Assembly: GCF_000214705.1 (NCBI RefSeq)
Contig: NC_015573.1
Location: 1,946,911-2,010,910, forward strand
Origin: Desulfofundulus kuznetsovii DSM 6115
GTDB taxonomy: Bacteria > Bacillota > Desulfotomaculia > Desulfotomaculales > Desulfovirgulaceae
Direction: 5' to 3'
DNA length: 64,000 bases
Within the stretch, counting starts at the first letter, position 1; every line of letters begins with the position of its first letter. Shown here piece by piece: positions 1 through 64,000 of the stretch. The notes under the pieces were generated by a model. That model did no database searches, was not told the origin of the DNA, and was given only the letters and a program-made list of their open reading frames with translations. Made by a program: the position numbers and the translations under genes.

Positions 1-190
1 GTTTGCTCACCATTTAAACCTTTTCTTTTGTCGCAGTACTTTATTTACTTTCTTTTAGTTCATAAAAAGCTTTCACTCCCCCCCTCCCTTTTTTGCACAA
101 CTTTATTCAGCAAATACTTATGGCCAATATAACAGATACTTTTAAAACCTGCAGTTTTCTAACATACTGAAGATTTGTTATCTTGCTTAC
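1..190. other. AT-rich intergenic stretch at the left edge
   Basis: No open reading frame with a plausible ribosome site is visible here. The stretch is AT-rich, with runs of T and C, and lies downstream of the leftward Crp/Fnr-type gene and its terminator. I see no RNA gene or repeat in it. Confidence 0.5.
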
Positions 191-217
191 AAAAAAAAAC
201 CCGGTTGAAACCGGGTT
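191..217 (-). terminator. Rho-independent terminator of the Crp/Fnr-type gene
   Basis: A perfect 9-bp inverted repeat (AACCCGGTT at 198-206, AACCGGGTT at 209-217) lies just past the stop codon. On the minus strand it is followed by nine T residues (positions 199 to 191), a classic intrinsic terminator. Confidence 0.9.
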
Positions 218-222
218 ACTCT

Positions 223-886
223 TTAATCTATCCACTTAAGTAATTTTGCAGGTCGAATTGTTTTGATCTCACGCCCTTCCACGGTAATGGCCCCTTCTTG
301 TTTAAATGTGTTTAAAAGGGTGGTAACAGTGGGGCGGGAAGTGCCAATCATGCATGCAATTTCCTCATGGGTGAGGCGCAGGTTGATTTCTACCAGTTCC
401 ATTTTTCCTGTTGTGTCTGTGCGTTCGGCCAGTTTAAGGAGCAGAAGAGCCAGCCGTCCTGCAACGGGCCAGGAAACAATTTCGTATATGGTGTTCTGGG
501 CTTCCCGGATTCTCTTCCCCAGTATTTGCGCTATTTTTAACCGCCAGGGCAGGTTTTGAGGTGAGGAGTTTAAGAAAGTCATCTCGTTTGAACACCAAAA
601 TATTTACATCTTCCACGGCCTCGGCAAAACAGATACGCTCCATACCGCACAAAGCCTCGGCCAGGCCAACAAATTCTCCGGGATGACGTAAAGCCACAGT
701 AACCCGGCGGCCGTCTCCGGCCAGGTAGTAAATTTTAATTAACCCCTTCTGAACGAAATAAACCCTGTCTGCAGCCTCCCCAGAGGAAAAAATTAATTGA
801 CCCCGGGGATAATCAATGGCCGTTCCGTGATCCTTGAGCTGCTCTTTTAACTGCCCATCCTCAAATCCTGCTTTTTTAACCTTCAT
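223..886 (-). pseudogene. Crp/Fnr-family transcription regulator, split by a frameshift
   Basis: Two overlapping frames together make one regulator. The upstream frame, starting at 886 behind GGAGGAGAGG, encodes the N-terminal cyclic-nucleotide-binding-like beta-roll (RGQLIFSSGEAADRVYFV, then HPGEFVGLAEAL). The downstream frame (ending at 223) encodes the dimerisation helix and a C-terminal winged-helix domain with the recognition segment EEIACMIGTSRPTVTTLL. Reading passes smoothly from one to the other if one base is removed from the five-A run (T run on the + strand at 534-538), giving an AVK-IAQILGKRIREAQ junction typical of the family. No FeS-type cysteine cluster is seen, so the ligand is unknown. 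It may be a real pseudogene, an assembly error or, less likely, a slippery-run decoding site. It stands alone, with its own terminator. Confidence 0.8.
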
Positions 887-1085
887 TACCTCTCCTCCAC
901 CGGATAAATAATGTAATAATGTCAGGTAATTGACAATCCAACTGCCACCTACCGGACAGCAAAAACACCCTTATTTATGTCATAATGTTTACAGTCCTGA
1001 TGAAGCTTTTCCCGTGAAAGGTAGCAGTTTGCTTATTATTACATTGTAGCATTATTTCGTGTTTTGTGTTTCAGGAAATTTTTAA

Positions 1086-1110
1086 GGGAGCACCACTTAC
1101 GGTTGCTCCC
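1086..1110 (-). terminator. Probable terminator at the end of the spoIIIA operon
   Basis: GGGAGCA at 1086-1092 pairs with TGCTCCC at 1104-1110, a few bases after the spoIIIAH stop codon. The T tract on the minus strand is short and interrupted by A. The + strand has a T-rich tail after the same stem, so it may work in both directions. Confidence 0.6.
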
Positions 1111-1118
1111 TTTCTTTA

Positions 1119-1688
1119 TTACGGCCTGGGAATAATCACCACATCCTGTTCCGCCACCCCCGTTCCCCGGGACACCAGTTCGGCAATGCGGGTGGCCTCC
1201 TCGGGGGAGATGCGGGCCGCCTGGACTACCACGGTGGCACCCCGGTCATCCAGACAGACGGCGGCATCCTTGAAGCCCTTGGCCCGGATTAGATTTTCCA
1301 CCTCAACTTCCCGGGCCATGCTCTGGCTGATGGCCAGCAGCCGCTCCTGGGCGGTCCTGCGGGTTTCGGCCGCCGCCTGGGGGTTGTTGATAATTTCCCG
1401 GAGCAGTTCCAGCTGCTGGCCCCTGGTGCGCTCCCGGTCCAGGCGATACTCCACAAAAAAGGCCGCTCCATCCCGGGACACATCCTGAACCTGCCGGGGC
1501 GGCCCCGGCACAGTTCCCGCTGCTGTCCCCCGGGCGGCAGGCATATTATTTGCTGACACCGGTGCACCGTCATCCTGCCGTTTCATCTGCCCGGGAGCAC
1601 CCTGCCAGCCCAGAACAAGCAATGTTAATCCCAGCAAACCCAGCAAGAAGGCCAGAAGGATTCGTTTTTGGATCAGGATGGTATGCAT
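1119..1688 (-). CDS. spoIIIAH: Stage III sporulation protein AH
   Basis: Last gene of the spoIIIA operon, 189 residues. SpoIIIAH sits in the mother-cell outer forespore membrane and binds forespore SpoIIQ across the intermembrane space, forming part of the channel (feeding-tube) needed for late forespore gene expression. A single hydrophobic segment (about residues 8-28) is followed by a variable linker rich in Pro, Gly and Ala. A YscJ/FliF-like C-terminal domain then ends in TGVAEQDVVIIPRP. The ATG start overlaps the spoIIIAG stop codon, indicating translational coupling. Length and position are normal for the family. Confidence 0.93.
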   Translation of the reverse strand: MHTILIQKRILLAFLLGLLGLTLLVLGWQGAPGQMKRQDDGAPVSANNMPAARGTAAGTVPGPPRQVQDVSRDGAAFFVEYRLDRERTRGQQLELLREIINNPQAAAETRRTAQERLLAISQSMAREVEVENLIRAKGFKDAAVCLDDRGATVVVQAARISPEEATRIAELVSRGTGVAEQDVVIIPRP

Positions 1689-2326
1689 TAAATCTCTCCC
1701 CTTTCCCGCGGTAATACCAGGATTTTTTGCGGTTCAATACCCAGGGCCACCTGCACGGCCTGGAAAAGCCGGGCCTTCACCAGGGGATCCCAGGCTCCAT
1801 CGGCCACCACCAGCACTCCCGCCACCCGGGCGGCAATTTCCTGTTCCACCACCGGTATTTCCCCCTGGCCGGAACGGATTAAAACCAGCTGGTCGCTACC
1901 GGTATCTTCACTGGTTACCCTGGTCCCCCCCGCCTGGTCCTTTTCCTGGGTGGTTTTGCGCCCGGTGGTGGTGTTCACGGCATATTCCTCCCGGCTGGAA
2001 CTGGCCAAGCGCACTGTTACCTCCACCTTACCGGCCCCCTCTACTTGTCCAAGCATTTCCCGCAACTTTTCCTCCAGGGCTACCTCCTGGCGGGCCATAT
2101 TGGAATCATCCTGTTGTTTGGCCAGGCTTTCCTGGGGGGGATGGTTCCCTTCATTCACCGGCGGTTTTCCTTTTGCCGGAAGGCTTACACTCCCTAAAAG
2201 GAGCAGGACTACCCCCAGGGCAACCAGGCCGCCCAGTACCCCGAGCTGGCGCCGCGTCATTTTCGGAGGGAGATCCCCTTCCTCCCGGTTTCCAAGGAAT
2301 TTCTTCCATGCATCCCAGATAGACAC
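1688..2326 (-). CDS. spoIIIAG: Stage III sporulation protein AG
   Basis: SpoIIIAG forms a large ring in the SpoIIIA-SpoIIQ channel between mother cell and forespore. The protein has one membrane segment (RRQLGVLGGLVALGVVLLLL), a polar linker, and a C-terminal ring-building domain with the family-typical stretch EEKLREMLGQVEGAGKVEV and the later GVLVVADGA. I chose the GTG at 2326 because AGGAGG lies nine bases upstream; a TTG at 2344 would sit on the ribosome site. The gene is separated from spoIIIAF by a ~130-bp repeat, unusual for an operon that is otherwise packed tightly. Confidence 0.92.
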   Translation of the reverse strand: MSIWDAWKKFLGNREEGDLPPKMTRRQLGVLGGLVALGVVLLLLGSVSLPAKGKPPVNEGNHPPQESLAKQQDDSNMARQEVALEEKLREMLGQVEGAGKVEVTVRLASSSREEYAVNTTTGRKTTQEKDQAGGTRVTSEDTGSDQLVLIRSGQGEIPVVEQEIAARVAGVLVVADGAWDPLVKARLFQAVQVALGIEPQKILVLPRERGEI

Positions 2327-2344
2327 CTTCACCGACCTCCTCAA

Positions 2345-2477
2345 AAATAGTCGTCAGTCGTCAGTAGTCAGTCATCGGGATAGTCGGAATTCGCTAAAGC
2401 GAATTCCAAATTGACTTGCTTGATCGATTTTCATGATTAATGGAGAGAACGAACGTTCTTATGAGTAACTCCTCAAA
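2345..2477 (-). repeat. Interspersed ~130-bp repeat, copy A (inside the spoIIIA operon)
   Basis: This intergenic block matches positions 29846-29980 over nearly its whole length. Shared parts are a GTCGTCAGTCGTCAGT-type tract, GGGATAGTCGGAAT, an inverted repeat, the run CTTGATCGATTTTCAT and GAGAGAACGAACGTTC. In this copy GGAATTCGCT and AGCGAATTCC form a perfect 10-bp stem (about 2381-2402). It sits exactly between the spoIIIAF stop and the spoIIIAG ribosome site, on the transcribed strand of the operon. A small reading frame present in copy B is degraded here: its ATG is ATA and one base is missing. Confidence 0.85.
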
Positions 2478-3134
2478 CTAACTCACCCAGTGCACCTTAA
2501 CCTGTTCAAGCGAGAGGTTATAGAAATTGGCTACCGTTTTGGCCAGCTGTTCCGCGGCCCTTTCCGCTTCCGGCCCTGGTTTCAAACTCATGCCCTCATT
2601 CCCTGGTAGGCCCCGCCCGCCCACATCAATGGTTACCGGGTCCACTAAAGGATCATCCCGCCCGCCCCCCTTTTCCCGGGCATCAGGGGAAGCCGCGGCC
2701 AGTAAAAGTAGAACCTCCCGGATCTGTCCGAAACGCCTGTCCCCGGGATCCGTATAAACCTCCACCTGTGCTTTTACCACCTGTACCTCCTTGTTTAAAC
2801 CTGCCAGGGCGGCGATCTGGCGGGAGAGGCCCTGCCGGTACTCTTCCAGGGCTTTTTGCTGGTGCCCGTCTTTTAAACGCTGGCCGGCAGCCATAATATC
2901 CGTCAAATCCGGAACTCCTGGAGGAGTACCGGTTAAAGCCGGTTCCGGCAGGTCGTGCTGCCATTCCCCCCGCACCACCCCCCCTATAGCCTGCAAAACC
3001 ACCACGATAATTAACAGCCCCATAACCATTTTCACATAGCGCCGCATGTCGCCGGCCGGCAGCAGCATTTCCAGAAAAACCGCCAGGACTACGATAATAA
3101 TCAAGTTCTGGACCAGGTTGCGGACAAGTTCCAC
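2478..3134 (-). CDS. spoIIIAF: Stage III sporulation protein AF
   Basis: 218-residue protein with two N-terminal membrane helices (about residues 8-25 and 34-52, the latter MVMGLLIIVVVLQAIGGV), then a soluble domain ending in FYNLSLEQVKVHW. This is the SpoIIIAF pattern. The family is part of the basal SpoIIIA complex in the mother-cell engulfing membrane. It is 14 bases from spoIIIAE and, oddly, 133 bases from spoIIIAG because of the inserted repeat. Confidence 0.9.
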   Translation of the reverse strand: MELVRNLVQNLIIIVVLAVFLEMLLPAGDMRRYVKMVMGLLIIVVVLQAIGGVVRGEWQHDLPEPALTGTPPGVPDLTDIMAAGQRLKDGHQQKALEEYRQGLSRQIAALAGLNKEVQVVKAQVEVYTDPGDRRFGQIREVLLLLAAASPDAREKGGGRDDPLVDPVTIDVGGRGLPGNEGMSLKPGPEAERAAEQLAKTVANFYNLSLEQVKVHWVS

Positions 3135-3148
3135 ATCATCCCTCCCCC

Positions 3149-4330
3149 CTAACGCAGCATGACGGTAAGGTTGCCCACCCCTACCAGGATGGCAATGGTA
3201 AAGAAAAAGAGTAAGCCCACCGTGGCCACTGTGGCGAAGATGATGATTATGCTGTTGCCCAGGTCGGAAAGACAGGCCACCACCTGGGAATCGTCCACCG
3301 GTTGAATCAACGCCCCGGCCAGTTTATAAATAAAAGCCAGGGAAATGAGCTTGACCAGCGGCAGGGTCATGATCATCACCACTGCCACCACACCGGCAAT
3401 ACCCAGGGCATTTTTGATCAGCAGGGAAGAACTGATCACTGCCTCCAGGGCATCGGAAAACATTCCTCCCACTACCGGGATGAAGGCGTCCAGGGAAAAC
3501 TTGGCCGTGCGCAAGACCACTCCATCCCCTACAGCCCCGGCCACCCCCTGGATGGCTAAAAGGCCCAGGAAAACCGTCCCCATTATCCCTAAAAGCCCCA
3601 CCGCTGCACCCCGCAACAGGCCGGCCAGGCCGGAAACCTTAAAGCGGGGGGAAAGGTGACTGACCAGTCCCAGCACGGCGGAAAAGAAAACCAGAGGCAG
3701 AACCACGTTCTTGATCAGGGTTCCAATAAAGGTGATGCTGACCAGAATCACGGGGTGAAAGATGGCCGCCGAGGCCACCCCGCCCAGGGCCACCAGCAGG
3801 GTGAGCAATACGGGCATCAAGGCCTGCATGAAGGTGACCATCTTGTCCACCACTTCCCTGCCGGTCTGCACCGCCAGGGCAAAGGAACCAATGGCAATAG
3901 TAACCAGCACCAGGTAGGTGACGGTATGGGTAAGCTGGCCGGTGGTCCCCCGGTCAAAGGCGGCGGTAAAATTTTGAAGTACGACGCAGATTATGGCCAG
4001 GACGACCAGTTTGCCCAGGAGGGCGGAATTGGCCACCACCTCGCGAAACAAATAGGAAAGGAGGCTGCGAAAGAGTTCCCCGGCGCTCAAATCAATTTCT
4101 CCACGGATTAATTTCATGACCATTTCTTTAAAGTTAAACCCGGGAATGGCATCTTTAATTTCCGCATCCAGGGTGTTTATGTAATCCTCCACCCCGCTGA
4201 TATCCAGTGCCTTCGGCACCGGCTCCAGGGAAGAAGTAGATTCCGGTAAATCCCCTGGTAAAGCCAGGGCGGCAGCGGGAAAGAATAACAATACCACACA
4301 GAACACGCAAAACCAGAAAGGCCGGAGCAT
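3149..4330 (-). CDS. spoIIIAE: Stage III sporulation protein AE
   Basis: Polytopic membrane protein of 393 residues with an N-terminal signal-like segment (FWFCVFCVVLLFFPAAALA) and about seven later hydrophobic helices. SpoIIIAE is the largest membrane component of the SpoIIIA apparatus and is thought to contribute to its export-like pore. The stretch VEDYINTLDAEIKDAIPGF after the signal region and the C-terminal ATVGLLFFFTIAILVGVGN fit the family. It lies 11 bases from spoIIIAD. Confidence 0.93.
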   Translation of the reverse strand: MLRPFWFCVFCVVLLFFPAAALALPGDLPESTSSLEPVPKALDISGVEDYINTLDAEIKDAIPGFNFKEMVMKLIRGEIDLSAGELFRSLLSYLFREVVANSALLGKLVVLAIICVVLQNFTAAFDRGTTGQLTHTVTYLVLVTIAIGSFALAVQTGREVVDKMVTFMQALMPVLLTLLVALGGVASAAIFHPVILVSITFIGTLIKNVVLPLVFFSAVLGLVSHLSPRFKVSGLAGLLRGAAVGLLGIMGTVFLGLLAIQGVAGAVGDGVVLRTAKFSLDAFIPVVGGMFSDALEAVISSSLLIKNALGIAGVVAVVMIMTLPLVKLISLAFIYKLAGALIQPVDDSQVVACLSDLGNSIIIIFATVATVGLLFFFTIAILVGVGNLTVMLR

Positions 4331-4341
4331 CCCCTATCACC

Positions 4342-4737
4342 TCAGGGTACCAGTTTTAACAGGGACTGGAGCACGGCGATCATTATAGGCACTGCCAGGA
4401 CAAGGATGAGCACCTTGGCCGCAAATTCAATTTTGGAGGCCACTGCTCCCTCACCGGCATCCCGGCAGATCTGGGCGCCAAAATCGGCAATATAGGCTAT
4501 GGCCACAATTTTGAGGATTGTCCCCAGGTAAACCATATTTAAATTGGCCCGGGTGGAAAGCTCCCTGAGCACGTCAATTACCGCGCCAATCTTGCCCAGG
4601 ACCATCATAAAGAGGATAATCCCTGCAGCAATGCTTAAAAGCATGGCCATTTCCGGCTTGTTGTGCCGGATGGTTACCGCCAGTACCGCCGCCACTATCC
4701 CCAGGCCGACAATCTGCATGATCTCCACCGGTGCCAC
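4342..4737 (-). CDS. spoIIIAD: Stage III sporulation protein AD
   Basis: 131-residue membrane protein with about four hydrophobic segments, starting MAPVEIMQIVGLGIVAAVLA and ending VPIMIAVLQSLLKLVP. The family-typical AYIADFGAQICRDAGEGAVA lies near the middle. SpoIIIAD and SpoIIIAC are paralogous small membrane subunits of the SpoIIIA channel. It follows spoIIIAC after four bases. Confidence 0.93.
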   Translation of the reverse strand: MAPVEIMQIVGLGIVAAVLAVTIRHNKPEMAMLLSIAAGIILFMMVLGKIGAVIDVLRELSTRANLNMVYLGTILKIVAIAYIADFGAQICRDAGEGAVASKIEFAAKVLILVLAVPIMIAVLQSLLKLVP

Positions 4738-4741
4738 CCCT

Positions 4742-4945
4742 CTAAAACAACTTGAACACCGACCTTACCTGGTCAAAGAAACCGCCCAAAAGCTGCACCA
4801 CCCAGATGAGCACAATGCCCAGGCCGCCCAGGGTAGCAATAACGGCATAATCCTCCTTTCCGGAATTTTTCAGGACGTAGTGGGCAACCCCCACGAGAAT
4901 TCCAATGCCGATAATCTTAAAAATTAAACTGATATCGTAGCCCAT
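4742..4945 (-). CDS. spoIIIAC: Stage III sporulation protein AC
   Basis: 67 residues with two hydrophobic helices (IFKIIGIGILVGVAHYVL and VIATLGGLGIVLIWVVQL) separated by the polar KNSGKEDYA turn, the normal size and pattern for SpoIIIAC. It resembles the N-terminal half of SpoIIIAD. Located between spoIIIAB and spoIIIAD with short gaps. Confidence 0.92.
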   Translation of the reverse strand: MGYDISLIFKIIGIGILVGVAHYVLKNSGKEDYAVIATLGGLGIVLIWVVQLLGGFFDQVRSVFKLF

Positions 4946-4961
4946 ATGGCTCCCCCCTTCT

Positions 4962-5483
4962 TCAATACAACATCAGAACCAGGGCCAACCCGCCGAGAAA
5001 GCCCAGGTAGTTCCAGAGCCTGACATAGCGGGAGGCTTCTTCTTCAGCCCGCACCATTTCCACGCCCAGTTGCTCCATGGCCAGGTGCAGGTGTTTGCTC
5101 TGGTCCTGTACGCTGGAAATACCCAGGGCCGGACCCAGCTGCCGGAGAACGGCCAGATCGGAAGGCACCAGGGCGCTGGTGGGATAAAAGGCTTTCAGGG
5201 CACTCTCCCAGGCCTCCCGTGCTGTACGGCCCGAGGGGGACAGGAGCTCTTCCCTGGCACGGTTAAACAGCAAAGCCACCCGCGGGCCCGCCCGCTCCGC
5301 CACCCGGCCCAGGGCCTCGGGCAGGGGAGTGGCGGTATAGGTGATCTCCGTTTCCAGCATCTTTAAAGCTGCCTGCAAACTGCGCAGGTCCCGCGGCCGC
5401 CGGGCATAATGCCCGGCCATAGTCATCCCTGCCCCGCCGCCGGCCAGGAGGATCAGGGCACATCCAAGGATCTTCAGCATCAT
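4962..5483 (-). CDS. spoIIIAB: Stage III sporulation protein AB
   Basis: 173-residue protein with hydrophobic segments at both ends (residues about 3-22 and the C-terminal LWNYLGFLGGLALVLMLY) and a soluble helical middle. SpoIIIAB resembles GspF-type inner-membrane proteins and works with the ATPase SpoIIIAA. The RDLRSLQAALKMLETEITY segment is typical. The start overlaps the spoIIIAA stop by four bases (ATGA-type coupling). Confidence 0.92.
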   Translation of the reverse strand: MMLKILGCALILLAGGGAGMTMAGHYARRPRDLRSLQAALKMLETEITYTATPLPEALGRVAERAGPRVALLFNRAREELLSPSGRTAREAWESALKAFYPTSALVPSDLAVLRQLGPALGISSVQDQSKHLHLAMEQLGVEMVRAEEEASRYVRLWNYLGFLGGLALVLMLY

Positions 5484-6490
5484 CTCACCCCCAGGGAACG
5501 CATGGTCTGACCATCCAGGATATCTTCCACGGTACCCACACCGCGGGAACGGCCCAAAAGGACAAAGCGCTGGATTACCTTAAGCTTGAAGAGATGCTGC
5601 AGGGCCGGCCGGGCGGCCAGTTCGGCCAGGGAAGCACCATGGACGGTAACCAGTACGCGCACTCCCGCATGGAACACTTCCTCCAGGGCGGCGATATCCT
5701 CGTCTCTCCCGATCTCGTCGGTGGCAATCACCTGGGGAGCCATGGAACGCAGCAGCATGATCATACCTTCGGCCTTGGGGCAACCGTCCAGAACATCGGT
5801 ACGCACCCCCACGTCCCGCTGCGGTACTCCCCGGTAGCAGCCGGCCAGCTCGGAACGCTCGTCAACCACCCCTACGGTCAGGCCGGGCAGGTCCAGCTCC
5901 GGCGCACCGTTGCTGAGCTGGCGGATGATATCCCGCAGCAGGGTGGTCTTCCCGCAGCGGGGTGGGGAAAAGATCAGGGTGTGATATATGCTTTTTAACC
6001 GCCGGTCGATGAGGTGCGGCAGGAGAGGGGTGGCCAGCCCAGGCACTTCCCGGGAAATACGGATGTTGAGGGAACTTATGTACTTTAGGGTTTTCACCCG
6101 CCCCCCTTCCATAACCGCCCGCCCGGCCAGGCCGACCCGGTGCCCGCCGGGAAGGGTGATGTACCCGTTGCGCAGTTCCTCTTCCAGGGCATAAAGGGAT
6201 GAACCGGTAACGAGCTGGAGGGTACGTTCCAGATCGCCGGCGCTGACCCGGTAGGCCTGTTCCGGGCTGCTCACCAGGCTTCCCTCCGGGCTGAGGAAGG
6301 CATCCTTGTGAACCAGTCCCAGGGCCAGGGGCCGCTCCTGGCGCAGGCGAATTTCCTCCAGCCCTTCCAGGACTTCCGGGGGCAGCCCGGCAATCAGATT
6401 GCGCAGCTGAACCGGCAGCACCGGCAGCACTTCTTCCACGGGATGGCTTTTGGGGGACTTGACCGGTCGAAGCAAAGGCGCAGTGGCCAT
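5480..6490 (-). CDS. spoIIIAA: Stage III sporulation protein AA (secretion-type ATPase)
   Basis: First gene of the operon, 336 residues. SpoIIIAA is an ATPase related to type II/IV secretion GspE proteins and powers the mother cell-forespore channel. The Walker A motif SPPRCGKTTLLRD lies near residues 175-187. A Walker B-like VGVVDERSELA and the segment MIMLLRSMAPQVIATDEIG follow. The ATG at 6490 has GGAGGGACAAACC upstream. The set spoIIIAA-AH in this window is complete and collinear. Confidence 0.95.
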   Translation of the reverse strand: MATAPLLRPVKSPKSHPVEEVLPVLPVQLRNLIAGLPPEVLEGLEEIRLRQERPLALGLVHKDAFLSPEGSLVSSPEQAYRVSAGDLERTLQLVTGSSLYALEEELRNGYITLPGGHRVGLAGRAVMEGGRVKTLKYISSLNIRISREVPGLATPLLPHLIDRRLKSIYHTLIFSPPRCGKTTLLRDIIRQLSNGAPELDLPGLTVGVVDERSELAGCYRGVPQRDVGVRTDVLDGCPKAEGMIMLLRSMAPQVIATDEIGRDEDIAALEEVFHAGVRVLVTVHGASLAELAARPALQHLFKLKVIQRFVLLGRSRGVGTVEDILDGQTMRSLGVR

Positions 6491-6516
6491 GGTTTGTCCC
6501 TCCTTCTTCAGTCCAT

Positions 6517-6545
6517 AGATATTTGAAAGGACAAGTTTTTATACC
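6517..6545 (-). promoter_or_regulatory. Candidate sigma-E-type promoter of the spoIIIA operon
   Basis: On the minus strand GGTATAAAA (-35-like) and CAAATATCT (-10-like) lie 27-55 bases upstream of the spoIIIAA start, a position suited to a promoter. They partly match the sporulation sigma-E pattern (ATA-type -35, CATACANT-type -10). spoIIIA operons are sigma-E dependent in Bacillus, which is the main reason to suspect it. The match is imperfect. Confidence 0.3.
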
Positions 6546-6557
6546 CCAAAAAATTGT

Positions 6558-6592
6558 CAAAAAAAGGACCCTCCACTTTATGTGAAGGGTCC
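6558..6592 (-). terminator. Rho-independent terminator after the disulfide oxidoreductase gene
   Basis: GGACCCT (6566-6572) pairs with AGGGTCC (6586-6592), followed on the minus strand by a run of seven T residues. It lies 14 bases past the stop codon of the gene ending at 6607 and separates it from spoIIIAA. Confidence 0.9.
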
Positions 6593-6606
6593 AAAAAATC
6601 CAGGTT

Positions 6607-8286
6607 TTACTCCAGCTCGTAGGGCCAGCCCTGCAGGCCGCCCTCCAGGAATTTTACGTCTTTGAAGCCGGCCCCGCTTAAAGTGCGCATGGCTTCATAG
6701 GCCCGCACGCCCAGGGCGCAAAGGGTAACGATTTCCTTGTCCCGGGGAATTTCGTCAATGCGGCGGCGCAGGTCGCCCAGGGTCACCAGCATCACCCGGT
6801 CGTCTTCAATGTGCCGGTAGTTGAACTGTTCCGGGGTGCGCACATCCAGCAGGATAAAATCGTCGCCCCGGTCCAGCTTTTCCTTGAGCTCCCGGGCGGT
6901 GATGGTCCGGGCCAGGCCGTCCAGCTTGTTGCGTACAATGTTGGCCGTGTGGTGGCTGGCATCGATGGGGGTGCTGAAGGGCGGGGCATAACCCAGGTCC
7001 ACATCAAACAGGTCGTCCACCGTAGCCCCGAAGTGCAAAGCCGTAGCCACCACGTCAATGCGCTTAATGGCGTCACCGCCACCAATGGCCTGGGCGCCCA
7101 GTAGTTTGCGGCTCTTTTTATCCACCACCAGTTTAATGAGCAGGTTGTCGTGACCAGGGTAGTAGTGGGTGCGGTCATGGGTGGCGTTGATGGCAGTAAT
7201 CACATCGTAGCCCAGATCCCGGGCCTGCTGCTCGCCCAGCCCGGTACGGCCCACGTTCCAGCCCAGAACTTTCAGCACTGCCGTACCCAGCACCCCCTTG
7301 AACTTGCTCTTCCGGCCGGCCACGTTGTCCCCCGCCACCCGGCCCTGGCGGTTGGCCGTGGAAGCCAGGGGAATATACACCTTGCGCCCGGAAACCAGGT
7401 GCAGGTTTTCCACGCAGTCTCCCACGGCGTAGATGTCCGGGTCGCTGGTCTGGAGGTATTCGTTTACCGCAATGGCTCCCGTCTCGCCGATGGTGAGGCC
7501 GGCGGCCCGGGCCAGCTCCACATTGGGCCTTACTCCCACGGCCACAATAACCATCTGGGCATCCAGCGTACCGCCGTCGGTCACCACTCCGGTGACATGG
7601 CCCTCTTCATCTCCCTCCAGGCGCAAGACCTTCTTGCCCAGGTGGAATTCCACGCCTTCCTCTTCCAGGCGATAGGCCAGTACCGCCGCCAGGTCGGGAT
7701 CGAGCACCCCGGGCAAAATCTGCTCCTTGAGTTCCACCACCGAAACAAAGATCTTCCGCTTGAGCAGGGCCTCCATTGCCTCCATACCAATCAGGCCCGC
7801 CCCCACAATTACCGCCTCACTGACCCCTTCCAGCTGCTCCACAATCTGCCGGGCGTCATCGGGGTGATTGAGCCGGTGGACGCCCTTTAAATCCAGGCCG
7901 GGTATGGGGGGAACCACCGGGCTGGACCCCGTGGCCAGCACCAGCTTGTCATAGGGGATGGTGCAGGTTTCCCCGGTATCCAGGTTGGTCACCGTCACTT
8001 CCTTCTTCTGCCGGTCAATGGCCCTGGCTTCGGTACGGGTGAGCACTTTTACCCCTTTTTCGTTCATGAAGTAATGCTCGTCCCGGATTACCCCATAAGA
8101 TGTACTGAATAACTGGTCAAAGTCCTTGATTTGACCGCCGACATAAAAGGGCATACCGCATCCGGCATAGGAAATAAGGCGGCCCCGTTCAATAATGGTG
8201 ATCTCGGCATCCGGCATGAGCCGCCGGGCCCGGGCCGCCACCTTGGGGCCTGCCGCCACACCACCGATAATGACAATTTTGCTCAT
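6607..8286 (-). CDS. FAD-dependent CoA-disulfide/polysulfide reductase with rhodanese domain
   Basis: 559 residues in three parts. First, an FAD/NAD(P)H pyridine nucleotide-disulfide oxidoreductase core with GGVAAGPKVAARARR at the N-terminus, catalytic Cys43 in SYAGCGMPF, NAD-binding VIVGAGLIGMEAMEAL and FAD-binding SDPDIYAVGDCVE. Second, a dimerisation domain. Third, a C-terminal rhodanese domain (from about residue 455) with a Cys523 active loop, CALGVRA. This architecture is that of the CoA-disulfide reductase/NADH-dependent persulfide-polysulfide reductase family, which reduces CoA or protein persulfides and polysulfide. That would suit a sulfur-respiring or sulfate-reducing anaerobe. The exact substrate cannot be read from sequence. 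It is a monocistronic unit with its own terminator. Confidence 0.9.
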   Translation of the reverse strand: MSKIVIIGGVAAGPKVAARARRLMPDAEITIIERGRLISYAGCGMPFYVGGQIKDFDQLFSTSYGVIRDEHYFMNEKGVKVLTRTEARAIDRQKKEVTVTNLDTGETCTIPYDKLVLATGSSPVVPPIPGLDLKGVHRLNHPDDARQIVEQLEGVSEAVIVGAGLIGMEAMEALLKRKIFVSVVELKEQILPGVLDPDLAAVLAYRLEEEGVEFHLGKKVLRLEGDEEGHVTGVVTDGGTLDAQMVIVAVGVRPNVELARAAGLTIGETGAIAVNEYLQTSDPDIYAVGDCVENLHLVSGRKVYIPLASTANRQGRVAGDNVAGRKSKFKGVLGTAVLKVLGWNVGRTGLGEQQARDLGYDVITAINATHDRTHYYPGHDNLLIKLVVDKKSRKLLGAQAIGGGDAIKRIDVVATALHFGATVDDLFDVDLGYAPPFSTPIDASHHTANIVRNKLDGLARTITARELKEKLDRGDDFILLDVRTPEQFNYRHIEDDRVMLVTLGDLRRRIDEIPRDKEIVTLCALGVRAYEAMRTLSGAGFKDVKFLEGGLQGWPYELE

Positions 8287-8381
8287 GGTGTCATCCGCCT
8301 CCCTTGAAATCTCTGGCCTATTGTAAACCCGCCTTTAGCCGGAAGTCAAGGGGTATGTCGTCCTCAGCTACCCTTAAATAG

Positions 8382-8406
8382 AAAAGGTTCCGGCATTACC
8401 GGAACC
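8382..8406 (-). terminator. Rho-independent terminator after the zinc-ribbon gene
   Basis: A perfect 8-bp stem (GGTTCCGG at 8386-8393, CCGGAACC at 8399-8406) directly abuts the stop codon at 8407. It is followed by TTTTC on the minus strand. Confidence 0.88.
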
Positions 8407-8853
8407 CTAAAGGTCATCGTCGTGCTCTGCCTGCGTGCGCCCTTCAATCAGCTCGGGCTCGTCGGCAGAGGCATAGGTGTCGTCATTAACGAAGACTACC
8501 TCATCGCAATTGGGACAGGTTACTTCAATTACATCCTCGTCATCAGCAATGTCCCGGTCAAAGCAAACGATTTCACCGCAGCGCGGGCATTCCACTTCCA
8601 TGTAATCGTCATCATCCATGCCCGGGCGGCCGTCGTAAATCTCGTCTTCCAGGGAGTAAAGGTCCTCGTCAATGCTTTCCAGGTAGTCCTCCAGCTGTTC
8701 CTGGGCCTCCTGCAGTTCGTTAAAGGAACTGGCAAAGTCACCGAGAACGTCGATGATGCTTGAAAGCAACCGGCCCTCCTTACTTTCCTTTTCAAGGTCC
8801 ATACCCGCGGAAAGGCCCTGCAGGTAAGCCACCCTGGATTTCAAGTCTTCCAT
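8407..8853 (-). CDS. CD1247-type acidic protein with C-terminal zinc ribbon
   Basis: 148 residues, start at 8853 with AAAGGGGG upstream. The N-terminal half (MEDLKSRVAYLQGLSAGMDL) is a predicted helical domain typical of the clostridial CD1247 N-terminal family. The C-terminal half has two CPxC pairs (CPRCGE and CPNCDE) that should bind one zinc, set in very acidic sequence. Function is unknown; some homologues are mislabelled as AraC regulators. A longer reading frame from 8964 overlaps efp and has no ribosome site, so it is not used. It probably belongs to the efp transcription unit. Confidence 0.85.
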   Translation of the reverse strand: MEDLKSRVAYLQGLSAGMDLEKESKEGRLLSSIIDVLGDFASSFNELQEAQEQLEDYLESIDEDLYSLEDEIYDGRPGMDDDDYMEVECPRCGEIVCFDRDIADDEDVIEVTCPNCDEVVFVNDDTYASADEPELIEGRTQAEHDDDL

Positions 8854-8960
8854 TACAAAACCCCCTTTGGTGTGATGAATAGCCAACTGGACTGTTATAG
8901 TATTGCTCTTTTCCGGGGGTTTTAAACATATATTTCCTGGGGAACGGTTGTGCTGAACAT

Positions 8961-9518
8961 TCACGCCCGCTTGATATATTGACCGGTACGGGTGTCGATT
9001 TGCAAAACATCCCCCACTTCGATAAAGAAGGGAACCTGGACGACATATCCGGTTTCCAGGGTGGCCGGCTTGGAGCCTCCAGAGGCGGTGTCTCCCTTGA
9101 TGCCCGGGGGCGTGTCCACCACTTTCAGCTCCACAAAGTTGGGCAAATCCACGCCAATTGACTTACCCTGGAACATGAGGAGGTTGATGGTCATATTTTC
9201 TTTCAAGAAGTTGATTGCATCGCCCAGCTGTTCCCTGGTCAGAGAAAACTGGTCAAAGGTTTCCATATCCATAAAGTTGTAGCTGGTCCCGTCATTGTAA
9301 AGATACTGGACTTCCCGCCGCTCCACGTGGGCCCGGGGTATTTTTTCGCCGGCGTTAAAGGTCTTTTCAATTACCGCCCCGGTGCGCAGGTTTTTGAGCT
9401 TTGACCGGACGAATGCCGCCCCTTTCCCCGGTTTGACGTGCTGGAAGTCAATCACCTGGTACACTTCCCCGTCCAGGTCAATGGTTAATCCGGTTCGGAA
9501 GTCGTTGGTGGAAATCAC
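8961..9518 (-). CDS. efp: Translation elongation factor P
   Basis: 185 residues with the three-domain EF-P layout. EF-P relieves ribosome stalling at polyproline stretches. The KOW-like N-terminal domain carries the exposed loop [10 protein letters not shown] with Lys32 at the tip, the residue modified in many bacteria. The C-terminal OB domain includes [14 protein letters not shown] and ends [10 protein letters not shown]. Upstream genes pepQ and aroQ form the usual clostridial aroQ-pepQ-efp order. Confidence 0.96.
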
Positions 9519-9547
9519 CTCTAGCTAAACCTCCTTTAAAATATTCA

Positions 9548-10630
9548 TTAAACGGAAACAACGGGCAGGGGGTCCTTCGGGGCGCGGGTGAGGATACGGC
9601 ACCCCTGTTCCTCCACCACCACCATGTCCTCAATCCGTACGCCGCCCCATCCCGGAAGGTAAATGCCCGGTTCCACGGTGATGACCATGCCCGGCTGAAG
9701 CACAGCTTCATTCTTTTTAGAAACGGAAGGGTCCTCGTGTACCGCCAGGCCCACGCCGTGGCCGGTGCTGTGGCCGAAGTTTTCCCCGTAACCGGCGGAG
9801 GCAATCACTTCCCGGGCTGCCCGGTCAACCTCACAGGCTTTCACACCGGCCCGCACGGCCGCCAGAGCGGCCCGCTGGGCGGCCAGCACCAGGCGATAGA
9901 TTTCCTCCTGACGGGGAGCAGGAGAGCCCACCACCACCGTGCGGGTGAGATCGGAATTATAGCCCCGGTACAGGCAGCCGAAGTCCATGGTGACCAGATC
10001 CCCCTCGCAAATGACCCGGTGGGAAGCCGCACCATGGGGCAGAGCTCCCCGTGGGCCGGAAGCTACAATAGTATCAAAGGCGCTTTTACGGGCACCCAGG
10101 CGGCGCATAAAACATTCCAGCTCCACGGCCACATCCCATTCGGTAACCCCGGGTTTCAGGTAGTCAAGGATATGCTCAAAAGCCCGGTCGGCCAGAGCCA
10201 CCGCCCGGGACAGAAGTTCAATTTCCCCGGGGTCCTTGACCTGCCTTAATTCCTCGACCAGACCGTAGAGGGGGGTAACCGGGATGTTTTCCAGCTTCTC
10301 CTGGAGGGTGACTACCTGTTTATAAGTAAGGAAATCTCCTTCACAGCCCAGCCGGCTGACCCCCCACTGGGGCAGTTTTTCAGCCAGTGCATCATAAAGG
10401 GATTCCTTAAACCCTACCACCTGACAAAGGGGGCACTGTTCCCGCGCCTGCTCAAAATAGCGGAAATCGGCCAGAAAATAAACCTGCCGGGCAGTAACCA
10501 CCAGGGCACCGGCGGAACCGGTAAAGCCACTTAAGTAAAACCGGTTTTCCGGGCGCATCACCAAAAAGGCGTCCACATTTTCTTGAGCAAGCCTGGCCAG
10601 CAGACGTTCAATCCTACCCTGCACGTCCAT
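9548..10630 (-). CDS. Xaa-Pro dipeptidase/aminopeptidase (M24 family)
   Basis: 360 residues from an ATG at 10630. The N-terminal creatinase-like domain ([20 protein letters not shown]) precedes a pita-bread catalytic domain. The metal ligands are in [29 protein letters not shown] and GGVRIEDMV. This is the YqhT/PepQ-type peptidase that cleaves X-Pro bonds, commonly found just upstream of efp. The start overlaps the end of aroQ by 17 bases; a longer frame upstream would be buried in aroQ. Confidence 0.93.
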
Positions 10631-11069
10631 GCCCCCTGCTTCGTGCCAGCTCCACCGCGGCCCTGAGGGCCAGCCGGTAACCGAGCACACCCAGGCCGCT
10701 GATTTGACCGGCGGCTACCGGGGCAATTACTGAATGGTGGCGGAATTCTTCCCGGGCATAGATATTGGAAAGATGCACTTCGATTACCGGCAAGCCAATG
10801 GCGGCCACCGCATCCCGCAAGGCCAGGCTGTAATGGGTATAGGCACCGGGGTTAAAAACCACCGCATCCTCTTTACCCACTGCCCGGTGGAGCCTGTCCA
10901 CCAGTTCGCCTTCGTGGTTGGACTGGTAAAAGGTTACCTCCACCCCCAGTTCCCCGGCCAGCTGTTCAAGGGAAGCATTGATCTCGTCCAGGGTAAGGGC
11001 GCCGTAAACCTGGGGTTCCCGGCGCCCTAATAAATTTAGATTGGGACCATTGAGAACCAGTATTTTCAC
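10614..11069 (-). CDS. aroQ: 3-dehydroquinate dehydratase, type II
   Basis: About 151 residues from a GTG at 11069. It catalyses the third step of the shikimate pathway, dehydroquinate to dehydroshikimate. Type II signatures are present: [22 protein letters not shown] at the start with the active-site Tyr, [13 protein letters not shown] with the catalytic-loop Arg nearby, NPGAYTHYS and [17 protein letters not shown]. The remaining shikimate genes are 20 kb away (30.6-34.6 kb). The predicted ribosome site is weak, so the start is slightly uncertain. Confidence 0.95.
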
Positions 11070-11144
11070 CCGGAGCACCGTCCTGCCAGAAGAGGATCGC
11101 AAAAAAAATTTTACCATAACCCAGAATAATTGCAAAGCCTGTTG

Positions 11145-12515
11145 TTAGTGGCCGCTGATGGACATTCCGGCCACCCTGATGGCCGGTGCCCCCCGCCCCC
11201 CAAAAAAGGTCAGATTACTGGCCACGCCATCCACCTGCTTGAGTAAATCAAGAAGATTGCCGGCTATGGCTACGCCCCGTACAGGACGGGTAAGCTGCCC
11301 GTTTTCAATTAAAATCCCCGCCGCGCCTACGGAAAAATCGCCGGAAATGGGGTTGGCCGTGTGCATCCCCAATACTTCGGTTACATACAGTCCCTGTTGC
11401 GTGTCGCGGATGAGGTCCTCCGGGGAAATGGTTCCCGGCTGGATGAAAAAGTTGGTCGTCCCCACTTCCGGGGGGCTTTTAAAGGAACCGCGCACCCCGT
11501 TGCCGGTGGATTTGACGCCGTCTCTGGCGGCAGTGTAAGTATTATGCAGAAAGCCGCGCAAAATTCCGCCTTCAATCAAGACCGTACGGCCTGTGGGCAC
11601 GCCTTCGCCGTCAAAAGGAGCGGAAGCAATACCCCCGGCCAGGGCGCCGTCGTCAATGATGTTCACCAGCGGGGAGGCCACCTCCTGCCCCACCTTACCG
11701 GCAAAGGGCGACCGGTTCTTCTGCACTGCTTCGGCAGTAAGCCCGGGACCCAGAAGACCCAAAAAGCCCGTGACCACGTAGGGCTCCAGGATTACCGCCG
11801 CCCGCCGGGTGGTCACCGGTTTGGCCCCGAGCATGCGTACGGCGCGCTCCGCGGCTTCCCGCCCTACTTTGACGGGATTCAACTGATCATACTGCAGGCG
11901 GTAATCCATGGCAAAGCCCGTCTGGCTGTCGTTGTTTTCTTCAGCCACCAGCGACATATAAAGGCCGCAGTAAGCGCTCCGGTAAGTGGCCTCAATACCC
12001 CGGCTGTTGACCAGGGTAACCTCTACTTCAGCGTCATGGTAGGCGGCACTTTCAATAATTTTAACCCGGGGATCAAAATCCCGGGCCGCCCTTTCCATGG
12101 CCCGGGCCAGCTCGATTTTTTCTTCCACGGTGGCCTTCCGGATGGCCGGGTCATAAAGGTTCAGTTCGGGGTAGGCGGAAGCGGGTTCTGGCAGCACCCG
12201 GTAAGGATCGGGGGCCGCACTGGCGGCATTGCTTACCGCCTGGCGCACAATATCTTCCACGGCTGTTTTGGTAAGGTCGGTGGTAAAGGCAAATCCGGCA
12301 CTGTTGCCGACCATCACCCGCAGGCCCAGACCACGATCCTGCGCCAGTTTCATGGTTTCTACCTGCCCGTCCCGTACTTCAACGACCAGTTCCTTGCCGG
12401 CATTCAGGTAGGCTTCAACCTGGCCGGCCCCCAGGCTGGCGGCCCGCTGCAGGGCAAACCGGGCAATTTCCAGAAAGTCGGCCAACGCAAATCCCACTCC
12501 TTTCCACGTCAACAT
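11145..12515 (-). CDS. pmbA: TldD/PmbA-family metalloprotease subunit (PmbA/TldE type)
   Basis: 456 residues, PmbA/TldE subfamily: GLGLRVMVGNSAGFAFTTDL near the N-terminus, then SPLVNIIDDGALAGGIASAPFD and a glycine-rich C-terminal domain. Unlike TldD it lacks the HExxxH zinc motif and serves as the partner subunit of the heterodimeric TldD/E protease, which degrades unfolded peptides and can mature modified peptides. The tldD gene is about 2 kb upstream, separated by Uma2, DUF3243 and a palindromic element. A TTG at 12485, eleven bases after AAGGAG, is an alternative start. Confidence 0.92.
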   Translation of the reverse strand: MLTWKGVGFALADFLEIARFALQRAASLGAGQVEAYLNAGKELVVEVRDGQVETMKLAQDRGLGLRVMVGNSAGFAFTTDLTKTAVEDIVRQAVSNAASAAPDPYRVLPEPASAYPELNLYDPAIRKATVEEKIELARAMERAARDFDPRVKIIESAAYHDAEVEVTLVNSRGIEATYRSAYCGLYMSLVAEENNDSQTGFAMDYRLQYDQLNPVKVGREAAERAVRMLGAKPVTTRRAAVILEPYVVTGFLGLLGPGLTAEAVQKNRSPFAGKVGQEVASPLVNIIDDGALAGGIASAPFDGEGVPTGRTVLIEGGILRGFLHNTYTAARDGVKSTGNGVRGSFKSPPEVGTTNFFIQPGTISPEDLIRDTQQGLYVTEVLGMHTANPISGDFSVGAAGILIENGQLTRPVRGVAIAGNLLDLLKQVDGVASNLTFFGGRGAPAIRVAGMSISGH

Positions 12516-12580
12516 AAGTATTATTCAATAACCGCCAGCCTATTCCTTTAGAGCCTAACAAAAAAACTGCCTGCCGGCAG

Positions 12581-12793
12581 CTAGTGTACATAAAGATTGG
12601 TGGTGAGAGCAAATATACCTCTTGGGGATACCGGGGCAAGTTCCTGTACTGAAGCTTCCACTATGGTGGTGGGGTCCAGCATGGCCAGAATGGCCACCCG
12701 TTCTCCGGTGCTCTGTTTGGTGTAAAAACCCAGAATGCAAAACTGCATATCTTCCCCACATACCTTGCGGGTCACAATATCACCAATTTTCAT
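12581..12793 (-). CDS. Small protein resembling the N-terminal domain of sporulation protease YabG
   Basis: 70 residues beginning MKIGDIVTRKVCGEDMQFCI. This resembles the N-terminal beta-barrel-like segment of YabG, a spore-coat processing protease, but the catalytic part is absent. It may be a stand-alone small protein or a truncated yabG relic. Stop and start are clean, and no strong terminator follows. Function unknown. Confidence 0.55.
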   Translation of the reverse strand: MKIGDIVTRKVCGEDMQFCILGFYTKQSTGERVAILAMLDPTTIVEASVQELAPVSPRGIFALTTNLYVH

Positions 12794-12811
12794 GCAGCCT
12801 ACCCCCTGGAT

Positions 12812-13139
12812 AAGGCCTAAAATAAGTGTTCAGTCAACCCGCTTAAGGAACGGCGTTGTCCCGCTCACTCATATGCTCCGCGCCGACAGCACCGCGGCTC
12901 GCTTCGGGCCGGCTCTGGCTCTCTGCGGATTGCCCGCCACTAATCATTCTTCGTTGTTACATCCTGACTTAATATGTTTTCGGAGTCATCTTCCGAACAG
13001 TTTATCATGCGTCCTCGAGAGCCGAGCCGGCAGCCTCGCTTCACCGGGTGCTGTTACCGGCGCTCCGCAAAATCGTTCGCTCTGGACAACGCCGTTCCTT
13101 TGCAGTTAACGGCGGTTTTACTGAACTTTTACGGCCTAA
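12812..13139. repeat. ~330-bp imperfect palindromic (MITE-like) element
   Basis: The two halves are imperfect inverted copies. The best arm is a perfect 17-bp inverted repeat, AAGGAACGGCGTTGTCC (12845-12861, complement at 13084-13100). Outside it, AGGCCTAAAA..GTTCAGT on the left mirrors ACTGAAC..TTTTACGGCCT on the right. Inside it, CGCGCCGACAGCACC and GGCCGGCTCTGGCTCTC on the left mirror GGTGCTGTTACCGGCGC and GAGAGCCGAGCCGGC on the right. No gene is supported inside. It could be a miniature mobile element or a structured RNA; no target duplication was established. Confidence 0.75.
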
Positions 13140-13206
13140 AGTAAGCATACTCCCTATTCTTTTGTTACCATATGCCGCTGTTTACAGAGGTGTGTATTCC
13201 TTTTCT

Positions 13207-13237
13207 TGAATAAGACGGTGAAAAGAGGAACAAAATA
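13207..13237 (+). promoter_or_regulatory. Candidate forespore (sigma-G-like) promoter for the DUF3243 gene
   Basis: TGAATA at 13207-13212 and CAAAATA at 13231-13237, spaced 18 bases apart, partly match the sigma-F/sigma-G promoter pattern (-35 GNATA, -10 CATNNTA). They lie 41 bases upstream of the predicted start. Pattern match only. Confidence 0.3.
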
Positions 13238-13277
13238 GAAATAAGCCCTGCCAGTAATCAGGAAAGGAGTGTTAAAA

Positions 13278-13556
13278 TTGGATATTCGCCAGGTAAGCAC
13301 GGACTGGGATAACTGGAAACGTTTTCTCGGCCAGGCGGTGGAATTTGCGGAGGAGTTGGGCATTTCCCGGGAGCGCATTGTAAATCTGGCCCAGCAGGCC
13401 GGTCAGGTGCTGGCCGATCACGTACCCCCGGCCAACCCGGAACAAAAAGTGCTGAAAGAGTTATGGCAGGTGGCCGACCAGCAGGAAAAACAGGTCATCG
13501 CCAACCTGATGACCAGGCTGGTTTCGGAGCGGCCGGGAAATTATACCGCGTTTTAA
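13278..13556 (+). CDS. DUF3243 domain protein
   Basis: 92 residues from a TTG at 13278 placed eight bases after AAGGAG; the GTG at 13269 would overlap that site. The sequence carries the DUF3243 pattern: DWDNWKRFLGQAVEFAEELG followed by VLKELWQVADQQEKQVIANLM. Members are small cytosolic helical proteins of Firmicutes (YmfJ-like) of unknown function. It is an isolated rightward gene between leftward blocks, ended by a strong hairpin. Confidence 0.85.
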   Translation: MDIRQVSTDWDNWKRFLGQAVEFAEELGISRERIVNLAQQAGQVLADHVPPANPEQKVLKELWQVADQQEKQVIANLMTRLVSERPGNYTAF

Positions 13557-13589
13557 GAACAATTCAAGCGGAAAGATAAAACGTTAAAA

Positions 13590-13620
13590 GCGGGGTCCGG
13601 CAGTGGACCCCGCCTTTTGT
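13590..13620. terminator. Bidirectional terminator between the DUF3243 and Uma2 genes
   Basis: A perfect 9-bp stem, GCGGGGTCC (13590-13598) and GGACCCCGC (13605-13613), has CTTTTGTT on its right and AAAA on its left. It can therefore stop both the rightward DUF3243 transcript and the leftward Uma2 transcript. Confidence 0.88.
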
Positions 13621-14261
13621 TAAATCAAACCCAATTCTTTCAAACAGTCAATAACTGAAGGAAGAGGATCCTGCCACAGCCAGTTCACCTGCAGCCAGAA
13701 ACCGGGGATGACCTCCGAACGATAGATCCCCTCTTCGTTTGGATGAATTGTGCGGTAGTGCCCTTCTTCAGCCAGCCTGTAAAATTCCGCCTGCCGCCTG
13801 TCCGGGTCAATAAGCCAGTATTCTTTAACACCTGCAGCCTCATATTCCACATACTTTTCCCCCCGGTCCCGGGCCAGGCTTTCCGGAGAGGTTATTTCAA
13901 CTATCAGATCGGGAGGCCCGTCCATGTACGTTTCCTTTAAAAAGGGCAGCTTTTCGTTGCTCACATAGAGGATATCCGGCTCCCGGCCCCGGCGCAGCAT
14001 TTCGGGCAGGCGCACCAAAAAGGGGGCAGACAATACTTCACCGAGGCTATGCTTACTGACATATGCCTCCAGCAAGAACAAGAGAAATTTATATATCCTC
14101 TGATGTTTTCTGGCTGCCGGCGTCAATACAACGACCTCCCCATCCACCCACTCCGCCCAGGTATCTTCATCGCACCAGGCCAAAAACTCCTCAAAGGTGA
14201 TTTTGCCTTCCGGCAGGGGCCTGGTTTCATAAACCGCTGCTGTTTCTTTTAGGCGGCTCAT
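13620..14261 (-). CDS. Uma2 family (DUF820) putative restriction-endonuclease-fold protein, copy 1
   Basis: 213 residues from the ATG at 14261 with AGGGGGG upstream. Uma2/DUF820 proteins have a PD-(D/E)XK nuclease fold. The core motifs are EPDILYVSN, PPDLIVEITSPES with the acidic pair, and KYVEYEAAGVKEYWLIDP. Cellular function is not established; the genes are abundant in cyanobacteria and some Firmicutes and often vary in number. It is closely similar to the copy at 15806-16450, sharing long identical runs such as NEKLPFLKETYMDG, so one is a duplicate of the other around tldD. Confidence 0.88.
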   Translation of the reverse strand: MSRLKETAAVYETRPLPEGKITFEEFLAWCDEDTWAEWVDGEVVVLTPAARKHQRIYKFLLFLLEAYVSKHSLGEVLSAPFLVRLPEMLRRGREPDILYVSNEKLPFLKETYMDGPPDLIVEITSPESLARDRGEKYVEYEAAGVKEYWLIDPDRRQAEFYRLAEEGHYRTIHPNEEGIYRSEVIPGFWLQVNWLWQDPLPSVIDCLKELGLI

Positions 14262-14298
14262 TATTGTCCCCCCTAACTTTTGCCTGAAACCGCGGGCA

Positions 14299-15717
14299 CT
14301 ACAGGCGCCGGATCCTGCCATCGGCCCGGCTGTGGCTTGTGCCGCCCACGATGAGCTCCTTGATGGCCATGGTGGGCTGGGCGTCGCTGACCGGCACCCC
14401 CTGCCCGTCCTTGCCGCAGGTACCGATGGTGAAGCCCAGATCTCTGCCGATCATTTCCACAATCCGCAGCACTTCGGGGCCATTGCCCGTTAAGGTTGCT
14501 CCCCGTACCATGGGGCCCACTTCCCCGTCCTGAATCAGGTACCCCTCGGCCACGTCAAAAACAAAATCCCCGGTGGTGGTATTCACCTGGCCGCCGCCCA
14601 TTTTCTTCACCAGAAGACCATTTTTTGTCTCCCTGATGATCTTTTCCGGGTCCATCCTGCCCGGGGCTATGTAGGTATTGCCCATGCGGGGGATGGGTTT
14701 GTGCTGGTAGGACTCCCGGCGGCCGTGGCCGTTGGATGCTTTCCCTTCCCGCGAAGCGGTGAGCCGGTCGTACATGTAGTCCGTAAGCTCGCCTTTTTCA
14801 ATCAGGGTTACTTTCCGGGCCGGCACCCCCTCGTCGTCAAAGCGGTAAGAACCATAATGGCCGGCCATGCTGGCGTCATCGATAACGGTAACAATGTCGG
14901 CAGCCACCTTTTGCCCCTTTTTGCCGGCATAAACCGAAAGCTTCTTCTGAACCAGATCCGCCTCCAGGCCGTGGCCGCAGGCTTCGTGAACCATGGTCCC
15001 TCCGGCCTCCCCGGCCATCACCACGGGCATTTTACCGGTGGGGGCTGGCTGCGCCTTTAGCATCTCCACGGCCCGCCGGGCCGCGATTTCCGCCACCGAC
15101 TCGGGGCGATAACGCTCCAGCAGCTCAAAGCCGGTCAGGCCGCCCACGGCCTCGTAACCCGTTTGAATGGTCGGCCCCTCGGCAGCCACCACCTGCACCA
15201 TCAGGCGGGTGCGGATGCGCTCGTCTTCCACATATTCACCGGCGCTGTTGGCAATGACCACCTTCTGGACCACGTCCCCGTAGCCCACCATTACCTGCTT
15301 GATTTTCTCCACATCCACGGCCCGGGCGGCCCGGTCGGCGGCCTGGACCGCCTCCACCTTGCGTTCCGGCTTGACCTCATCGGGACGCTCTACCACGGGA
15401 AAATCCACCAGCGGCCGCACCCGGCGCAGGTCCAGGTGGTAGTCCTTTTTCTCCCCCCGGGAAGCATGACTGACAATGCGGGCGGCTTCGAGGAGGCCTT
15501 CCCTGCTCAGGTCGTTGGTATAGGCATAGGCCGTGGAATCACCGTTTATCACGCGGATGCCGCCACCCATATCTATACCCGAATGAACCCGCTCGATCTT
15601 GCCGCCTTCAAGGCCGACACCCGTAGCCCGCTTGTGCTCGACAAAAATATCGGCAAAATCTCCCCCGCCGGCCAGGGCGAGATCCAGAACTTCCTTTAAC
15701 AACTGTTCATCGACCAA
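14299..15717 (-). CDS. tldD: TldD-family zinc metalloprotease subunit
   Basis: 472 residues with the diagnostic zinc motif HEACGH (His244, Glu245, His249), then DDEGVPARKVTLIEKGEL and the C-terminal GTCGKDGQGVPVSDAQPT. TldD is the catalytic subunit of the TldD/TldE protease. The partner pmbA is in the same orientation about 2 kb downstream. It starts at 15717 and is flanked on both sides by paralogous Uma2 genes. Confidence 0.94.
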   Translation of the reverse strand: MVDEQLLKEVLDLALAGGGDFADIFVEHKRATGVGLEGGKIERVHSGIDMGGGIRVINGDSTAYAYTNDLSREGLLEAARIVSHASRGEKKDYHLDLRRVRPLVDFPVVERPDEVKPERKVEAVQAADRAARAVDVEKIKQVMVGYGDVVQKVVIANSAGEYVEDERIRTRLMVQVVAAEGPTIQTGYEAVGGLTGFELLERYRPESVAEIAARRAVEMLKAQPAPTGKMPVVMAGEAGGTMVHEACGHGLEADLVQKKLSVYAGKKGQKVAADIVTVIDDASMAGHYGSYRFDDEGVPARKVTLIEKGELTDYMYDRLTASREGKASNGHGRRESYQHKPIPRMGNTYIAPGRMDPEKIIRETKNGLLVKKMGGGQVNTTTGDFVFDVAEGYLIQDGEVGPMVRGATLTGNGPEVLRIVEMIGRDLGFTIGTCGKDGQGVPVSDAQPTMAIKELIVGGTSHSRADGRIRRL

Positions 15718-15805
15718 AAAGAATCACCTCTTAGCGGGATTAATCTATGCACATTAAGTAATATTGTTAATAAAAATTTAACAATTTATACCTCTTTACT
15801 ATAAC

Positions 15806-16450
15806 CTAAATTAAGCCCATTTCTTTAAAACAGGCAATGGCAGATGGAAGGGGGTCCTGCCAGAGCCAGTCTACCTTCAACCAGAAACCGGGGAGGACCT
15901 CTGAGTGATAAATGCCGTTCTGGTCAGGCCAGATGGTCCGGTAGCGTCCGTTTTCTCCCAACCGGAAGAACTCCGCCTGCTGACGGTCCGGATCGATGAG
16001 CCAGTACTCCCGCACACCGGAGGCCTCGTATTCTACGTATTTTTCTTCCCGGTCCCGAACCAGGCTTTCTGGAGAAGTTACCTCCACAATAAGATCGGGA
16101 GCGCCATCCATGTATGTTTCCTTTAAAAAGGGAAGCTTTTCGTTGCTGACGAAAAGAATATCCGGTTCCCGTCCCCGCCGTAAAGTTCCGGGGAGGCGCA
16201 CCAGAAAGGGAGCGGTTAAGATCTCACCCAGATTTTTTAACAGGGCAAATTCCCGCAAGAGACTTGATAGAAGCATAATTATTTTCTGGTGCTTACTTGC
16301 CGCCGGCGTCAAGATTATAACCTCCCCGTCCACCCATTCCGCCCGGGTATCCTCATCGCACCAGGCCAGAAATTCCTCAAAGGTGATCCTGCCCGCCGGC
16401 AAAGGTTTAGTGGTCTGGTAACGAGAAGCCGCCTCGCGGACATCAGACAT
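15806..16450 (-). CDS. Uma2 family (DUF820) putative restriction-endonuclease-fold protein, copy 2
   Basis: 214 residues from the ATG at 16450 with GGGAGG upstream. Same motif set as copy 1: ITFEEFLAWCDEDT, EPDILFVSN, APDLIVEVTSPES and VREYWLIDPDRQQAEFF. The two proteins align end to end without large gaps. The catalytic-looking acidic residues are retained, so both copies could be functional. No neighbouring gene suggests a specific target. Confidence 0.88.
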   Translation of the reverse strand: MSDVREAASRYQTTKPLPAGRITFEEFLAWCDEDTRAEWVDGEVIILTPAASKHQKIIMLLSSLLREFALLKNLGEILTAPFLVRLPGTLRRGREPDILFVSNEKLPFLKETYMDGAPDLIVEVTSPESLVRDREEKYVEYEASGVREYWLIDPDRQQAEFFRLGENGRYRTIWPDQNGIYHSEVLPGFWLKVDWLWQDPLPSAIACFKEMGLI

Positions 16451-16569
16451 TGCTTTTACCTCCCCTCCGGTGTAACCGGGGTTTTGAAGCGGGTTTTTCA
16501 AGATTATACCGGTAAGGTTGCCGGCAGGCAAGGGACGGGGAACTTGTCAAAACATCATCCTGAACCAGC

Positions 16570-17196
16570 TTACCCGTCATACCAACTGGCGGGGGGCGTG
16601 GTCGAAATACGAACCCGCCCGGTAACCGGGGCTACAATCACATAGCAAAAGGAATTGCTCGTCCTGCTCATTAAAGTTATCGTACCACCACCGGGGAGGG
16701 GTGATCCGCTCGAAGTAAAACGCAATGCTTTTTCCCCACCGGGAAATACGGCCCAGACCAGATCCACGCTGGCAGGCAGGACCACCTTTTTGTGGGTATT
16801 CAATCCGCTAACCAGGTAGTATCGATCCTTTGTCACATCAAAAATTATCTCGAAGACCTGACCGTATGTACTCATATTCTCCTGCTGGCAGGTCCGGATG
16901 TCCTGAGCCAGTTGCCGGGCGGTCATAAAAAGCATCTGGTGCAAAAGGCCGCTTTTGGAGGCGGGAAAAGCCATGGCCAGCACAAAAAAAGAAATACCCA
17001 CCAGCACCAGCAATTCCACCAGGCTGTAGCCTCCTGCCTTTTTCTCCCCCCGCGCGCACCTGACGGCAGCAAAATCCTTCAGGTAGTCCAGCTGATTTTC
17101 CGGATCGGTCTTCTGCCCTGCGCAAGGTACCCTGGCGTACAGCACGACATTTGAAGGCTCTTTCCGGCATATCAACACCAGAACGCGGTAAAGCAT
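16570..17196 (-). CDS. Type IV pseudopilin (GspH/FimT-like) with an abnormal N-terminal extension
   Basis: The core is a minor pilin: prepilin cleavage site KAGGYSLVELLVLVGISFF (Gly before Tyr, Glu at +5), one hydrophobic helix, then a beta-rich C-terminal domain. Minor pilins normally have a 6-15 residue leader. Here no ATG, GTG or TTG lies close to the cleavage site. The open frame continues upstream into sequence resembling an IS607-type serine recombinase (see separate entry). Possible starts are ATG 17196 (GGAG upstream, poor spacing) and GTG 17145. The leader may have been replaced by an insertion, leaving a weakly or wrongly started pilin. Downstream of pilO in the pilus operon. Confidence 0.7.
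   Translation of the reverse strand: MLYRVLVLICRKEPSNVVLYARVPCAGQKTDPENQLDYLKDFAAVRCARGEKKAGGYSLVELLVLVGISFFVLAMAFPASKSGLLHQMLFMTARQLAQDIRTCQQENMSTYGQVFEIIFDVTKDRYYLVSGLNTHKKVVLPASVDLVWAVFPGGEKALRFTSSGSPLPGGGTITLMSRTSNSFCYVIVAPVTGRVRISTTPPASWYDG
17060..17163 (-). mobile_element. Relic of an IS607-type serine recombinase
   Basis: In the frame upstream of the pseudopilin the translation reads NVVLYARVPCAGQKTDPENQ and then LDYLKDFAAVR. This is the start of the resolvase domain of IS607-family TnpA proteins (YARVSS.GQK.DLENQ...L..FA). The catalytic serine after YARV is replaced by proline, and only ~35 residues remain before the match stops. It is therefore a dead fragment. No TnpB-like gene is adjacent. 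Confidence 0.7.
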
Positions 17197-17412
17197 TTTC
17201 TCCGTAATTCGCCCCTTCCATGCAGTGGTCACCGGAGCTCCCGGCCTGCCTTCTCAGACCCACACAACGCGAACATGCTTGCCCCATGTTTTCCGGCAAA
17301 CTCCATAAATTTACCCCAGGGAGACTACCATGACCTGGCCGCACTGAGCGAATGATTCCAGCGCTGTAATACAAAAAATCAGGGCCGGTTTTGAATGCAC
17401 CAGTTGTAGTTA

Positions 17413-18216
17413 TCACTTGTTGAAATAATAGACCTCTTCGGCTACCCCCATTGTTTTCCCGGCAAACAGACTTTCGCCTGTAAATCCTGACGCATCTCCA
17501 GTACCGGGTGATTCCGGAGCCCCGCTCGTGCCGGGCGGCGCAGGTAGCCCTTTTAGCTGACCGGCCAACTCCGGAATGGGCGCCACACCCCCCGCCGGAG
17601 CGAAAATATTATAGCGGCCGGTAAGCCACTTCTCCATTTCCTCCAATTGGAGCCTACCCCTGGGTGACTTGTCGGCATAGATGACTACGCTGAGTACAGC
17701 CTTAATCCTGCCGGGTGTGGGAGTACCTTCCATCTTGATGCCCCTGATCTCGACCAGGTTACAGAGGGCACCCTGCTCCAGGCTTTTGCAAAAGCCCAGC
17801 ACGTCCCTGAAGTTCCCTTCAACGGAGATGGTTACGGGCAGCTCCAGGGTGAATTTTTGCTCCCTGATCCCGCCGGGCTCCACCCCCGTTACGTCCACGT
17901 TTCTGGCCGCCGCCTCCAGGCCCAGCAGGACAATGTCCCCTCCCTTCCTTAACTCTGTGGCAAATTGCTTCCCCAGAATGTTCGCCTCTCCCCTGGTTCT
18001 TTCCAGTTTCTCACTTTCATCCTTTAAAGCGGCAGCAACGGCCCGGTAGCTGGCCAGTTTTTCCTGGGCACTCTTTAATTCCTGGCGAGTCTTCATGTAA
18101 GCTTTTGCCTGGGGCACCAGGATAAATTGGTAAAGGCAAAACCCCAGCCCCAGGGCCAGAAGGATAATCAACAGCACCCTTTCCCTGCGGCTCATTTTCT
18201 CCCCAAAAAAGGCCAT
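17413..18216 (-). CDS. pilO: Type IV pilus alignment protein PilO-like
   Basis: 267 residues: one membrane helix (VLLIILLALGLGFCLYQFIL), a coiled-coil stretch (TRQELKSAQEKLASYRAVAA), then a ferredoxin-like periplasmic-type domain with VEGNFRDVLGFCKSLEQ. This is the PilO layout. PilM, PilN and PilO form the inner-membrane alignment complex that couples the pilus motor to the assembly platform. A Pro/Gly-rich C-terminal tail is an extra. Its start overlaps the pilN stop. Confidence 0.88.
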   Translation of the reverse strand: MAFFGEKMSRRERVLLIILLALGLGFCLYQFILVPQAKAYMKTRQELKSAQEKLASYRAVAAALKDESEKLERTRGEANILGKQFATELRKGGDIVLLGLEAAARNVDVTGVEPGGIREQKFTLELPVTISVEGNFRDVLGFCKSLEQGALCNLVEIRGIKMEGTPTPGRIKAVLSVVIYADKSPRGRLQLEEMEKWLTGRYNIFAPAGGVAPIPELAGQLKGLPAPPGTSGAPESPGTGDASGFTGESLFAGKTMGVAEEVYYFNK

Positions 18217-18860
18217 TAGCGACCCTTTTCCTCCTTCAAGTAACCAGTAACTTCAAAGGCAAAGCCATCTTTCCCCGCACTTATCTTTTTTAGCTCTACC
18301 CTTTCGAAGTATCCGAGTTGATAAAGGTTATGCTCAAACACGCCCACTGAGGAAAGAGTGCGGGAAACGCCTTTAAAAACCATGACGTTGGGCTTCGCCG
18401 GTGGCCCGCCTCCTTCCCTGTCTTTTGAAGGCTGGCTTCCTGCACTCTTTGAAGCTGCTGCTTCGCCTTCATTCTTTCCTTCCTGGCTCTGCTGGTTGGA
18501 AATCTCAAGCCCTGTCAGCCACAGATCCACGGGCGTAATGGAGCCCAACCTGGAAATGATCTCGCTCCAGGTTTTTCTTTCCTTTAAAGTGGCGCTGTAC
18601 TCTTTTATAGCTCCTTCCAGATCCTGCCTTTCCTTTTTCATGGCCTCCACCCGGGCAACTACCGATTCCAGATCAGCAATTTGCTGCCTGGTAAAGGCCA
18701 GTTCGTTCTTCATGAGCAGAAAGTTCAACGGGAAAAACACGCACGCACCCAAAAATCCGCCAATAAGAGTGGTGGCTCCTGCCAGGATAAGCAACCGGCG
18801 GACATCAATGGTGCTCTCGCGCTGCAGTTTGGGCGGCAGCAAGTTGACCCGGTACATCAC
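18216..18860 (-). CDS. pilN: Type IV pilus assembly protein PilN-like
   Basis: 214 residues beginning MMYRVNLLPPKLQRE, the conserved NLLPP motif by which PilN docks into PilM. One membrane helix, a coiled coil (LAFTRQQIADLESVVARVEA) and a C-terminal domain follow. A Ser/Lys/Pro-rich insert (about residues 135-155) is a lineage feature. Coupled to pilM upstream (four-base overlap) and pilO downstream. Confidence 0.9.
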   Translation of the reverse strand: MMYRVNLLPPKLQRESTIDVRRLLILAGATTLIGGFLGACVFFPLNFLLMKNELAFTRQQIADLESVVARVEAMKKERQDLEGAIKEYSATLKERKTWSEIISRLGSITPVDLWLTGLEISNQQSQEGKNEGEAAASKSAGSQPSKDREGGGPPAKPNVMVFKGVSRTLSSVGVFEHNLYQLGYFERVELKKISAGKDGFAFEVTGYLKEEKGR

Positions 18861-19972
18861 ACCACTTCCCTTAAAGCCAGGCCGATGGCCACTGCATAAG
18901 CAGGATCGTACGGACCCTCATCCGGCAGCCTGATATCCGGCAGCCCCACTTCCACAGGTATCCCCAGTGATTCCTGCAGGTGTCCCGGCAGCTCTTTCAA
19001 CTTGACCGCCCCGCCGCTTAAAATAACCCTTTCCACCTGGACCTTTTCCTGCGCGGAGTAAAACTCCAGCGATCTTTTCAGCTCCCTGGCTATTTCCATG
19101 ATGCCGCCGTGAAAGAGATCGGATGCCTGGAGGAGACCCGGAAGACCAGAGCTTTCTTCCTCCCTAGATGCGGCTGCCTCCAGCTTCATTTTCTCTGCTT
19201 CGGCAAACTCCACTCCGTAGGTATTGGCTAAAAACGCAGTTACGGCATTGCCTCCCACGGGCAAAAGGCGCAAAAAACGGACTATCCCCTCCCGCACCAC
19301 CACCAGGTGCGAGTTCTTCGCCCCAATGTCTGCAATGGCCACCGTACCCGGTGCGCCGCGGCCAAACAGGCGCCATAAGGCAAAAGCCTGCAGGTCAACA
19401 GCGGTGACCAGCAGCCCGGCACGGGAAAAGATGCTGTGGTACTGGTAAACCACCGCTGCCGGCACGGCCAGGATCAGCAAGCTCCGGCCTTCTCCGGTGA
19501 CCCCCTCTATTTCCCGAACCTCTCTCGTCCGCGGGATAAAAATTCTTATCCGCGGCGTTTTTCTCGACTCGTTCTCCTCTTCTTCCAGCCACACGGACCT
19601 GATAATTAACTGGTCCACCGGTGTGGGCACAAATCGTTCCACCTCGAAGCGCACGGCCTTCTCCAGTTCCTTTTCTTCCATTGGCGGCAGGCGCACGATA
19701 CGGCCGATAACATTTTCACCGCCGATGCAGGTAATTACTTCCTTTAACCTGGGATTGGCAATTTCTTTGAGCGCCTCAACAAGTTTTTCTTCATCGAATT
19801 CTTTGGACCACACCCCCTGCGGGCTGGGACAGCGCCGCAGGGCCACCACTTCCGGCTCGCCGTCAATCACTTTTACTTCCGCTACTTTTACTTCGTGAGT
19901 GCCAACGTCTATGCCCATGAAGTGCGTTTTGCGGGGGAGGAAGTTTTTCAAAATCACCTTTAACCAACCCAT
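18857..19972 (-). CDS. pilM: Type IV pilus actin-like ATPase PilM
   Basis: Actin/FtsA-fold protein of about 371 residues. GIDVGTHEVKVAEVKV is the phosphate-1 loop, TVAIADIGAKNSHLVVV the phosphate-2 loop, and VERVILSGGAVKLKELPGHL the adenosine motif. PilM is cytoplasmic and binds the PilN N-terminus. The start is taken as the ATG at 19972 (MGWLKVILKNF), overlapping the upstream gene slightly; a longer form from 20002 is possible. Confidence 0.92.
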   Translation of the reverse strand: MGWLKVILKNFLPRKTHFMGIDVGTHEVKVAEVKVIDGEPEVVALRRCPSPQGVWSKEFDEEKLVEALKEIANPRLKEVITCIGGENVIGRIVRLPPMEEKELEKAVRFEVERFVPTPVDQLIIRSVWLEEEENESRKTPRIRIFIPRTREVREIEGVTGEGRSLLILAVPAAVVYQYHSIFSRAGLLVTAVDLQAFALWRLFGRGAPGTVAIADIGAKNSHLVVVREGIVRFLRLLPVGGNAVTAFLANTYGVEFAEAEKMKLEAAASREEESSGLPGLLQASDLFHGGIMEIARELKRSLEFYSAQEKVQVERVILSGGAVKLKELPGHLQESLGIPVEVGLPDIRLPDEGPYDPAYAVAIGLALREVV

Positions 19973-21252
19973 TTCGTAATTTTCACTTCCGACGTGCTCC
20001 AAGTTAGTGATTGCTCGTATGCCCTGAGTATGCTTTCGTCTTGTGTTACTGAAATCGTGTTGCCATTTGCATCGAACTGTGGGCTAATTAAGCCACCTGT
20101 AAAACCGGCTCCATTCTGTAGCCGAATCCCTGTGCCTGAATAAAGAAATGCCTCTATAGGATTTATATGAGCGTTATGGGTCTTCACTTCTCCAGTAGCT
20201 AAAATAATCAAACAATCATCCTCTCGCTCTCTTTTTAAGTATTTATCACGGCCACTTCCAATGGTCACTCCTCCTTCAACCACTACCAATGCCTGACCAG
20301 AGTACGTCCCGGCAAACTCTACATTTCCTTTTATATAGTAAATACCATTTTTGAATTTTAAGTCAGCAGGAAGGTGAGTAAAATCGGTATTTACTCTGTA
20401 CCAATTTAGCCTCTCAGGATTTAACAATTCTGGAGGAGAAGGCGGCATTTTTGAAAGAAGTTCCTGTGTGGGAAGAACCACCACTTGGTAATTGACCGTT
20501 ACGCCTTCGTGCAAATTTACCTTGCTAGAACTGTCCACATAAATAGTCAAGTTACTGTTGTTATTTAAGTTGGTTACGTAACTTAACTCAACGCCTCCTA
20601 AAGCGTATATCTTCCCACCAATGCTTACTTGATGGCTTCGCGCGCCATCGAGAATAACTTTTCCTTTACAAAAAATTTTCCCATCAAAGACAGAATCCTT
20701 AGGTAACGTGAGGTCTTCCTCCGTGATATAGGTATCAATACTAAAGTTAACGCCATGACCCTGAGGAAGCCCCTCAAGCCTGTTTACCCAAAAACCCTTA
20801 AAAACTTCTCGGGGAAAGGGATAAATGACCGTCGCTTCCACAACCAATGTGCGACTGCTTTGCTGGGTCCTTCCCACGGATTTTATTTTCAAGTAGACTT
20901 CTTTTCCAGCAGCATCTTCACCAGTCTTAATCACCCTCACTTGCTCGATGATTCCGTTTTCATCGTATGGAATGTTTTCCGGCAGAAAAAGTTCATCGCT
21001 GGTGTTGGTAAAATCGCTCCTTAATGGCAGGCGGGCCACCCACCCGGGGTCGCTCTTGGCCCTTGCCAGCGCCTTCTCCACCCCTGCCTCAGCAATGTAG
21101 TACGCTTTCTTCTGGAAAATGTCCAGCGCGGCGTTCCTGCGGGTCGTGGTCCCCAAAGCCAGGGCTGCGCCGCCGACCATGAAAATAAAGGTGGTCATCA
21201 AGAGCACAAGAACAAGCGCCTGGCCGCTGCGGTTAGAAAGCACGCGCGCCAC
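19960..21252 (-). CDS. PilX-like minor pilus/surface protein
   Basis: 430 residues. The N-terminus, RSGQALVLVLLMTTFIFMVG followed by YYIAEAGVEKAL, is the pattern of PilX-type proteins, whose class III-like signal lacks the usual GFTLxE box. The rest is a long beta-rich region with many short Gly/Val repeats (GGVTIGSG, NGIYYIKGNVEFAGTYSG). Such proteins are found beside PilV/PilW-type pilins and may cap or prime the pilus. The 3' end overlaps pilM. Confidence 0.75.
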   Translation of the reverse strand: MARVLSNRSGQALVLVLLMTTFIFMVGGAALALGTTTRRNAALDIFQKKAYYIAEAGVEKALARAKSDPGWVARLPLRSDFTNTSDELFLPENIPYDENGIIEQVRVIKTGEDAAGKEVYLKIKSVGRTQQSSRTLVVEATVIYPFPREVFKGFWVNRLEGLPQGHGVNFSIDTYITEEDLTLPKDSVFDGKIFCKGKVILDGARSHQVSIGGKIYALGGVELSYVTNLNNNSNLTIYVDSSSKVNLHEGVTVNYQVVVLPTQELLSKMPPSPPELLNPERLNWYRVNTDFTHLPADLKFKNGIYYIKGNVEFAGTYSGQALVVVEGGVTIGSGRDKYLKREREDDCLIILATGEVKTHNAHINPIEAFLYSGTGIRLQNGAGFTGGLISPQFDANGNTISVTQDESILRAYEQSLTWSTSEVKITKWVG

Positions 21253-21263
21253 CCCCCTGCTAC

Positions 21264-21749
21264 TTACTGGGAAACCCGCAAGTGAACTTCGGTAGTCAAG
21301 CTGACTGGGTCGCTCCTCCCCTTTTCGCCGGTCATGCTAATGAACACTATTTTTCTGTCCTCATCGTATTTGAAAACCAGGCTCTTTATGTTGCTGGCCA
21401 GTGGCTGCCACCTGCTATCGTTTTTCTCCTCTATCTCTCTACCAACAGCATCAAAGCGAAACCCCCCCGTCCCATCATTAAATTCAATCCAAGGACCGGT
21501 GTTCTGTACGTTTGGAGGTCCACTACTACTATACACTTTAATGGTAGTACCCTGCCTTATCCTGGCCACCATCATGCTTGCCGCAAGGCGTAGGTTTTCC
21601 TGAACCTCGATCCTGTCGCTCTCCCGGCTGTAATTCTGGTAGCCGTGCAGGTAAAGGGCAGCCACCAGCACGGCCACAAAAGAAAAAATGGTCATGGCCA
21701 CAACGGCTTCCACCAGGGTGAAGCCCCGCTCACTGCGCATATCCTTCAC
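21264..21749 (-). CDS. PilW/GspJ-like type IV minor pilin
   Basis: 161 residues with a 9-residue leader (MKDMRSERG) cleaved before FTLVEAVVAMTIFSFVAVLV; Glu at +5 is present. The C-terminal domain carries FRFDAVGREIEEKN and ends SLTTEVHLRVSQ, a GspJ/PilW-like fold by length and position. It overlaps the PilV-like gene by four bases. Confidence 0.85.
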   Translation of the reverse strand: MKDMRSERGFTLVEAVVAMTIFSFVAVLVAALYLHGYQNYSRESDRIEVQENLRLAASMMVARIRQGTTIKVYSSSGPPNVQNTGPWIEFNDGTGGFRFDAVGREIEEKNDSRWQPLASNIKSLVFKYDEDRKIVFISMTGEKGRSDPVSLTTEVHLRVSQ

Positions 21750-22528
21750 CGCCTGAGCTTATCTGTAGTCAGGGACACCTCCCGCTGCTGCCCCCGGTCC
21801 TGGTAGGTGACGGTGACTTCAAACGTAATCAGATCGCCGGATGCAGCCACCTCTTTCTCAAGCACCCGGTAGGGGCATGTTTCCCGGACCATCCTGTACT
21901 CCGAAGTTGCGTCCGGCACATCGTTCCAGGGCGGGTCCACAGTGACCGTGCTGCCGGTAGACGATACAACTCTTCGCCACTGCCCTGTACCCCTGCCGCC
22001 AGTGATGGCGATCAAGTAACCTTTGTAGTAGCCATCCTCCTGGCTTAAGCTGCTATCCAAAACAATGGTATTGGAAGTGCCTCCTTGCGCTTTGCCGGAA
22101 ACGGGCCACGGGAACAGAATATACCGCGTGGTATTGTCCGGCACCTCATCCCAAGGAAGGCTTACGGTGGCCGTGTTGCTGCTACCGCTGTACCCGACGA
22201 CCTGCCTCACCTGGCCGGCGCCCGTACCGCTGGTGAGGGCAATAGTGTACCACATGTACTTTCCATTTTCACTGCCGGCCGCGGGGTCCAGTAAAATCGT
22301 ATCAGCAGTACCTCCCCGCGCGGTTCCGATTTGGTTCCAGGGAACGCTTTTCATCTCCTCCAGGATCTCCTGCGCCAGGTTGGCGGAAGCTACCTCGTGG
22401 CCGGCCACAGCGGTGAAGACGTTGCCGGTGAGAAAAAGCTGCAGCAAAGAGACGGTCACCAGGCCCAGGAGGAAGATGGCCACGATAACCTCCACCAGGC
22501 TCATGCCGCTTTCACTTTTCCGGCTCAT
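21746..22528 (-). CDS. PilV-like type IV minor pilin with a duplicated internal module
   Basis: 260 residues. Leader MSRKSESG, then MSLVEVIVAIFLLGLVTVSL and EILEEMKSVPWNQ, which identify a PilV/GspI-like minor pilin. The middle carries two ~65-residue repeats. Unit one runs from ARGGTADTILLDPAAG to SLPWDEVPDNTTRYIL, and unit two from AQGGTSNTIVLDSSLS to DPPWNDVPDATSEYRM. Both contain a G(A/T)GQxRxVV core. This lengthens the pilin by about 130 residues relative to a usual PilV. The repeats look like a small beta domain that could act as an adhesive tip. Confidence 0.82.
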   Translation of the reverse strand: MSRKSESGMSLVEVIVAIFLLGLVTVSLLQLFLTGNVFTAVAGHEVASANLAQEILEEMKSVPWNQIGTARGGTADTILLDPAAGSENGKYMWYTIALTSGTGAGQVRQVVGYSGSSNTATVSLPWDEVPDNTTRYILFPWPVSGKAQGGTSNTIVLDSSLSQEDGYYKGYLIAITGGRGTGQWRRVVSSTGSTVTVDPPWNDVPDATSEYRMVRETCPYRVLEKEVAASGDLITFEVTVTYQDRGQQREVSLTTDKLRR

Positions 22529-22606
22529 CTCTACTCACCGGCCTTTTTAAAAATATATTTTGACTAATTCCACGGTTCCCGGTAAATTCCTGCACAAACC
22601 GCGCGG

Positions 22607-23041
22607 CTATGGCGAGGGTACGGTTGAGCGCACCTCAGGAGGATCGGAACTGCCGTAGCTTCCCGCACCATAGACGTAAAGGCCAGTGTTGCCGACCGGA
22701 CGGGAGGTCTTGAGGACATAGCCGATAACGCTGCTGGGTGAAGCTGAATCTGTGCGGTAGCCGTAAGTATAGGCCTTCGTGCCGTCCGTGCCCACAAGCT
22801 CCAGGGGGAGGCCGGCTTTTTCCAAATCCGCTCCGGAAGGATAGCTGTCGTTGAGGGTGCAGTAGCCGTCCAGGGCAGCCTGCATGTTCACAATTTCCAT
22901 TTTGGCCCTGGTTATCTTACCCCGGTCAACGTAGCCCCGGTAAAAGCCAAAGCTCGTGCTGGCCAGCACCGCAATAGCTGTAAGCACGGCTATCATTTCT
23001 ACCACGGTAAAGCCTTCCTGGCGGCAGAAAAACTTATACAT
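22607..23041 (-). CDS. Type IV pilin
   Basis: 144 residues from an ATG at 23041 (AAAGGG upstream). Leader MYKFFCRQEG, then FTVVEMIAVLTAIAVLASTS with Glu at +5. The globular part has the GspG/PilA-like MQAALDGYCTLNDSYPSGADLEKAG. It resembles the major pilin at 24254 in arrangement, so it could be an alternative or minor subunit. Confidence 0.85.
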   Translation of the reverse strand: MYKFFCRQEGFTVVEMIAVLTAIAVLASTSFGFYRGYVDRGKITRAKMEIVNMQAALDGYCTLNDSYPSGADLEKAGLPLELVGTDGTKAYTYGYRTDSASPSSVIGYVLKTSRPVGNTGLYVYGAGSYGSSDPPEVRSTVPSP

Positions 23042-23165
23042 CGTTTTCCCTTTGTCACAAAACAATTGCAGGAAAATAAAGGCTGCGCGGCGAATCTTGC
23101 AGGCACGTGCTTTTCTAAAAAATTTCCTTCGTATAATGATACTACGGTTGAAAGGGGCTTGTAAA

Positions 23166-24249
23166 TTGGAACTCGTAAAAAACGCACCCCTTTTACATTA
23201 CCTTTCCGGCAGGCGTGGTACCGCCCGGGTACTTCTACGCGCCGCGCTATGTCATTTTGATGATCGTCTCCCTGGTTGCCCTGATCGTCCTGCTTAAGGA
23301 TAGAACGCCGGTAAACCAACCGGCTTTTATTCCTTTGTTCTTCTTCATGGTTTTTCTGATGATCTCCTCTTTCCTCGCGCCCGTCCCCATGACGGCCTGG
23401 ATCGGCAGCCCCTTTCGCTTTACCGGCGCCACCACCTGGTACGCGTGCATCGTTTTATTCATCCTCGCTTCTTCCTGCCGGAAGGCCGAAAAGCTGCTGG
23501 GCTATCTCTGCGCCACCGCCGCCGTTGTCTCTTCCCTGGCCGTACTGCAGTACTTTGGGATTAACCTGGTGCCGCACGAGCCGGCCCGCGAAGGCCTGAT
23601 TGCCTACGGTACCCTGCCCCACCCCAATTTCCTAGGGACCTACACGGTGTTCATCCTGCCCGCCGCCGCAATTTTTTACCTGCGGACGCAAAAGTGGCCA
23701 TGGCTTTTATGCTCCGCCCTCATTTACGCCGGGCTCCTGGTGAGCCTGTGCCGGGGCTCCTGGATGGCGGGAGCAATAGGAATTGCCCTGGTTGTCTTTT
23801 TTGCCCTCAAGGACAAAGAAAAAAGAAGGCCCCTTCTTTTGCTGGGGCTGGCTTTCTTAATTGTCACGCTGGCACTCCTGCCCGCGCGGGACGGCCTTTT
23901 GCTGGCCAGGATGCTTTCCGTTCCCGTGGAGGCTGGCAAGGCCCTGCATTTTGAAGATGCGGCGGGATCCCACCGCCTCTTTATCTGGAAAAAACTACTC
24001 CGGCTCATTCCCCACTTCTGGGCCTTTGGCGTGGGGCCGGACCACCTGATTTACGGGCGGCTTGCCCTGCCGGACGACTCCATCGTGGACAAGGCCCACA
24101 ACATCTTTTTAGAAATTGCCGTGACCATGGGCGTGTTCGCCCTGGCGTCCTACTTAGCCTTCTTATGCTTCATCTTGCGCCCGCCCAGGAGTGAGGCGGG
24201 TTTCGCGCCTTCCGTGATGGTCAGCGCGAAAATCATGGGCAACTGTTAA
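23166..24249 (+). pseudogene. O-antigen ligase-like membrane protein, damaged
   Basis: Polytopic membrane protein with about ten hydrophobic helices. The family core is AYGTLPHPNFLGTYTVFILP, SLCRGSWMAGAIG and DKAHNIFLEIAVTMG, typical of O-antigen ligase/Wzy-like enzymes that transfer glycans (in pilus loci, sometimes pilin glycosylation). A well-placed TTG at 23166 (AAAGGGG upstream) starts LELVKNAP and then loses frame at the CCCC/TTTT runs (23185-23192). A one-base deletion would continue as FYITFPAGVVPPGYFYAPRY. The only intact start in the main frame is GTG 23215. The C-terminus also stops early, without the usual last helices. Rightward, against the pilus operon direction. Confidence 0.7.
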
Positions 24250-24253
24250 GTTA

Positions 24254-24736
24254 TTAGGGCAAGGCAGCACTATCAGCAAGGTCAGGCGGGTCGGAGTTGC
24301 CATCTTTACCCTGGCCTATAACTTCTTTATCACCTTTAACCTTATCATAGCCAGTGCTGATGCAGTACTTCGTACCATCAGCATCGGTCCTGTAATCATA
24401 GTTTTGTCCCCAGGGGTCTAGTAGCCCAGGCAAATCTACATCGGAGTCATTTCCAATATCAGTATCACTAGTGGTTTCGTCAGATGGAATTACACCTGCA
24501 TATTTTAGTTCATTTGTGGTATCGGGGTACGACCCCTTTTCCGCAAACCAGCTATCAAGGGCTGATTGCATGGTGCTGATTTGTGCTTTGGCTTTGGTAA
24601 TTTTTGCATTTTCAATGTACCCACTATAAAACTTGATCCCCGCGCCAATCAACACCGCGATGATGATCAGGACGACCATCATCTCAATCATGGTGAAGCC
24701 TTTTTCATTGCGCAGGTAGCGCTTTAAACCGAGCAT
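24254..24736 (-). CDS. pilA: Type IV major pilin (PilA-like)
   Basis: 160 residues from ATG 24736 with GGAGG ten bases upstream. Leader MLGLKRYLRNEKG, then FTMIEMMVVLIIIAVLIGAG with Glu at +5. The C-terminal part has the GspG-like segment MQSALDSWFAEKGSYPD and LLDPWGQNYDYRTDADG. The strong ribosome site and position right after pilC make it the likely structural subunit. A longer frame from 24844 has no support. Confidence 0.88.
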   Translation of the reverse strand: MLGLKRYLRNEKGFTMIEMMVVLIIIAVLIGAGIKFYSGYIENAKITKAKAQISTMQSALDSWFAEKGSYPDTTNELKYAGVIPSDETTSDTDIGNDSDVDLPGLLDPWGQNYDYRTDADGTKYCISTGYDKVKGDKEVIGQGKDGNSDPPDLADSAALP

Positions 24737-24892
24737 TATCCTACATCCTCCTTTTTGGTATCTTACCAGTAAGTTCGTAAGCCAGTTGCCTTTCAAGAAT
24801 CCCGGGTACCCCTCCCCTTCCCCAAAAATGACTTCAAACAACATTTTAGTATATACCAGGTCTTTTTTCCAGCCCTTTTTGCAGCATTTTCC

Positions 24893-26131
24893 TCAAGGCA
24901 CGCTCCCGGACATGGCGCCTCCCTGCATGGCGCCGGCCATGCTGAAGAGGGGCAGGTAGATGGAGATGGCAATAAAGGCCACCACCAATCCCACGCCGGC
25001 AATCAGGAAGGGTTCCACCAGGCTGGAGAGGCGGGCCACGGTGGCCTCCACCTCCTGATCGTAAAAGAGGGCCAGCTTTTCCAGAAGATCGTCCAGGTTG
25101 CCCGACTCCTCGCCCACGGCAATCATGTTGACGGCCATGGGCGGGAAAATCTGGCTGTTTGCCAAAACGGGGGCTATTCTCTCGCCTTCCCGGATGCTTT
25201 CCCTGGCCGCGGCAATTTCCCGGGCCGCCAGGGTATTGCCGGCCACCTTTTCCACCGTCTCCAGCGATTTAATGAGGGGAACGCCGCTCCGCAGGAGGGT
25301 GGCCAGGGTGCGGGCACAGCGGGCTACGACACCCTTTTGCACCAAAGCACCGAAAACGGGCAGGCGGATCAGCATCTGGTCGAAAACCCGCTTACCCCCC
25401 TCGGTGGCAAGAAGGCGCCTTGCACCCAAAAACAAGGCCCCCAGCATGATCGGCAGCGCGTACCAGTACCGGATGAGAAAGCTGCTAACGCCAATTAGTA
25501 TGCGCGTGGGCAGGGGCAGGGTGGCACCCATCTGGTTGAAAATGTCCACGAAAATGGGCACGATGATGATCAAAAGGGCTATCACGGCCAGGAAAGCCAT
25601 GCCGGTAACCAGGAGGGGATAGGTCATGGCCGACTTTATTTTTTCCCTCAGCTCGTTTTCCTTTTCAAAGTGCACGGCCAGGCGGCCCAGGGCCTGGTCC
25701 AGAGTACCGCCCACCTCCCCGGCTGCTACCATGTTGATGAGTATTTCGGGCAGGAGATCTTTGTGGGCTGAAAAGGCTTCGCTCAGTCCCTTGCCTTTTT
25801 GCACCCCGGCCAGGACGTCTTCCAGCACGCGGCGAAGGGGCTTGCTTTCCGTCTGCTGGACCAAAATGTGCAGGCACCGCAAAAGGGGGATTCCCGCTTC
25901 GCTCATGGTGGCAAACTGGCGGCAAAATACAGCCAGGTCCCGCGTCTTTATCTTCAACCCCAGCAACTTTCTCAGGTTAAAGCTAGGGCCTGACTCGGGC
26001 CTTATGTCCACCACGAAGAGGTTCTTTTCCCTCAGGAGGAGGATGGCCGCGCTCTGGCTGTCCGCCTCCACGCGACCGCTCACCACCCGGCCGGAGAGGC
26101 TGCGTGCCCTGTATTTGAACACCCGCGGCAT
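24893..26131 (-). CDS. pilC: Type IV pilus inner-membrane platform protein PilC
   Basis: 412 residues with two GspF/T2SSF domains, each around a membrane region. The N-terminal VFKYRARSLSGRVVSGRVEA, then FCRQFATMSEAGIPLLRCL and its repeat CARTLATLLRSGVPLIKSL, plus MIAVGEESGNLDDLLEKLA. PilC anchors the PilB and PilT motors. The gene ends about 160 bases before the pilA start. Confidence 0.95.
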   Translation of the reverse strand: MPRVFKYRARSLSGRVVSGRVEADSQSAAILLLREKNLFVVDIRPESGPSFNLRKLLGLKIKTRDLAVFCRQFATMSEAGIPLLRCLHILVQQTESKPLRRVLEDVLAGVQKGKGLSEAFSAHKDLLPEILINMVAAGEVGGTLDQALGRLAVHFEKENELREKIKSAMTYPLLVTGMAFLAVIALLIIIVPIFVDIFNQMGATLPLPTRILIGVSSFLIRYWYALPIMLGALFLGARRLLATEGGKRVFDQMLIRLPVFGALVQKGVVARCARTLATLLRSGVPLIKSLETVEKVAGNTLAAREIAAARESIREGERIAPVLANSQIFPPMAVNMIAVGEESGNLDDLLEKLALFYDQEVEATVARLSSLVEPFLIAGVGLVVAFIAISIYLPLFSMAGAMQGGAMSGSVP

Positions 26132-26137
26132 TTAAGT

Positions 26138-27238
26138 TCAGCCCCCTATCATACGCTGCAGCGTTTCCGGATCGCGGGCCCGGTTCAGGAGCTCTTCCCT
26201 GCTGATCATCCCTTTCTGGTAGAGCAGGCGCAGGGAGGTGTCCATTGTTTGCATGCCATAGCGGGCTCCCGTCTGCATCTGGGATGGGATCTGGTAGGTC
26301 TTCCCCTCCCGGATCAGGTTCCTTATGGCCGGGGTGGCCACCATTACCTCCAGGGCCAGTACCCGGCCGGGCCTGTCGTGCCTGGGGATAAGCTGCTGGG
26401 ACACTATTCCCTCGATGGTGTTGGCCAGCTGGATGCGGATTTGCTGCTGCTGGCTGGGCGGGAACACGTCGATGATGCGGTCAATGGTTTCCGCCGCGCT
26501 GGAAGTGTGCAGCGTGGCCAGCACCAAGTGGCCCGTTTCGGCGGCGGTGATGGCCGTGGCAATGGTTTCCAGATCCCGCATTTCCCCCACCAGGATGACG
26601 TCGGGGTCCTCGCGCAGGGCAGCCCGGAGGGCGCTGGCAAATGATTGAGTATCCTGGCCTATTTCCCGCTGATTAATGATGCAGAGGTTGTGCTTGTGCA
26701 GGTACTCAATGGGATCTTCCAGGGTAATAATGTGCAGCCTTTTCTCCCGGTTGATTAAATCAATCATGGCTGCCAGGGTGGTGGATTTACCGCTGCCCGT
26801 GGGGCCGGTGACCAGGACCAGGCCGTTGGGCCTCCTGGCCAGGTATCCCAGCACCTCCGGCAAACCCAGTTCCTGGAAGGTGGGTATCCTGGTACTCAGG
26901 AGCCGCATGACCATGGCCACACTGCCCCGCTGGCGAAAAACGTTCACCCGTACTCTTGTCACGCCGGGCACTCCGTAAGAAAAGTCAAGCTCGCCCTTTT
27001 CTTTAAACCGGGCATACTGGTCCGGGGTCATGATTTCCCTGGCCAGCGCCTGGGTGTCTTCCGGCGCCAGTGCCTTTATTTGCTCTTCCTTGATCACGTC
27101 CAGTTTGCCTTTCAGTTCGGGTGCATCCAGCGGCAGCAAAACACCGTTAATGCGGTAGACAGGCGGCAGCCCCACGGTAAGGTGAACATCCGAAGTATTT
27201 AATTTTGCCGCCTGGGCAATAATATCCACGGCCTTCAT
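26138..27238 (-). CDS. pilT: Type IV pilus retraction ATPase PilT
   Basis: 366 residues, GspE/PilT family. Walker A GPTGSGKSTTLAAMIDLIN, Walker B-region DVILVGEMRDLETIATAITA (with the Asp box before it) and the PilT-specific ATLHTSSAAETIDRIIDVFP and C-terminal region. PilT hydrolyses ATP to depolymerise the pilus for twitching and DNA uptake. Start overlaps the pilB stop by four bases. Confidence 0.95.
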   Translation of the reverse strand: MKAVDIIAQAAKLNTSDVHLTVGLPPVYRINGVLLPLDAPELKGKLDVIKEEQIKALAPEDTQALAREIMTPDQYARFKEKGELDFSYGVPGVTRVRVNVFRQRGSVAMVMRLLSTRIPTFQELGLPEVLGYLARRPNGLVLVTGPTGSGKSTTLAAMIDLINREKRLHIITLEDPIEYLHKHNLCIINQREIGQDTQSFASALRAALREDPDVILVGEMRDLETIATAITAAETGHLVLATLHTSSAAETIDRIIDVFPPSQQQQIRIQLANTIEGIVSQQLIPRHDRPGRVLALEVMVATPAIRNLIREGKTYQIPSQMQTGARYGMQTMDTSLRLLYQKGMISREELLNRARDPETLQRMIGG

Positions 27239-28902
27239 ATTTTTTCCTCCCGAAAAGCAACACGCATGATCTCGCTGATGGTGGTGATGCCCTCAAGGAC
27301 CTTTTGAATGCCATCCTCCTTGAGCGACACCATGCCCTCTTTCAATGCTTCCCGGCGTAACTCCTCGGTGGAGGCCCTCCTCAAGATAAGTCGCTGGAGG
27401 CCCGGCGTAACCACCAGCACTTCATGGACCGCAACCCGGCCACGGTAGCCGGTGTGGTTGCAGTGCTCGCAGCCCCGCCCGGCAAAGAGCTGCGCGGACC
27501 GCACCTTTGGCCCCGCAAAGGACAGCTCCGCTTCCTGCGGCGCATATGGAGCACGGCACCTGGAACACACGCGACGCACCAGCCGCTGGGCCACCACCCC
27601 CAAAATAGAGGAGGCCACCATAAAAGGCTCGATTCCCATGTCAACGAGCCTGGTGAGAGCTCCCGGAGCGTCATTGGTGTGCAGGGTGGAAAGCACCAGG
27701 TGCCCGGTGGTGGCCGCCCGCACGGCAATTTCCGCCGTCTCCAGGTCCCGGATCTCACCCACCATGATCACGTCCGGGTCCTGGCGTAAAATGGAGCGCA
27801 GGTAGGTGGCAAAGGTGGCTCCTGCCTTTACGTTTACCTGGGCCTGATTCACGCCCTCCAGTACGTACTCCACGGGGTCTTCAACCGTAACAATGTTCGT
27901 TTCCACGGAATTGATGGCGTTTAAGGCGGCATAAAGAGTGGTGGTTTTGCCGCTGCCGGTGGGTCCGGTGACCAGGACCATGCCGTAGGTGCTCCGCAGG
28001 AAATTCTGAAATACTCTTAAGTTAGAGGGAGAAAAGCCCAGATTCTCCAGGCTGAGATTCTTGATGCTTTCCTTGTCCAGGATGCGCACGACCACCCTTT
28101 CTCCAAAGAGGGTAGGTATTGTGGACACCCGCAGGTCCAGGTCGCGCCCCGGAAGCTTTAAGAGGATGCGCCCGTCCTGGGGGAGGCGCCTTTCGGCAAT
28201 GTCCATGCTGGCCATGATTTTTACCCGCGAAACGATGGCTTGGCTCATCCTCCGGGGCAGGCGCATTACTTCCCTTAAAAGGCCGTCTACTCGGTAACGC
28301 ACCCTGATGTCCTTTTCAAAGGGCTCGATGTGTATGTCGCTGGCCTCTTCGTCCAAAGCCCGCATAATTAAAGCGTTGACCAGCTGAATGATGGGTGCCT
28401 CGTCAACAACGATTTCCCCGGCATCATTTTCTTCAGGCGCCTTATCCGGACCAATTTCCTGTAAGGCCTTTTCCACTTCAGGAAAACCAAAATGTCTTTC
28501 AATAAAGGCATTTATTTCCTTTTCATTGGCAGCCACCGGCTCAATGTCCAGACCGGTCACAAGGCGCAGGTCATCAATGGCCACCACATTCAAGGGATCG
28601 GCCATGGCCACCTGCAGGCGATTGCCCTCTTTTTTCAAAGGAAAGAGCCTGTACTTGCGAATAAGTTTTTCCGGGACTACTTTTAAAAGCTGCGGATCTA
28701 CCGTCCTCCTGTCGTCCAGGATTGCCCTGTCAGCAGCCAGTACCCGATTTAAATCTTCGGGAGTTATCATTCCTAATTTTATCAATACCTGGCCCAGCAG
28801 TTCGCCAGTCCGGGACTGCACGCGCAGGGCTTCTCTCAGCTGTTCCCGGGTAATCAGTCCCTCTTCTATGAGCCGCTCTCCCAGTAGCTTCTTTCTGGCC
28901 AA
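27235..28902 (-). CDS. pilB: Type IV pilus extension ATPase PilB
   Basis: 555 residues from a TTG at 28902 with GGGGAAGGGA upstream. N-terminal MshEN-type domain (LLGERLIEEGLITREQLREA), then Walker A GPTGSGKTTTLYAALNAIN, Walker B region DVIMVGEIRDLETAEIAVRA and a zinc-binding tetracysteine (CSRC...CEHC). PilB powers pilin polymerisation. MshEN domains bind c-di-GMP in several bacteria, so extension might respond to it; that is inference. Confidence 0.95.
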   Translation of the reverse strand: MARKKLLGERLIEEGLITREQLREALRVQSRTGELLGQVLIKLGMITPEDLNRVLAADRAILDDRRTVDPQLLKVVPEKLIRKYRLFPLKKEGNRLQVAMADPLNVVAIDDLRLVTGLDIEPVAANEKEINAFIERHFGFPEVEKALQEIGPDKAPEENDAGEIVVDEAPIIQLVNALIMRALDEEASDIHIEPFEKDIRVRYRVDGLLREVMRLPRRMSQAIVSRVKIMASMDIAERRLPQDGRILLKLPGRDLDLRVSTIPTLFGERVVVRILDKESIKNLSLENLGFSPSNLRVFQNFLRSTYGMVLVTGPTGSGKTTTLYAALNAINSVETNIVTVEDPVEYVLEGVNQAQVNVKAGATFATYLRSILRQDPDVIMVGEIRDLETAEIAVRAATTGHLVLSTLHTNDAPGALTRLVDMGIEPFMVASSILGVVAQRLVRRVCSRCRAPYAPQEAELSFAGPKVRSAQLFAGRGCEHCNHTGYRGRVAVHEVLVVTPGLQRLILRRASTEELRREALKEGMVSLKEDGIQKVLEGITTISEIMRVAFREEKI

Positions 28903-28916
28903 GTCGTTCCCTTCCC

Positions 28917-29066
28917 CTACCTTCGAAAATCTCTATCCCGCTCACTTTTGAAGCGCTCCCCGGTCTGCTTTTGCACCTCAAGCGCCTGGTTCAACTGATC
29001 CCGGGTAATCAACCCGGTTTGCAGAAGGAGGTCCCCCAGGCGCTTTTTGGTGTAAACGGCGGCCAT
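28917..29066 (-). CDS. Short PilB/MshEN-like N-terminal fragment
   Basis: A 49-codon frame between pilD and pilB reads MAAVYTKKRLGDLLLQTGLI then TRDQLNQALEVQKQTGERF. This is clearly homologous to the first 40 residues of the adjacent PilB (KKLLGERLIEEGLITREQLREAL). It ends in an unrelated basic tail and a stop. It may be a stand-alone half MshEN domain or the leftover of a tandem duplication of the pilB 5' end. It keeps its own ATG but lacks a strong ribosome site. Confidence 0.55.
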   Translation of the reverse strand: MAAVYTKKRLGDLLLQTGLITRDQLNQALEVQKQTGERFKSERDRDFRR

Positions 29067-29068
29067 TT

Positions 29069-29830
29069 TCAACCACCCCACAGGTTCAGATACCAGGAAA
29101 TAAGCTTATCCCCTGTCAACGCGGCCAGCATGGCCCCCGATGAAAGAAACGGGCCGAAGGGGATGGCCGTTTTAAGGGTCCTCCCCGTCCTGAGCGCCCA
29201 TAAAACCCCCACAACCGCACCCAGCAAAAACGCCAGGAACAGGGCCACCAGGGTCTCCTGCCAGCCCAGGTACCATCCGATGGCAAAGGCCAGCTTCACG
29301 TCCCCGCCGCCCATGCCGCCCCGCGAAAACAGGGCCACGATCAACAATATTCCGCCCCCCAGCACAGAGCCTATGAGGCCGTCTTTGAGAGCCTCCGCAC
29401 CCTGGAGGGCAGCCAGGGGTATGCCGGCGGCCAGGGCAAACAGGGTGAGCCGGTCGGGGATGATGCGGTGGTCGAGGTCAATGAAGCTGGCCGCCACGAG
29501 GACGGAAAACAGGACCAGCAGGCCGGCAGTATGAACGTGCGGGCCGTGTTCCCGGGCAATCAGCAGGAAGCCGGCCCCGGTCAAAAGCTCCACCAGGGGG
29601 TAGCGGGGGGAAATTGTCCCGCTGCAGTGACGGCACCGGCCCCGCAGGAAAAGATAGCTCACCACGGGGATTAAATCCAGAGGGCCCAGGCGTGCGCCGC
29701 AGGCCGGACAGTGGGAGGGGGGCGCCAGCAGGGACATCCCCCGGGGCAGGCGGTAGATGCATACGTTTAAAAAGCTGCCGATACAAAGGCCGAGGAGGAA
29801 AGAAAAAAACCAGAACCAGGCCAGCGGCAA
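29069..29830 (-). CDS. pilD: Prepilin leader peptidase/N-methyltransferase
   Basis: 253 residues, about eight membrane helices. Two CxxC pairs in the cytoplasmic loop (CPAC and CRHC) form the methyltransferase-domain zinc site. The two catalytic aspartates are in SFIDLDHRIIPD and GGMGGGDVKLAF. It cleaves and N-methylates the pilins encoded here. The start is TTG 29830 with GGGAGAG nine bases upstream; this ribosome site abuts repeat copy B. Confidence 0.95.
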   Translation of the reverse strand: MPLAWFWFFSFLLGLCIGSFLNVCIYRLPRGMSLLAPPSHCPACGARLGPLDLIPVVSYLFLRGRCRHCSGTISPRYPLVELLTGAGFLLIAREHGPHVHTAGLLVLFSVLVAASFIDLDHRIIPDRLTLFALAAGIPLAALQGAEALKDGLIGSVLGGGILLIVALFSRGGMGGGDVKLAFAIGWYLGWQETLVALFLAFLLGAVVGVLWALRTGRTLKTAIPFGPFLSSGAMLAALTGDKLISWYLNLWGG

Positions 29831-29845
29831 GTGATAATCTCTCCC

Positions 29846-29980
29846 TCAAAAATAGTCGTCGGTCGTCAGTCGTCGGGATAGTCGGAATCCGCTTTAGGTG
29901 AATTCCAGATTGAACTTACTTGATCGATTTTCATTATTAACAGAGAGAACGAACGTTCCCATAGGGAACTCCTTAAAATT
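29846..29980 (-). repeat. Interspersed ~130-bp repeat, copy B
   Basis: Second copy of the element at 2345-2477, again exactly between an upstream stop codon (Uma2 at 29981) and a downstream ribosome site (pilD). On the minus strand it begins with AAGGAGTT four bases before an ATG at 29962, opening a 22-codon frame starting MGTFVLSVNNENRSSK and ending at 29894. A GGAAT-containing stem-loop and a GACGACTGACGACCGACGAC tract follow. The stem is imperfect here but partly rescued by G-T pairs. The peptide frame is broken in copy A. Confidence 0.85.
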
Positions 29981-30559
29981 TTAAGGGGCGTCTACAAAAA
30001 TTTCTTCCAATTTTATAGAAAAGCCCCCTAAAACACCAGATTCAACCCTTCCCGTTTCCTCAGCCCTGGCAACTTGAATGAACTTACCTTCCTTTCCGGT
30101 GTAAAGCTCAATGCTTTTCTCTATGGGATCCACTATCCAGTACTCTTTCACGCCACAGCGAGCATAAATCTTAAACTTTTCCCGCAGATCGTAGTAAGCT
30201 GTGGAGGGAGACAAAATCTCCACCACGAGATCAGGCGCACCATTAATCTTTTCTGCTTCAATGATAGCAAACCTATCTTTGGAAACGAAAGCAATATCTG
30301 GTTGATATACTGCCGTTTCCTGCAGGTAAACATCCACGGGGGCAAAGTAAACCGCCCCCACTCCTTTTTCATCAACAAAATTAGCCATTTTTACACCCAG
30401 GCGCCGCAAAATGGCCTGGTGACGGGTGGATGGCGAAGGGGTCATTACCAGCTTCCCTCCAATGAGCTGATAAGGGGCTCCCTCGGGGAGAGCAGCATAG
30501 TCGGCACAGGTGTAGACTTCTTTGGGAGGAATTTGAACCCTGGTAAAGGCCGCGCTCAT
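29981..30559 (-). CDS. Uma2 family (DUF820) putative restriction-endonuclease-fold protein, copy 3
   Basis: 192 residues, more distant from the pair at 13.6 and 15.8 kb. Family motifs are YQLIGGKLVMTPSPSTRHQ, YQPDIAFVSKDR, APDLVVEILSPSTAYYD and CGVKEYWIVDPIEKSIELY. PD-(D/E)XK-type acidic residues are present. It lies between aroB and repeat copy B; function unknown. Confidence 0.88.
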   Translation of the reverse strand: MSAAFTRVQIPPKEVYTCADYAALPEGAPYQLIGGKLVMTPSPSTRHQAILRRLGVKMANFVDEKGVGAVYFAPVDVYLQETAVYQPDIAFVSKDRFAIIEAEKINGAPDLVVEILSPSTAYYDLREKFKIYARCGVKEYWIVDPIEKSIELYTGKEGKFIQVARAEETGRVESGVLGGFSIKLEEIFVDAP

Positions 30560-30591
30560 TCACCAGCACCTCTCTGATAACCCTGCTCTGG

Positions 30592-31680
30592 TTAATTATA
30601 GCATAAACGCAAAACCCGCCCCACCGTTTCTTCGGACACGTCCCGGACGATCTCCACCCGGCCTATTTCCACCGGCAGGACGAAGGTAAGCCGCCCGGCC
30701 AGCACTTTCTTGTCCCGGCGCATGGAGGCCAGCAACTCGCCCGGAGAGATCCCGGCGGGCACTTCTACCGGCAGACCGGCCCGGCGGATAAGGTTGATTA
30801 CCCGCGCGGCGTCTCCTTCCGGGAACATCCCCAGGGCCACCGCCAGCCGGACCGCCGCCGCCATCCCGATGGCCACCGCCTCCCCGTGGCGGTATGTGGT
30901 GTAGCCGGTGAGGGCCTCCAGGGCGTGGCCCAGGGTGTGGCCGAAGTTGAGGATGGCCCGGCGGCCCTGTTCGGTTTCGTCCTCCTGCACCACCCGCGCT
31001 TTAATGCGGCAGGAGACGGCCACGGCATGGGCCAGGGCCCGGGCCTCCAGAGCCAGCAGACGCTCCAGGTTCTCCTCCAGCCAGGCAAAGAAGGCCTGAT
31101 CGGCAATGACGCCGTACTTGATCACCTCGGCCAGGCCGGCCCGCACCTCCCGCGGGTCCAGGGTCTTCAGCACATCCAGGTCGGCCAGGACCAGCCGGGG
31201 CTGGTAAAAGGCGCCGATGATGTTCTTGCCCCGGGGGTGGTTGACGGCCACCTTGCCCCCCACGCTGGAGTCCACCTGGGCAAGCAGCGTGGTGGGCACC
31301 TGGATGAAGGGCACGCCTCTTAGGTAGGTAGCGGCCACAAAACCGGCCAGGTCCCCCACCACCCCGCCCCCCAGGGCCACCACGGGGCTCCGCCGGTCCA
31401 GCTCGCGGGTGTAGGCCAGGTCGTAGAGCTTTTCGGCCGTGGCCAGGCTCTTGTATTCCTCCCCGTCGGGTATCTCCGCCCGGATCACCTCAAAACCGGC
31501 ATTCTTAAGGGCGGTTTCGGCCGCCGTGCCGTAAAGGGAGCCCACCACTGGGTTGGTAACGAGGAGCACCCGGGGAGTTAATTTGAAAACTTTCAGGTAC
31601 TCCCCCAGCCGGGGCAGCAGGCCGGTGTCAACGTAAATGGAGTAACTGCGGGCGCCAAGATTTATGTAAACTTCCTGCAT
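30592..31680 (-). CDS. aroB: 3-dehydroquinate synthase
   Basis: 362 residues from ATG 31680 (AAGAAAGGA upstream). AroB converts DAHP to 3-dehydroquinate with NAD and a divalent metal. Signatures: VALGGGVVGDLAGFVAATY, VPTTLLAQVDSSVGGKVAVN and the metal ligands in EVIKYG, FGHTLGHALE and RHGEAVAIG. Last gene of the run aroE-aroC-aroK-aroB. Confidence 0.96.
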   Translation of the reverse strand: MQEVYINLGARSYSIYVDTGLLPRLGEYLKVFKLTPRVLLVTNPVVGSLYGTAAETALKNAGFEVIRAEIPDGEEYKSLATAEKLYDLAYTRELDRRSPVVALGGGVVGDLAGFVAATYLRGVPFIQVPTTLLAQVDSSVGGKVAVNHPRGKNIIGAFYQPRLVLADLDVLKTLDPREVRAGLAEVIKYGVIADQAFFAWLEENLERLLALEARALAHAVAVSCRIKARVVQEDETEQGRRAILNFGHTLGHALEALTGYTTYRHGEAVAIGMAAAVRLAVALGMFPEGDAARVINLIRRAGLPVEVPAGISPGELLASMRRDKKVLAGRLTFVLPVEIGRVEIVRDVSEETVGRVLRLCYN

Positions 31681-31735
31681 TGATGATGTCCTTTCTTCGG
31701 TATTCCTTTTATGTTCTTCCAGGTTTTGCCCGGTT

Positions 31736-32254
31736 TCAAACAATTCCGCGTCCCTTCAGGTAGGCGATGATCATCTCCACCGCCTCGTCGATGGTGTGCC
31801 GGCCGGTATCCACGGTGAATTCCGCCACCGCGTAGGCGCCTGCCCGGGCGGCCAGCAGTTCTTTGATCCGGGCCAGGATGTCCCCCGGGCCGTTTAACAG
31901 GGGCCGGTTACGCTTGCGCTTCACCCGCTGGTAAATTACCCCGGGATCGGCCACCAGCCCGATGAGCACGCCGTTCTGCTGCAGTGCCCGCACATTTTCA
32001 GGGTTCAGCACCACCCCGCCCCCGGTGGCCACCACCAGGTTTTCCCTGGCGGCTACCTTCTTCACCACCAGGGCCTCCTCCGAACGGAAGCGGATCTCCC
32101 CGTCCCGGGCAAAAATCTGGGGGATGGTTTTGCCGGTGACCCGCTCTATCTCCTCGTCGGTATCCACAAATTCCCGCCCCAGGCGGGCAGCCAGGCGCCG
32201 GCCGACGGCACTTTTCCCCGTACCCATAAAACCGATCAGGACAATATTTCTCAT
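31736..32254 (-). CDS. aroK: Shikimate kinase
   Basis: 172 residues from ATG 32254 (GGAGAGG upstream). Walker A GFMGTGKSAVGRRLA, shikimate-binding DTDEEIERVTGKTIPQIF, GGGVVLNPEN and the lid Arg in RNRPLLNG. It phosphorylates shikimate with ATP in the cytoplasm. 55 bases separate it from aroB. Confidence 0.96.
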   Translation of the reverse strand: MRNIVLIGFMGTGKSAVGRRLAARLGREFVDTDEEIERVTGKTIPQIFARDGEIRFRSEEALVVKKVAARENLVVATGGGVVLNPENVRALQQNGVLIGLVADPGVIYQRVKRKRNRPLLNGPGDILARIKELLAARAGAYAVAEFTVDTGRHTIDEAVEMIIAYLKGRGIV

Positions 32255-32291
32255 TTCCTCTCCTCCGCCACACTCCCGTCCTGCCGAAAAA

Positions 32292-33566
32292 TCACCATAT
32301 CCTGCTCTTGAGATAATCAAGGTATTGCTGGTAGTTTGTTTTCATTTCCTGCAGGGTGTCGCCGCCAAATTTCTCCACGCAGGCCGCCGCCAGCTCCCAG
32401 GCCACCACCGCCTCGCCCACCACGCAGGCGGCCGGTACGGCACAGACATCGGAGCGTTCCACCGAAGCAGTGAAGGGTTCTTTTGAAATCAGATCCACGC
32501 TGCGTAAAGGTTTATATAAGGTGGGGATGGGTTTCATGGCCGCCCGCACGATCAGGGGCTCACCGTTGGTCACGCCCCCCTCCAGGCCGCCGGCCCGGTT
32601 GGTGCGGCGGTAAAAACCCCTCTCCCGGCTGTAAAATATCTCATCGTGCACCTGCGAACCGGGCAGGGCGGCACCGGCAAAGCCCAGCCCGATCTCGACC
32701 CCTTTGATGGCCTGAATGCTCATCAGCGCGCCGGCCAGGCGCCCGTCCAGGCGGCGGTCCCAGTGGACATAGCTGCCCAAACCGGGAGGCAGGCCGTAAA
32801 CCCGGATCTCAAAAACACCCCCCAGGGAGTCCCCGGCTTCCCGGGCCCGGTCGATTTCACGCATCATCGCCTCTGCCGTCTCCCGGTGGAGGCAGTAAAC
32901 GGGGGAAACATCCAGAATCTCCCGCAGCCGGCGCAGGTCCACACCCGGGGACCCGCCCGGCCGGCCGGGCCCGCATCCACCCTCTTCCTCCGCTTCATCC
33001 GGCCCTTTACCGGCCCCGCCCGGAGGGGCGGACGGCATTTCCCGGATTAAGTCCAGTTCCGGTGCCGCTACCGGCCCGATGCGCACCACATGACCGATGA
33101 TCTCTATGCCCAGTTCCTCCAGAAGACGGCGGACCACACTGCCGGCGGCCACCCGGGCAGCCGTCTCCCGGGCGCTGGCCCGTTCCAGCACGTTGCGGAT
33201 ATCCCGGTGACCGTATTTTAAAGCCCCGGCCAGGTCGGCGTGGCCCGGCCTGGGCCTGGTAACCACCCGCTGGTCGAGCCGGGCAGCAGCGCCGGGATCC
33301 ATAATCTCCTGCCAGCTGGCCCAGTCCCGGTTTTCGATGTACAGGGCTACGGGGCTGCCCAGGGTGAGACCACCCCTGACTCCGGCCAGAAAACGCACCC
33401 GGTCCTGCTCGATCCGCATGCGGCCGCCCCGGCCGTAGCCGCCCTGGCGCCGGGCCAGTTGCTGGTTTACATAATCTTCCGGCAGGGCCAATCCGGCAGG
33501 TAACCCTTCAATGATGACCGTCAAAGCAGGGCCATGCGATTCTCCGGCAGTTAAATAACGCAACAT
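32292..33566 (-). CDS. aroC: Chorismate synthase with a low-complexity insert
   Basis: 424 residues, roughly 30 longer than usual. AroC converts EPSP to chorismate with reduced FMN. Signatures: [38 protein letters not shown] and [20 protein letters not shown]. The extra length is a Gly/Pro/Glu-rich segment at about residues 175-205 ([17 protein letters not shown] and neighbours) in a loop region. It is in frame and unlikely to disturb the core. Confidence 0.95.
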
Positions 33567-33681
33567 GCGGATCGTTCCCCCTTAATGACTCAGCTCTTCT
33601 AACATGGTCTTCCCGGACAGCGGGCGGTAGCAACCTGCCCTGAAAATAATACTTGCCTGCCGTTGGCAATACAATAAAGTG

Positions 33682-34638
33682 CTAAAAAGGCAACGCCCGG
33701 CGCATTACTTCTACCGGGGCCTCCTCCCCGGTCCACAGTTCAAAGGCCAGTACCCCCTGGTACAGCAGCATGCCCAGGCCGTTATATACCCGGGCGCCGG
33801 AACGGGTGGCCCGTTCCATAAAGAGGGTGCGCGGCGGGTTGTAAACCAGGTCCACCACCACCTGTCCCGGCCGCAGGCAGTTAAAAGGGAAATCCGGGCA
33901 GGTGTCCTCCCGGGGGTGCATGCCCAGCGGCGTGGTTTGAACGACCAGATCCACCAGGGCAACCAGTTCTTTGATCTTGCCGTCATTTGTATCCAGAACG
34001 AAAGTGCCCTCTCCCTCTTCAGGATCATGGCCGCCCGGCGGCTTCCTCTCGAGTCGTTCAGGCAAAACCCGGTCGTCTTTCGCCGGCCAGGGCACGGCCC
34101 ACGCCCGGGCGGGTGTCTCTTCATTGATCAGGGCGGCCAGTTCTGCCGCCCGGGAAAGGGTGCGGTTGGCCACCAGCAGTTGCGCAGCTCCGGACAGGGC
34201 CAGGTGGACGGCCACCGCCCTGGCCGCGCCCCCGGCTCCCAGGAGCAGCACCCGCTTGCCGGCAGGATTAAACCCGGCGTCATCAGTCAGAAAGCGCACA
34301 AAACCGGCCCCGTCGGTATTGTGTCCCACCAGGCGCCCGTCCCGGTGAACAATGGTGTTCACCGCCCCGGCCAGCCGGGCCCCGGCGGTCAACTCATCAA
34401 GGTAAGGTATAACTTTTTCCTTATGGGGCACGGTCACATTGACCCCGGCCAGGTTCAGCGCCCGGATCCCGGCCACCGCCCTTTCCAGTTCCCTGGGGTG
34501 CACGGCGAAGGCCACGTAGACAAAATCCAGGCCCAGATGCCTGAAGGCCGCATTGTGCATGGCCGGCGAAAAGGAATGTTCCACCGGAAAGCCGAAAAGG
34601 CCGCAAACCCTGGTGCGACCGCTAATCAGTTCGCTCAC
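33682..34638 (-). CDS. aroE: Shikimate dehydrogenase
   Basis: About 318 residues from GTG 34638 (AGGTGG upstream). AroE reduces dehydroshikimate with NADPH. Shikimate-binding FPVEHSFSPAMHNAAF and VNVTVPHKE; NADPH-binding GAGGAARAVAVHLA; C-terminal LVYNPPRTLFM and GLGMLLYQGVLAFELWTG. It has an insert of about 35 residues (around RLERKPPGGHDPEEGEG) relative to common forms, similar in flavour to the aroC insert. About 115 bases lie between aroE and aroC. Confidence 0.94.
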   Translation of the reverse strand: MSELISGRTRVCGLFGFPVEHSFSPAMHNAAFRHLGLDFVYVAFAVHPRELERAVAGIRALNLAGVNVTVPHKEKVIPYLDELTAGARLAGAVNTIVHRDGRLVGHNTDGAGFVRFLTDDAGFNPAGKRVLLLGAGGAARAVAVHLALSGAAQLLVANRTLSRAAELAALINEETPARAWAVPWPAKDDRVLPERLERKPPGGHDPEEGEGTFVLDTNDGKIKELVALVDLVVQTTPLGMHPREDTCPDFPFNCLRPGQVVVDLVYNPPRTLFMERATRSGARVYNGLGMLLYQGVLAFELWTGEEAPVEVMRRALPF

Positions 34639-34716
34639 GGGGACCACCTGTCCTGAAATAGTACTCGCCCGGGGTTTGCACGTGCCCGCTCCGTTCGGAC
34701 ATCCATTTTTTAGTAG

Positions 34717-35238
34717 CTAGCGGGCCAGCGTGCCACCCGGCTTGTTTCGGTTCAAACGACAAAGAATTAATTTTTCCAGCCGGCGGCTGAAGAGCCGTGT
34801 GGCCCAGAATTCACGACCGGGAAGGGGGGCCACCAGGATGGTATAGAGGCCCAAACGGTTGCCGCCCAGCATATCGGTAAAAATCTGGTCACCAATGACG
34901 GCAGTCTGGCCGGGGGCCACCCCGAGCAGTTTCATGGCTTGAATGAAAGGACGCCTGGCAGGCTTAACCGCCCGGTAAACCGCCGGTATGGCCAGGCTTG
35001 ATGCCAGCGCTTGAACCCGCGCCGGGGAATTATTTGACACAATACAAAGCTTGAACCCGTGATTTTTTGCCTTCTTTATCCACTGCACTATCTCGCCGGG
35101 ACAACAATCCTGATCCCTGGGAACAATGGTGTTGTCCAGATCCAGAAGAATGGCGCAAATACCCTTTTTTTGCAGTTCAGCCAGGTCGATATCGAAAAGT
35201 GTGGCCACATACAGTTTGGGGTAAAGCAGCTTGAACAT
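34717..35238 (-). CDS. yqeG: YqeG-family HAD (class IIIA) phosphatase
   Basis: 173 residues with HAD motif I LLDLDNTIVPRD, motif II IVSNNS, a Lys in VKPARRPF and motif III AVIGDQIFTDMLGGNRLGL. This matches YqeG/YjjG-like phosphatases linked to phosphatidylglycerophosphate dephosphorylation in some lineages. In Firmicutes it often neighbours aroE. Substrate not determined. Confidence 0.9.
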   Translation of the reverse strand: MFKLLYPKLYVATLFDIDLAELQKKGICAILLDLDNTIVPRDQDCCPGEIVQWIKKAKNHGFKLCIVSNNSPARVQALASSLAIPAVYRAVKPARRPFIQAMKLLGVAPGQTAVIGDQIFTDMLGGNRLGLYTILVAPLPGREFWATRLFSRRLEKLILCRLNRNKPGGTLAR

Positions 35239-35260
35239 TCCGTTCTCCTCTACAATCAGG

Positions 35261-35944
35261 CTACTCCAGGAACTGCAACGCCCGCTCCAAATCCCGCGGG
35301 GTATTTATATTCATAAACACTTTATCAACGTCGGCAAAATCCGACAATTCCCCGCGCTCAATATATTTTACCCGCACGGCGGGAAAAAAGTCCACTACCC
35401 TCGCCCGCAAACCCCTGCGTAAAATCGACTCGACAGGCTCAAGGCAACCCCTGCCGTAAACGGCAAAAAGGGGCTCCAGGTAAGGGCCGTCCCGCACCAC
35501 CACCACATCATACCCCGGTGCCTGGCGGGCCAGGTAAAGGGCCAGTTTGGGATCGATAAAGGGCATGTCACAGGCCACCACAAATATGTAAGGGGTGGCG
35601 ACGGCTGACAGGGCGGCATGAATGCCGGACAGCGGCCCCCGCCCGGGGTAAATGTCCCTGATAACCGGCAGGCCGAGGTAATTATAGCTGGCGGAGTCGT
35701 TACTGACCAGGATCACCCGGGGAAAGGCTTCCCGCACCCGGGCCACGACCCGGTCCAGCAACCTTTCCCGGCCGAAGGGAAGCAGCGCCTTGTTGGCACC
35801 CATGCGGTTGCTGCCCCCACCCACCAGGACTACCCCCGTAACCGTTCCGGCAAAACAGCGATCACCGCCCACGGCCGGTATGTTGCATTCAGAGGGGGGA
35901 CCGGCAGGTCCCACCCCTTCCCCATGCTTCATTCTCATCCCCAT
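35261..35944 (-). CDS. mobA: Molybdenum cofactor guanylyltransferase
   Basis: 227 residues. The nucleotide-binding motif GVVLVGGGSNRMGANKALLPFG, then VIRDIYPGRGPLSGIHAALS and VVACDMPFIDP define MobA, which attaches GMP to Mo-molybdopterin for formate dehydrogenases and similar enzymes. An N-terminal ~35-residue extension precedes the motif; the true start could be internal. Located between yqeG and cobK. Confidence 0.9.
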   Translation of the reverse strand: MGMRMKHGEGVGPAGPPSECNIPAVGGDRCFAGTVTGVVLVGGGSNRMGANKALLPFGRERLLDRVVARVREAFPRVILVSNDSASYNYLGLPVIRDIYPGRGPLSGIHAALSAVATPYIFVVACDMPFIDPKLALYLARQAPGYDVVVVRDGPYLEPLFAVYGRGCLEPVESILRRGLRARVVDFFPAVRVKYIERGELSDFADVDKVFMNINTPRDLERALQFLE

Positions 35945-35956
35945 TTCCCGGTCAGG

Positions 35957-36721
35957 CTATCCCAGATACCGTTGTACCAGACGGAGTACCTGTTCGTATG
36001 TATAAACCATATTATTTTCCGCCGGTGGCGTACGCTTGATGATTACCACCGGCAGCTTCAAGGCCAGGGCGGCCTTGATCTTGGTGTCGGTGGTGCGGCC
36101 ACTATCCCTGGTTACAATGACATCCGCCTTGTAGGCCTGAAAAATGGCCCGGTTAAAACGGGTGGAAAAAGGTCCCTGCAGGGCCACGATATCCCGGGGC
36201 AAAAAGCCTAAATCCTGGCATTTTTTAATTATGCGATGGTCCGGCAGTACCCTGACCACCAGCCGTTTTCCCTTCATGACCGGAGAACGCACAAAAAGTT
36301 CCAAATTATTGCTGCCCGTGGTGAGAAAAATAGTATCCCCAAGCCGGGCGGCTGCATGTACCGCTTCATTCCAGGAATCCACGGGGTGAATAAGCGGATC
36401 ATCCGGCAGGGTGGTTTCTTCACGCTGATAGCGGACATATGGCACCTGCAAATTATTGCAGGCCGCCCGGGCCATTTCGGACAGGGGACCCGGGAAAGGG
36501 TGGGTGGCATCCACCACCAGGGCAATACCGCGCTGCTTCATCTGCCCGGCCAGATCAGCCACACTTTCCGGGGCCGGCAGCACCTCCACCGCCCCACCCA
36601 TGCCGGCCATGGTACCCCCATAGGCCGTCAGGGCGGTAGCCAGTACCGGATAACCACTGGCGCTAATTAGAGATATTAATTCCCGCGCTTCCGTGGTCCC
36701 ATAAAGAACTAAAATCATCAT
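35957..36721 (-). CDS. cobK: Precorrin-6A/cobalt-precorrin-6A reductase
   Basis: About 254 residues from ATG 36721 (GGAG upstream; a second ATG at 36718 has better spacing). CobK/CbiJ reduces the corrin ring with NAD(P)H in B12 synthesis. Signatures: ILVLYGTTEARELISLI, VDATHPFPGPLSEMARAAC, IFLTTGSNNLE and DVIVTRDSGRTTDTKIKAALAL. No other B12 gene is nearby. Confidence 0.92.
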   Translation of the reverse strand: MMILVLYGTTEARELISLISASGYPVLATALTAYGGTMAGMGGAVEVLPAPESVADLAGQMKQRGIALVVDATHPFPGPLSEMARAACNNLQVPYVRYQREETTLPDDPLIHPVDSWNEAVHAAARLGDTIFLTTGSNNLELFVRSPVMKGKRLVVRVLPDHRIIKKCQDLGFLPRDIVALQGPFSTRFNRAIFQAYKADVIVTRDSGRTTDTKIKAALALKLPVVIIKRTPPAENNMVYTYEQVLRLVQRYLG

Positions 36722-36864
36722 ACTCACTCCAGGTACATACTTCGACCTGAGATTCACCAAGTCCTGCTGGTGCACCGGCGAAATCCTCCGGACAGGCACA
36801 GTAAATTCAACCGTTCCATATTATCTACTGATTACCCGGTGCAGCCGGTTTGGGGGGATGGCGT

Positions 36865-37284
36865 GTGTTTTCCGGCCTCTGGGCTTTGCTCTGCTTGTCC
36901 CTGGTCAACGGTTTATTGCTCCTGGTTTCCTATATAGCCAGTAACATTTTCCCGCAGCCGTTGTCTGAGGAAGAAGAAACACACTACTTAAACCTGGCTG
37001 CCCGGGGAAACGAAAAGGCCCGGGCTGTTCTGGTAGAACACAACCTGCGCCTGGTAGCGCATATAGTGAAAAAATATGAGGGCACGGGTGAGGACACGGA
37101 CGATTTGATTTCTACAGGAACTATCGGACTTATTAAAGCCATCAGCTCCTTTGATCCCAAGAAAGGAACCCGCCTGGCCACCTATGTTGCCCGGTGCATA
37201 GAAAATGAAATCCTCATGCATCTAAGACTGCTGCCCATGGCGGGTGTTGCAAAAAGCCGGCGGGGGAAGTATATTGACCGGTAA
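36865..37284 (+). pseudogene. sigK: Pro-sigma-K, N-terminal part of a split sigK
   Basis: From GTG 36865 (GGGGGA upstream) the frame encodes a hydrophobic pro-sequence ([20 protein letters not shown]), then [40 protein letters not shown] and region 2 ([35 protein letters not shown]). These match sigma-K, the last mother-cell sporulation sigma factor, made as a membrane-bound precursor. Homology stops after HLR at about 37230 and the frame ends soon after with unrelated residues. The rest of the gene resumes near 38615. In several Bacillus and Clostridioides strains sigK is interrupted by an excisable skin element, but here part of the coding sequence seems missing. Confidence 0.85.
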
Positions 37285-37518
37285 TCAAATCCCATTTCCC
37301 GCTTCAGCCGTACCATCTTGAAAATTTCCCGGCCTAGCTGGCGCAAAGCCTCCCCATCAAAGTCCACGAGTTTATGACCCCCAGGGTACTATGCCCTCTG
37401 CTGTCTCCTGCCGGTTCAGCCGTGCCTCTCGACACGGGTTACCCAGCACTCAGTTGCCTGAGTGCTAGGCTTATCCGGTAGGCCTCCCCGAATTTCATTG
37501 ACAGGACAGATTTTGCGG
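37285..37518. other. Unassigned insert sequence between sigK part 1 and the toxin-antitoxin genes
   Basis: No supported gene. It holds a perfect 9-bp hairpin (AGCACTCAG 37445-37453, CTGAGTGCT 37458-37466, loop TTGC). A minus-strand frame over 37182-37367 has no ribosome site and no recognised family. Probably debris from the event that interrupted sigK. Confidence 0.4.
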
Positions 37519-37547
37519 TTTACAATTACATAACATATACGTTATAC
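37519..37547 (+). promoter_or_regulatory. Promoter and operator of toxin-antitoxin pair 1
   Basis: TTTACA (37519-37524) and TTATAC (37542-37547) with a 17-base spacer form a sigma-A-type promoter. A near-perfect palindrome, ATAACATATACGTTAT (37530-37545), overlaps the -10 box. This is where a HigA-type antitoxin would bind to repress its own operon. Confidence 0.55.
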
Positions 37548-37563
37548 CAGAGAAGGTTGCTCC

Positions 37564-37917
37564 ATGCGCTGGGAAGTTGAATTTTACAAAAGCGCTTCGG
37601 GCAGGAAACCGGCAGCCGATTTTATTGTGTCGCTGTAGCCGAAAGAACAGGCGAAAATTGCCTGGGCCATCGACCTCCTGGAAGAATTCGGCCCGCAGAT
37701 CGAGATGCCTTATGTTAGGCACCTGGACGGCGGTCTTTGGGAATTGCGCGCGCCATTCGGAGGGCAGACGTTCCGACTGCTGTTTTTCATCGAGGGTAAC
37801 ACCCTGATTATGGTGCACGGCTTTTCCAAGAAGACCCCGAAAACGCCGCTTAAAGAGCTGAATACCGCCATTACAAGGATGGAGGACTACAAAAGAAGGA
37901 CCGGTGATAACAAATGA
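37564..37917 (+). pseudogene. HigB/RelE-type toxin (Gp49-like) with an in-frame amber codon
   Basis: From ATG 37564 the frame reads MRWEVEFYKSASGRKPAADF IVSL, then TAG at 37636-37638, then PKEQAKIAWAIDLLEEFGPQ, LDGGLWELRAPFGGQTFRLL and VHGFSKKTPKTPLKELNTAI. Both sides belong to a phage-derived Gp49-like/HigB RNA-cleaving toxin of normal length (117 codons), so only codon 25 is wrong (one base from TCG). The stop overlaps the antitoxin ATG (ATGA). The toxin is presumably inactive unless the amber codon is suppressed or is an artefact. Confidence 0.85.
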
Positions 37918-38192
37918 AATGGAGCGATTTAAAAAACGAACTGATGGAAGATCCGGCTTTCCGGCAAGCTTACGAGGAACTGGAACCGGAATACCAGCTT
38001 ATCAGGGCCATCATTAAACAGCGGAAATTAAAGGGAATGACCCAGGCCGAACTCGCCCGTAGAGTCGGCACCCGTCAGTCGGCCATCGCCAGGCTAGAAA
38101 GCGGAACCTACAATCCTTCCCTTCGATTTTTAAAGAAAGTCGCGAAAGCTCTGGGCGGGAAAATCGAAGTGTCGTTAAAATGCGACAACTGA
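37914..38192 (+). CDS. HigA-type antitoxin, XRE-family
   Basis: 92 residues. The N-terminal segment MEDPAFRQAYEELEPEYQLI is typical of HigA-type antitoxins; the HTH_XRE domain follows (MTQAELARRVGTRQSAIARL ESGTYNPSL). It neutralises the upstream toxin by direct binding and represses the operon. Intact although the toxin is broken. A perfect hairpin CCGGGC-GCAT-GCCCGG (38220-38235) lies 27 bases downstream. Confidence 0.9.
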   Translation: MKWSDLKNELMEDPAFRQAYEELEPEYQLIRAIIKQRKLKGMTQAELARRVGTRQSAIARLESGTYNPSLRFLKKVAKALGGKIEVSLKCDN

Positions 38193-38261
38193 GCAAGTGC
38201 CGACAGGAAAACACTCACACCGGGCGCATGCCCGGCATGAATCGGCGTTTTTCGAAAAAAG

Positions 38262-38290
38262 AAAAGGCCCGGTGCTCAAAAACCGGGAGC
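38262..38290 (-). terminator. Minus-strand terminator-like hairpin inside the sigK insert
   Basis: CCCGGT (38268-38273) pairs with ACCGGG (38282-38287). On the minus strand the stem is followed by CCTTTTCTTTTTTC. It lies just past the stop of a small leftward frame (38294-38554). Confidence 0.6.
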
Positions 38291-38293
38291 GAC

Positions 38294-38554
38294 TTAACCA
38301 TTTCTAGATACAGTCGCTAAACCCCCAATTAAAACCATAACCCAGTAGCCCAACCTCTGGCAAATAACCGAAACTGCCAGGCCGTTGGGAACAACTTGCG
38401 TTTGGATTATCCAATAACAGTACCTAGCTGGTATCCTTTGCCACCTCATCCTCCGTGTTACCAGCATTTCAGGCCGGCGAATTTCAGCCTTTTTACATGT
38501 GATCATAATGAATCGCTGTGGAAGACCATTTTCGTCCATGGCAGGGAGTAGCAT
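38294..38554 (-). CDS. Hypothetical small protein in the sigK insert
   Basis: 86 residues; possible start MLLPAMDENGLPQRF with AGGGA upstream, C-terminal hydrophobic patch (LGYWVMVLIGGLATV). It is followed by a terminator-like hairpin on its own strand, the only support that it is real. No family recognised. It may be a fragment of whatever entered sigK. Confidence 0.3.
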   Translation of the reverse strand: MLLPAMDENGLPQRFIMITCKKAEIRRPEMLVTRRMRWQRIPARYCYWIIQTQVVPNGLAVSVICQRLGYWVMVLIGGLATVSRNG

Positions 38555-38614
38555 TTTCCCTGGGTTATGTTAATATCTGCCAGTTAGCTGGGGGGTTTTG
38601 CGACCTGTATCTAA

Positions 38615-39007
38615 GTAGTAACCGAAATAGTTGAGAACCAGTTTGAACTAAAACACTTGCTGGAAAGAATTAGCCGGCTAAGCCCCCAGGAAATAAAGGT
38701 TCTGACCCTGCGGTTTGGTTTAAGCAGTGGCATCCGTGCAACTCAACGGGAAGTCGCCCGGAAGCTGGGAATTTCCAGGTCCTATGTGTCCCGTATTGAA
38801 AAGAGAGCCCTGTACAAGTTAATCCGGGAGATGAAAAAAGAAAACCCCCTGCACCATAGAAAATTTCCCGTAGGGGTCGAAGAACCTTTACCCAAAACAG
38901 GGTTGAAATTCAGGAACGGAAAGCTGGGATGGAGGAAGTTTCATATTGGAACTACAATGCTATCCTGGCGGACAAAAGGCGGATGGTGTATGGATGACGG
39001 GGACTGA
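38615..39007 (+). pseudogene. sigK: sigma-K, C-terminal part (region 4) of a split sigK
   Basis: Coding homology resumes with VTEIVENQFELKHLLERISR, then LSPQEIKVLTLRFGLSSGIR and the region-4 helix-turn-helix ATQREVARKLGISRSYVSRI EKRALYKLIREMKKEN. There is an in-frame TAA immediately upstream at 38612-38614 and no good start, so this half is not translated alone except perhaps from TTG 38657. Compared with Bacillus sigma-K, roughly 35-40 residues between the two halves are not found here. After the normal end, the frame runs on for ~45 unrelated residues, overlapping the end of the leftward ABC operon. Confidence 0.85.
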
Positions 39008-39719
39008 TTGCCACAGCCGAAGCGAACCCCTGTTCCAGAATGCGGCCCCGGTGCATCACCGCTACCTCGTCGGCCACCCGGAAAACCACATCCAGGTCGT
39101 GGGATATGAGCAAATACGCCAGTCTCATTTCTTGTTGGATTTTTTTCAGGAGTTGGAAGACCTGCGCCTGCACGGACACATCCAGGGCCGAGGTGGGCTC
39201 ATCCAGCACGAGAAAGGACGGTTCCAGGCTTAACGCCCGAGCGATGGCCACCCGCTGGTTCTGGCCGCCGCTCATTTCCCAGGGGTAACGGTGATATAAC
39301 TCCGGCCCGAGGCCGACCATCTCCAGCAGGTCGGCCACCCGCTCCCTCACGTACCGCCCCCGTACCATATGATGCACCAGCAGCGGCTCGCTCAGGATCT
39401 CGCCGATCCGCATCCGGGGATTTAGCGCTCCCTGGGGGTTCTGAAAAATGATCTGCATCTTCCGTCGCAGATAAAGGGCTTCCTCCCCGCGGGCTTTGAA
39501 AACATCCCGACCTTCGTAGAAAACGCTGCCGCCGGTGGGGCGCACGAGGCCCACCACCAGGCGCCCCACGGTACTCTTCCCCGCGCCGCTCTCGCCTACC
39601 AACCCAAGCGTGTACCCGGGGTTGATGGTGAAAGAGACGCCGTCAACCGCTTTAACCGGCCGCCGTCCCAGCAATCCGCCGCGGAAGTATTTTTTCAAGT
39701 CTCTCACTTCTAACAACAA
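38952..39719 (-). CDS. ABC transporter ATPase, Dpp/Opp/Nik type (NikE/DppF-like)
   Basis: About 255 residues from a TTG near 39719 (GGTGAGG upstream; exact start uncertain among GTG/TTG/TTG). Walker A GLVGESGAGKSTVGRLV, Q-loop QNPQGALNPRM, signature MSGGQNQRVAIARAL, Walker B FLVLDEPTSALD and switch His in LISHDLDVV. Second ATPase of a peptide/nickel-type importer. Last gene of the operon; its end overlaps the tail of the sigK remnant on the other strand. Confidence 0.9.
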   Translation of the reverse strand: MLLEVRDLKKYFRGGLLGRRPVKAVDGVSFTINPGYTLGLVGESGAGKSTVGRLVVGLVRPTGGSVFYEGRDVFKARGEEALYLRRKMQIIFQNPQGALNPRMRIGEILSEPLLVHHMVRGRYVRERVADLLEMVGLGPELYHRYPWEMSGGQNQRVAIARALSLEPSFLVLDEPTSALDVSVQAQVFQLLKKIQQEMRLAYLLISHDLDVVFRVADEVAVMHRGRILEQGFASAVAISPRHPYTIRLLSARIAL

Positions 39720-40639
39720 TAACACCTCACCCTGTACCCCGGGGCCACCTCGGCCAGCGGCGGTACCTCCCGCGCGCAAATCGCCCTGGCCCGGCAGCAC
39801 CGCGGCTGAAACCGGCAACCCGGAGGAAGCGCGGTGAAGGCAGGCGCCGCCCCCGGAATCGGTTTCAGCCCCCGGGCCGGGTGGGAGTCAAGAAGGCCGC
39901 TGGTATAAGGATGACGCGGCGCGGAAAAAACGGCCTCCGCCGGGCCGTATTCCACCACCTGGCCCGCGTATAGCACGGCGACCCTGTCAGCCAGCTGCCG
40001 CGCGGCAGGCAGATCGTGGGTGATTAGAATAAACGCGCGCTGCCCGAACGTCATCTCCCGGAGAAGCTCCACCACCTGCGCCCTCAGGGGCCAATCAAGC
40101 CCCTTGGTTGGTTCGTCGGCGATCAAAAGACGGGGCTCCAGCGCCAGGCCGAGAGACAGGAGCAATCGCTGCTGCATACCCCCGCTGAACTGGTGGGGGT
40201 AGCTGGATATGACCCGCTCGGGCAGTCTAACCCTCGCCAGGAGTTCCGCTACCTTCCGGCGGACTGGGCGCCCGTTCAGGTGCCACCGGTGGGCAATCGC
40301 CTCTCTCACCTGATATCCCCCAGTGAGGACGGGGTTTAACGCCGCGGCGGGGTTTTGTAGAACCATGGCAATCTCTTTCCCCCTGAACTCCCGCATCCGG
40401 GTGGATGGAAGAGATAAAAGGTTACACCCGTCATACCAGACCTCGCCCCGCACTTGCGTCCCGGGCGGCAGAAGGCGTAGAATGGCGTGTCCTAATACGG
40501 TTTTGCCCGAACCGGTTTCCCCAATGAGCGCCAGCCTTTCCTTCTCCCCCAGTTCCAGGCTGACATCGTCGAGAACGTGTACCGTTCCTTCCGGAAGCGG
40601 AAAATCAACCGTCAGGTTTTTGATCAATAGCAAGGGCAT
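39710..40639 (-). CDS. ABC transporter ATPase, Dpp/Opp/Nik type (NikD/DppD-like)
   Basis: 309 residues from ATG 40639. Walker A ALIGETGSGKTVLGHAIL, Q-loop QNPAAALNPVL, signature FSGGMQQRLLLSLGLAL, Walker B LLIADEPTKGLDW, switch ITHDLPAAR. The C-terminal oligopeptide-type extension HPYTSGLL.. ends in a cysteine cluster (CRFQPRCCRARAIC). Such a C-terminal Cys motif binds an FeS cluster in some Dpp/Opp ATPases. Partner of the downstream ATPase. Confidence 0.9.
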   Translation of the reverse strand: MPLLLIKNLTVDFPLPEGTVHVLDDVSLELGEKERLALIGETGSGKTVLGHAILRLLPPGTQVRGEVWYDGCNLLSLPSTRMREFRGKEIAMVLQNPAAALNPVLTGGYQVREAIAHRWHLNGRPVRRKVAELLARVRLPERVISSYPHQFSGGMQQRLLLSLGLALEPRLLIADEPTKGLDWPLRAQVVELLREMTFGQRAFILITHDLPAARQLADRVAVLYAGQVVEYGPAEAVFSAPRHPYTSGLLDSHPARGLKPIPGAAPAFTALPPGCRFQPRCCRARAICAREVPPLAEVAPGYRVRCYCC

Positions 40640-40650
40640 CCTCTTCCCTC

Positions 40651-41586
40651 TCACCAGATAAATAACAGCACAATAAAAACACCCGTCCAGCCTAGGCGTA
40701 GTAGCGCCCCCACGGAAGTAATCTCCAAACCCAGCCGGCCTCCGAATAAGCCGACATAATACGGCAGGCGGTGGGCCAGGATATACCGCAGGCTCGTGAC
40801 GAAATTGGCCAGCATCAACGTCAGGAGCGTCAATTGCGGGTTTAATACCCCCTGCTGCAGTAAATCTCCCAGCATTGCGTAAGCAGCCACCGGGTTGGCA
40901 AGGCATACCGGTATAGCAGTCAGCGCCGCGGGCGGCAGGGGCACGTTATCAAGCGAACCCAGCATTTCCTTGAACCACCCGGCGTTTACCAGCAACATAG
41001 CGGCAATACTCACGGGGAGGGCCAATAAAACCATCCGCCGGAGAACATAGACTGTGCGCTTTAAACAGCGCCCGAATACCTCCCGCAACGGTCTTTCCCG
41101 GTTCGTTACCGGGATTGGCGCGGAATCAGCGGAACCGGGACGAAGTAAGAAAGCCGCCGCAATGAAGGCTACCCCGCTTACCAACAGGCCGTTGGCTAGG
41201 AAAAAAGCGGTATAGGCAAGCCCTACCGATCCGAGAAAGGGTATGGCTACGGGTGCCAGATAGACAACGCTTTCGTATACCGTTTGGGGAAACCAGGTAC
41301 CTATAGCAGTCAGGAGCGTTTCGCGGCGGCTTATTCGCCCTTCCTGGTACAAGCCGGCCAGCATGGCGACCGCCGTAGGGGGCGAACCGAATGCAACCAA
41401 GAGGGCGATTCCGGCATCGCTGGTAAACCCGATACGCCGCAGCAAAGGAGTGAAGAGCGGGTGCAGGCGCTGGAAGAGGCCCAGTTCCAGCGCCAGGTTC
41501 GCGAGCAGCACTCCCAGAACGGTATAGGGCAGCGCCCGGGCCCAGACCTCTACCGCCCGCCAGGCGGTATCCCAAACCCAATGCAC
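40651..41586 (-). CDS. Nucleoside-recognition (Gate) domain membrane protein inside a Nik/Dpp-type operon
   Basis: 311 residues with about eight hydrophobic helices. Two Gate-like halves contain VAFGSPPTAVAMLAGLYQEG and IPVCLANPVAAYAMLGDLLQ. Gate domains occur in nucleoside transporters and spore maturation proteins SpmA/SpmB, and serve as a membrane pore or gate in several unrelated systems. Here the gene lies between a permease and an ATPase gene with gaps of 3 and 11 bases, so it is co-expressed with the importer. That is not part of a classical NikABCDE set. Its role is unknown; an efflux or auxiliary permease for the same ligand is possible. Confidence 0.75.
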   Translation of the reverse strand: MHWVWDTAWRAVEVWARALPYTVLGVLLANLALELGLFQRLHPLFTPLLRRIGFTSDAGIALLVAFGSPPTAVAMLAGLYQEGRISRRETLLTAIGTWFPQTVYESVVYLAPVAIPFLGSVGLAYTAFFLANGLLVSGVAFIAAAFLLRPGSADSAPIPVTNRERPLREVFGRCLKRTVYVLRRMVLLALPVSIAAMLLVNAGWFKEMLGSLDNVPLPPAALTAIPVCLANPVAAYAMLGDLLQQGVLNPQLTLLTLMLANFVTSLRYILAHRLPYYVGLFGGRLGLEITSVGALLRLGWTGVFIVLLFIW

Positions 41587-41589
41587 CGA

Positions 41590-42480
41590 TTAACCTCCCA
41601 CTCCGTCAAGAATCCGGCTCCGCCGCGGGTCAAGGGCGTCGCGCAGGCCGTTTCCCACCAGGTTAAAGGCCAGCACCGTCAAGAAGATCATCAGCCCGGG
41701 GGTGATCATCAGCAACGGATAGGTTCGCATGTATGGTCGCGCCGCGTTAAGCATCGCCCCCCATTCCGGCGTTGGCGGCTGCACGCCAAGCCCCAGAAAA
41801 CTCAGCCCGGCCACCGCCAGGATGGTGTGCGGAATGTCAAACGTCGCCAAAACCACAACCGGACCGAGCACGTTCGGCAGGATATGCCGGACCATGATCC
41901 GCGGGCCGCTGAAACCCAGGGCGCGGGCCGCCAGGACGAACTCGCTCTCTTTGAGCGATAAGACGCTGCCGCGTACCACGCGGGCGAAGTGCAGCCACCC
42001 CAAGGCCACCAGCGCCAGGATAGTGTTTCCCAGCCCCGGTCCTAAAACACCCACCACCGCCAGAATAAAGACAAGGTTGGGAAGACCCATCAACACATCG
42101 GTAAGGCGCATCAGGACCTCGTCCAAAAAGCCGCCGTAATAACCCGCAATCAGACCGATGAGCGTCCCCGCGACCGCCGACAGCCCCCCAACCAGGAGGC
42201 CCACGGCGAGGGAGATGCGGGTGCCGTACAGTACCCGGCTCAGCAAACAGCGCCCCATGTCGTCCGTTCCCAGGGGATATTCGCCGCCGGGCGGGGCCAG
42301 CGCGTGGGCCAGGTTCTGCTTCACCGGGTCGTGGGGCGCCAACCACGGCGCCAACAACGCTACCAGCACCAGCAGAATAACCACTACCCCGCCCGCGAAA
42401 GACGCCCGATCCCGGCCGATACCCTGAAGCAGTCTCGCCAGGGGGAAAGCCGTGCGGAAGACAGTAACCGTCTCGTGCAT
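41590..42480 (-). CDS. ABC transporter permease, NikC/DppC-like
   Basis: 296 residues, six predicted helices plus the N-terminal OppC_N segment (FAGGVVVILLVLVALLAPWL APHDP, GTDDMGRCLLSRVLYGTRIS). The EAA loop is AARALGFSGPRIMVRHILPN. The start codon shares a base with the stop of the upstream permease. Forms the channel with NikB/DppB-like permease. Confidence 0.92.
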   Translation of the reverse strand: MHETVTVFRTAFPLARLLQGIGRDRASFAGGVVVILLVLVALLAPWLAPHDPVKQNLAHALAPPGGEYPLGTDDMGRCLLSRVLYGTRISLAVGLLVGGLSAVAGTLIGLIAGYYGGFLDEVLMRLTDVLMGLPNLVFILAVVGVLGPGLGNTILALVALGWLHFARVVRGSVLSLKESEFVLAARALGFSGPRIMVRHILPNVLGPVVVLATFDIPHTILAVAGLSFLGLGVQPPTPEWGAMLNAARPYMRTYPLLMITPGLMIFLTVLAFNLVGNGLRDALDPRRSRILDGVGG

Positions 42481-43427
42481 TATCCGTCGCTCCCTCCGTA
42501 CCGGATGCGCGGATCAAGAAATGCATAGGAAAGATCGATCAGCAGGTTAACAAGCGCGAAACAGAAGGCCAGAAAAAGGACTCCTCCCTGCAAGACGGGA
42601 AGATCGCGGGACTCGATGGCCTCGACGATCAACTGTCCCACCCCGGGGCGGCCGAAAATGTTCTCCACGATGACCGTGCCGCCGATCAGGTGGTTGAACT
42701 GCAGGCCCAGGACGGTTACCACCGGGATCAAGGCGTTGCGCAGGGCGTGGCGCCAGAGCACCGCCCCCTCGCCCAGGCCCTTGATCCGCGCCATGGTAAT
42801 GTAGTCCTGCTCCAGCACCTCCAGAAGGCTCGCCCGCACGATGCGCGTGCTGACGGCGGCCATTCCGACGCCGAGGGTGACGGCGGGCAGGATGAGATGG
42901 GCCGGACCGCCCCCGCCCGCCACCGGCAGCAGGTTCAGTGTTAGGGAAAAGATCAGGATCAGCAGCAGCCCCAACCAGAAATTGGGCATGGCCACCCCAA
43001 CAAGGGAACCTATCATCACCAGATTGTCGAACCAGGAAGAAGGACGTCGGGCGCAGGCGATGCCCAGCGGTACCGCGATCAGCACCGTGAGGAGGAATCC
43101 AGCCGCCGCCAGCTCCAGCGTGGCCGGGACGCGGGCGAGGATCTCCGCCGTCACCGGCCGTTTGGTGACGAACGAATACCCCAGGTCGCCCCGCGCGACA
43201 TGGCCGAGCCACCAGGCATACTGGCGCCAGACGGGCATATCGGCGCCGATTTCCCTCCGTACCATACTTAATTCTTGGGAAGAAAAGTCATCGTAACCCC
43301 AGCGATATATCGCCACCAGCCGCGCATGATCGCCGGGAACCACATGCATCAGGGCGAAAGTGATTATCGAAACCCCAAAAAGGACAAAAACAAGCAGCAC
43401 GATGCGCCGCACAAGGTAAGAAAGCAT
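42480..43427 (-). CDS. ABC transporter permease, NikB/DppB-like
   Basis: 315 residues beginning MLSYLVRRIVLLVFVLFGVS, the usual DppB/NikB start, with six helices and the EAA-type loop MARIKGLGEGAVLWRHALRN. The soluble stretch GDHARLVAIYRWGYDDFSSQ between helices 1 and 2 is normal. 88 bases separate it from the binding-protein gene. Confidence 0.92.
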   Translation of the reverse strand: MLSYLVRRIVLLVFVLFGVSIITFALMHVVPGDHARLVAIYRWGYDDFSSQELSMVRREIGADMPVWRQYAWWLGHVARGDLGYSFVTKRPVTAEILARVPATLELAAAGFLLTVLIAVPLGIACARRPSSWFDNLVMIGSLVGVAMPNFWLGLLLILIFSLTLNLLPVAGGGGPAHLILPAVTLGVGMAAVSTRIVRASLLEVLEQDYITMARIKGLGEGAVLWRHALRNALIPVVTVLGLQFNHLIGGTVIVENIFGRPGVGQLIVEAIESRDLPVLQGGVLFLAFCFALVNLLIDLSYAFLDPRIRYGGSDG

Positions 43428-43515
43428 AAGCCATCCTCGCTATCGCTGCCGTCTTCCCGGAAACGCGGCCGGAGAGGGTTGTCCCCCTCCGCCCGAAGTC
43501 CGCCAACGGGCGGTT

Positions 43516-45078
43516 TTACGGTCGCTTTTCCACCGTGATTTCCGGGTTGGTATGCAGATCATGAGCGTTCGGGTTGAATTTGAACCCCTTGACGTAATCG
43601 CGCATGCCCACCGCCATCCTGTAGCAGGCGATGTTAATCACCGGTGTGTCTTTGGTAACGATCGTCTGAATCTCCCGGTAGATACCGTACCGCTTGTCCG
43701 GATCGGCGGTCGCGGCTGCCTCGTCAATCAGGCTGTCAACCAGTTTGTTTTTATACTTGGCCACGTTCTGGCTTCCCTTACTGCCGTAGACGCTGGCCAG
43801 ATACCTGTGCGGGTCGCTCGTCTGAAAGGAGGCCAGAACCATGTCCCAATCTCCCTGTTTTACGCGGTCGTAAATAGCCCCGTATTCCAGGATCTGGACC
43901 TGCGCCTTGATCCCTACCTCCCTGAACTGGGCCTGCAAAGCCTCCGCCATCGGGGGCATGCCGGGCCGCGAAGCCCAGGTCATAATAGTGATCGCAAAGG
44001 GCCTGCCGTTTTTCTCCCGGATGCCGTCGCCGTCTTTATCCACCCATCCGGCCTCGTCGAACAATGAGCGGGCCTTTTCCGGATCGTACCGATACATATA
44101 CTCAACGTCCCGGTTACACCAGGGAGTATCATGCATGAACGGGCCGATGGTCGCGTCGCCGCACCCGTGCAAAACACTCTTCACGATCCCGGCCCGGTCG
44201 ATGGCGTAATTCAAAGCCTCGCGCACCTTAAAGTCGCTGAACGGCGCCCGGCTCATATTCATCTCCAACCGGTAAATGCGCGGCTCGGAATAAAGCTCGA
44301 CCCTGACCCCCGGCACCTTCTGCAGTCTTGCTATCTCCCCGTACGGCAGGTCAAAAGTAAAGTCGATCTCACCCTTCTCCAGGGCCAGGGCGCGCGTGTT
44401 CGCGTCGGGGATGGGCCGGAAAACCATCTTATCCAACCCCGCGGCCGGGCCCCAGTAATCCGGGTTCCTTTCCACGGTAACCTGGCCGGTCGCCTGGTCC
44501 CAGGAGGCAAACCTGAACGGACCGGTACCGATAGGCCTGACGAGCTCGCCCCTATCGTTATAACTAGCCGGACTTAAGACACAAAAGTCGGCGCCGGCCA
44601 GTGCCTCCGGCAGCAACATGTTGGGCTTGGCCGTAACCACCCGGAGCGTCTTTTCGTCTGCCGCGTTAAGCGAGGCGATCTTGGTAAGGTCTTTTGAGCG
44701 CGGGTTGTTTCCGAGCGCTCGCTCCAGCGCCTGGACGACGGCGGCGGCGGTCAGGGCGCTGCCGTCGTGAAACTTGACGCCGTCACGTAGGGTAAACTCC
44801 CAGGTGTTGGCGTCAACCTGTTTCCAACCCGCGGCCAGCAGGGGTTCAAGCCGGTAGTCTTCACTCATTCTCAGGAGCGTTTCGGCAATATGGGTCTTTT
44901 CCACAAGCAGGAAGCCATCATCCAGCGTACGAATGGGATCGCGGCTGCCGATCACCAGGATCCGGTCCGCATTCTTTCCCGCTTGATTTCCCGTTGTCGT
45001 CCCGGGCTCTTGCTTACCGCATCCGGCAAGGATAAGCCCACCTAAGATGACTACTAACAAAAGGTATCGCCGGAGCAA
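43516..45078 (-). CDS. Extracellular binding lipoprotein, family 5 (NikA/DppA-like)
   Basis: 520 residues. Lipobox LILAGC with Cys20 for lipid attachment, then the SBP_bac_5 fold: LRMSEDYRLEPLLAAGWKQV, WEFTLRDGVKFHDGSALTAA, IGTGPFRFASWD and FKVREALNYAIDRAGIVKSV. Family members bind peptides, nickel, nickel chelates or haem. The neighbouring DUF4198 gene favours a metal ligand. The sequence alone does not prove nickel. Confidence 0.88.
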   Translation of the reverse strand: MLRRYLLLVVILGGLILAGCGKQEPGTTTGNQAGKNADRILVIGSRDPIRTLDDGFLLVEKTHIAETLLRMSEDYRLEPLLAAGWKQVDANTWEFTLRDGVKFHDGSALTAAAVVQALERALGNNPRSKDLTKIASLNAADEKTLRVVTAKPNMLLPEALAGADFCVLSPASYNDRGELVRPIGTGPFRFASWDQATGQVTVERNPDYWGPAAGLDKMVFRPIPDANTRALALEKGEIDFTFDLPYGEIARLQKVPGVRVELYSEPRIYRLEMNMSRAPFSDFKVREALNYAIDRAGIVKSVLHGCGDATIGPFMHDTPWCNRDVEYMYRYDPEKARSLFDEAGWVDKDGDGIREKNGRPFAITIMTWASRPGMPPMAEALQAQFREVGIKAQVQILEYGAIYDRVKQGDWDMVLASFQTSDPHRYLASVYGSKGSQNVAKYKNKLVDSLIDEAAATADPDKRYGIYREIQTIVTKDTPVINIACYRMAVGMRDYVKGFKFNPNAHDLHTNPEITVEKRP

Positions 45079-45098
45079 CTTCTCCCATCCCCTTTCAT

Positions 45099-45782
45099 TT
45101 AAATCGTCGTGAAGGTGAAAACAGCGGTCAGCACGCGCTCGTCGTACCAGCCGGGGGCCCCCTTTCGCGGGTCGCTATAACTGGCCAGGATCATCCATTT
45201 CCCGTCCCTGAACGGAAAGCTTACCACCCCCTCTGCGTCCGTGCTGGTGGAATGAGGTAACGGGTTGCCGGAACGGAAAGCCTGTACTTTTACCTCTCCT
45301 ACAGGCCGGCCCTCGTAGAGAACCGCTACCTCCAGCCGCTCCTCCGCGGGAGGCCGTGGCACGATCTCAAACTCCGCGCCCGACGGCCCCGGCCAGGGGC
45401 CGTCCCGTTCCACGGCGACCAAAGCCTTGGCGTACTGGTAATAGTAGACCGCTTTCACGATCGTTACGCCCGGATGGTCGGCGCGGGGACCGCGCAGGTG
45501 GCGGCCGTCCGAACCGATACTCCAGACCTTCCCGTCATACTCGGCCAGAAGAGTGTACACGCCGGTTTCGGGAGGCCTAAAAACGGCAGTCAGGTCCGCC
45601 TCCCCGACCTCCACGGCCAGCGGGATTCTGTTGCCCGCCGGGGAAATCAACCACGTCTTGGTGCGTGACGGGTCCGCTTTCCCCTGCACGACAAAATCGT
45701 GGCCGAACCTGATGCGGGCGGTTAACTCCTCTCCGGGACGCGCCCGGTACGGGCACTCGATCCAGATGTTGTGCGGCGCCAT
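45099..45782 (-). CDS. DUF4198 (NikM-like) protein of the metal-uptake operon
   Basis: 227 residues of beta-rich sequence beginning MAPHNIWIECPYRARPGEEL TARIRFGHD. DUF4198 domains are typically found in periplasmic or membrane-anchored partners of nickel/cobalt transporters. The C-terminal part has a second carboxypeptidase-regulatory-like beta domain (VEVAVLYEGRPVGEVKVQAF-type sequence, then TDAEGVVSFPFRDGKWM). Unusually there is no signal peptide: the mature-type sequence begins at residue 4. Either export is lost, the start is misplaced, or it acts inside. It is followed closely by the binding-protein gene. Confidence 0.8.
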   Translation of the reverse strand: MAPHNIWIECPYRARPGEELTARIRFGHDFVVQGKADPSRTKTWLISPAGNRIPLAVEVGEADLTAVFRPPETGVYTLLAEYDGKVWSIGSDGRHLRGPRADHPGVTIVKAVYYYQYAKALVAVERDGPWPGPSGAEFEIVPRPPAEERLEVAVLYEGRPVGEVKVQAFRSGNPLPHSTSTDAEGVVSFPFRDGKWMILASYSDPRKGAPGWYDERVLTAVFTFTTI

Positions 45783-45784
45783 TC

Positions 45785-46438
45785 TTACACCTCCCGAGGC
45801 CTGAACCCGCTGATGAGATAGGTAACTCTATCGCTGCCGGGATCACGCGGAAGAGGCTCGACATCCACACCGGCAAAGCCGGCGTTTACAAAAAGTGCGG
45901 CCACTTCCTCCGGTCTGACATCCCTGTTCAGTGGCAGCCTCTCTTCAATTTCCGGAGGGTAATGATGGCCCTTCTCCCCCGGCCGGCGGGGAGAGAAGTC
46001 AGCAAGCGCCCGCCCACCCGGCCTTAACACCCGGTACCACTCGGCAATGGCCCGCTCCGGTTCTGCCAGCGTCCAAAGCACGTGCCGCGCCGCCAGGGCG
46101 TCAAAAGACGCAGCCGCAAAGGGAAGCGCCTCTATTTCTCCCTCGACGAAAGTAATCTTCAGACCTGCCTCCCGGACCTTCACTCTAGCTTGGTCGAGCA
46201 TGGTTACCGACCAGTCGAGGCCCGTTACGCGGTGTCCCAACTCGGCCAAGATCAACGCCACGAACCCTGTGCCCGTTCCGATATCCAGCACATCCAGCGG
46301 ACCGGGTCCCAACCGTGCTAGGATGTTCCGCCAACGTTCCTTCTCAGAGGGGCTTTTTGTTCCGTGAGCGTCAGCATGATCGTAATGATGGCCCTTGGCG
46401 TTCCATCGCGCCCGCATCGTCTCCCGTAAGTCGTTCAT
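45785..46438 (-). CDS. Class I SAM-dependent methyltransferase, first gene of the Nik-type operon
   Basis: 217 residues. SAM-binding motif I VLDIGTGTGFVALILAELGH, acidic residue in TGLDWSVTML, then VEGEIEALPFAAASFDALAA RHVLWTL. The N-terminal MRARWNAKGHHYDHADAHG is a common start in type 11 methyltransferases near metal-related operons. Two bases separate it from the DUF4198 gene. Its substrate is unknown; methylation of a small metal chelator is an attractive guess because it heads a metal-type uptake operon. Confidence 0.85.
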   Translation of the reverse strand: MNDLRETMRARWNAKGHHYDHADAHGTKSPSEKERWRNILARLGPGPLDVLDIGTGTGFVALILAELGHRVTGLDWSVTMLDQARVKVREAGLKITFVEGEIEALPFAAASFDALAARHVLWTLAEPERAIAEWYRVLRPGGRALADFSPRRPGEKGHHYPPEIEERLPLNRDVRPEEVAALFVNAGFAGVDVEPLPRDPGSDRVTYLISGFRPREV

Positions 46439-46477
46439 CCGGCTACCTCCCTACCTCCCGTGAGATGAAATTAAAAG

Positions 46478-46525
46478 ACCACGGAGCCTTCGACCCACGC
46501 TTCTGCGGGGTAAAGACCTCCGTGG
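46478..46525 (-). promoter_or_regulatory. Structured leader/attenuator-like hairpin before the methyltransferase-Nik operon
   Basis: On the minus strand CCACGGAG pairs with CTCCGTGG (outer 8 bp). Inside is a second stem (ACCCCGC with GCGTGGGT, loop AGAA, one bulged base). The long hairpin ends in TCTTTTAATTT, like an intrinsic terminator, yet lies between a TATAAA-type box (about 46550) and the first gene. It could be a conditional attenuator. It does not match a riboswitch class I can name. Confidence 0.5.
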
Positions 46526-46597
46526 CCTTAATTGTTCACTCGATGCTCTTTTTATAATACCTTACGTACTACGCAAAACTACGTGTATACCCACCAC

Positions 46598-46619
46598 AGC
46601 GGCTTCGGCCGCTATTTTT
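46598..46619 (+). terminator. Orphan rightward terminator
   Basis: AGCGGC-TTCG-GCCGCT (46598-46613) followed by ATTTTTT is a textbook terminator on the + strand. No rightward gene precedes it closely, since the operon here is leftward. It may protect against antisense transcription or be left from a lost gene. Confidence 0.7.
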
Positions 46620-46713
46620 TATGATCCTATTCGCGCTTCATCCAATAGTTCCTGCCGCTTGGCAAAAAATCTTCTATTCAACCGTCCGGTGCATAATGAA
46701 TTTGATGGCCGGG

Positions 46714-48102
46714 CTACGATTCCTGGCGAGGCAGTGTGGTCCAGAGGCAGGCTACGGTGGCCACCAGCGAAACCAGCGCTGCTGCCAGGTAGGCTTCTCT
46801 CAGGGCGGCCAGGAAGGCTCCTATTGGTTCCAGATGCAGGTAAGCGGCCTGCCGGGCCGTCAGTATCGCGCCGCCCAGCGCAATACCCAGCACCATTCCC
46901 ACGTTCCGGGTAGCGGCCAGCACTCCCCCGGCAATGCCCAGTCGGAAGCGGGGCACGGAGCCCATTACGGCGCTGTTGTTAGGGGACTGAAATAGCCCCG
47001 TGCCCAGGCCGAAGAGGCCGAGACGCCAGGCCACATCGCCGGTGCCGGAATGCTGCCCCAGTCCAGCCAGGAGTAGAGCAGCGACGGTACAGATAAGCGA
47101 GCCCGTGAAGGCCAGTCCTCGCTGCCCGATCTTGTCCGACAGCGCACCGGCCAGGGGAGCTACTACCAGCACCGTCAGGGGAAAGGCGGTCATGGTTGCT
47201 CCTGCCCGGCCAGCGGAAAGTCCCATCGCCTGCTGCAGGAGAAAAGGGGTCAGGAAAACAATGATGTACTGGGTCATGAAGTTTAGAAGGGCAGCCAGGT
47301 TGCCGGCCGCAAAGGCGCGGATGTGAAAGAGCTTGAGGTCCAGCATGGGTTCGGGAGAGCGCTTCTCCACCACGACAAACCAGCTCAGTAAAGAGAGAGC
47401 TGCAAGACCGAGCACCAGGATGGGCCAGGACCAGTTGTAGGCCTCGCCACGGCTGACGGATAGAAGCAGGGCGCCGAGGCCGCAGAAGGCCAGCACCGCT
47501 CCCGGCCAGTCAAAGCGCTGGCGCTTTTCGCTGCGGAACTCGGGGAGAAGGTGCCGGCACCACAGGTAAGCGGCAATGCCGATGGGCACGTTGATAAAAA
47601 AGATGGCCCGCCATCCCAGAGTATCCACCAGAAGACCTCCCAGGCTGGGCCCCATAGCCAGGCCGAGGGCTATGACCATTCCGTTCATGCCCAGAGCCCG
47701 GCCCCGCTCCTGGGGTGGGAAGACGGCGGTGATGATGGCGGGAGCCATGGCCATCATCATGCCTGCTCCGCCGGCCTGCAAAGCCCGCAGCAGGATCAGG
47801 GTACCCAGGGTGGGGGCAAGCCCGCAGAGGGCGGAGGTGAGGACGAAGGTCAAAAGCCCGGCTAAAAAGACCCTCTTGAAGCCGAATATGTCTCCCATCC
47901 GGCCAAAGGCGAGTATCAAGCTGCCCAGTACCAGCAGATAGGCCATGGACACCCAGCCAATGGTGGCCGGGTCTGCACCGAAATCCCGGGCGATGACCGG
48001 TATGGCTATGTAGACCACACTGGCATCGATGGGACCCATGATGGAGCCGAGCAGGACCGCGGTCAGGATGCGCCACCTGTTGGCGTACTGCTGATCACTC
48101 AT
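46714..48102 (-). CDS. EmrB/QacA-type (DHA2) major facilitator exporter
   Basis: About 462 residues from ATG 48102 (AAGGTGGTG upstream), 14 predicted helices. Motif A-like GRMGDIFGFKRVFLAGLL, motif C-like GPSLGGLLVDTLGWRAIFFI NVPIGI, LDLKLFHIRAFAAGNLAALL. These proteins export drugs or metabolites with proton exchange. An in-frame extension up to 48372 belongs to a different, broken gene. Its position next to the methyltransferase/Nik operon raises the possibility that it exports a metallophore, which is speculation. Confidence 0.88.
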   Translation of the reverse strand: MSDQQYANRWRILTAVLLGSIMGPIDASVVYIAIPVIARDFGADPATIGWVSMAYLLVLGSLILAFGRMGDIFGFKRVFLAGLLTFVLTSALCGLAPTLGTLILLRALQAGGAGMMMAMAPAIITAVFPPQERGRALGMNGMVIALGLAMGPSLGGLLVDTLGWRAIFFINVPIGIAAYLWCRHLLPEFRSEKRQRFDWPGAVLAFCGLGALLLSVSRGEAYNWSWPILVLGLAALSLLSWFVVVEKRSPEPMLDLKLFHIRAFAAGNLAALLNFMTQYIIVFLTPFLLQQAMGLSAGRAGATMTAFPLTVLVVAPLAGALSDKIGQRGLAFTGSLICTVAALLLAGLGQHSGTGDVAWRLGLFGLGTGLFQSPNNSAVMGSVPRFRLGIAGGVLAATRNVGMVLGIALGGAILTARQAAYLHLEPIGAFLAALREAYLAAALVSLVATVACLWTTLPRQES

Positions 48103-48437
48103 ATTTTTATACACCACCTTTTCCCGGCCTGTCACCCGTAGCGGAGCGCTTCTGGAACCCCGGATGACTTTGGTCAGGCTCTTGTCAGAAGCGTTAAAAA
48201 CAAACCCAAACACGGTATCCCTTGTGCCGTTAATGAAAGGATTGTTCTTCCTCCACAGCGTTACTTCTTTTGATCCAACCCTGTACCCAACAGTATCAAC
48301 CGGGTACACAGCCCCGAACCCTGGAAAATCAGACATCCACTCTTTGATTAGGGGTATTTTCTTGATACCCATCGCGGGAGGGTGAAGGCCAGCAGGACCA
48401 GGAGAAGGCCAGTCAGTAGAATAGTTAATTTACGCAT
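48103..48437 (-). pseudogene. Remnant of a secreted protein, frameshifted, fused ahead of the exporter gene
   Basis: A GGAG-preceded ATG at 48437 opens a signal peptide (MRKLTILLTGLLLVLLAFTL P). A shift of frame at about 48366-48373 then continues as IKKIPLIKEWMSDFPGFGAV YPV, YRVGSKEVTLWRKNNPF and VFGFVFNASDKSLTKVIRGS. The second part runs in frame into the exporter start. This looks like the N-terminal third of an exported protein of unknown family whose remainder was lost. Confidence 0.6.
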
Positions 48438-48503
48438 AGGCATTCACGCTCCTTTTTATATTGAAGTTTTTGCCGGGTTGACGGCCCCGGCGGGCCGGGA
48501 TTA

Positions 48504-48532
48504 TTGACGTGTTATATCATTCTTGATATAAT
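48504..48532 (+). promoter_or_regulatory. Promoter and operator of toxin-antitoxin pair 2
   Basis: TTGACG (48504-48509) and TATAAT (48527-48532) with a 17-base spacer form a near-consensus promoter. A palindrome TTATATCATTCTTGATATAA (48512-48531) overlaps the spacer and -10, a likely antitoxin operator. The transcript would begin at about 48539, already inside the first ATG codon of the toxin frame. Confidence 0.7.
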
Positions 48533-48535
48533 AAA

Positions 48536-48793
48536 ATGTTACAGAACGAATTTGGATTTAGTTTGGCGGACAGGTATATCCACCGTATCTGGGAAAGCTC
48601 GGAAAAATTATGGGAACTGCGGACGAAATTTGCCCGGTACGATGAGAGAACCCTGTTCTTTTCAGTTCTGGGCGATAAGTTTCTCTTAACAAATTGCTTC
48701 CGCAAAACATCGAACAAGGTACCGCGGTCGGAAATCCGCAAAGCTGAAAATATCCTCCGCAGATTTCTACAAACACGACAGGAGGGAAAATGA
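48536..48793 (+). CDS. HigB/Gp49-like toxin, N-terminally truncated
   Basis: 85 residues. EFGFSLADRYIHRIWESSEK LWELRTKFAR and FFSVLGDKFLLTNCFRKTSN KVPRSEI match the middle and end of Gp49-like HigB toxins. The first ~35 residues (beta strand 1 and the EFL..LP helix) seen in pair 1 are absent. The promoter lies immediately upstream, so the lost part is not elsewhere in the transcript. The start ATG coincides with the predicted transcription start. Possibly inactive. Confidence 0.75.
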   Translation: MLQNEFGFSLADRYIHRIWESSEKLWELRTKFARYDERTLFFSVLGDKFLLTNCFRKTSNKVPRSEIRKAENILRRFLQTRQEGK

Positions 48794-49084
48794 ATGGCTG
48801 AATTTGTAACCATGGACGAAATTGCTAAACGCCTTGAAAATAAGCCACAAATCATAAAGGAAATGCTTGAAGACGAACCGCGCTACCAGATTGCCAGGGC
48901 AATCATAGCCGAGCGAACCCGGCGCGGCTGGAATCAGGGAACACTTGCGCGGAAAGCCCGTCTAACCCAGGCTCAGGTCTCCCGGTTGGAAAGAGGTCGC
49001 ATTGGAAATTTTGCCACTGTCGCGAAAGCTCTCGATGCCTTAGATCTCAAACTGGAGATTAAGCCAAAACGACAAGCAAATTGA
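48794..49084 (+). CDS. HigA-type antitoxin, XRE-family
   Basis: 96 residues immediately after the toxin stop (TGAATG). N-terminal MLEDEPRYQIARAIIAERTR, then HTH_XRE (NQGTLARKARLTQAQVSRLE RGRIGNFATVAKALDAL). The same layout as the antitoxin at 37914 but not a close copy. Likely binds the palindrome at 48512. Confidence 0.88.
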   Translation: MAEFVTMDEIAKRLENKPQIIKEMLEDEPRYQIARAIIAERTRRGWNQGTLARKARLTQAQVSRLERGRIGNFATVAKALDALDLKLEIKPKRQAN

Positions 49085-49330
49085 TTCCTTTTCGGGAGTA
49101 TCCTATAACCCAAGAAATTAAAGGGGCCGGTTGGTTAAAACCACCGACCCCGATCCTAAATTTTGCCGGCGTTCCGCGCGCCAGCAATCAACCTATATTG
49201 CCGCCGGAATTCCGTGTTCCGGCGGTTGTGTGTGGGTAAATTATAATAGCGAAACATAAGTGTTGTCAAGAATTCATCGGGGCGGTAGTATTCAGTTTCT
49301 TACGAATACCGCCTCTTTTCTTTTTCAGTT
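49085..49330 (+). other. Hairpin-rich intergenic region after toxin-antitoxin pair 2
   Basis: Three hairpins in 200 bases: GGGGCCGGTTGGTT..AACCACCGACCCC (49123-49151, likely terminator of the pair), a perfect CCGCCGGAA-TTCCGTG-TTCCGGCGG (49202-49226), and GGCGGTAGTATTC..GAATACCGCC (49281-49313) followed by TCTTTTCTTTTT. A TATAAT box at about 49243 lies between hairpins 2 and 3, so a short RNA of ~70 bases ending at the third hairpin is conceivable. From 49330 to 49488 I see nothing further. Confidence 0.45.
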
Positions 49331-49488
49331 AATTTTATCTTATTCTACCACAGCCTTCCGGGACAGCTCACCTCTCTTCCCGGCCTTCAGTCTTACCCCC
49401 CTGAACAATGCATGACTGGATATATTTTCCTCTCAGGAAGCCGGAATCCTACCCCGGTTGCTCTATTCCGTCTGTGTCAATCCTCATT

Positions 49489-50184
49489 TTAGTACTGCCT
49501 TGTCATTTCAATAACGGCTGTGATAATGGCCGCAATAAAAATGGCGGGTAAAAGGTTTCCCACTTTAATCCGGGCAGCCTTGATCAAATTCAACCCAATG
49601 GCCACAATGAGGAGGCCACCGGTGGCGGTAAGCTCCGCCACCACCCAGGGGCTTAAGCCTGCACCTACGAATCGTGCGGCAAGGGTAATGCTGCCCTGGT
49701 AAATAAGCACCGGAACAGCGGAAAAAAGCACCCCGATGCCCATAGTGGAGGCAAAAATAGTGGCGGCGATACCATCCAGCATGGCCTTGGCGATCAGGGT
49801 TTTGGGGTTACCGGTCAGCCCGTCCTCGATGGCACCCATTACGGCCATAGCACCAACGCAAAAAATCAGGCTGGCGGTAACAAAGGCATAAGCCATGCCG
49901 CTCTCCCCGGGGCGGCCAAATCTGGCCTCGATGCGTTTCCCCAGGGACTCCAGCCTGCCCTCAATGTCCAAACCGGCTCCCACCACGCCGCCCAGCGCAA
50001 GGCTGCCAATGACAATAAGCGGGTTCCTGGTTTGCAGGGCCATCTGGGCACCGATCAGGATAACGGCCAGCCCGAGCCCCTGTATGACCGTATCACCCAC
50101 TCTCTGCGGTATGCCTTTTTTAAGTAAGGTACCAAGCAACGCACCTGCACAAATAGCTGCCGCGTTAATTAATGTGCCAACCAA
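49489..50184 (-). CDS. DUF554 family membrane protein
   Basis: 231 residues with about seven hydrophobic helices. Family-typical MVGTLINAAAICAGALLGTL LKKG at the start, VIQGLGLAVILIGAQMAL, and GAMAVMGAIEDGLTGNPKTL IAKAMLDG. DUF554 (YdfK-like) proteins are inner-membrane proteins of unknown function, possibly transporters. Single-gene unit. Confidence 0.9.
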   Translation of the reverse strand: MVGTLINAAAICAGALLGTLLKKGIPQRVGDTVIQGLGLAVILIGAQMALQTRNPLIVIGSLALGGVVGAGLDIEGRLESLGKRIEARFGRPGESGMAYAFVTASLIFCVGAMAVMGAIEDGLTGNPKTLIAKAMLDGIAATIFASTMGIGVLFSAVPVLIYQGSITLAARFVGAGLSPWVVAELTATGGLLIVAIGLNLIKAARIKVGNLLPAIFIAAIITAVIEMTRQY

Positions 50185-50257
50185 CTACAGTAACTCCTTT
50201 CCGGTCAAAAAATAAGTTCGCCATATTCAACCAGGGTTCCTGCCGGAACGGAAAAAA

Positions 50258-50286
50258 GAACCGGCCTTTCGCATTGGGGCCGGTTC
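50258..50286 (-). terminator. Orphan minus-strand terminator-like hairpin
   Basis: GAACCGGCC (50258-50266) and GGCCGGTTC (50278-50286) form a perfect 9-bp stem followed on the minus strand by TTTTTT. No leftward gene lies just upstream, because the Sec-glutaredoxin gene on the right is rightward. It might stop read-through from the thioredoxin operon into the DUF554 gene. Confidence 0.6.
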
Positions 50287-50388
50287 CTTTAAGGAAATCC
50301 CGACTATGGTGTGCATATAATTTATCCCAGGCTCAAAAAATAGAATTACCCGCAGGGGAAAAATCTATCCACCGGGAGGTATTGTAAA

Positions 50389-50625
50389 GTGACTGCGGAA
50401 CCCGTAACGGTGTATACCACCCCCACCTGACCTCACTGTCGCACGGTGAAAGAGTTTCTTTCCCAAAAAGGCATTAAATTTACCGAGAAGAATGTGGCCG
50501 AGGACGAACTGGCCCGCAGTGAAATGGTGCGTAAAACCGGACGCCTGGCCGTGCCCACCATTACCGTGGGAGAACGGGTAGTGGTAGGGTTTAACCGGGG
50601 TGAACTGGAAAGGTTGTTGCATTAA
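50389..50625 (+). CDS. Glutaredoxin-like selenoprotein (Sec at active site, UPHC)
   Basis: Not a conventional frame, because it contains UGA at 50428-50430. Read through, GTG 50389 (GGGAGG nine bases upstream) gives 78 residues: VTAEPVTVYTTPT-U-PHC, then RTVKEFLSQKGIKFTEKNVA, GRLAVPTITVGERVVVGFNR GELERLLH. This is a full glutaredoxin/NrdH-type thioredoxin fold: beta strand before the active site, cis-Pro in AVPTITVG, and the GFNRGELERLL C-terminus. The UGA takes exactly the place of the first active-site Cys of CPHC. A hairpin with the layout of a bacterial SECIS follows. It would be a fast thiol oxidoreductase in the cytoplasm. Neighbours are thioredoxin, a zinc-ribbon protein and a ferredoxin on the other strand. 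Confidence 0.85.
50445..50464 (+). promoter_or_regulatory. Candidate bacterial SECIS hairpin
   Basis: Counting from the base after UGA, nucleotides 15-34 fold as GG-U-GAAAG / loop AGUUU / CUUUC-CC. This is a 7-bp stem with U17 bulged out and G24-U25 in the five-base apical loop. The E. coli fdhF SECIS likewise has a bulged U at position 17 and a GU in the loop that contact SelB. This placement is hard to explain by chance. Confidence 0.7.
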
Positions 50626-50638
50626 ATGCAGGGAAAAA

Positions 50639-50691
50639 TGGCGGTGACCATCCATCCAGCGGCAGGCATCCCGCATGACAGGTCACCGCCA
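50639..50691. terminator. Bidirectional terminator between Sec-glutaredoxin and thioredoxin genes
   Basis: An 11-bp perfect stem (TGGCGGTGACC 50639-50649, GGTCACCGCCA 50681-50691) with a 31-base loop. The minus strand continues with TTTTTCCC, the + strand with TTCCGGCTTT. It lies between two convergent genes. Confidence 0.75.
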
Positions 50692-50718
50692 TTCCGGCTT
50701 TAAGTTCAAAAATCCGTT

Positions 50719-51036
50719 CTACAGCAGGCTTTCAAGCCTTTTAGCAAGGACCCCCTTGGGAGTATAGCCGACCATCTGGCCCACCACCTGTCCGGCCTTA
50801 AACATAATTAACGTGGGAATGCTCATGACACCGTAACGGCCGGCCAGGGCCCGGTTTTGATCCACGTTTACCTTGGCCACCTTTACCCGGCCGGCAAATT
50901 CGGCGGCCAGTTCATCAATAATGGGAGCCATACTGCGGCAGGGACCGCACCAGGGCGCCCAGAAATCCACCAGTACCGGCAGGCTGGATTGTAAAACTTC
51001 GCTGTCAAAATTGCTTTCATTTAATTCCAGGGCCAT
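50719..51036 (-). CDS. trxA: Thioredoxin
   Basis: 105 residues with the active site [13 protein letters not shown] (Cys30, Cys33), cis-Pro in [12 protein letters not shown] and C-terminal [16 protein letters not shown] general protein-disulfide reductant. Start ATG 51036. Convergent with the Sec-glutaredoxin gene. Confidence 0.95.
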
Positions 51037-51103
51037 TAAATTTTCACTCCTATTCTTGTGTTGATAGATTAAGAAGGGCTACCAGCCCTTTAGATTAAAT
51101 CCC

Positions 51104-51301
51104 TCACCCACCAGCCGAACCAAAACTGCTTTGCCCGCCGCCGCAACTGCCGCCCTTTATGCGAACGGCACAGCCGGTAATCAGCTGGCGTACCTCCCGG
51201 CTCTGGCACTGGGGACAGGCAACCTTGTCCCGGTCATCAACCCCCACCAGCAGGGTAAATTTGTGGCCGCAGCTGTTGCACTGGAAATCGTAGATAGGCA
51301 T
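51104..51301 (-). CDS. FmdB-type zinc-ribbon protein
   Basis: 65 residues: MPIYDFQCNSCGHKFTLLVG, then CPQCQSREVRQLITGCAVRI KGGSCGGG. Two CxxC pairs form a single zinc ribbon as in the FmdB/CxxC_CXXC_SSSS family, and the glycine/serine-rich tail is typical. Regulatory role has been proposed for family members but is not demonstrated. Confidence 0.9.
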   Translation of the reverse strand: MPIYDFQCNSCGHKFTLLVGVDDRDKVACPQCQSREVRQLITGCAVRIKGGSCGGGQSSFGSAGG

Positions 51302-51338
51302 CTATATGCACCTCCCCGAAAAGTTTTTGCTTCACAAA

Positions 51339-51512
51339 TCAGGCAGCCGTGATGGCTCCGTTGGGACAGATAAAAATACATTCTTCACATTCCCGGCACA
51401 ACCCAGGGTCGACCGTTGCCAGCTTGGCGGCAACGGTTATAGCTTTATAAGGACAAACGTGAGCACACGCTCCGCAGCCGGCACAAAGATCCCTTACTAC
51501 ATAGGCAGGCAT
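51339..51512 (-). CDS. Two-[4Fe-4S] ferredoxin
   Basis: 57 residues from ATG 51512 (GGGAGG upstream). Two clusters of CxxCxxCxxxCP: CAGCGACAHVCPYKAI and CRECEECIFICPNGAI, the classic clostridial 2[4Fe-4S] ferredoxin. It carries electrons at low potential in anaerobic metabolism. A promoter lies just upstream. Longer upstream frames are not supported. Confidence 0.93.
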   Translation of the reverse strand: MPAYVVRDLCAGCGACAHVCPYKAITVAAKLATVDPGLCRECEECIFICPNGAITAA

Positions 51513-51540
51513 GGGTAAGTCTGCCTCCCGTTTTTCTCCT

Positions 51541-51569
51541 ATTATACTACATAATATTTTCGCTTGCAA
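51541..51569 (-). promoter_or_regulatory. Sigma-A-type promoter of the ferredoxin gene
   Basis: On the minus strand TTGCAA (51564-51569) and TATAAT (51541-51546) are separated by 17 bases. They lie 29-57 bases upstream of the ferredoxin start, giving a short leader. Confidence 0.75.
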
Positions 51570-51654
51570 TATATTTATTAGGGGGTTGGATATGTTCACC
51601 ATAGTTTACCATTACTCCAATAAGTCGTCAAGCTCTCCCGTTACAAGCGAAAAA

Positions 51655-51696
51655 TAAAAGGGAACGGCACCTGCTTAAAAGCAAAGCCGGGCTCCC
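51655..51696 (-). terminator. Terminator of the triple-HTH regulator gene
   Basis: On the minus strand GGGAGCCCGGC pairs imperfectly with GCCGTTCCC, followed by TTTTATTTTT. It begins four bases past the stop codon. Confidence 0.8.
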
Positions 51697-51699
51697 TTC

Positions 51700-52467
51700 T
51701 CAGCATAGATCAGAGCGCTTAAAGAGTTGAATGAAATTCAAGACAAACTGCAACTCCTTCTGGGTGAGGTTGCAGACCAGGCTTAACACCGATTGTACAT
51801 TGGGGTGCATGAGCAACTCGCGCAGCTCGGGGTTCATTAAACTGAGCATTTGATCCACTGCACCCGGCTCCATAATAAAGTAGCACGGGGAAACACCCAT
51901 TACCTCGGACAGCTTTTCCAGCGTCTTTAAAGAAGGCTGCACTTTGCCCTGCTCAATCTGGCCGATTAGGCCGGCTGTAACCCCCGCCAGGTTCGCCAGT
52001 TGGGCCTGGGTAAGCCCGTACTCTTCCCGGAGGGCCTTAAGCTTGTGGCCCAGAGAACCCTCCTGCCCCATAATGGAAGTAGGGGGTACTTCCAGTGCTT
52101 CGGCAATGCGTTTTAAGGTGCTTAAAGCAGGGTAAACGGTACCGCGTTCAATTTCACTTAAGTAAGACAGGGAAATACCCGCCCGGTCGGCCAGTTCCTG
52201 AAGCGAAAGGTTTTTTTCACTGCGCATGATGCGAATTTTATCACCCAAAGAGAGGCCTCTGTCCGTAACATCTCCCTCAATGAGCTGTGCTCTGGATACG
52301 TTCAGGGCGGCAGCCAGCTTCTCAATGGTTTTCAAAGAAGGGCGTTTGGAACCCCGCTCTATTTCGCTCAAATATGATAGGGAAAGGTTCGCCCGCCGGG
52401 CCAGGTCCTGCAGTGTATATCCTCGCTCTTCCCGCAGGGCACGGATTTTTTCCCCCTTGACAATCAT
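51700..52467 (-). CDS. Transcription regulator with three tandem XRE-type HTH domains
   Basis: 255 residues from ATG 52467. Three HTH_XRE repeats: GEKIRALREERGYTLQDLAR (about 4-60), GDKIRIMRSEKNLSLQELAD (about 75-130) and GHKLKALREEYGLTQAQLAN (about 145-200). Repeats 1 and 2 share the run LSLSYLSEIERG. The C-terminus (LSLMNPELRELLMHPNVQSV) is helical, without a known ligand domain. Three HTH units in one chain suggest binding to an extended multi-site operator. The target is unknown; a palindromic stretch overlapping its own promoter suggests autoregulation. Confidence 0.88.
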   Translation of the reverse strand: MIVKGEKIRALREERGYTLQDLARRANLSLSYLSEIERGSKRPSLKTIEKLAAALNVSRAQLIEGDVTDRGLSLGDKIRIMRSEKNLSLQELADRAGISLSYLSEIERGTVYPALSTLKRIAEALEVPPTSIMGQEGSLGHKLKALREEYGLTQAQLANLAGVTAGLIGQIEQGKVQPSLKTLEKLSEVMGVSPCYFIMEPGAVDQMLSLMNPELRELLMHPNVQSVLSLVCNLTQKELQFVLNFIQLFKRSDLC

Positions 52468-52498
52468 CCTCAACACTCCCAAATCAAATTATACTATT

Positions 52499-52527
52499 AT
52501 CCTACTATACCTTTACTAAGCAGTCAA
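52499..52527 (-). promoter_or_regulatory. Promoter with dyad of the triple-HTH regulator
   Basis: On the minus strand TTGACT (52522-52527) and TAGGAT (52499-52504) have a 17-base spacer. A hyphenated dyad around TATAGTA..ATAGTATA spans the -10 and start region, a candidate self-operator. Confidence 0.5.
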
Positions 52528-52540
52528 TGTATGAGGTAAA

Positions 52541-52572
52541 AATGGTGAAGCCGCCGGCCTTATTCCGGCGGC
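52541..52572 (-). terminator. Terminator of the PBP2-type gene
   Basis: GCCGCCGG (52550-52557) and CCGGCGGC (52565-52572) form a perfect stem that contains the stop codon of the gene in its loop. On the minus strand TTCACCATTTTTACC follows. Confidence 0.75.
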
Positions 52573-54290
52573 AGGGTGAGAATTTTCTCCACGATCTCCC
52601 GGAACACCGGAGCGGCCGTTTCTCCCCCGCTGATCCCTTCCTGCACCAGAACCGTCACTACATAACGGGGATCTTGCAGGGGAGCATAACCGGTAAACCA
52701 GGCATTTACCTTACCCCGGCCGTCCACCTGGGCAGAGCCGGTCTTCCCGGCACTGCCATAACCCGGCACGTAGGCCTGGCGGCCAACACCTTCCGTGGTC
52801 ACCAGTTGCAACATCTCCCTTACCTGGGCGGCCGTGGAGGCGGGAATGGCCCTGTGACTGGGCCCCAGGGGGAAAGAACGGGTCACCTGACCGGCGTCGT
52901 TGCGCAACTCCCGCACCAGACGTGGTTGAATATACACACCGTCGTTAACGATAACACTCATCATGGCCGTAATTTGTACCGGAGTGGCCAGCACCGGCCC
53001 CTGACCCAAACTGCTATTGACCAGGTTGTGGGGTGCGGCAACCAGCTGCCAGTTCTGACGCCCATCCCTGGGTACAGGATAACCGGTAATCGTTTGATTA
53101 TCCAGCCCGAAACGGCCGGCGTATTCAATGAGTTTCCCTGCTCCCAGTTCCAATCCCACCCGGGCAAACACCGGGTTGCAGGATTCGGCAAAGGCCCGGC
53201 TAAAACTAATGACACCGTGACCGGGATCATACCAGCAGCGTACAGGCTGGTCCAGACTCCCCCGGCAATTAAACTGGCTGCCGGGATTAACAATTCCTTC
53301 CGCCAGGGCGGCAGCGGCCACCACCACCTTGAATACCGAACCCGGAGTGAACAGGGCCGTGGTCTGATCGGTAAAGGTTCCTTTTTCACCTAGAGCAAGG
53401 TATTCAGGCAGGTTGTGGGGACGGGGATCGTAAACGGGGCGGCTGGCCAGGGCCAGGATGTCCCCGGTATGGGGTTCCATAACCACCACTGCCCCCTTCT
53501 TTATCCGCCGGTCCATTATTTCCTCCACCACCCGCTGGATCCTGGCGTCCAGGGTGGTAACCAGGTGTTGCCGTCCCGGATCCACCGACTGGAGATCAAC
53601 AGCAAGGCCCAGTCCCGGTATGGGCCTGCCGGCGGCATCAACGAAGAGCCGGGCGGCACTTTTGGGCCGGGTGGCCTTGAGTTCACCTTCGTAATATTTT
53701 TCCAGGCCGGCCTGGCCGACCCAGTCGCTCAAACTGTAGCTCTTCCGGCTGTTGACACTCAAGGCGTCCAGCACTTCTCTTGACTGCACCCGTCCCAGGT
53801 AACCGACCACGCCGGCGGCCAGGGGTGTGGGGCCGTAGCGCAAGTGGACCGGCAACACCAGAACACCGGGCCATTGGTGCTCCCGGATGGCCTTTACCTG
53901 GCCGGGGGTGAGGGAAAAGGGTAAATAACAGGGCTGTCCGTCAAAATATGGGGCTATTTTCCCCACCGGCAACCCCAAAATCCCGGCCAGGGAGGTAATG
54001 ACCGCCTGCCTGTCCCGGATCAACCCGGGAAAAACCACCACCCGGTTGGCATCAAAACTGCCGGTCAAGGGTTGTAAACGCCGGTCCAGGATTTCTCCCC
54101 GGGGGTATTCTTCCAGAAGTACCGACCGGGTTTCCCTTTCCAGGGCTAAAAAGGCATACTCACTCCCCCGCCCCAGCTGAATAACGGCCAGGTGGAGAAG
54201 CAAAAAGGCAAAGCAAAACAGGAAAAGGGAAAAAAGGATGACCAGGCGCCTTCCCTGCACAGTTCCACATCCTGCACCATTTTTATCCAA
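52560..54290 (-). CDS. Penicillin-binding protein 2-type D,D-transpeptidase
   Basis: 576 residues. N-terminal membrane anchor (LVILFSLFLFCFAFLLLHLA), PBP dimer domain (RGEILDRRLQPLTGS), then the transpeptidase domain with active-site Ser318 in PGSVFKV (SxxK), SCN at 370-372 and KTG at 516-518. It cross-links peptidoglycan outside the membrane. PBP2/SpoVD/FtsI-type; which role (elongation, division or sporulation) cannot be told, and no PASTA domain is present. Confidence 0.93.
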   Translation of the reverse strand: MDKNGAGCGTVQGRRLVILFSLFLFCFAFLLLHLAVIQLGRGSEYAFLALERETRSVLLEEYPRGEILDRRLQPLTGSFDANRVVVFPGLIRDRQAVITSLAGILGLPVGKIAPYFDGQPCYLPFSLTPGQVKAIREHQWPGVLVLPVHLRYGPTPLAAGVVGYLGRVQSREVLDALSVNSRKSYSLSDWVGQAGLEKYYEGELKATRPKSAARLFVDAAGRPIPGLGLAVDLQSVDPGRQHLVTTLDARIQRVVEEIMDRRIKKGAVVVMEPHTGDILALASRPVYDPRPHNLPEYLALGEKGTFTDQTTALFTPGSVFKVVVAAAALAEGIVNPGSQFNCRGSLDQPVRCWYDPGHGVISFSRAFAESCNPVFARVGLELGAGKLIEYAGRFGLDNQTITGYPVPRDGRQNWQLVAAPHNLVNSSLGQGPVLATPVQITAMMSVIVNDGVYIQPRLVRELRNDAGQVTRSFPLGPSHRAIPASTAAQVREMLQLVTTEGVGRQAYVPGYGSAGKTGSAQVDGRGKVNAWFTGYAPLQDPRYVVTVLVQEGISGGETAAPVFREIVEKILTLPPE

Positions 54291-54307
54291 TAGAATGGCC
54301 CGGTAAA

Positions 54308-55537
54308 CTAATTATTATACTCTTCCCGGCGGCGCAAAAGGCTCCAGGGCTGAACGGGCCGGGGCAGGGAGAGAAAAATCCTTTGCCGGGGATGGGGTGC
54401 CGCATCAATGGGGCTCATTTCTTCGTTGTATAAACCGGTCAATATAAAGGAGAACGTCTGCCCGCCGGGAAGCAGCACCTCCAGTTCTTCACCCCGGGCA
54501 AAACGGTTCCGTTGTTCCACCAGGGCCAGTCCCCTGGCGGGGTCATAATCCCGTACCACACCGGCAAAAGTATAAGGCCGGCAGTAAATGGAGTCCACCG
54601 CACCCTGGGCCGCTTTTGCCGGCGTACCGGTGAAAAAACCGGTGGTGTATTCCCGGTGGCTGACCTTGCCCAACTCTTCCAGCCACTGCTCCTGAACCTG
54701 AAAGCGGGCCGGATCCGCCCGGTAGGCATCCAGGGCCTGGCGGTAGACGCTGACCACGGTAGCCACGTAGTGCACACTTTTCACCCGGCCCTCGATTTTT
54801 AAACTGTCAACTCCCGCCTCCACCAGCTGGGGTATATATTCCAAAAGACAGAGATCCCGGGAACTTAAAATATAGGTGCCCCGGGAACCCTCCTCCAGGG
54901 GAAAGTACTCCCCCGGCCGCTTTTCTTCCACCAGGGCGTAGCGCCAGCGGCAGGCCTGGGCACAGTCCCCCCGGTTGGCATCCCGGCCGGTCATGTAGTT
55001 GCTCAACAGGCAGCGTCCCGAATAGGATATACACATGGCTCCGTGGACGAATACTTCCAAAGGCACCGTCACGTGCCGGCGGATTTCCCGGATTTCCTCC
55101 AGGGTAAGCTCCCGGGCCAGGACAATCCGGGACACCCCCTGCTCCTGCCAGAAACGGGCGGCCATCCAGTTGGTGGTACTGGCCTGGGTGCTCAGGTGTA
55201 CCGGTAATCCGGGGGTTATTTCCCGCACCAGGGCCAGCACCCCTGGGTCGGAGACAATAACGGCGTCCACACCGATTTGTTCCAGTCGTTTTAAATAATG
55301 CGGCAGTTCATCAAGATCCCGGTTGTGGGCAAAGATGTTCACCGTAACATAAACCTTCACTCCCCGGGCATGGGCGAAATCCACTCCCACAGCCATTTCC
55401 TCCAGGGTAAAGTTCCCGGCCCTTTCCCGCAGGCCGAACTGCTTCCCGCCCAGGTAAACGGCATCGGCGCCGTAAATCACGGCTGCCTGCAATTTTTCCA
55501 GATCCCCGGCCGGAGCCAGGAGTTCCGGAACAGCCAT
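54308..55537 (-). CDS. Peptidase U32 family protein
   Basis: 409 residues from ATG 55537 (GAAGGTGAT upstream). U32 signature: PELLAPAGDLEKLQAAVIYG ADAVYLG, EVFVHGAMCISYSGRCLLSN with downstream CAQACRWRY, and DSLKIEGRVKS. The conserved cysteines probably bind an FeS cluster. U32 proteins act in tRNA or rRNA hydroxylation (TrhP, RlhA); a collagenase role is older annotation. MltG and U32 genes are a common Firmicutes neighbourhood. Confidence 0.92.
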   Translation of the reverse strand: MAVPELLAPAGDLEKLQAAVIYGADAVYLGGKQFGLRERAGNFTLEEMAVGVDFAHARGVKVYVTVNIFAHNRDLDELPHYLKRLEQIGVDAVIVSDPGVLALVREITPGLPVHLSTQASTTNWMAARFWQEQGVSRIVLARELTLEEIREIRRHVTVPLEVFVHGAMCISYSGRCLLSNYMTGRDANRGDCAQACRWRYALVEEKRPGEYFPLEEGSRGTYILSSRDLCLLEYIPQLVEAGVDSLKIEGRVKSVHYVATVVSVYRQALDAYRADPARFQVQEQWLEELGKVSHREYTTGFFTGTPAKAAQGAVDSIYCRPYTFAGVVRDYDPARGLALVEQRNRFARGEELEVLLPGGQTFSFILTGLYNEEMSPIDAAPHPRQRIFLSLPRPVQPWSLLRRREEYNN

Positions 55538-55568
55538 AACAGAATCACCTTCATTTAGTGCCCCTATC

Positions 55569-56600
55569 CTAGCGTATGTATCTTCGCTTATTGGCGTTAT
55601 GCTCGTCCAGGGTACTGGCAAAAGCATGGGTACCGTCGGGTCTGGCCACATAATACAGGTAACTGGTCTTGACCGGCTGCACGGCGGCCAGCAGGGAGGC
55701 TTCCCCCGGACAGGCTATGGGGCCTGGAGGAAGACCCCTGATCAGGTATGTGTTATAGGGGGAATCCACCTCCAGGTCCTTATAGTACAGTTTTGCCCTG
55801 TGACTGCCCAGGGCATACTGTACCGTGGCATCGATCTGTAAAGGCATGTCCCGCTTTAAGCGGTTAAAAATAACTCCGGCTATTAACGGGCGCTCCCGGT
55901 CCACCCGGGCCTCCCGCTCCACCATGGAAGCTATGATCACCGCCTGGTGCAGGGTTAAGCCTGCTGCCTTAACCTTCCGGTAATAATCCATTTCCTTCAA
56001 CTTCCGGTCAAAACGGGATAACATGAGGTCGATGACTTCATGGGCGCGGATGTTGCTTCCCACCCGGTAGGTATCAGGAAAAAGATACCCCTCCAGCCGG
56101 TTGGGTCCCGGGGGGAGCCCCTGCAAAAAGGGGTAGTCAAACCTGTCCCCGGCGGCAGCAGCCAGGAAATCCTGCCGGGTTACCAGCCCCTCCCTTTCCA
56201 GCAGTTCGGCTATTTGTTTCAGGTTAAATCCTTCGGGAATGGTAAAAACACGCCCCTCATCAGGTCCTTTAACCAGTTCGTTGACAATCTCCGGCAGGGA
56301 CTGGGCGGTAGAGAAAGTGTAACGACCCGCTTTGAGCTTGCCGTCAACACCTTTTAGCCGGGTATAAAGGTTAAAAAACCAGGCACTGTGCACCAGTCCC
56401 TGTTCATGAAGAATACGTCCGATGTTACTGCTGGAAGCAAACCGGGGAACGGTTATGTTTACGGACTGACCCTGGCCGGAGGCCACCGGGGATAGCATTC
56501 CCAAAATGTAAATGAGTACAAAAAGCCCCAAAAGGGCTATACCCCCGGCCAGCAACTGCTTTTTTTCCTTTTGTTTGAAGACACTTTGCAAGTCTTTCAT
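55569..56600 (-). CDS. mltG: Endolytic murein transglycosylase MltG
   Basis: 343 residues. Membrane anchor (LLAGGIALLGLFVLIYILG), LysM-like domain, then YceG fold with EGYLFPDTYRV and the catalytic Glu228 in ASMVEREARVDRERPLIAGV; RLKRDMPLQIDATVQYAL and SPYNTYLIRGLPPGPI complete the family pattern. It cleaves nascent glycan strands at the outer membrane face, setting strand length. Confidence 0.95.
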   Translation of the reverse strand: MKDLQSVFKQKEKKQLLAGGIALLGLFVLIYILGMLSPVASGQGQSVNITVPRFASSSNIGRILHEQGLVHSAWFFNLYTRLKGVDGKLKAGRYTFSTAQSLPEIVNELVKGPDEGRVFTIPEGFNLKQIAELLEREGLVTRQDFLAAAAGDRFDYPFLQGLPPGPNRLEGYLFPDTYRVGSNIRAHEVIDLMLSRFDRKLKEMDYYRKVKAAGLTLHQAVIIASMVEREARVDRERPLIAGVIFNRLKRDMPLQIDATVQYALGSHRAKLYYKDLEVDSPYNTYLIRGLPPGPIACPGEASLLAAVQPVKTSYLYYVARPDGTHAFASTLDEHNANKRRYIR

Positions 56601-56679
56601 TTTGCTACCTGCCTGTTTTAATTACCACATTATATATCAATCCCCGTGTCGATACAATGGGCTGAAACCAAGCCGGGTT

Positions 56680-58251
56680 TTACGGAGAACCAGCGGGGTA
56701 GACTACCTCGGGCACGCTGCCATTACCCTCGGGGGATTGTCGTTCCGGTGGAGCCATGCCCTCACCATCAGGCGGCTCCGGGGATTCTTCCGGGGGCTTT
56801 ATATCCTCCCCACCCGCAGGTGTTCTTCCGGGGGAATCACCCGCAGCCGGTGGCTTTTTATCCGGCGGTGGTTTCTGGCCGGATGAAGGCGGGGGAACCA
56901 CCGGTCCGGTACTCGGTTCCCTGGTGCCTATAGCCACCACCTGGTTCACCGGCTTATAAAAACTACCCGGGAGCCGTTCAGTATACAGCCGGCCGTTTTC
57001 CCTCACCACCCGCTCGGTTATTACCCGGTAACCCCGGACTCCCTTTTGCTTGACCACCTGCTCCCCCCGCTCCAGATTGGGGTCGGGCTCCTGCACAACC
57101 TTTGGCTCCAGAACCTCCGTTATCCGGGTGCGGATTTCCACCGGTACCTTGTAATCGGTATTTCCGTAAATTTTGAAAGTTAGCCGGTTACCGTTAACGG
57201 CGGAACGGATATAAACATAACTTTCAGTATTATTGCGGAAGCGAAAATCAATGGCCCCGTAAACAACCGTAGCATCCCGGCCGACGGGAACATAGGGGAC
57301 GGGCAAAGAATGGTTGGTACGCTCCAGCACCTCCAGGTTGGCCAGCAGCACTGCATTATACAGTGTGCTGCTTACCTGGCATACTCCTCCCCCAAGGCCA
57401 TCCACCAGCTGGTTGTTGACAATCACTTTGGCGTTTTTATATCCGGCTTCGGAACTCCTGGGTCCGACTACCTTATTAAAGGAAACTTCCTGCCCCGGCG
57501 GGATGAGCAATCCATCAAGGGCCGCCGCAGCCACCCGGATATTATAAGCCCGGTCTGTATAGGAAGCATCAAAACTGGTGGTATAGGAAGCTAGAAGACC
57601 TTTAAGCCCCATAGCCTGGACCTCTTCCGTGGTGGTCCGGGGCTTCACATGCACCATGTTAAGTTGAATTTCCGGTTTTTTACCGGCGGAAAGGGCGGAG
57701 AGCAAATCCCGGTAAGCCCGTTCTTCATCCACTTTCATCCCGTCGCGGCCCGGGATGATTTCAATGCGATCATCGGGCAGAACCCGGAAGGCGGCGTCCC
57801 GGGGCGGGGTGGCGATTTCTCCGGCCAGGGCGCTGAGTTTTTGATTGAATTTCTGCCGGCTGATAACCACCATCAGAGGAAGCTCGTAACCTTCCTTCTT
57901 GATTTTCCACTGCCTGTACCACTGCAACCACCATTGTGCATCCCGGCCGGCCTGCAGGGCCCCGGTTAACATGGCCTGCGTGTCCAGACGCAAACCAATT
58001 TCCGGTGGGGAAAAGGTCCAGTTACGGTCCCGGTAATGAAAAACAACCGGCGTGGTATTCAGCTTTTCCTCCAGGGAAGCCAGGGCCCGCCGGCACGCTT
58101 CCCTGTCCATACCGGACAGGTCTATACCGGCTGCCCGGACGCCGGGAACAACCCGCTCACGGCCGTAAACAGAGCTGGCACCGACGGCGCCAACCGCCAG
58201 AAAAACACCGATGATAAAGCCGACGATGATAATAAAATAAGTCCTCCTCAT
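56680..58251 (-). CDS. VanW family protein with G5 domain and Pro-rich tail
   Basis: 523 residues. One N-terminal anchor helix, a peptidoglycan-binding-like region (DLSGMDREACRRALASLEEK), the VanW core GGGVCQVSSTLYNAVLLANL, a G5 domain (VVQEPDPNLERGEQVVKQKG) and a long Pro/Gly/Glu-rich C-terminus. These are extracytoplasmic cell-wall-associated proteins; the Cys in GGGVCQ is the putative active residue. Function not firmly known. Confidence 0.9.
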   Translation of the reverse strand: MRRTYFIIIVGFIIGVFLAVGAVGASSVYGRERVVPGVRAAGIDLSGMDREACRRALASLEEKLNTTPVVFHYRDRNWTFSPPEIGLRLDTQAMLTGALQAGRDAQWWLQWYRQWKIKKEGYELPLMVVISRQKFNQKLSALAGEIATPPRDAAFRVLPDDRIEIIPGRDGMKVDEERAYRDLLSALSAGKKPEIQLNMVHVKPRTTTEEVQAMGLKGLLASYTTSFDASYTDRAYNIRVAAAALDGLLIPPGQEVSFNKVVGPRSSEAGYKNAKVIVNNQLVDGLGGGVCQVSSTLYNAVLLANLEVLERTNHSLPVPYVPVGRDATVVYGAIDFRFRNNTESYVYIRSAVNGNRLTFKIYGNTDYKVPVEIRTRITEVLEPKVVQEPDPNLERGEQVVKQKGVRGYRVITERVVRENGRLYTERLPGSFYKPVNQVVAIGTREPSTGPVVPPPSSGQKPPPDKKPPAAGDSPGRTPAGGEDIKPPEESPEPPDGEGMAPPERQSPEGNGSVPEVVYPAGSP

Positions 58252-58454
58252 TTTCTCCCCCCCGTCTTAAGACGACATAAAGGGCAAAAAAGTTCCATCC
58301 ACAAGTTCATGATATTTAAAATATAAGCTACCTGTGAAGGAGGACAGTATGAAACTTGCCGGCGACAAGTGCAGGTTGAAAATAAAAAAGCTGGATGATC
58401 CAGGTGCCCCTGTCCCCAGCTCTTCTCTACCTGTGGTGAACTACCCTGTCCCAA

Positions 58455-58754
58455 TCAGGAATCCTCACCAGCAACCATTTCCTCCCAGTAGTCTGCTACC
58501 TTTTCCCATTCCTCGTCATCTTCAATATCGACCAGGATTTCGTTCCCGTCCTCATCTGTTTCAAACTTGAGGATAATGGCCTCTCCTTCTTCATCATCAG
58601 CCGCCTCGGTGTCACCGGCCGCTTGCAGGGGAAGTAAAATGGCGTATTTTGAGCCATCCAAATGTACAATATCGATAACCTCAAAATCCTGCTCCTGGCC
58701 GTCTTCATCCACCAGGGTAATTACCTCTTCCAGTTCCAGCTCTTGTTCGGGCAT
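58455..58754 (-). CDS. DUF1292 protein
   Basis: 99 residues from ATG 58754 (AGAGGTGA upstream). Highly acidic, with EEVITLVDEDGQEQDFEVID, the usual YrzB/DUF1292 pattern, and ILKFETDEDGNEILVDIEDD. Usually located with ireB and ruvX near alaS, as here. Function unknown. Confidence 0.9.
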   Translation of the reverse strand: MPEQELELEEVITLVDEDGQEQDFEVIDIVHLDGSKYAILLPLQAAGDTEAADDEEGEAIILKFETDEDGNEILVDIEDDEEWEKVADYWEEMVAGEDS

Positions 58755-58876
58755 CTCCCTCACCTCTTTTTAACAAGTTGTGCCTATTCTATATCAAGAG
58801 CAACCTTTTTGTCAAGAAACTAGCAAACTTAAAGCTTAACGACGCTTCCCCTTCCACCCCAATTCATACCTAATGT

Positions 58877-59320
58877 TTAATTTTCCCCACTCTGGAACTT
58901 TTTATTCCGGGAATCTAAATAGTTCTGCAAAATCACTGCCGCTGCCATTTTATCAATAATTTTCTTGCGTTTGGCCCGGCTTACATCTGCAGCCAGCAAA
59001 ACCTTTTCCGCACTAACTGTACTCAAACGCTCGTCCCAGGTTTCCACCGGCAACCCCAGCTCCGCACCAAGCTGGCGGGCAAAAGCAAGCACCTTTTGCC
59101 CCTGGCTGCCCAGGGTACCGTTCATATTGCGGGGCAAGCCCACCACTATACGCTCCACCTGGTAATCCTGAATCAGCTTTTTTAACTGCCCCGTTATCTG
59201 CTCTTTTGGCCGGTCCCGGCGAATAACCCCTACGCCTTGAGCCGTCCACCCCAGGGGATCGCTCACCGCCACCCCAATAGTTTTTTCGCCCACGTCCAAT
59301 CCCAATATCCGCAGAGGCAA
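58877..59320 (-). CDS. ruvX: Putative pre-16S rRNA nuclease RuvX/YqgF
   Basis: 147 residues of RNase H fold. ILGLDVGEKTIGVAVSDPLG gives the first acidic residue, VVGLPRNMNGTLG and ETWDERLSTVSAEK the second acidic pair. YqgF trims 16S rRNA precursors in several bacteria. Part of the conserved alaS-ireB-ruvX-DUF1292 block. Confidence 0.94.
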   Translation of the reverse strand: MPLRILGLDVGEKTIGVAVSDPLGWTAQGVGVIRRDRPKEQITGQLKKLIQDYQVERIVVGLPRNMNGTLGSQGQKVLAFARQLGAELGLPVETWDERLSTVSAEKVLLAADVSRAKRKKIIDKMAAAVILQNYLDSRNKKFQSGEN

Positions 59321-59360
59321 AAAGCCATTCCTCTCTTTCCCTATAACTATAAATAAGTCC

Positions 59361-60308
59361 TTAAACGATCTTTATACAGAAATCGGGGCAAACGGTTCCA
59401 CAGTAACCACATAAGCGGCACTTTAAAGGATCAACCGCCGCCCGCCCGCCGGTCAGGAACAGCGCCCCCGCCCCGCACCTTTCCACGCAGCTCCCGCAGC
59501 CCCTGCACCAATCCTCAATATGTAAACGGCGTTTTTGACGCCCCACCCTGGCCCAGAGCCCGGATGGAACCGGCATCCCGCTGAAAACTGCCACGTTGAA
59601 ATCCACTTCCGCCACGGTCCGCATTCCCACGGCCACACTGGCCAGCTGGGGAATGCCAAGGACAAAGGCAAGCGCTTCCTGCGCCCTGGGTATGAGATGC
59701 CCTCCCCCTAAAGCCTTCATGCCGTAAATACCCTTGCCGAAACTGGCAGCCTCGGCAATGGCTGCCAGCATATCCTCTCTGGTTCCTCCCTGAATGCCAA
59801 TGCCGGCTATATTGATAATTGGATGTATGATATCAAATTCAGCTATGCGAGCTGCAGCCCGTACACCCTCCACACTGTGGGTGGAGACGCCGATGGCCCT
59901 TACCAGGCCTTCTTTTTTGGCCGTTAACAGATACTCCACCGCTTCCCAGTGCCCCCGGATGGTCAGAGCCGATTCCTGTTCGTGGAGGAGGAAAATATCT
60001 ATATAATCCCGACGAAGGGCCCTCAAGGCCCCTTCCAGGCTTTGCCGCATCCCCTGCCAGCTATAAGCATAGGATTTGGAGGCAATCACCACTTCCCCCG
60101 CCCAGCCCCTGGTGGCTTCGTAAATATATGGGTAGGTCTGGTAACACTCGGCCGTATCAATAAAATTCACACCTGCTTCCAGTGCCCGGCGGATTACCGC
60201 CGCCCCCTTATCCACCGGGAGAGCAGCCTGCAGTGGGCCAACTGTAAGGGCACCGAAGCAAAGGCGGGACACTTTTATCCCCGTTTGACCCAGTATCCGG
60301 TACTCCAA
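59361..60308 (-). CDS. Aldo/keto reductase with C-terminal ferredoxin-like clusters
   Basis: 315 residues. The N-terminal part has an AKR barrel (RILGQTGIKVSRLCFGALTV, FIDTAECYQTYPYIYEATRG and ALRRDYIDIFLLHEQ). The C-terminal part carries two CxxCxxCxxxC-like sets (WCRGCGSCVERC and CRLCGYCGTVCP) for [4Fe-4S] clusters. This fused architecture is frequent in strict anaerobes, where the FeS domain may supply electrons instead of NADPH. Its presence inside the ireB-ruvX block is an insertion relative to Bacillus. Substrate unknown. Confidence 0.88.
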   Translation of the reverse strand: MEYRILGQTGIKVSRLCFGALTVGPLQAALPVDKGAAVIRRALEAGVNFIDTAECYQTYPYIYEATRGWAGEVVIASKSYAYSWQGMRQSLEGALRALRRDYIDIFLLHEQESALTIRGHWEAVEYLLTAKKEGLVRAIGVSTHSVEGVRAAARIAEFDIIHPIINIAGIGIQGGTREDMLAAIAEAASFGKGIYGMKALGGGHLIPRAQEALAFVLGIPQLASVAVGMRTVAEVDFNVAVFSGMPVPSGLWARVGRQKRRLHIEDWCRGCGSCVERCGAGALFLTGGRAAVDPLKCRLCGYCGTVCPDFCIKIV

Positions 60309-60335
60309 TAGATGTTTCCTTCTTTCTAAAAACCT

Positions 60336-60605
60336 TTAAATAGCTTCTGCATCCTTCAAATAGTTTCTCACCAGCTCTTCCAGCAACTCGTCCCGTTCCA
60401 GCCGCCTGATTTTGCTGCGGGCATTGTTGTGGCTGGTAATATAGGCCGGATCCCCGGATAACAAATAGCCTACAAGCTGGTTGATCGGATTGTATCCCTT
60501 TTCCTTCAGCGCGGCATACACAGACAGAAGTATCTCCTTCGCCTGGTTGACTTCCTCTGCTTCAACCTTGAACATAACGGTATTTTCGGAAGTTTCCCTG
60601 CTCAC
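60336..60605 (-). CDS. ireB: IreB family regulatory phosphoprotein
   Basis: 89 residues from GTG 60605, eight bases after GGGGGG. The family core is [40 protein letters not shown]. IreB (UPF0297, YrzL) is phosphorylated by the PASTA kinase IreK in Enterococcus at N-terminal threonines. Thr and Ser residues (SRETSENT) occur in the equivalent N-terminal region. Directly downstream of alaS. Confidence 0.92.
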
Positions 60606-60746
60606 GGCCAAAGCCCCCCCTTTTTAAGAATATAACCCCGTCTGGGATCTATATTCGTTGGCCCGACCTTTTTTCCTCTATTGTCAAAAAACTACTGTCC
60701 TGAAAATAGCATTGTTGGTGGCGTTGAAAGCGTCACGGGTGTCGAC

Positions 60747-60772
60747 GAAAAAAAGCGGGGCAAAGCCCGCTT
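60747..60772 (-). terminator. Terminator of alaS
   Basis: AAGCGGG and CCCGCTT (60753-60772) form a stem overlapping the alaS stop codon at 60771. The minus strand continues with TTTTTTTCG. Confidence 0.85.
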
Positions 60773-63407
60773 AGCTCTTTAACTGCCCTGCTGCCACGGT
60801 GTAGGCTTTTTGCAGCGCCTCCTGAAGACGGGAGGCATCCTTGCCTCCGGCCTGGGCCATATCCGGCCTTCCGCCTCCCCCACCGCCAAGCATGGAGGCC
60901 ACTTCTTTAACCAGCTTGCCGGCATGCAACCCCCTGGGCAGCAGATCTTTTGTTACTGCCGCCACCAGGTTGACCCTTTCCCCTACCGGGCTGGCCAGGA
61001 GAATTACCCCCGAACCAAGCCGCTCCCGCAGCAGGTCCACCATAGCCCGCAGGCTGTCCATGTCGGGAGCGCTGGTTTTAGCGGCCAGGAACTTGGCGCC
61101 GTCCAGGTCTTTTACCTGCTCCAGCAGCGTCTGCACTTCGTAACGGGCCAGCCGGGCACGCAACCCTTCGCTTTCCCGTTCCAGTTCTTTTACTTCCTTC
61201 ACCAGGGACTCCACCCGGTGTACTACTTCCGCCGGAGTAGCCCTGACCAGGGACGCGATCCGGGCCAGCTGTTCCTCCCGGGCCCGGACATAACGCAGCG
61301 CCCCGGCACCGGTCACCGCCTCCACCCGGCGCAAACCGGCACCCACACTGCCCTCGCTGATTAATTTAAAAAGCCCGATTTCAGCGGTGGATCTCACATG
61401 GGTACCGCCACAAAGTTCCAGGCTGAAGTCCCCCATCTTAACCACGCGGACCTGTTCCCCGTATTTCTCGCCAAAGAGGGCAACCGCCCCCATGGCCTGC
61501 GCCTCTTCCAGGGAGGTAAAGAAGGTCTGGACCGGGAGATTTTCCAGCACCGCCTGGTTGACCATTTCCTCTATGCGGTGCAGTTCTTCCGGGGACACCG
61601 GAGCATAATGAGTAAAGTCAAAGCGCAGGCGGTCGGGTTCCACTAAAGAACCGGCCTGGTTCACGTGGGGGCCAAGGACTTCTTTCAAGGCCTTATGGAG
61701 CAGGTGGGTCGCCGAGTGATTGCGGGCAGTGTCGCGGCGGCGCTTACCGTCAACCACTACCAGTATACTGTCATTTTCCTTCAAAACCCCGTTCTGGACT
61801 TTGCCCCGGTGAACAATGAGTCCTTCAACAGGACGGGAAACCTCCAGGACCTGAACCTCCAGTTCAGGGGCGCTGACGCGGGCGTGGTCGGATACCTGCC
61901 CGCCCGATTCGGCATAACAGGGAGTTATATCCAGGATAAATTCCACTTCCTCACCGGCAACCGCCTTGTCCACCGGACGCCCTTCTTTAAGCAGGGCCAG
62001 AACCTTACCCCGGGCTTCCAGGGTATCGTAGCCCACAAAACGGGTTTCCCCCAGCTTATCCCGCAGTACTTGATAAAAGGCGTCCTTCTCGGAAAGGTAT
62101 TCCGTTTCCTGGCGCGCGCGGCGGGCCCTCTCCCGCTGCTCCTCCATGGCCCGGGCAAAGGCCTCCTCATCCACGGTTAACCCTTCCTCGGCAGCCATTT
62201 CCCGGGTTAACTCCAGGGGAAAACCGTAGGTGTCATAAAGGCGGAAGGCATCCTCTCCCCGGATGACCGTGGAGCCGGCAGCCCTGGCCTCCTGAACCAG
62301 ACGGTTCAAAATTTCCGTACCCTGGGCCAGGGTTTCTCCGAAACGTTCCTCTTCACTACGGATTATTTTCAGTACGTGACCTTGATTGGCCGGCAGCTCG
62401 GGATAGGCACCGGCCATCTGTTTGATCACCGCCCCGGCCACCTGGTAAAGGAAAGGTTCGTGCAGTCCCAGCACCCGTCCAAAACGCACCGCCCGGCGCA
62501 AAAGCCGCCGGAGCACATAACCCCGCCCTTCGTTGGAAGGCAGGGCCCCGTCGGAGATGGCAAAAGTAACCGCCCGGCAGTGATCGGCAATTACCTTCAG
62601 GGCCATGTCTGTTTTGCTGCCGGCACCGTATTTCACGCCCGCCAGGCCGGCAGTAAAATCCATGATCTCCCGGAACAGGTCGGTATCGAAGTTGCTGGGC
62701 ACTCCCTGCAGCACGGAAGCTACCCGCTCCAAACCCATACCGGTATCAATACCTTTGCTGGCCAGCGGCGTATAATTCCCGGCCTCATCCCGGAAAAACT
62801 GGATAAACACCAGATTCCAGATCTCCAGGTAACGGTCACAGTCGCAGCCCACCCCGCAGCCGGCGGAACCGCACCCCCGCTCTTCTCCCAGGTCAACGTA
62901 GATCTCCGAACAGGGGCCGCAGGGACCAACCCCGATTTCCCAGAAATTGGTATCCTTGCCCATGCGCACAATACGTTCGGCGGGGACGCCCACCTCCCGG
63001 TGCCAGATGTCAAAGGCCTCATCATCATCAAGATAAATGGATATCCACAACTTTTCCTCCGGCAGTCCCAAAACCCGGGTGGTGAACTCCCAGGCCCAGG
63101 GGATGGCCTTTTCTTTAAAATAATCCCCAAAGGAGAAATTGCCCAGCATCTCAAAGAAGGTGTGATGCCGGGCCGTACGGCCAACCGACTCAATATCCGG
63201 CGTGCGCAGGCACTTCTGGCAGGTGGTTACCCTGCGCACCTCCGGTTTGGCGGCACCCGTGAAATAAGGTTTAAAGGGAACCATTCCCGCGGCCGTCCAT
63301 AAAAGGCTGGGATCGTTCGTGGGAATCAAGGAAGCGCTGGGCAGAATGCGGTGCCCCCTCGCTTCAAAAAATTTGAGAAATTTTTCCCTGATCTCCTTCC
63401 CGGTCAC
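60771..63407 (-). CDS. alaS: Alanyl-tRNA synthetase
   Basis: 878 residues, full length. Class II catalytic domain at the N-terminus (GMVPFKPYFTGAAKPEVRRV, TFFEMLGNFSFGDYFKEKAI), the tRNA-recognition domain, the editing domain with the zinc-type motif HSATHLLHKAL and later CGGTH, and the C-terminal DHHA1 domain with GGGGGGRPDMAQAGGKD. A CGxCSEIYVDLG loop and a Cys-rich insert (GCGSAGCGVGCDCD) lie in the catalytic domain. The Cys insert is typical of many anaerobe AlaRS. Confidence 0.97.
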   Translation of the reverse strand: MTGKEIREKFLKFFEARGHRILPSASLIPTNDPSLLWTAAGMVPFKPYFTGAAKPEVRRVTTCQKCLRTPDIESVGRTARHHTFFEMLGNFSFGDYFKEKAIPWAWEFTTRVLGLPEEKLWISIYLDDDEAFDIWHREVGVPAERIVRMGKDTNFWEIGVGPCGPCSEIYVDLGEERGCGSAGCGVGCDCDRYLEIWNLVFIQFFRDEAGNYTPLASKGIDTGMGLERVASVLQGVPSNFDTDLFREIMDFTAGLAGVKYGAGSKTDMALKVIADHCRAVTFAISDGALPSNEGRGYVLRRLLRRAVRFGRVLGLHEPFLYQVAGAVIKQMAGAYPELPANQGHVLKIIRSEEERFGETLAQGTEILNRLVQEARAAGSTVIRGEDAFRLYDTYGFPLELTREMAAEEGLTVDEEAFARAMEEQRERARRARQETEYLSEKDAFYQVLRDKLGETRFVGYDTLEARGKVLALLKEGRPVDKAVAGEEVEFILDITPCYAESGGQVSDHARVSAPELEVQVLEVSRPVEGLIVHRGKVQNGVLKENDSILVVVDGKRRRDTARNHSATHLLHKALKEVLGPHVNQAGSLVEPDRLRFDFTHYAPVSPEELHRIEEMVNQAVLENLPVQTFFTSLEEAQAMGAVALFGEKYGEQVRVVKMGDFSLELCGGTHVRSTAEIGLFKLISEGSVGAGLRRVEAVTGAGALRYVRAREEQLARIASLVRATPAEVVHRVESLVKEVKELERESEGLRARLARYEVQTLLEQVKDLDGAKFLAAKTSAPDMDSLRAMVDLLRERLGSGVILLASPVGERVNLVAAVTKDLLPRGLHAGKLVKEVASMLGGGGGGRPDMAQAGGKDASRLQEALQKAYTVAAGQLKS

Positions 63408-63482
63408 TATACTTTACCTCCCGTTTAAAAAGAAAAACCGCTCTTCGCCGGTGTAAGGAAAGCCCATCATAATTTCGGAGTA

Positions 63483-63512
63483 ATTATACAAAAAGTGCCT
63501 GTACGGTGTCAA
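63483..63512 (-). promoter_or_regulatory. Sigma-A promoter of alaS
   Basis: On the minus strand TTGACA (63507-63512) and TATAAT (63483-63488) with an 18-base spacer, both consensus. The leader would be only ~65 bases, too short for a T-box riboswitch. Confidence 0.85.
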
Positions 63513-63607
63513 GGGAGAGGCTTTGAACGTTCGTATTAAGATTCAGCAGGTAACTCTGTAATCGCCTGCCGTTTTGCACACGCAAAAGACACCCCTTAAA
63601 ATTTCTC

Positions 63608-63641
63608 TTGACACAATGGTACCGTATGTGGTACCATTGTG
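63608..63641 (+). promoter_or_regulatory. Promoter and perfect operator palindrome of the HicB-type unit
   Basis: TTGACA (63608-63613) with a TACCAT -10-like box 18 bases on (63632-63637). The palindrome CACAATGGTACC-gtatgt-GGTACCATTGTG (63612-63641) has two perfect 12-bp arms covering the spacer and -10, as expected for an autorepressed toxin-antitoxin promoter. Confidence 0.65.
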
Positions 63642-63652
63642 ATAGGTGATGA

Positions 63653-63727
63653 ATGGGAATGTCAAGATTCAAAAAAATAGCACTTGAAGCAATTAAAAAG
63701 CTTGAGGACAAAGGTGATGAGGAATGA
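63653..63727 (+). CDS. 24-codon leader-like reading frame before the HicB-type gene
   Basis: ATG 63653 (AGGTGAT upstream) encodes MGMSRFKKIALEAIKKLEDK GDEE, basic then acidic and helical. Its TGA overlaps the next ATG (ATGA). It is far shorter than a HicA toxin (~60-80 residues), so it is either a remnant, a coupling leader or a micro-protein. Confidence 0.4.
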   Translation: MGMSRFKKIALEAIKKLEDKGDEE

Positions 63728-64000
63728 AGAGCCTGGAATATTACTTAAACTTAAACTACGAAATAAAACTGCGGAATTTGCCGGAGGACGAGGGTGGGGG
63801 TTGGCTTGCTGAGATTCCCCAACTTCCCGGCTGTATATCCGACGGTTCCACACCCGAAGAAGCCCTGGTAAACCTGGAGGACGCCAAGAAGTGTTGGATT
63901 GAAACCTGTCTTGAGCTTGGACGCCCTGTACCAGAACCGGTTCCAGAAAACTATTCAGGACAACTGAGGATTCGTATCCCAAAGTCCTTACACCGCATTT
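63724..64000 (+). CDS. HicB-family antitoxin (partial, runs off the window)
   Basis: At least 92 residues: RNLPEDEGGGWLAEIPQLPG CISDGSTPEEALVNLEDAKK, followed by WIETCLELGRPVPEP and then GQLRIRIPKSLHRI, the start of a ribbon-helix-helix (Arc-like) DNA-binding part. This is the HicB pattern, a degenerate RNase H-like fold plus RHH. HicB neutralises the HicA mRNA interferase. The expected upstream hicA is missing; only the 24-codon frame stands there. hicA could lie beyond the right edge. Confidence 0.85.
   Translation, partial: MKSLEYYLNLNYEIKLRNLPEDEGGGWLAEIPQLPGCISDGSTPEEALVNLEDAKKCWIETCLELGRPVPEPVPENYSGQLRIRIPKSLHRI

Follow-up and report, generated by a model that had tools for sequence, protein, structure and literature searches.

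The forward-strand interval 50389–50625 of the analysed window, a 64,000-nt stretch of the Desulfofundulus kuznetsovii DSM 6115 genome, almost certainly carries a functional selenoprotein gene. The predicted product is a YruB-type glutaredoxin, and we infer selenocysteine (Sec) at its residue 14 from the reading frame, the conservation of the codon, a recoding hairpin and the Sec machinery of the genome (a single contig of 3,601,386 bases, here labelled G000). The initial annotation had read this locus as a Sec glutaredoxin gene, a reading supported by the conserved UGA, by a hairpin beyond coding need and by the Sec machinery. The selenocysteine glutaredoxin as a kind is already in print, and the gene described here adds a member to it.

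Gene Structure and Family Assignment

The gene opens with a GTG codon, 9 bases downstream of the ribosome-binding sequence GGGAGG (50374–50379, forward strand), and closes with TAA at 50623–50625. With the in-frame TGA at 50428–50430 (forward strand, codon 14) translated as a residue, the frame yields 78 residues with the motif TPT-U-PHC, and no stop other than this TGA precedes the TAA. The predicted Sec opens the active site UPHC; the second active-site residue, Cys17, is encoded at 50437–50439 (forward strand) and is conserved as Cys in all 73 distinct TGA sequences, a set that excludes the two UPYT genes L087 and L088. Translation and profile matches therefore bear out the earlier description of a 78-residue glutaredoxin broken only by UGA at codon 14, and the second cysteine is retained as described. 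In the six relatives examined for their start, the codon is GTG in four and ATG in two, with GGAGG upstream at about the same spacing in each.

With Cys placed at codon 14, the translation matched the Pfam glutaredoxin family PF00462 with 68 bits (gathering cut-off 22.9) over all 60 profile positions. The NCBIfam profile TIGR02196 (glutaredoxin-like YruB family) was passed narrowly, with 89.6 bits against a curated cut-off of 88.55. Membership in the UXX-star group was rejected, since the score for NF041212 (63.9 bits) lies under its curated cut-off of 66; NF041212 and its kin are also small glutaredoxin-like (seleno)proteins, but the D. kuznetsovii protein keeps the second cysteine. The nearest solved chain is 7c10, called a glutaredoxin, which aligned with 82 bits across residues 3–77 and carries a CPHC motif.

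Comparison with six relatives, from the genus and including the nearest relative, gave 8–36 synonymous versus 3–7 non-synonymous codon differences per relative, and in these six pairwise comparisons the changes within the glutaredoxin frame fall mostly at third positions. Judged from these alignments, the sense frame is under purifying selection.

Conservation of the UGA Codon and Exchange with Cysteine

A homologue search across 120 genomes, the source genome included, found homologues in 90 of them. Sixty-one matches in 55 genomes contained one TGA, and in 61 of 61 it aligned with codon 14. These 55 genomes comprise all nine of the source family, 44 more of the same order and two of the same phylum. 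Two one-TGA matches each were present in G015, G091, G101 and G117, and three in G109. Matches without TGA were fetched in part: 19 cover codon 14, with Cys in 15 and Lys in four (distant paralogues), and two others (L064 and L089) fall outside the codon. One of the Cys homologues, L028 from genome G094, is 75% identical to the source protein and has TGT at codon 14. The exchange between UGA and Cys that the initial annotation proposed to look for is thus present, with TGA at the same codon in every one-TGA homologue and a Cys codon in others, and the locus shows UGA at a redox residue with Cys in homologues, as looked for in bacterial selenoproteins.

A second set of named genomes, which overlaps the 120-genome set in species, was scanned by peptide patterns. 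Of at least 448 relatives, the 80 best were kept; they gave 81 rows, namely 34 with TGA, 46 with Cys and one with TCA, proportions that do not amount to a census. The homologue search of viral contigs gave three distant matches.

Recoding Hairpin

A predicted SECIS hairpin lies within the coding region at 50445–50464 (forward strand), 15–34 bases past the UGA. The minimum-energy fold of this segment is GG-U-GAAAGA/GUU/UCUUUCCC, in which the U at base 17 past the UGA (50447) is left unpaired and GUU at 50454–50456 forms the apical loop. The available portion of PMC1088965 gives the bacterial SECIS hairpin criterion applied here, a small apical loop containing a G, and the source locus has such a loop in a hairpin just 3' of the UGA.

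By folding energy alone the hairpin is weak. The 48-nt fold of the source locus had a z-score of −0.79, with 35 of 200 dinucleotide shuffles folding equally well, and the 26-nt fold a z-score of −1.96 (10 of 200). An Rfam scan over the 64-kb window gave no SECIS match; its sole match was group-II-D1D4-1, a piece of a group II intron at 37347–37441 on the reverse strand (42.3 bits).

Since folding energy alone was insufficient as proof of the hairpin, we used a synonymous-codon control, in which the 14 codons past the UGA were recoded at random with local-usage weights and the 24-base hairpin region was refolded. Compared with random synonymous coding of the same peptide (VKEFLS), the source locus reached a p of 0.020. 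In the 120-genome set, from which L085, L087, L088 and four Lys-codon rows were excluded for this control, p ≤ 0.05 was reached by 44 of 47 TGA loci with at least 60% identity and by 8 of 12 more distant TGA loci (leaving three and four, respectively, short of the threshold), versus 2 of 14 Cys loci. Among the best 80 of at least 448 relatives in named genomes, the corresponding counts were 28 of 34 TGA and 5 of 46 Cys rows; one of these five, L118 from Pelotomaculum sp. PtaU1.Bin035, is the same gene as L028. By this control, the hairpin of the TGA genes is in excess of what the peptide requires.

Pairing was then compared in a merged set of distinct sequences from the 120-genome loci and the best 80 of at least 448 relatives, comprising 73 TGA sequences (L087 and L088 excluded) and 60 Cys sequences. 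The full set of six inner pairs is present in 59 of 73 TGA sequences versus one of 60 Cys sequences, which is L028; in 57 of the 60 Cys sequences the hairpin is absent or mismatched, with fewer than five of the six pairs. Most Cys homologues stand farther from the source protein, with 57 of 60 below 60% identity to it versus 25 of 73 TGA sequences, and the comparison was therefore made inside identity bands. At 50–60% identity, the six inner pairs are complete in 14 of 14 TGA versus none of 20 Cys sequences. At 40–50%, the complete set forms in 4 of 10 TGA versus none of 33 Cys sequences, and at least five pairs form in 7 of 10 versus 2 of 33. The loop opens with GU in 70 of 73 TGA sequences. 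For its opening Glu codon, the TGA set uses GAG 66 times and GAA not once, whereas the Cys set uses GAG in 6 sequences and GAA in 15. No compensatory pair changes were seen in the stem across the merged set; the changes observed are one-sided (e.g., A-U to G-U), together with some mismatches.

The SECIS of E. coli fdhF is a hairpin a short distance past the UGA; its small apical loop contains G and U, and one stem U is left unpaired. The initial annotation had likened the locus to this element, placing a hairpin at bases 15–34 with a bulged U17 and GU in the loop. All of this holds at the source locus, but the bulged U17 is not conserved among relatives: of the 73 distinct TGA sequences, 16 allow the bulged arrangement and 43 a fully paired one in which this base can pair, and 9 have C at this position. 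The bulged U17 was consequently rejected as a defining feature. As a whole, codon 14, the hairpin and the frame are all kept among homologues, contrary to the loss of codon and hairpin in a decaying frame that had been named in advance as the outcome speaking against a selenoprotein.

Selenocysteine Machinery

The earlier reading called for a search of selA, selB, selC and selD, and all four are present in the source genome. The selB gene matched with 377 bits and is directly adjoined, in the same direction, by selA, which was named by sequence and position without a profile search. The tRNA-Sec (selC) scored 74.8 bits in Rfam and has the anticodon UCA according to ARAGORN; the four other above-threshold Rfam matches were rejected as ordinary tRNAs by ARAGORN. 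The joint absence of selB and selC, which would have spoken against the gene, is thus not what the genome shows. The selD gene (L108, G000:C1:2621043-2621966; 399 bits) contains one in-frame TGA of its own in a UAAK motif, which fits the UxxK motif given for selenophosphate synthetase in the accessible part of PMC13188914. The genome therefore encodes at least one further likely selenoprotein, as selD itself is probably one on the strength of this motif.

At E ≤ 1e-60, selB was found in 115 of 120 genomes; among the 55 genomes that have a one-TGA glutaredoxin it was found in 54, and among the 65 others in 61. In G053, one of the 54, selB scored under the curated cut-off; the exception is G069, a genome 84% complete with a TGA copy, which gave no selB match at this threshold. 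Because selB is nearly universal in the group, its presence is necessary but does not discriminate.

Alternative Explanations

A single in-frame stop in an otherwise normal gene is also what a decaying glutaredoxin gene would look like, with the UGA as a nonsense mutation or a sequencing error, and decayed-looking copies do occur in some relatives (L064 and L089). Yet the same TGA recurs in 61 homologues of 55 genomes with the downstream frame intact, this downstream frame is under purifying selection, and the hairpin goes beyond coding need; we regard decay or error as extremely unlikely. Suppression or near-cognate readthrough that would place another amino acid (Trp or Cys) at the UGA is likewise very unlikely. 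Protein evidence alone cannot separate Sec from Cys, and homologues do carry Cys at this position, but this explanation stands against a complete Sec system, in which tRNA-Sec has the anticodon UCA and selD itself contains an in-frame UGA, and against a hairpin of SelB-binding type whose six inner pairs are complete in 59 of 73 TGA versus one of 60 Cys sequences.

The third possibility is that the real gene lies on the other strand and the glutaredoxin frame is its by-product. An overlapping antisense ORF of 103 amino acids (50365–50676, reverse strand) is the longer uninterrupted frame, and in an ungapped comparison it is open in three of six relatives. In the other three it has an in-frame stop, mid-frame in L016; it gave no Pfam match, and it is the sense frame that belongs to a recognised family and changes mostly at its own third codon positions. 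The antisense ORF is very likely not a gene, and the chance that it is the real one, with the selenoprotein frame as a by-product, is practically negligible. The Sec glutaredoxin gene remains by far the preferred reading.

Gene Neighbourhood

The initial annotation also mentioned a convergent thioredoxin and a nearby ferredoxin and zinc ribbon, and all were found as stated. The thioredoxin gene lies at 50719–51036 on the reverse strand (Pfam Thioredoxin, 113 bits), and beyond it is a 4Fe-4S ferredoxin gene; between the two, at 51104–51301, is a small zinc-ribbon-like ORF, named by eye. A scan of 44 loci, which include some duplicates of one genomic site and many sequences that end before the more distant genes, counted the following convergent downstream genes: thioredoxin 15, zinc-ribbon ORF 15, ferredoxin 16, HTH protein 19, penicillin-binding protein 22, U32 peptidase 14 and MltG 13. 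One of the 15 thioredoxins (L132) is only 27% identical and lies 6 kb off. All these scanned neighbours sit on the strand opposite to the glutaredoxin gene, and the co-directional neighbours in other genomes are, by eye, unrelated-looking housekeeping genes. Across the 44 loci, the gene neighbours named no partner that would point to a client; the convergent thioredoxin may possibly share one redox network with the glutaredoxin.

Evolution of Residue 14 and Divergent Copies

A tree was built from 123 rows (72 Sec, 50 Cys and one Ser), excluding 14 long-branch or distant-paralogue loci as well as short and duplicate rows. On this tree, which rests on few columns and has an unsettled bootstrap, the distribution of Sec, Cys and Ser needs at least eight changes versus about 40 with shuffled labels, and the well-supported branches of this rough reconstruction force at least four changes for Sec. 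On these counts, the residue-14 character is clustered and has nevertheless changed several times.

In L028 (positions 1501–1725; genome G094), TGT stands in place of TGA, the protein is 75% identical and all six inner pairs still form, while the genome contains selB; it is apparently a recent change from Sec to Cys with a relict SECIS. L067 (CSHC) is similar, with TGT for TGA and five of the six inner pairs kept. These are the two of 14 Cys loci with p ≤ 0.05 in the synonymous control, and by their sequences they look like former UGA genes, a hairpin kept in full or for the most part being expected of recent Sec-to-Cys changes. As G094 still has selB alongside its Cys copy, the exchange of selenocysteine in this genome apparently left the Sec trait in place. 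Among the best 80 of at least 448 relatives, L171 from a Chloroflexi MAG has TCA (Ser) at the residue-14 codon, with the hairpin still formed (p 0.033), and represents either a Sec-to-Ser change or a sequencing error.

Several divergent copies were also recorded. L087 (G067) and L088 (G059) are distant glutaredoxin-like genes with a UPYT motif, in which TGA is kept and Thr replaces the second Cys. L086 (G117) is a divergent TGA copy with UKVC, about two extra residues ahead of Sec and an intact hairpin. The source genome has a glutaredoxin-like paralogue with a CDNC motif (L002, G000:C1:1285103-1285309), and in four relatives (L081–L084, genus g14) it has Lys instead of the first active-site Cys. 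In L064 (G008:C86) and L089 (G066:C126), the alignable part lacks the active site and one of them has an in-frame TAA; both are apparently decayed duplicates.

Relation to Known Selenoproteins and Proposed Function

A Sec glutaredoxin of the same family and UxxC motif as the source protein is known from selenoproteome surveys. In the parts of these sources available to us, it is listed as experimentally verified (PF00462, UxxC; PMC13188914), recorded in the Sargasso Sea set (PMC1088965) and reported for Moorella thermoacetica, Alkaliphilus metalliredigenes and Geobacter sulfurreducens (PMC1794560). The Desulfotomaculum reducens row in the available portion of PMC1794560 gives eight selenoproteins and no glutaredoxin, whereas we found a TGA copy in all nine genomes of the source family that were searched. 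A limited literature search, covering publications available in part, found none naming a Sec glutaredoxin in Desulfofundulus.

The chains 7c10, 7c12 and 7c13 are presumably those of cGrx1 from Clostridium (Alkaliphilus) oremlandii. The source protein resembles cGrx1 in its U/CPXC site, in addition to the alignment of 7c10 with residues 3–77. The accessible text of PMC7642778 describes cGrx1, whose active site reads U(or C)PXC, as a native selenoprotein and proposes that it reduces its host's selenoprotein MsrA. The same portion describes glutaredoxins of this type as reduced by glutathione: in the general cycle, the attack comes from the first residue of the site, the second acts as the resolving residue, and the bond is finally reduced by glutathione.

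In the proposed mechanism, SelB carrying Sec-tRNA(UCA) would bind the hairpin that begins 15 bases past the UGA during translation, and selenocysteine would be inserted at residue 14; the product would be a thioredoxin-fold redoxin of 78 residues whose active site is UPHC. By analogy with cGrx1, the Sec14 selenolate would attack an oxidised client, and Cys17 would resolve the mixed bond, forming an intramolecular selenenylsulfide with Sec14.

The partners in this cycle probably differ from those of cGrx1, since neither MsrA nor the two searched glutamate-cysteine ligase families matched in the source genome. MsrA (PF01625), the proposed client in the cGrx1 host, gave no match here, while a control search found it in 12 of 14 genomes; as it was not found, the client is not MsrA. 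The ligase families PF04107 and PF04262 likewise gave no match in the source genome, with control matches in 5 of 14 and 2 of 14 genomes, respectively. The genome has one thioredoxin reductase above the cut-off (G000:C1:1456927-1457823) and a related flavoprotein below it. Because of this enzyme and the missing match to the two searched ligase families, thioredoxin reductase (or thioredoxin) is favoured over glutathione as the electron donor, a guess from gene content that we give an even chance of being right. The glutathione reduction described for cGrx1-type glutaredoxins in the available text of PMC7642778 would, by analogy, count against it.

As a tentative picture, with somewhat less than an even chance of being correct as a whole, the Desulfotomaculum relatives may possess an old, mostly vertically inherited selenoredoxin that operates without glutathione, is reduced by thioredoxin reductase and serves a selenium-demanding client other than MsrA. 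Their lineage might then form a natural series of Sec-to-Cys replacements (once perhaps Sec-to-Ser), in at least one of which (L028 in G094) selB and the hairpin are kept.

Overall, sulfate reducers of this group and their relatives gain a well-supported selenoprotein, with a recoding hairpin kept beyond the protein's needs where the codon is UGA and absent or mismatched in 57 of 60 distinct Cys sequences. With no match for MsrA or the two searched ligases in the genome, the question of which reductant and client this Sec redoxin has becomes a testable one. Cys copies in selB-bearing genomes, such as L028 in G094, are natural tests of the reasons for retaining or abandoning selenium.
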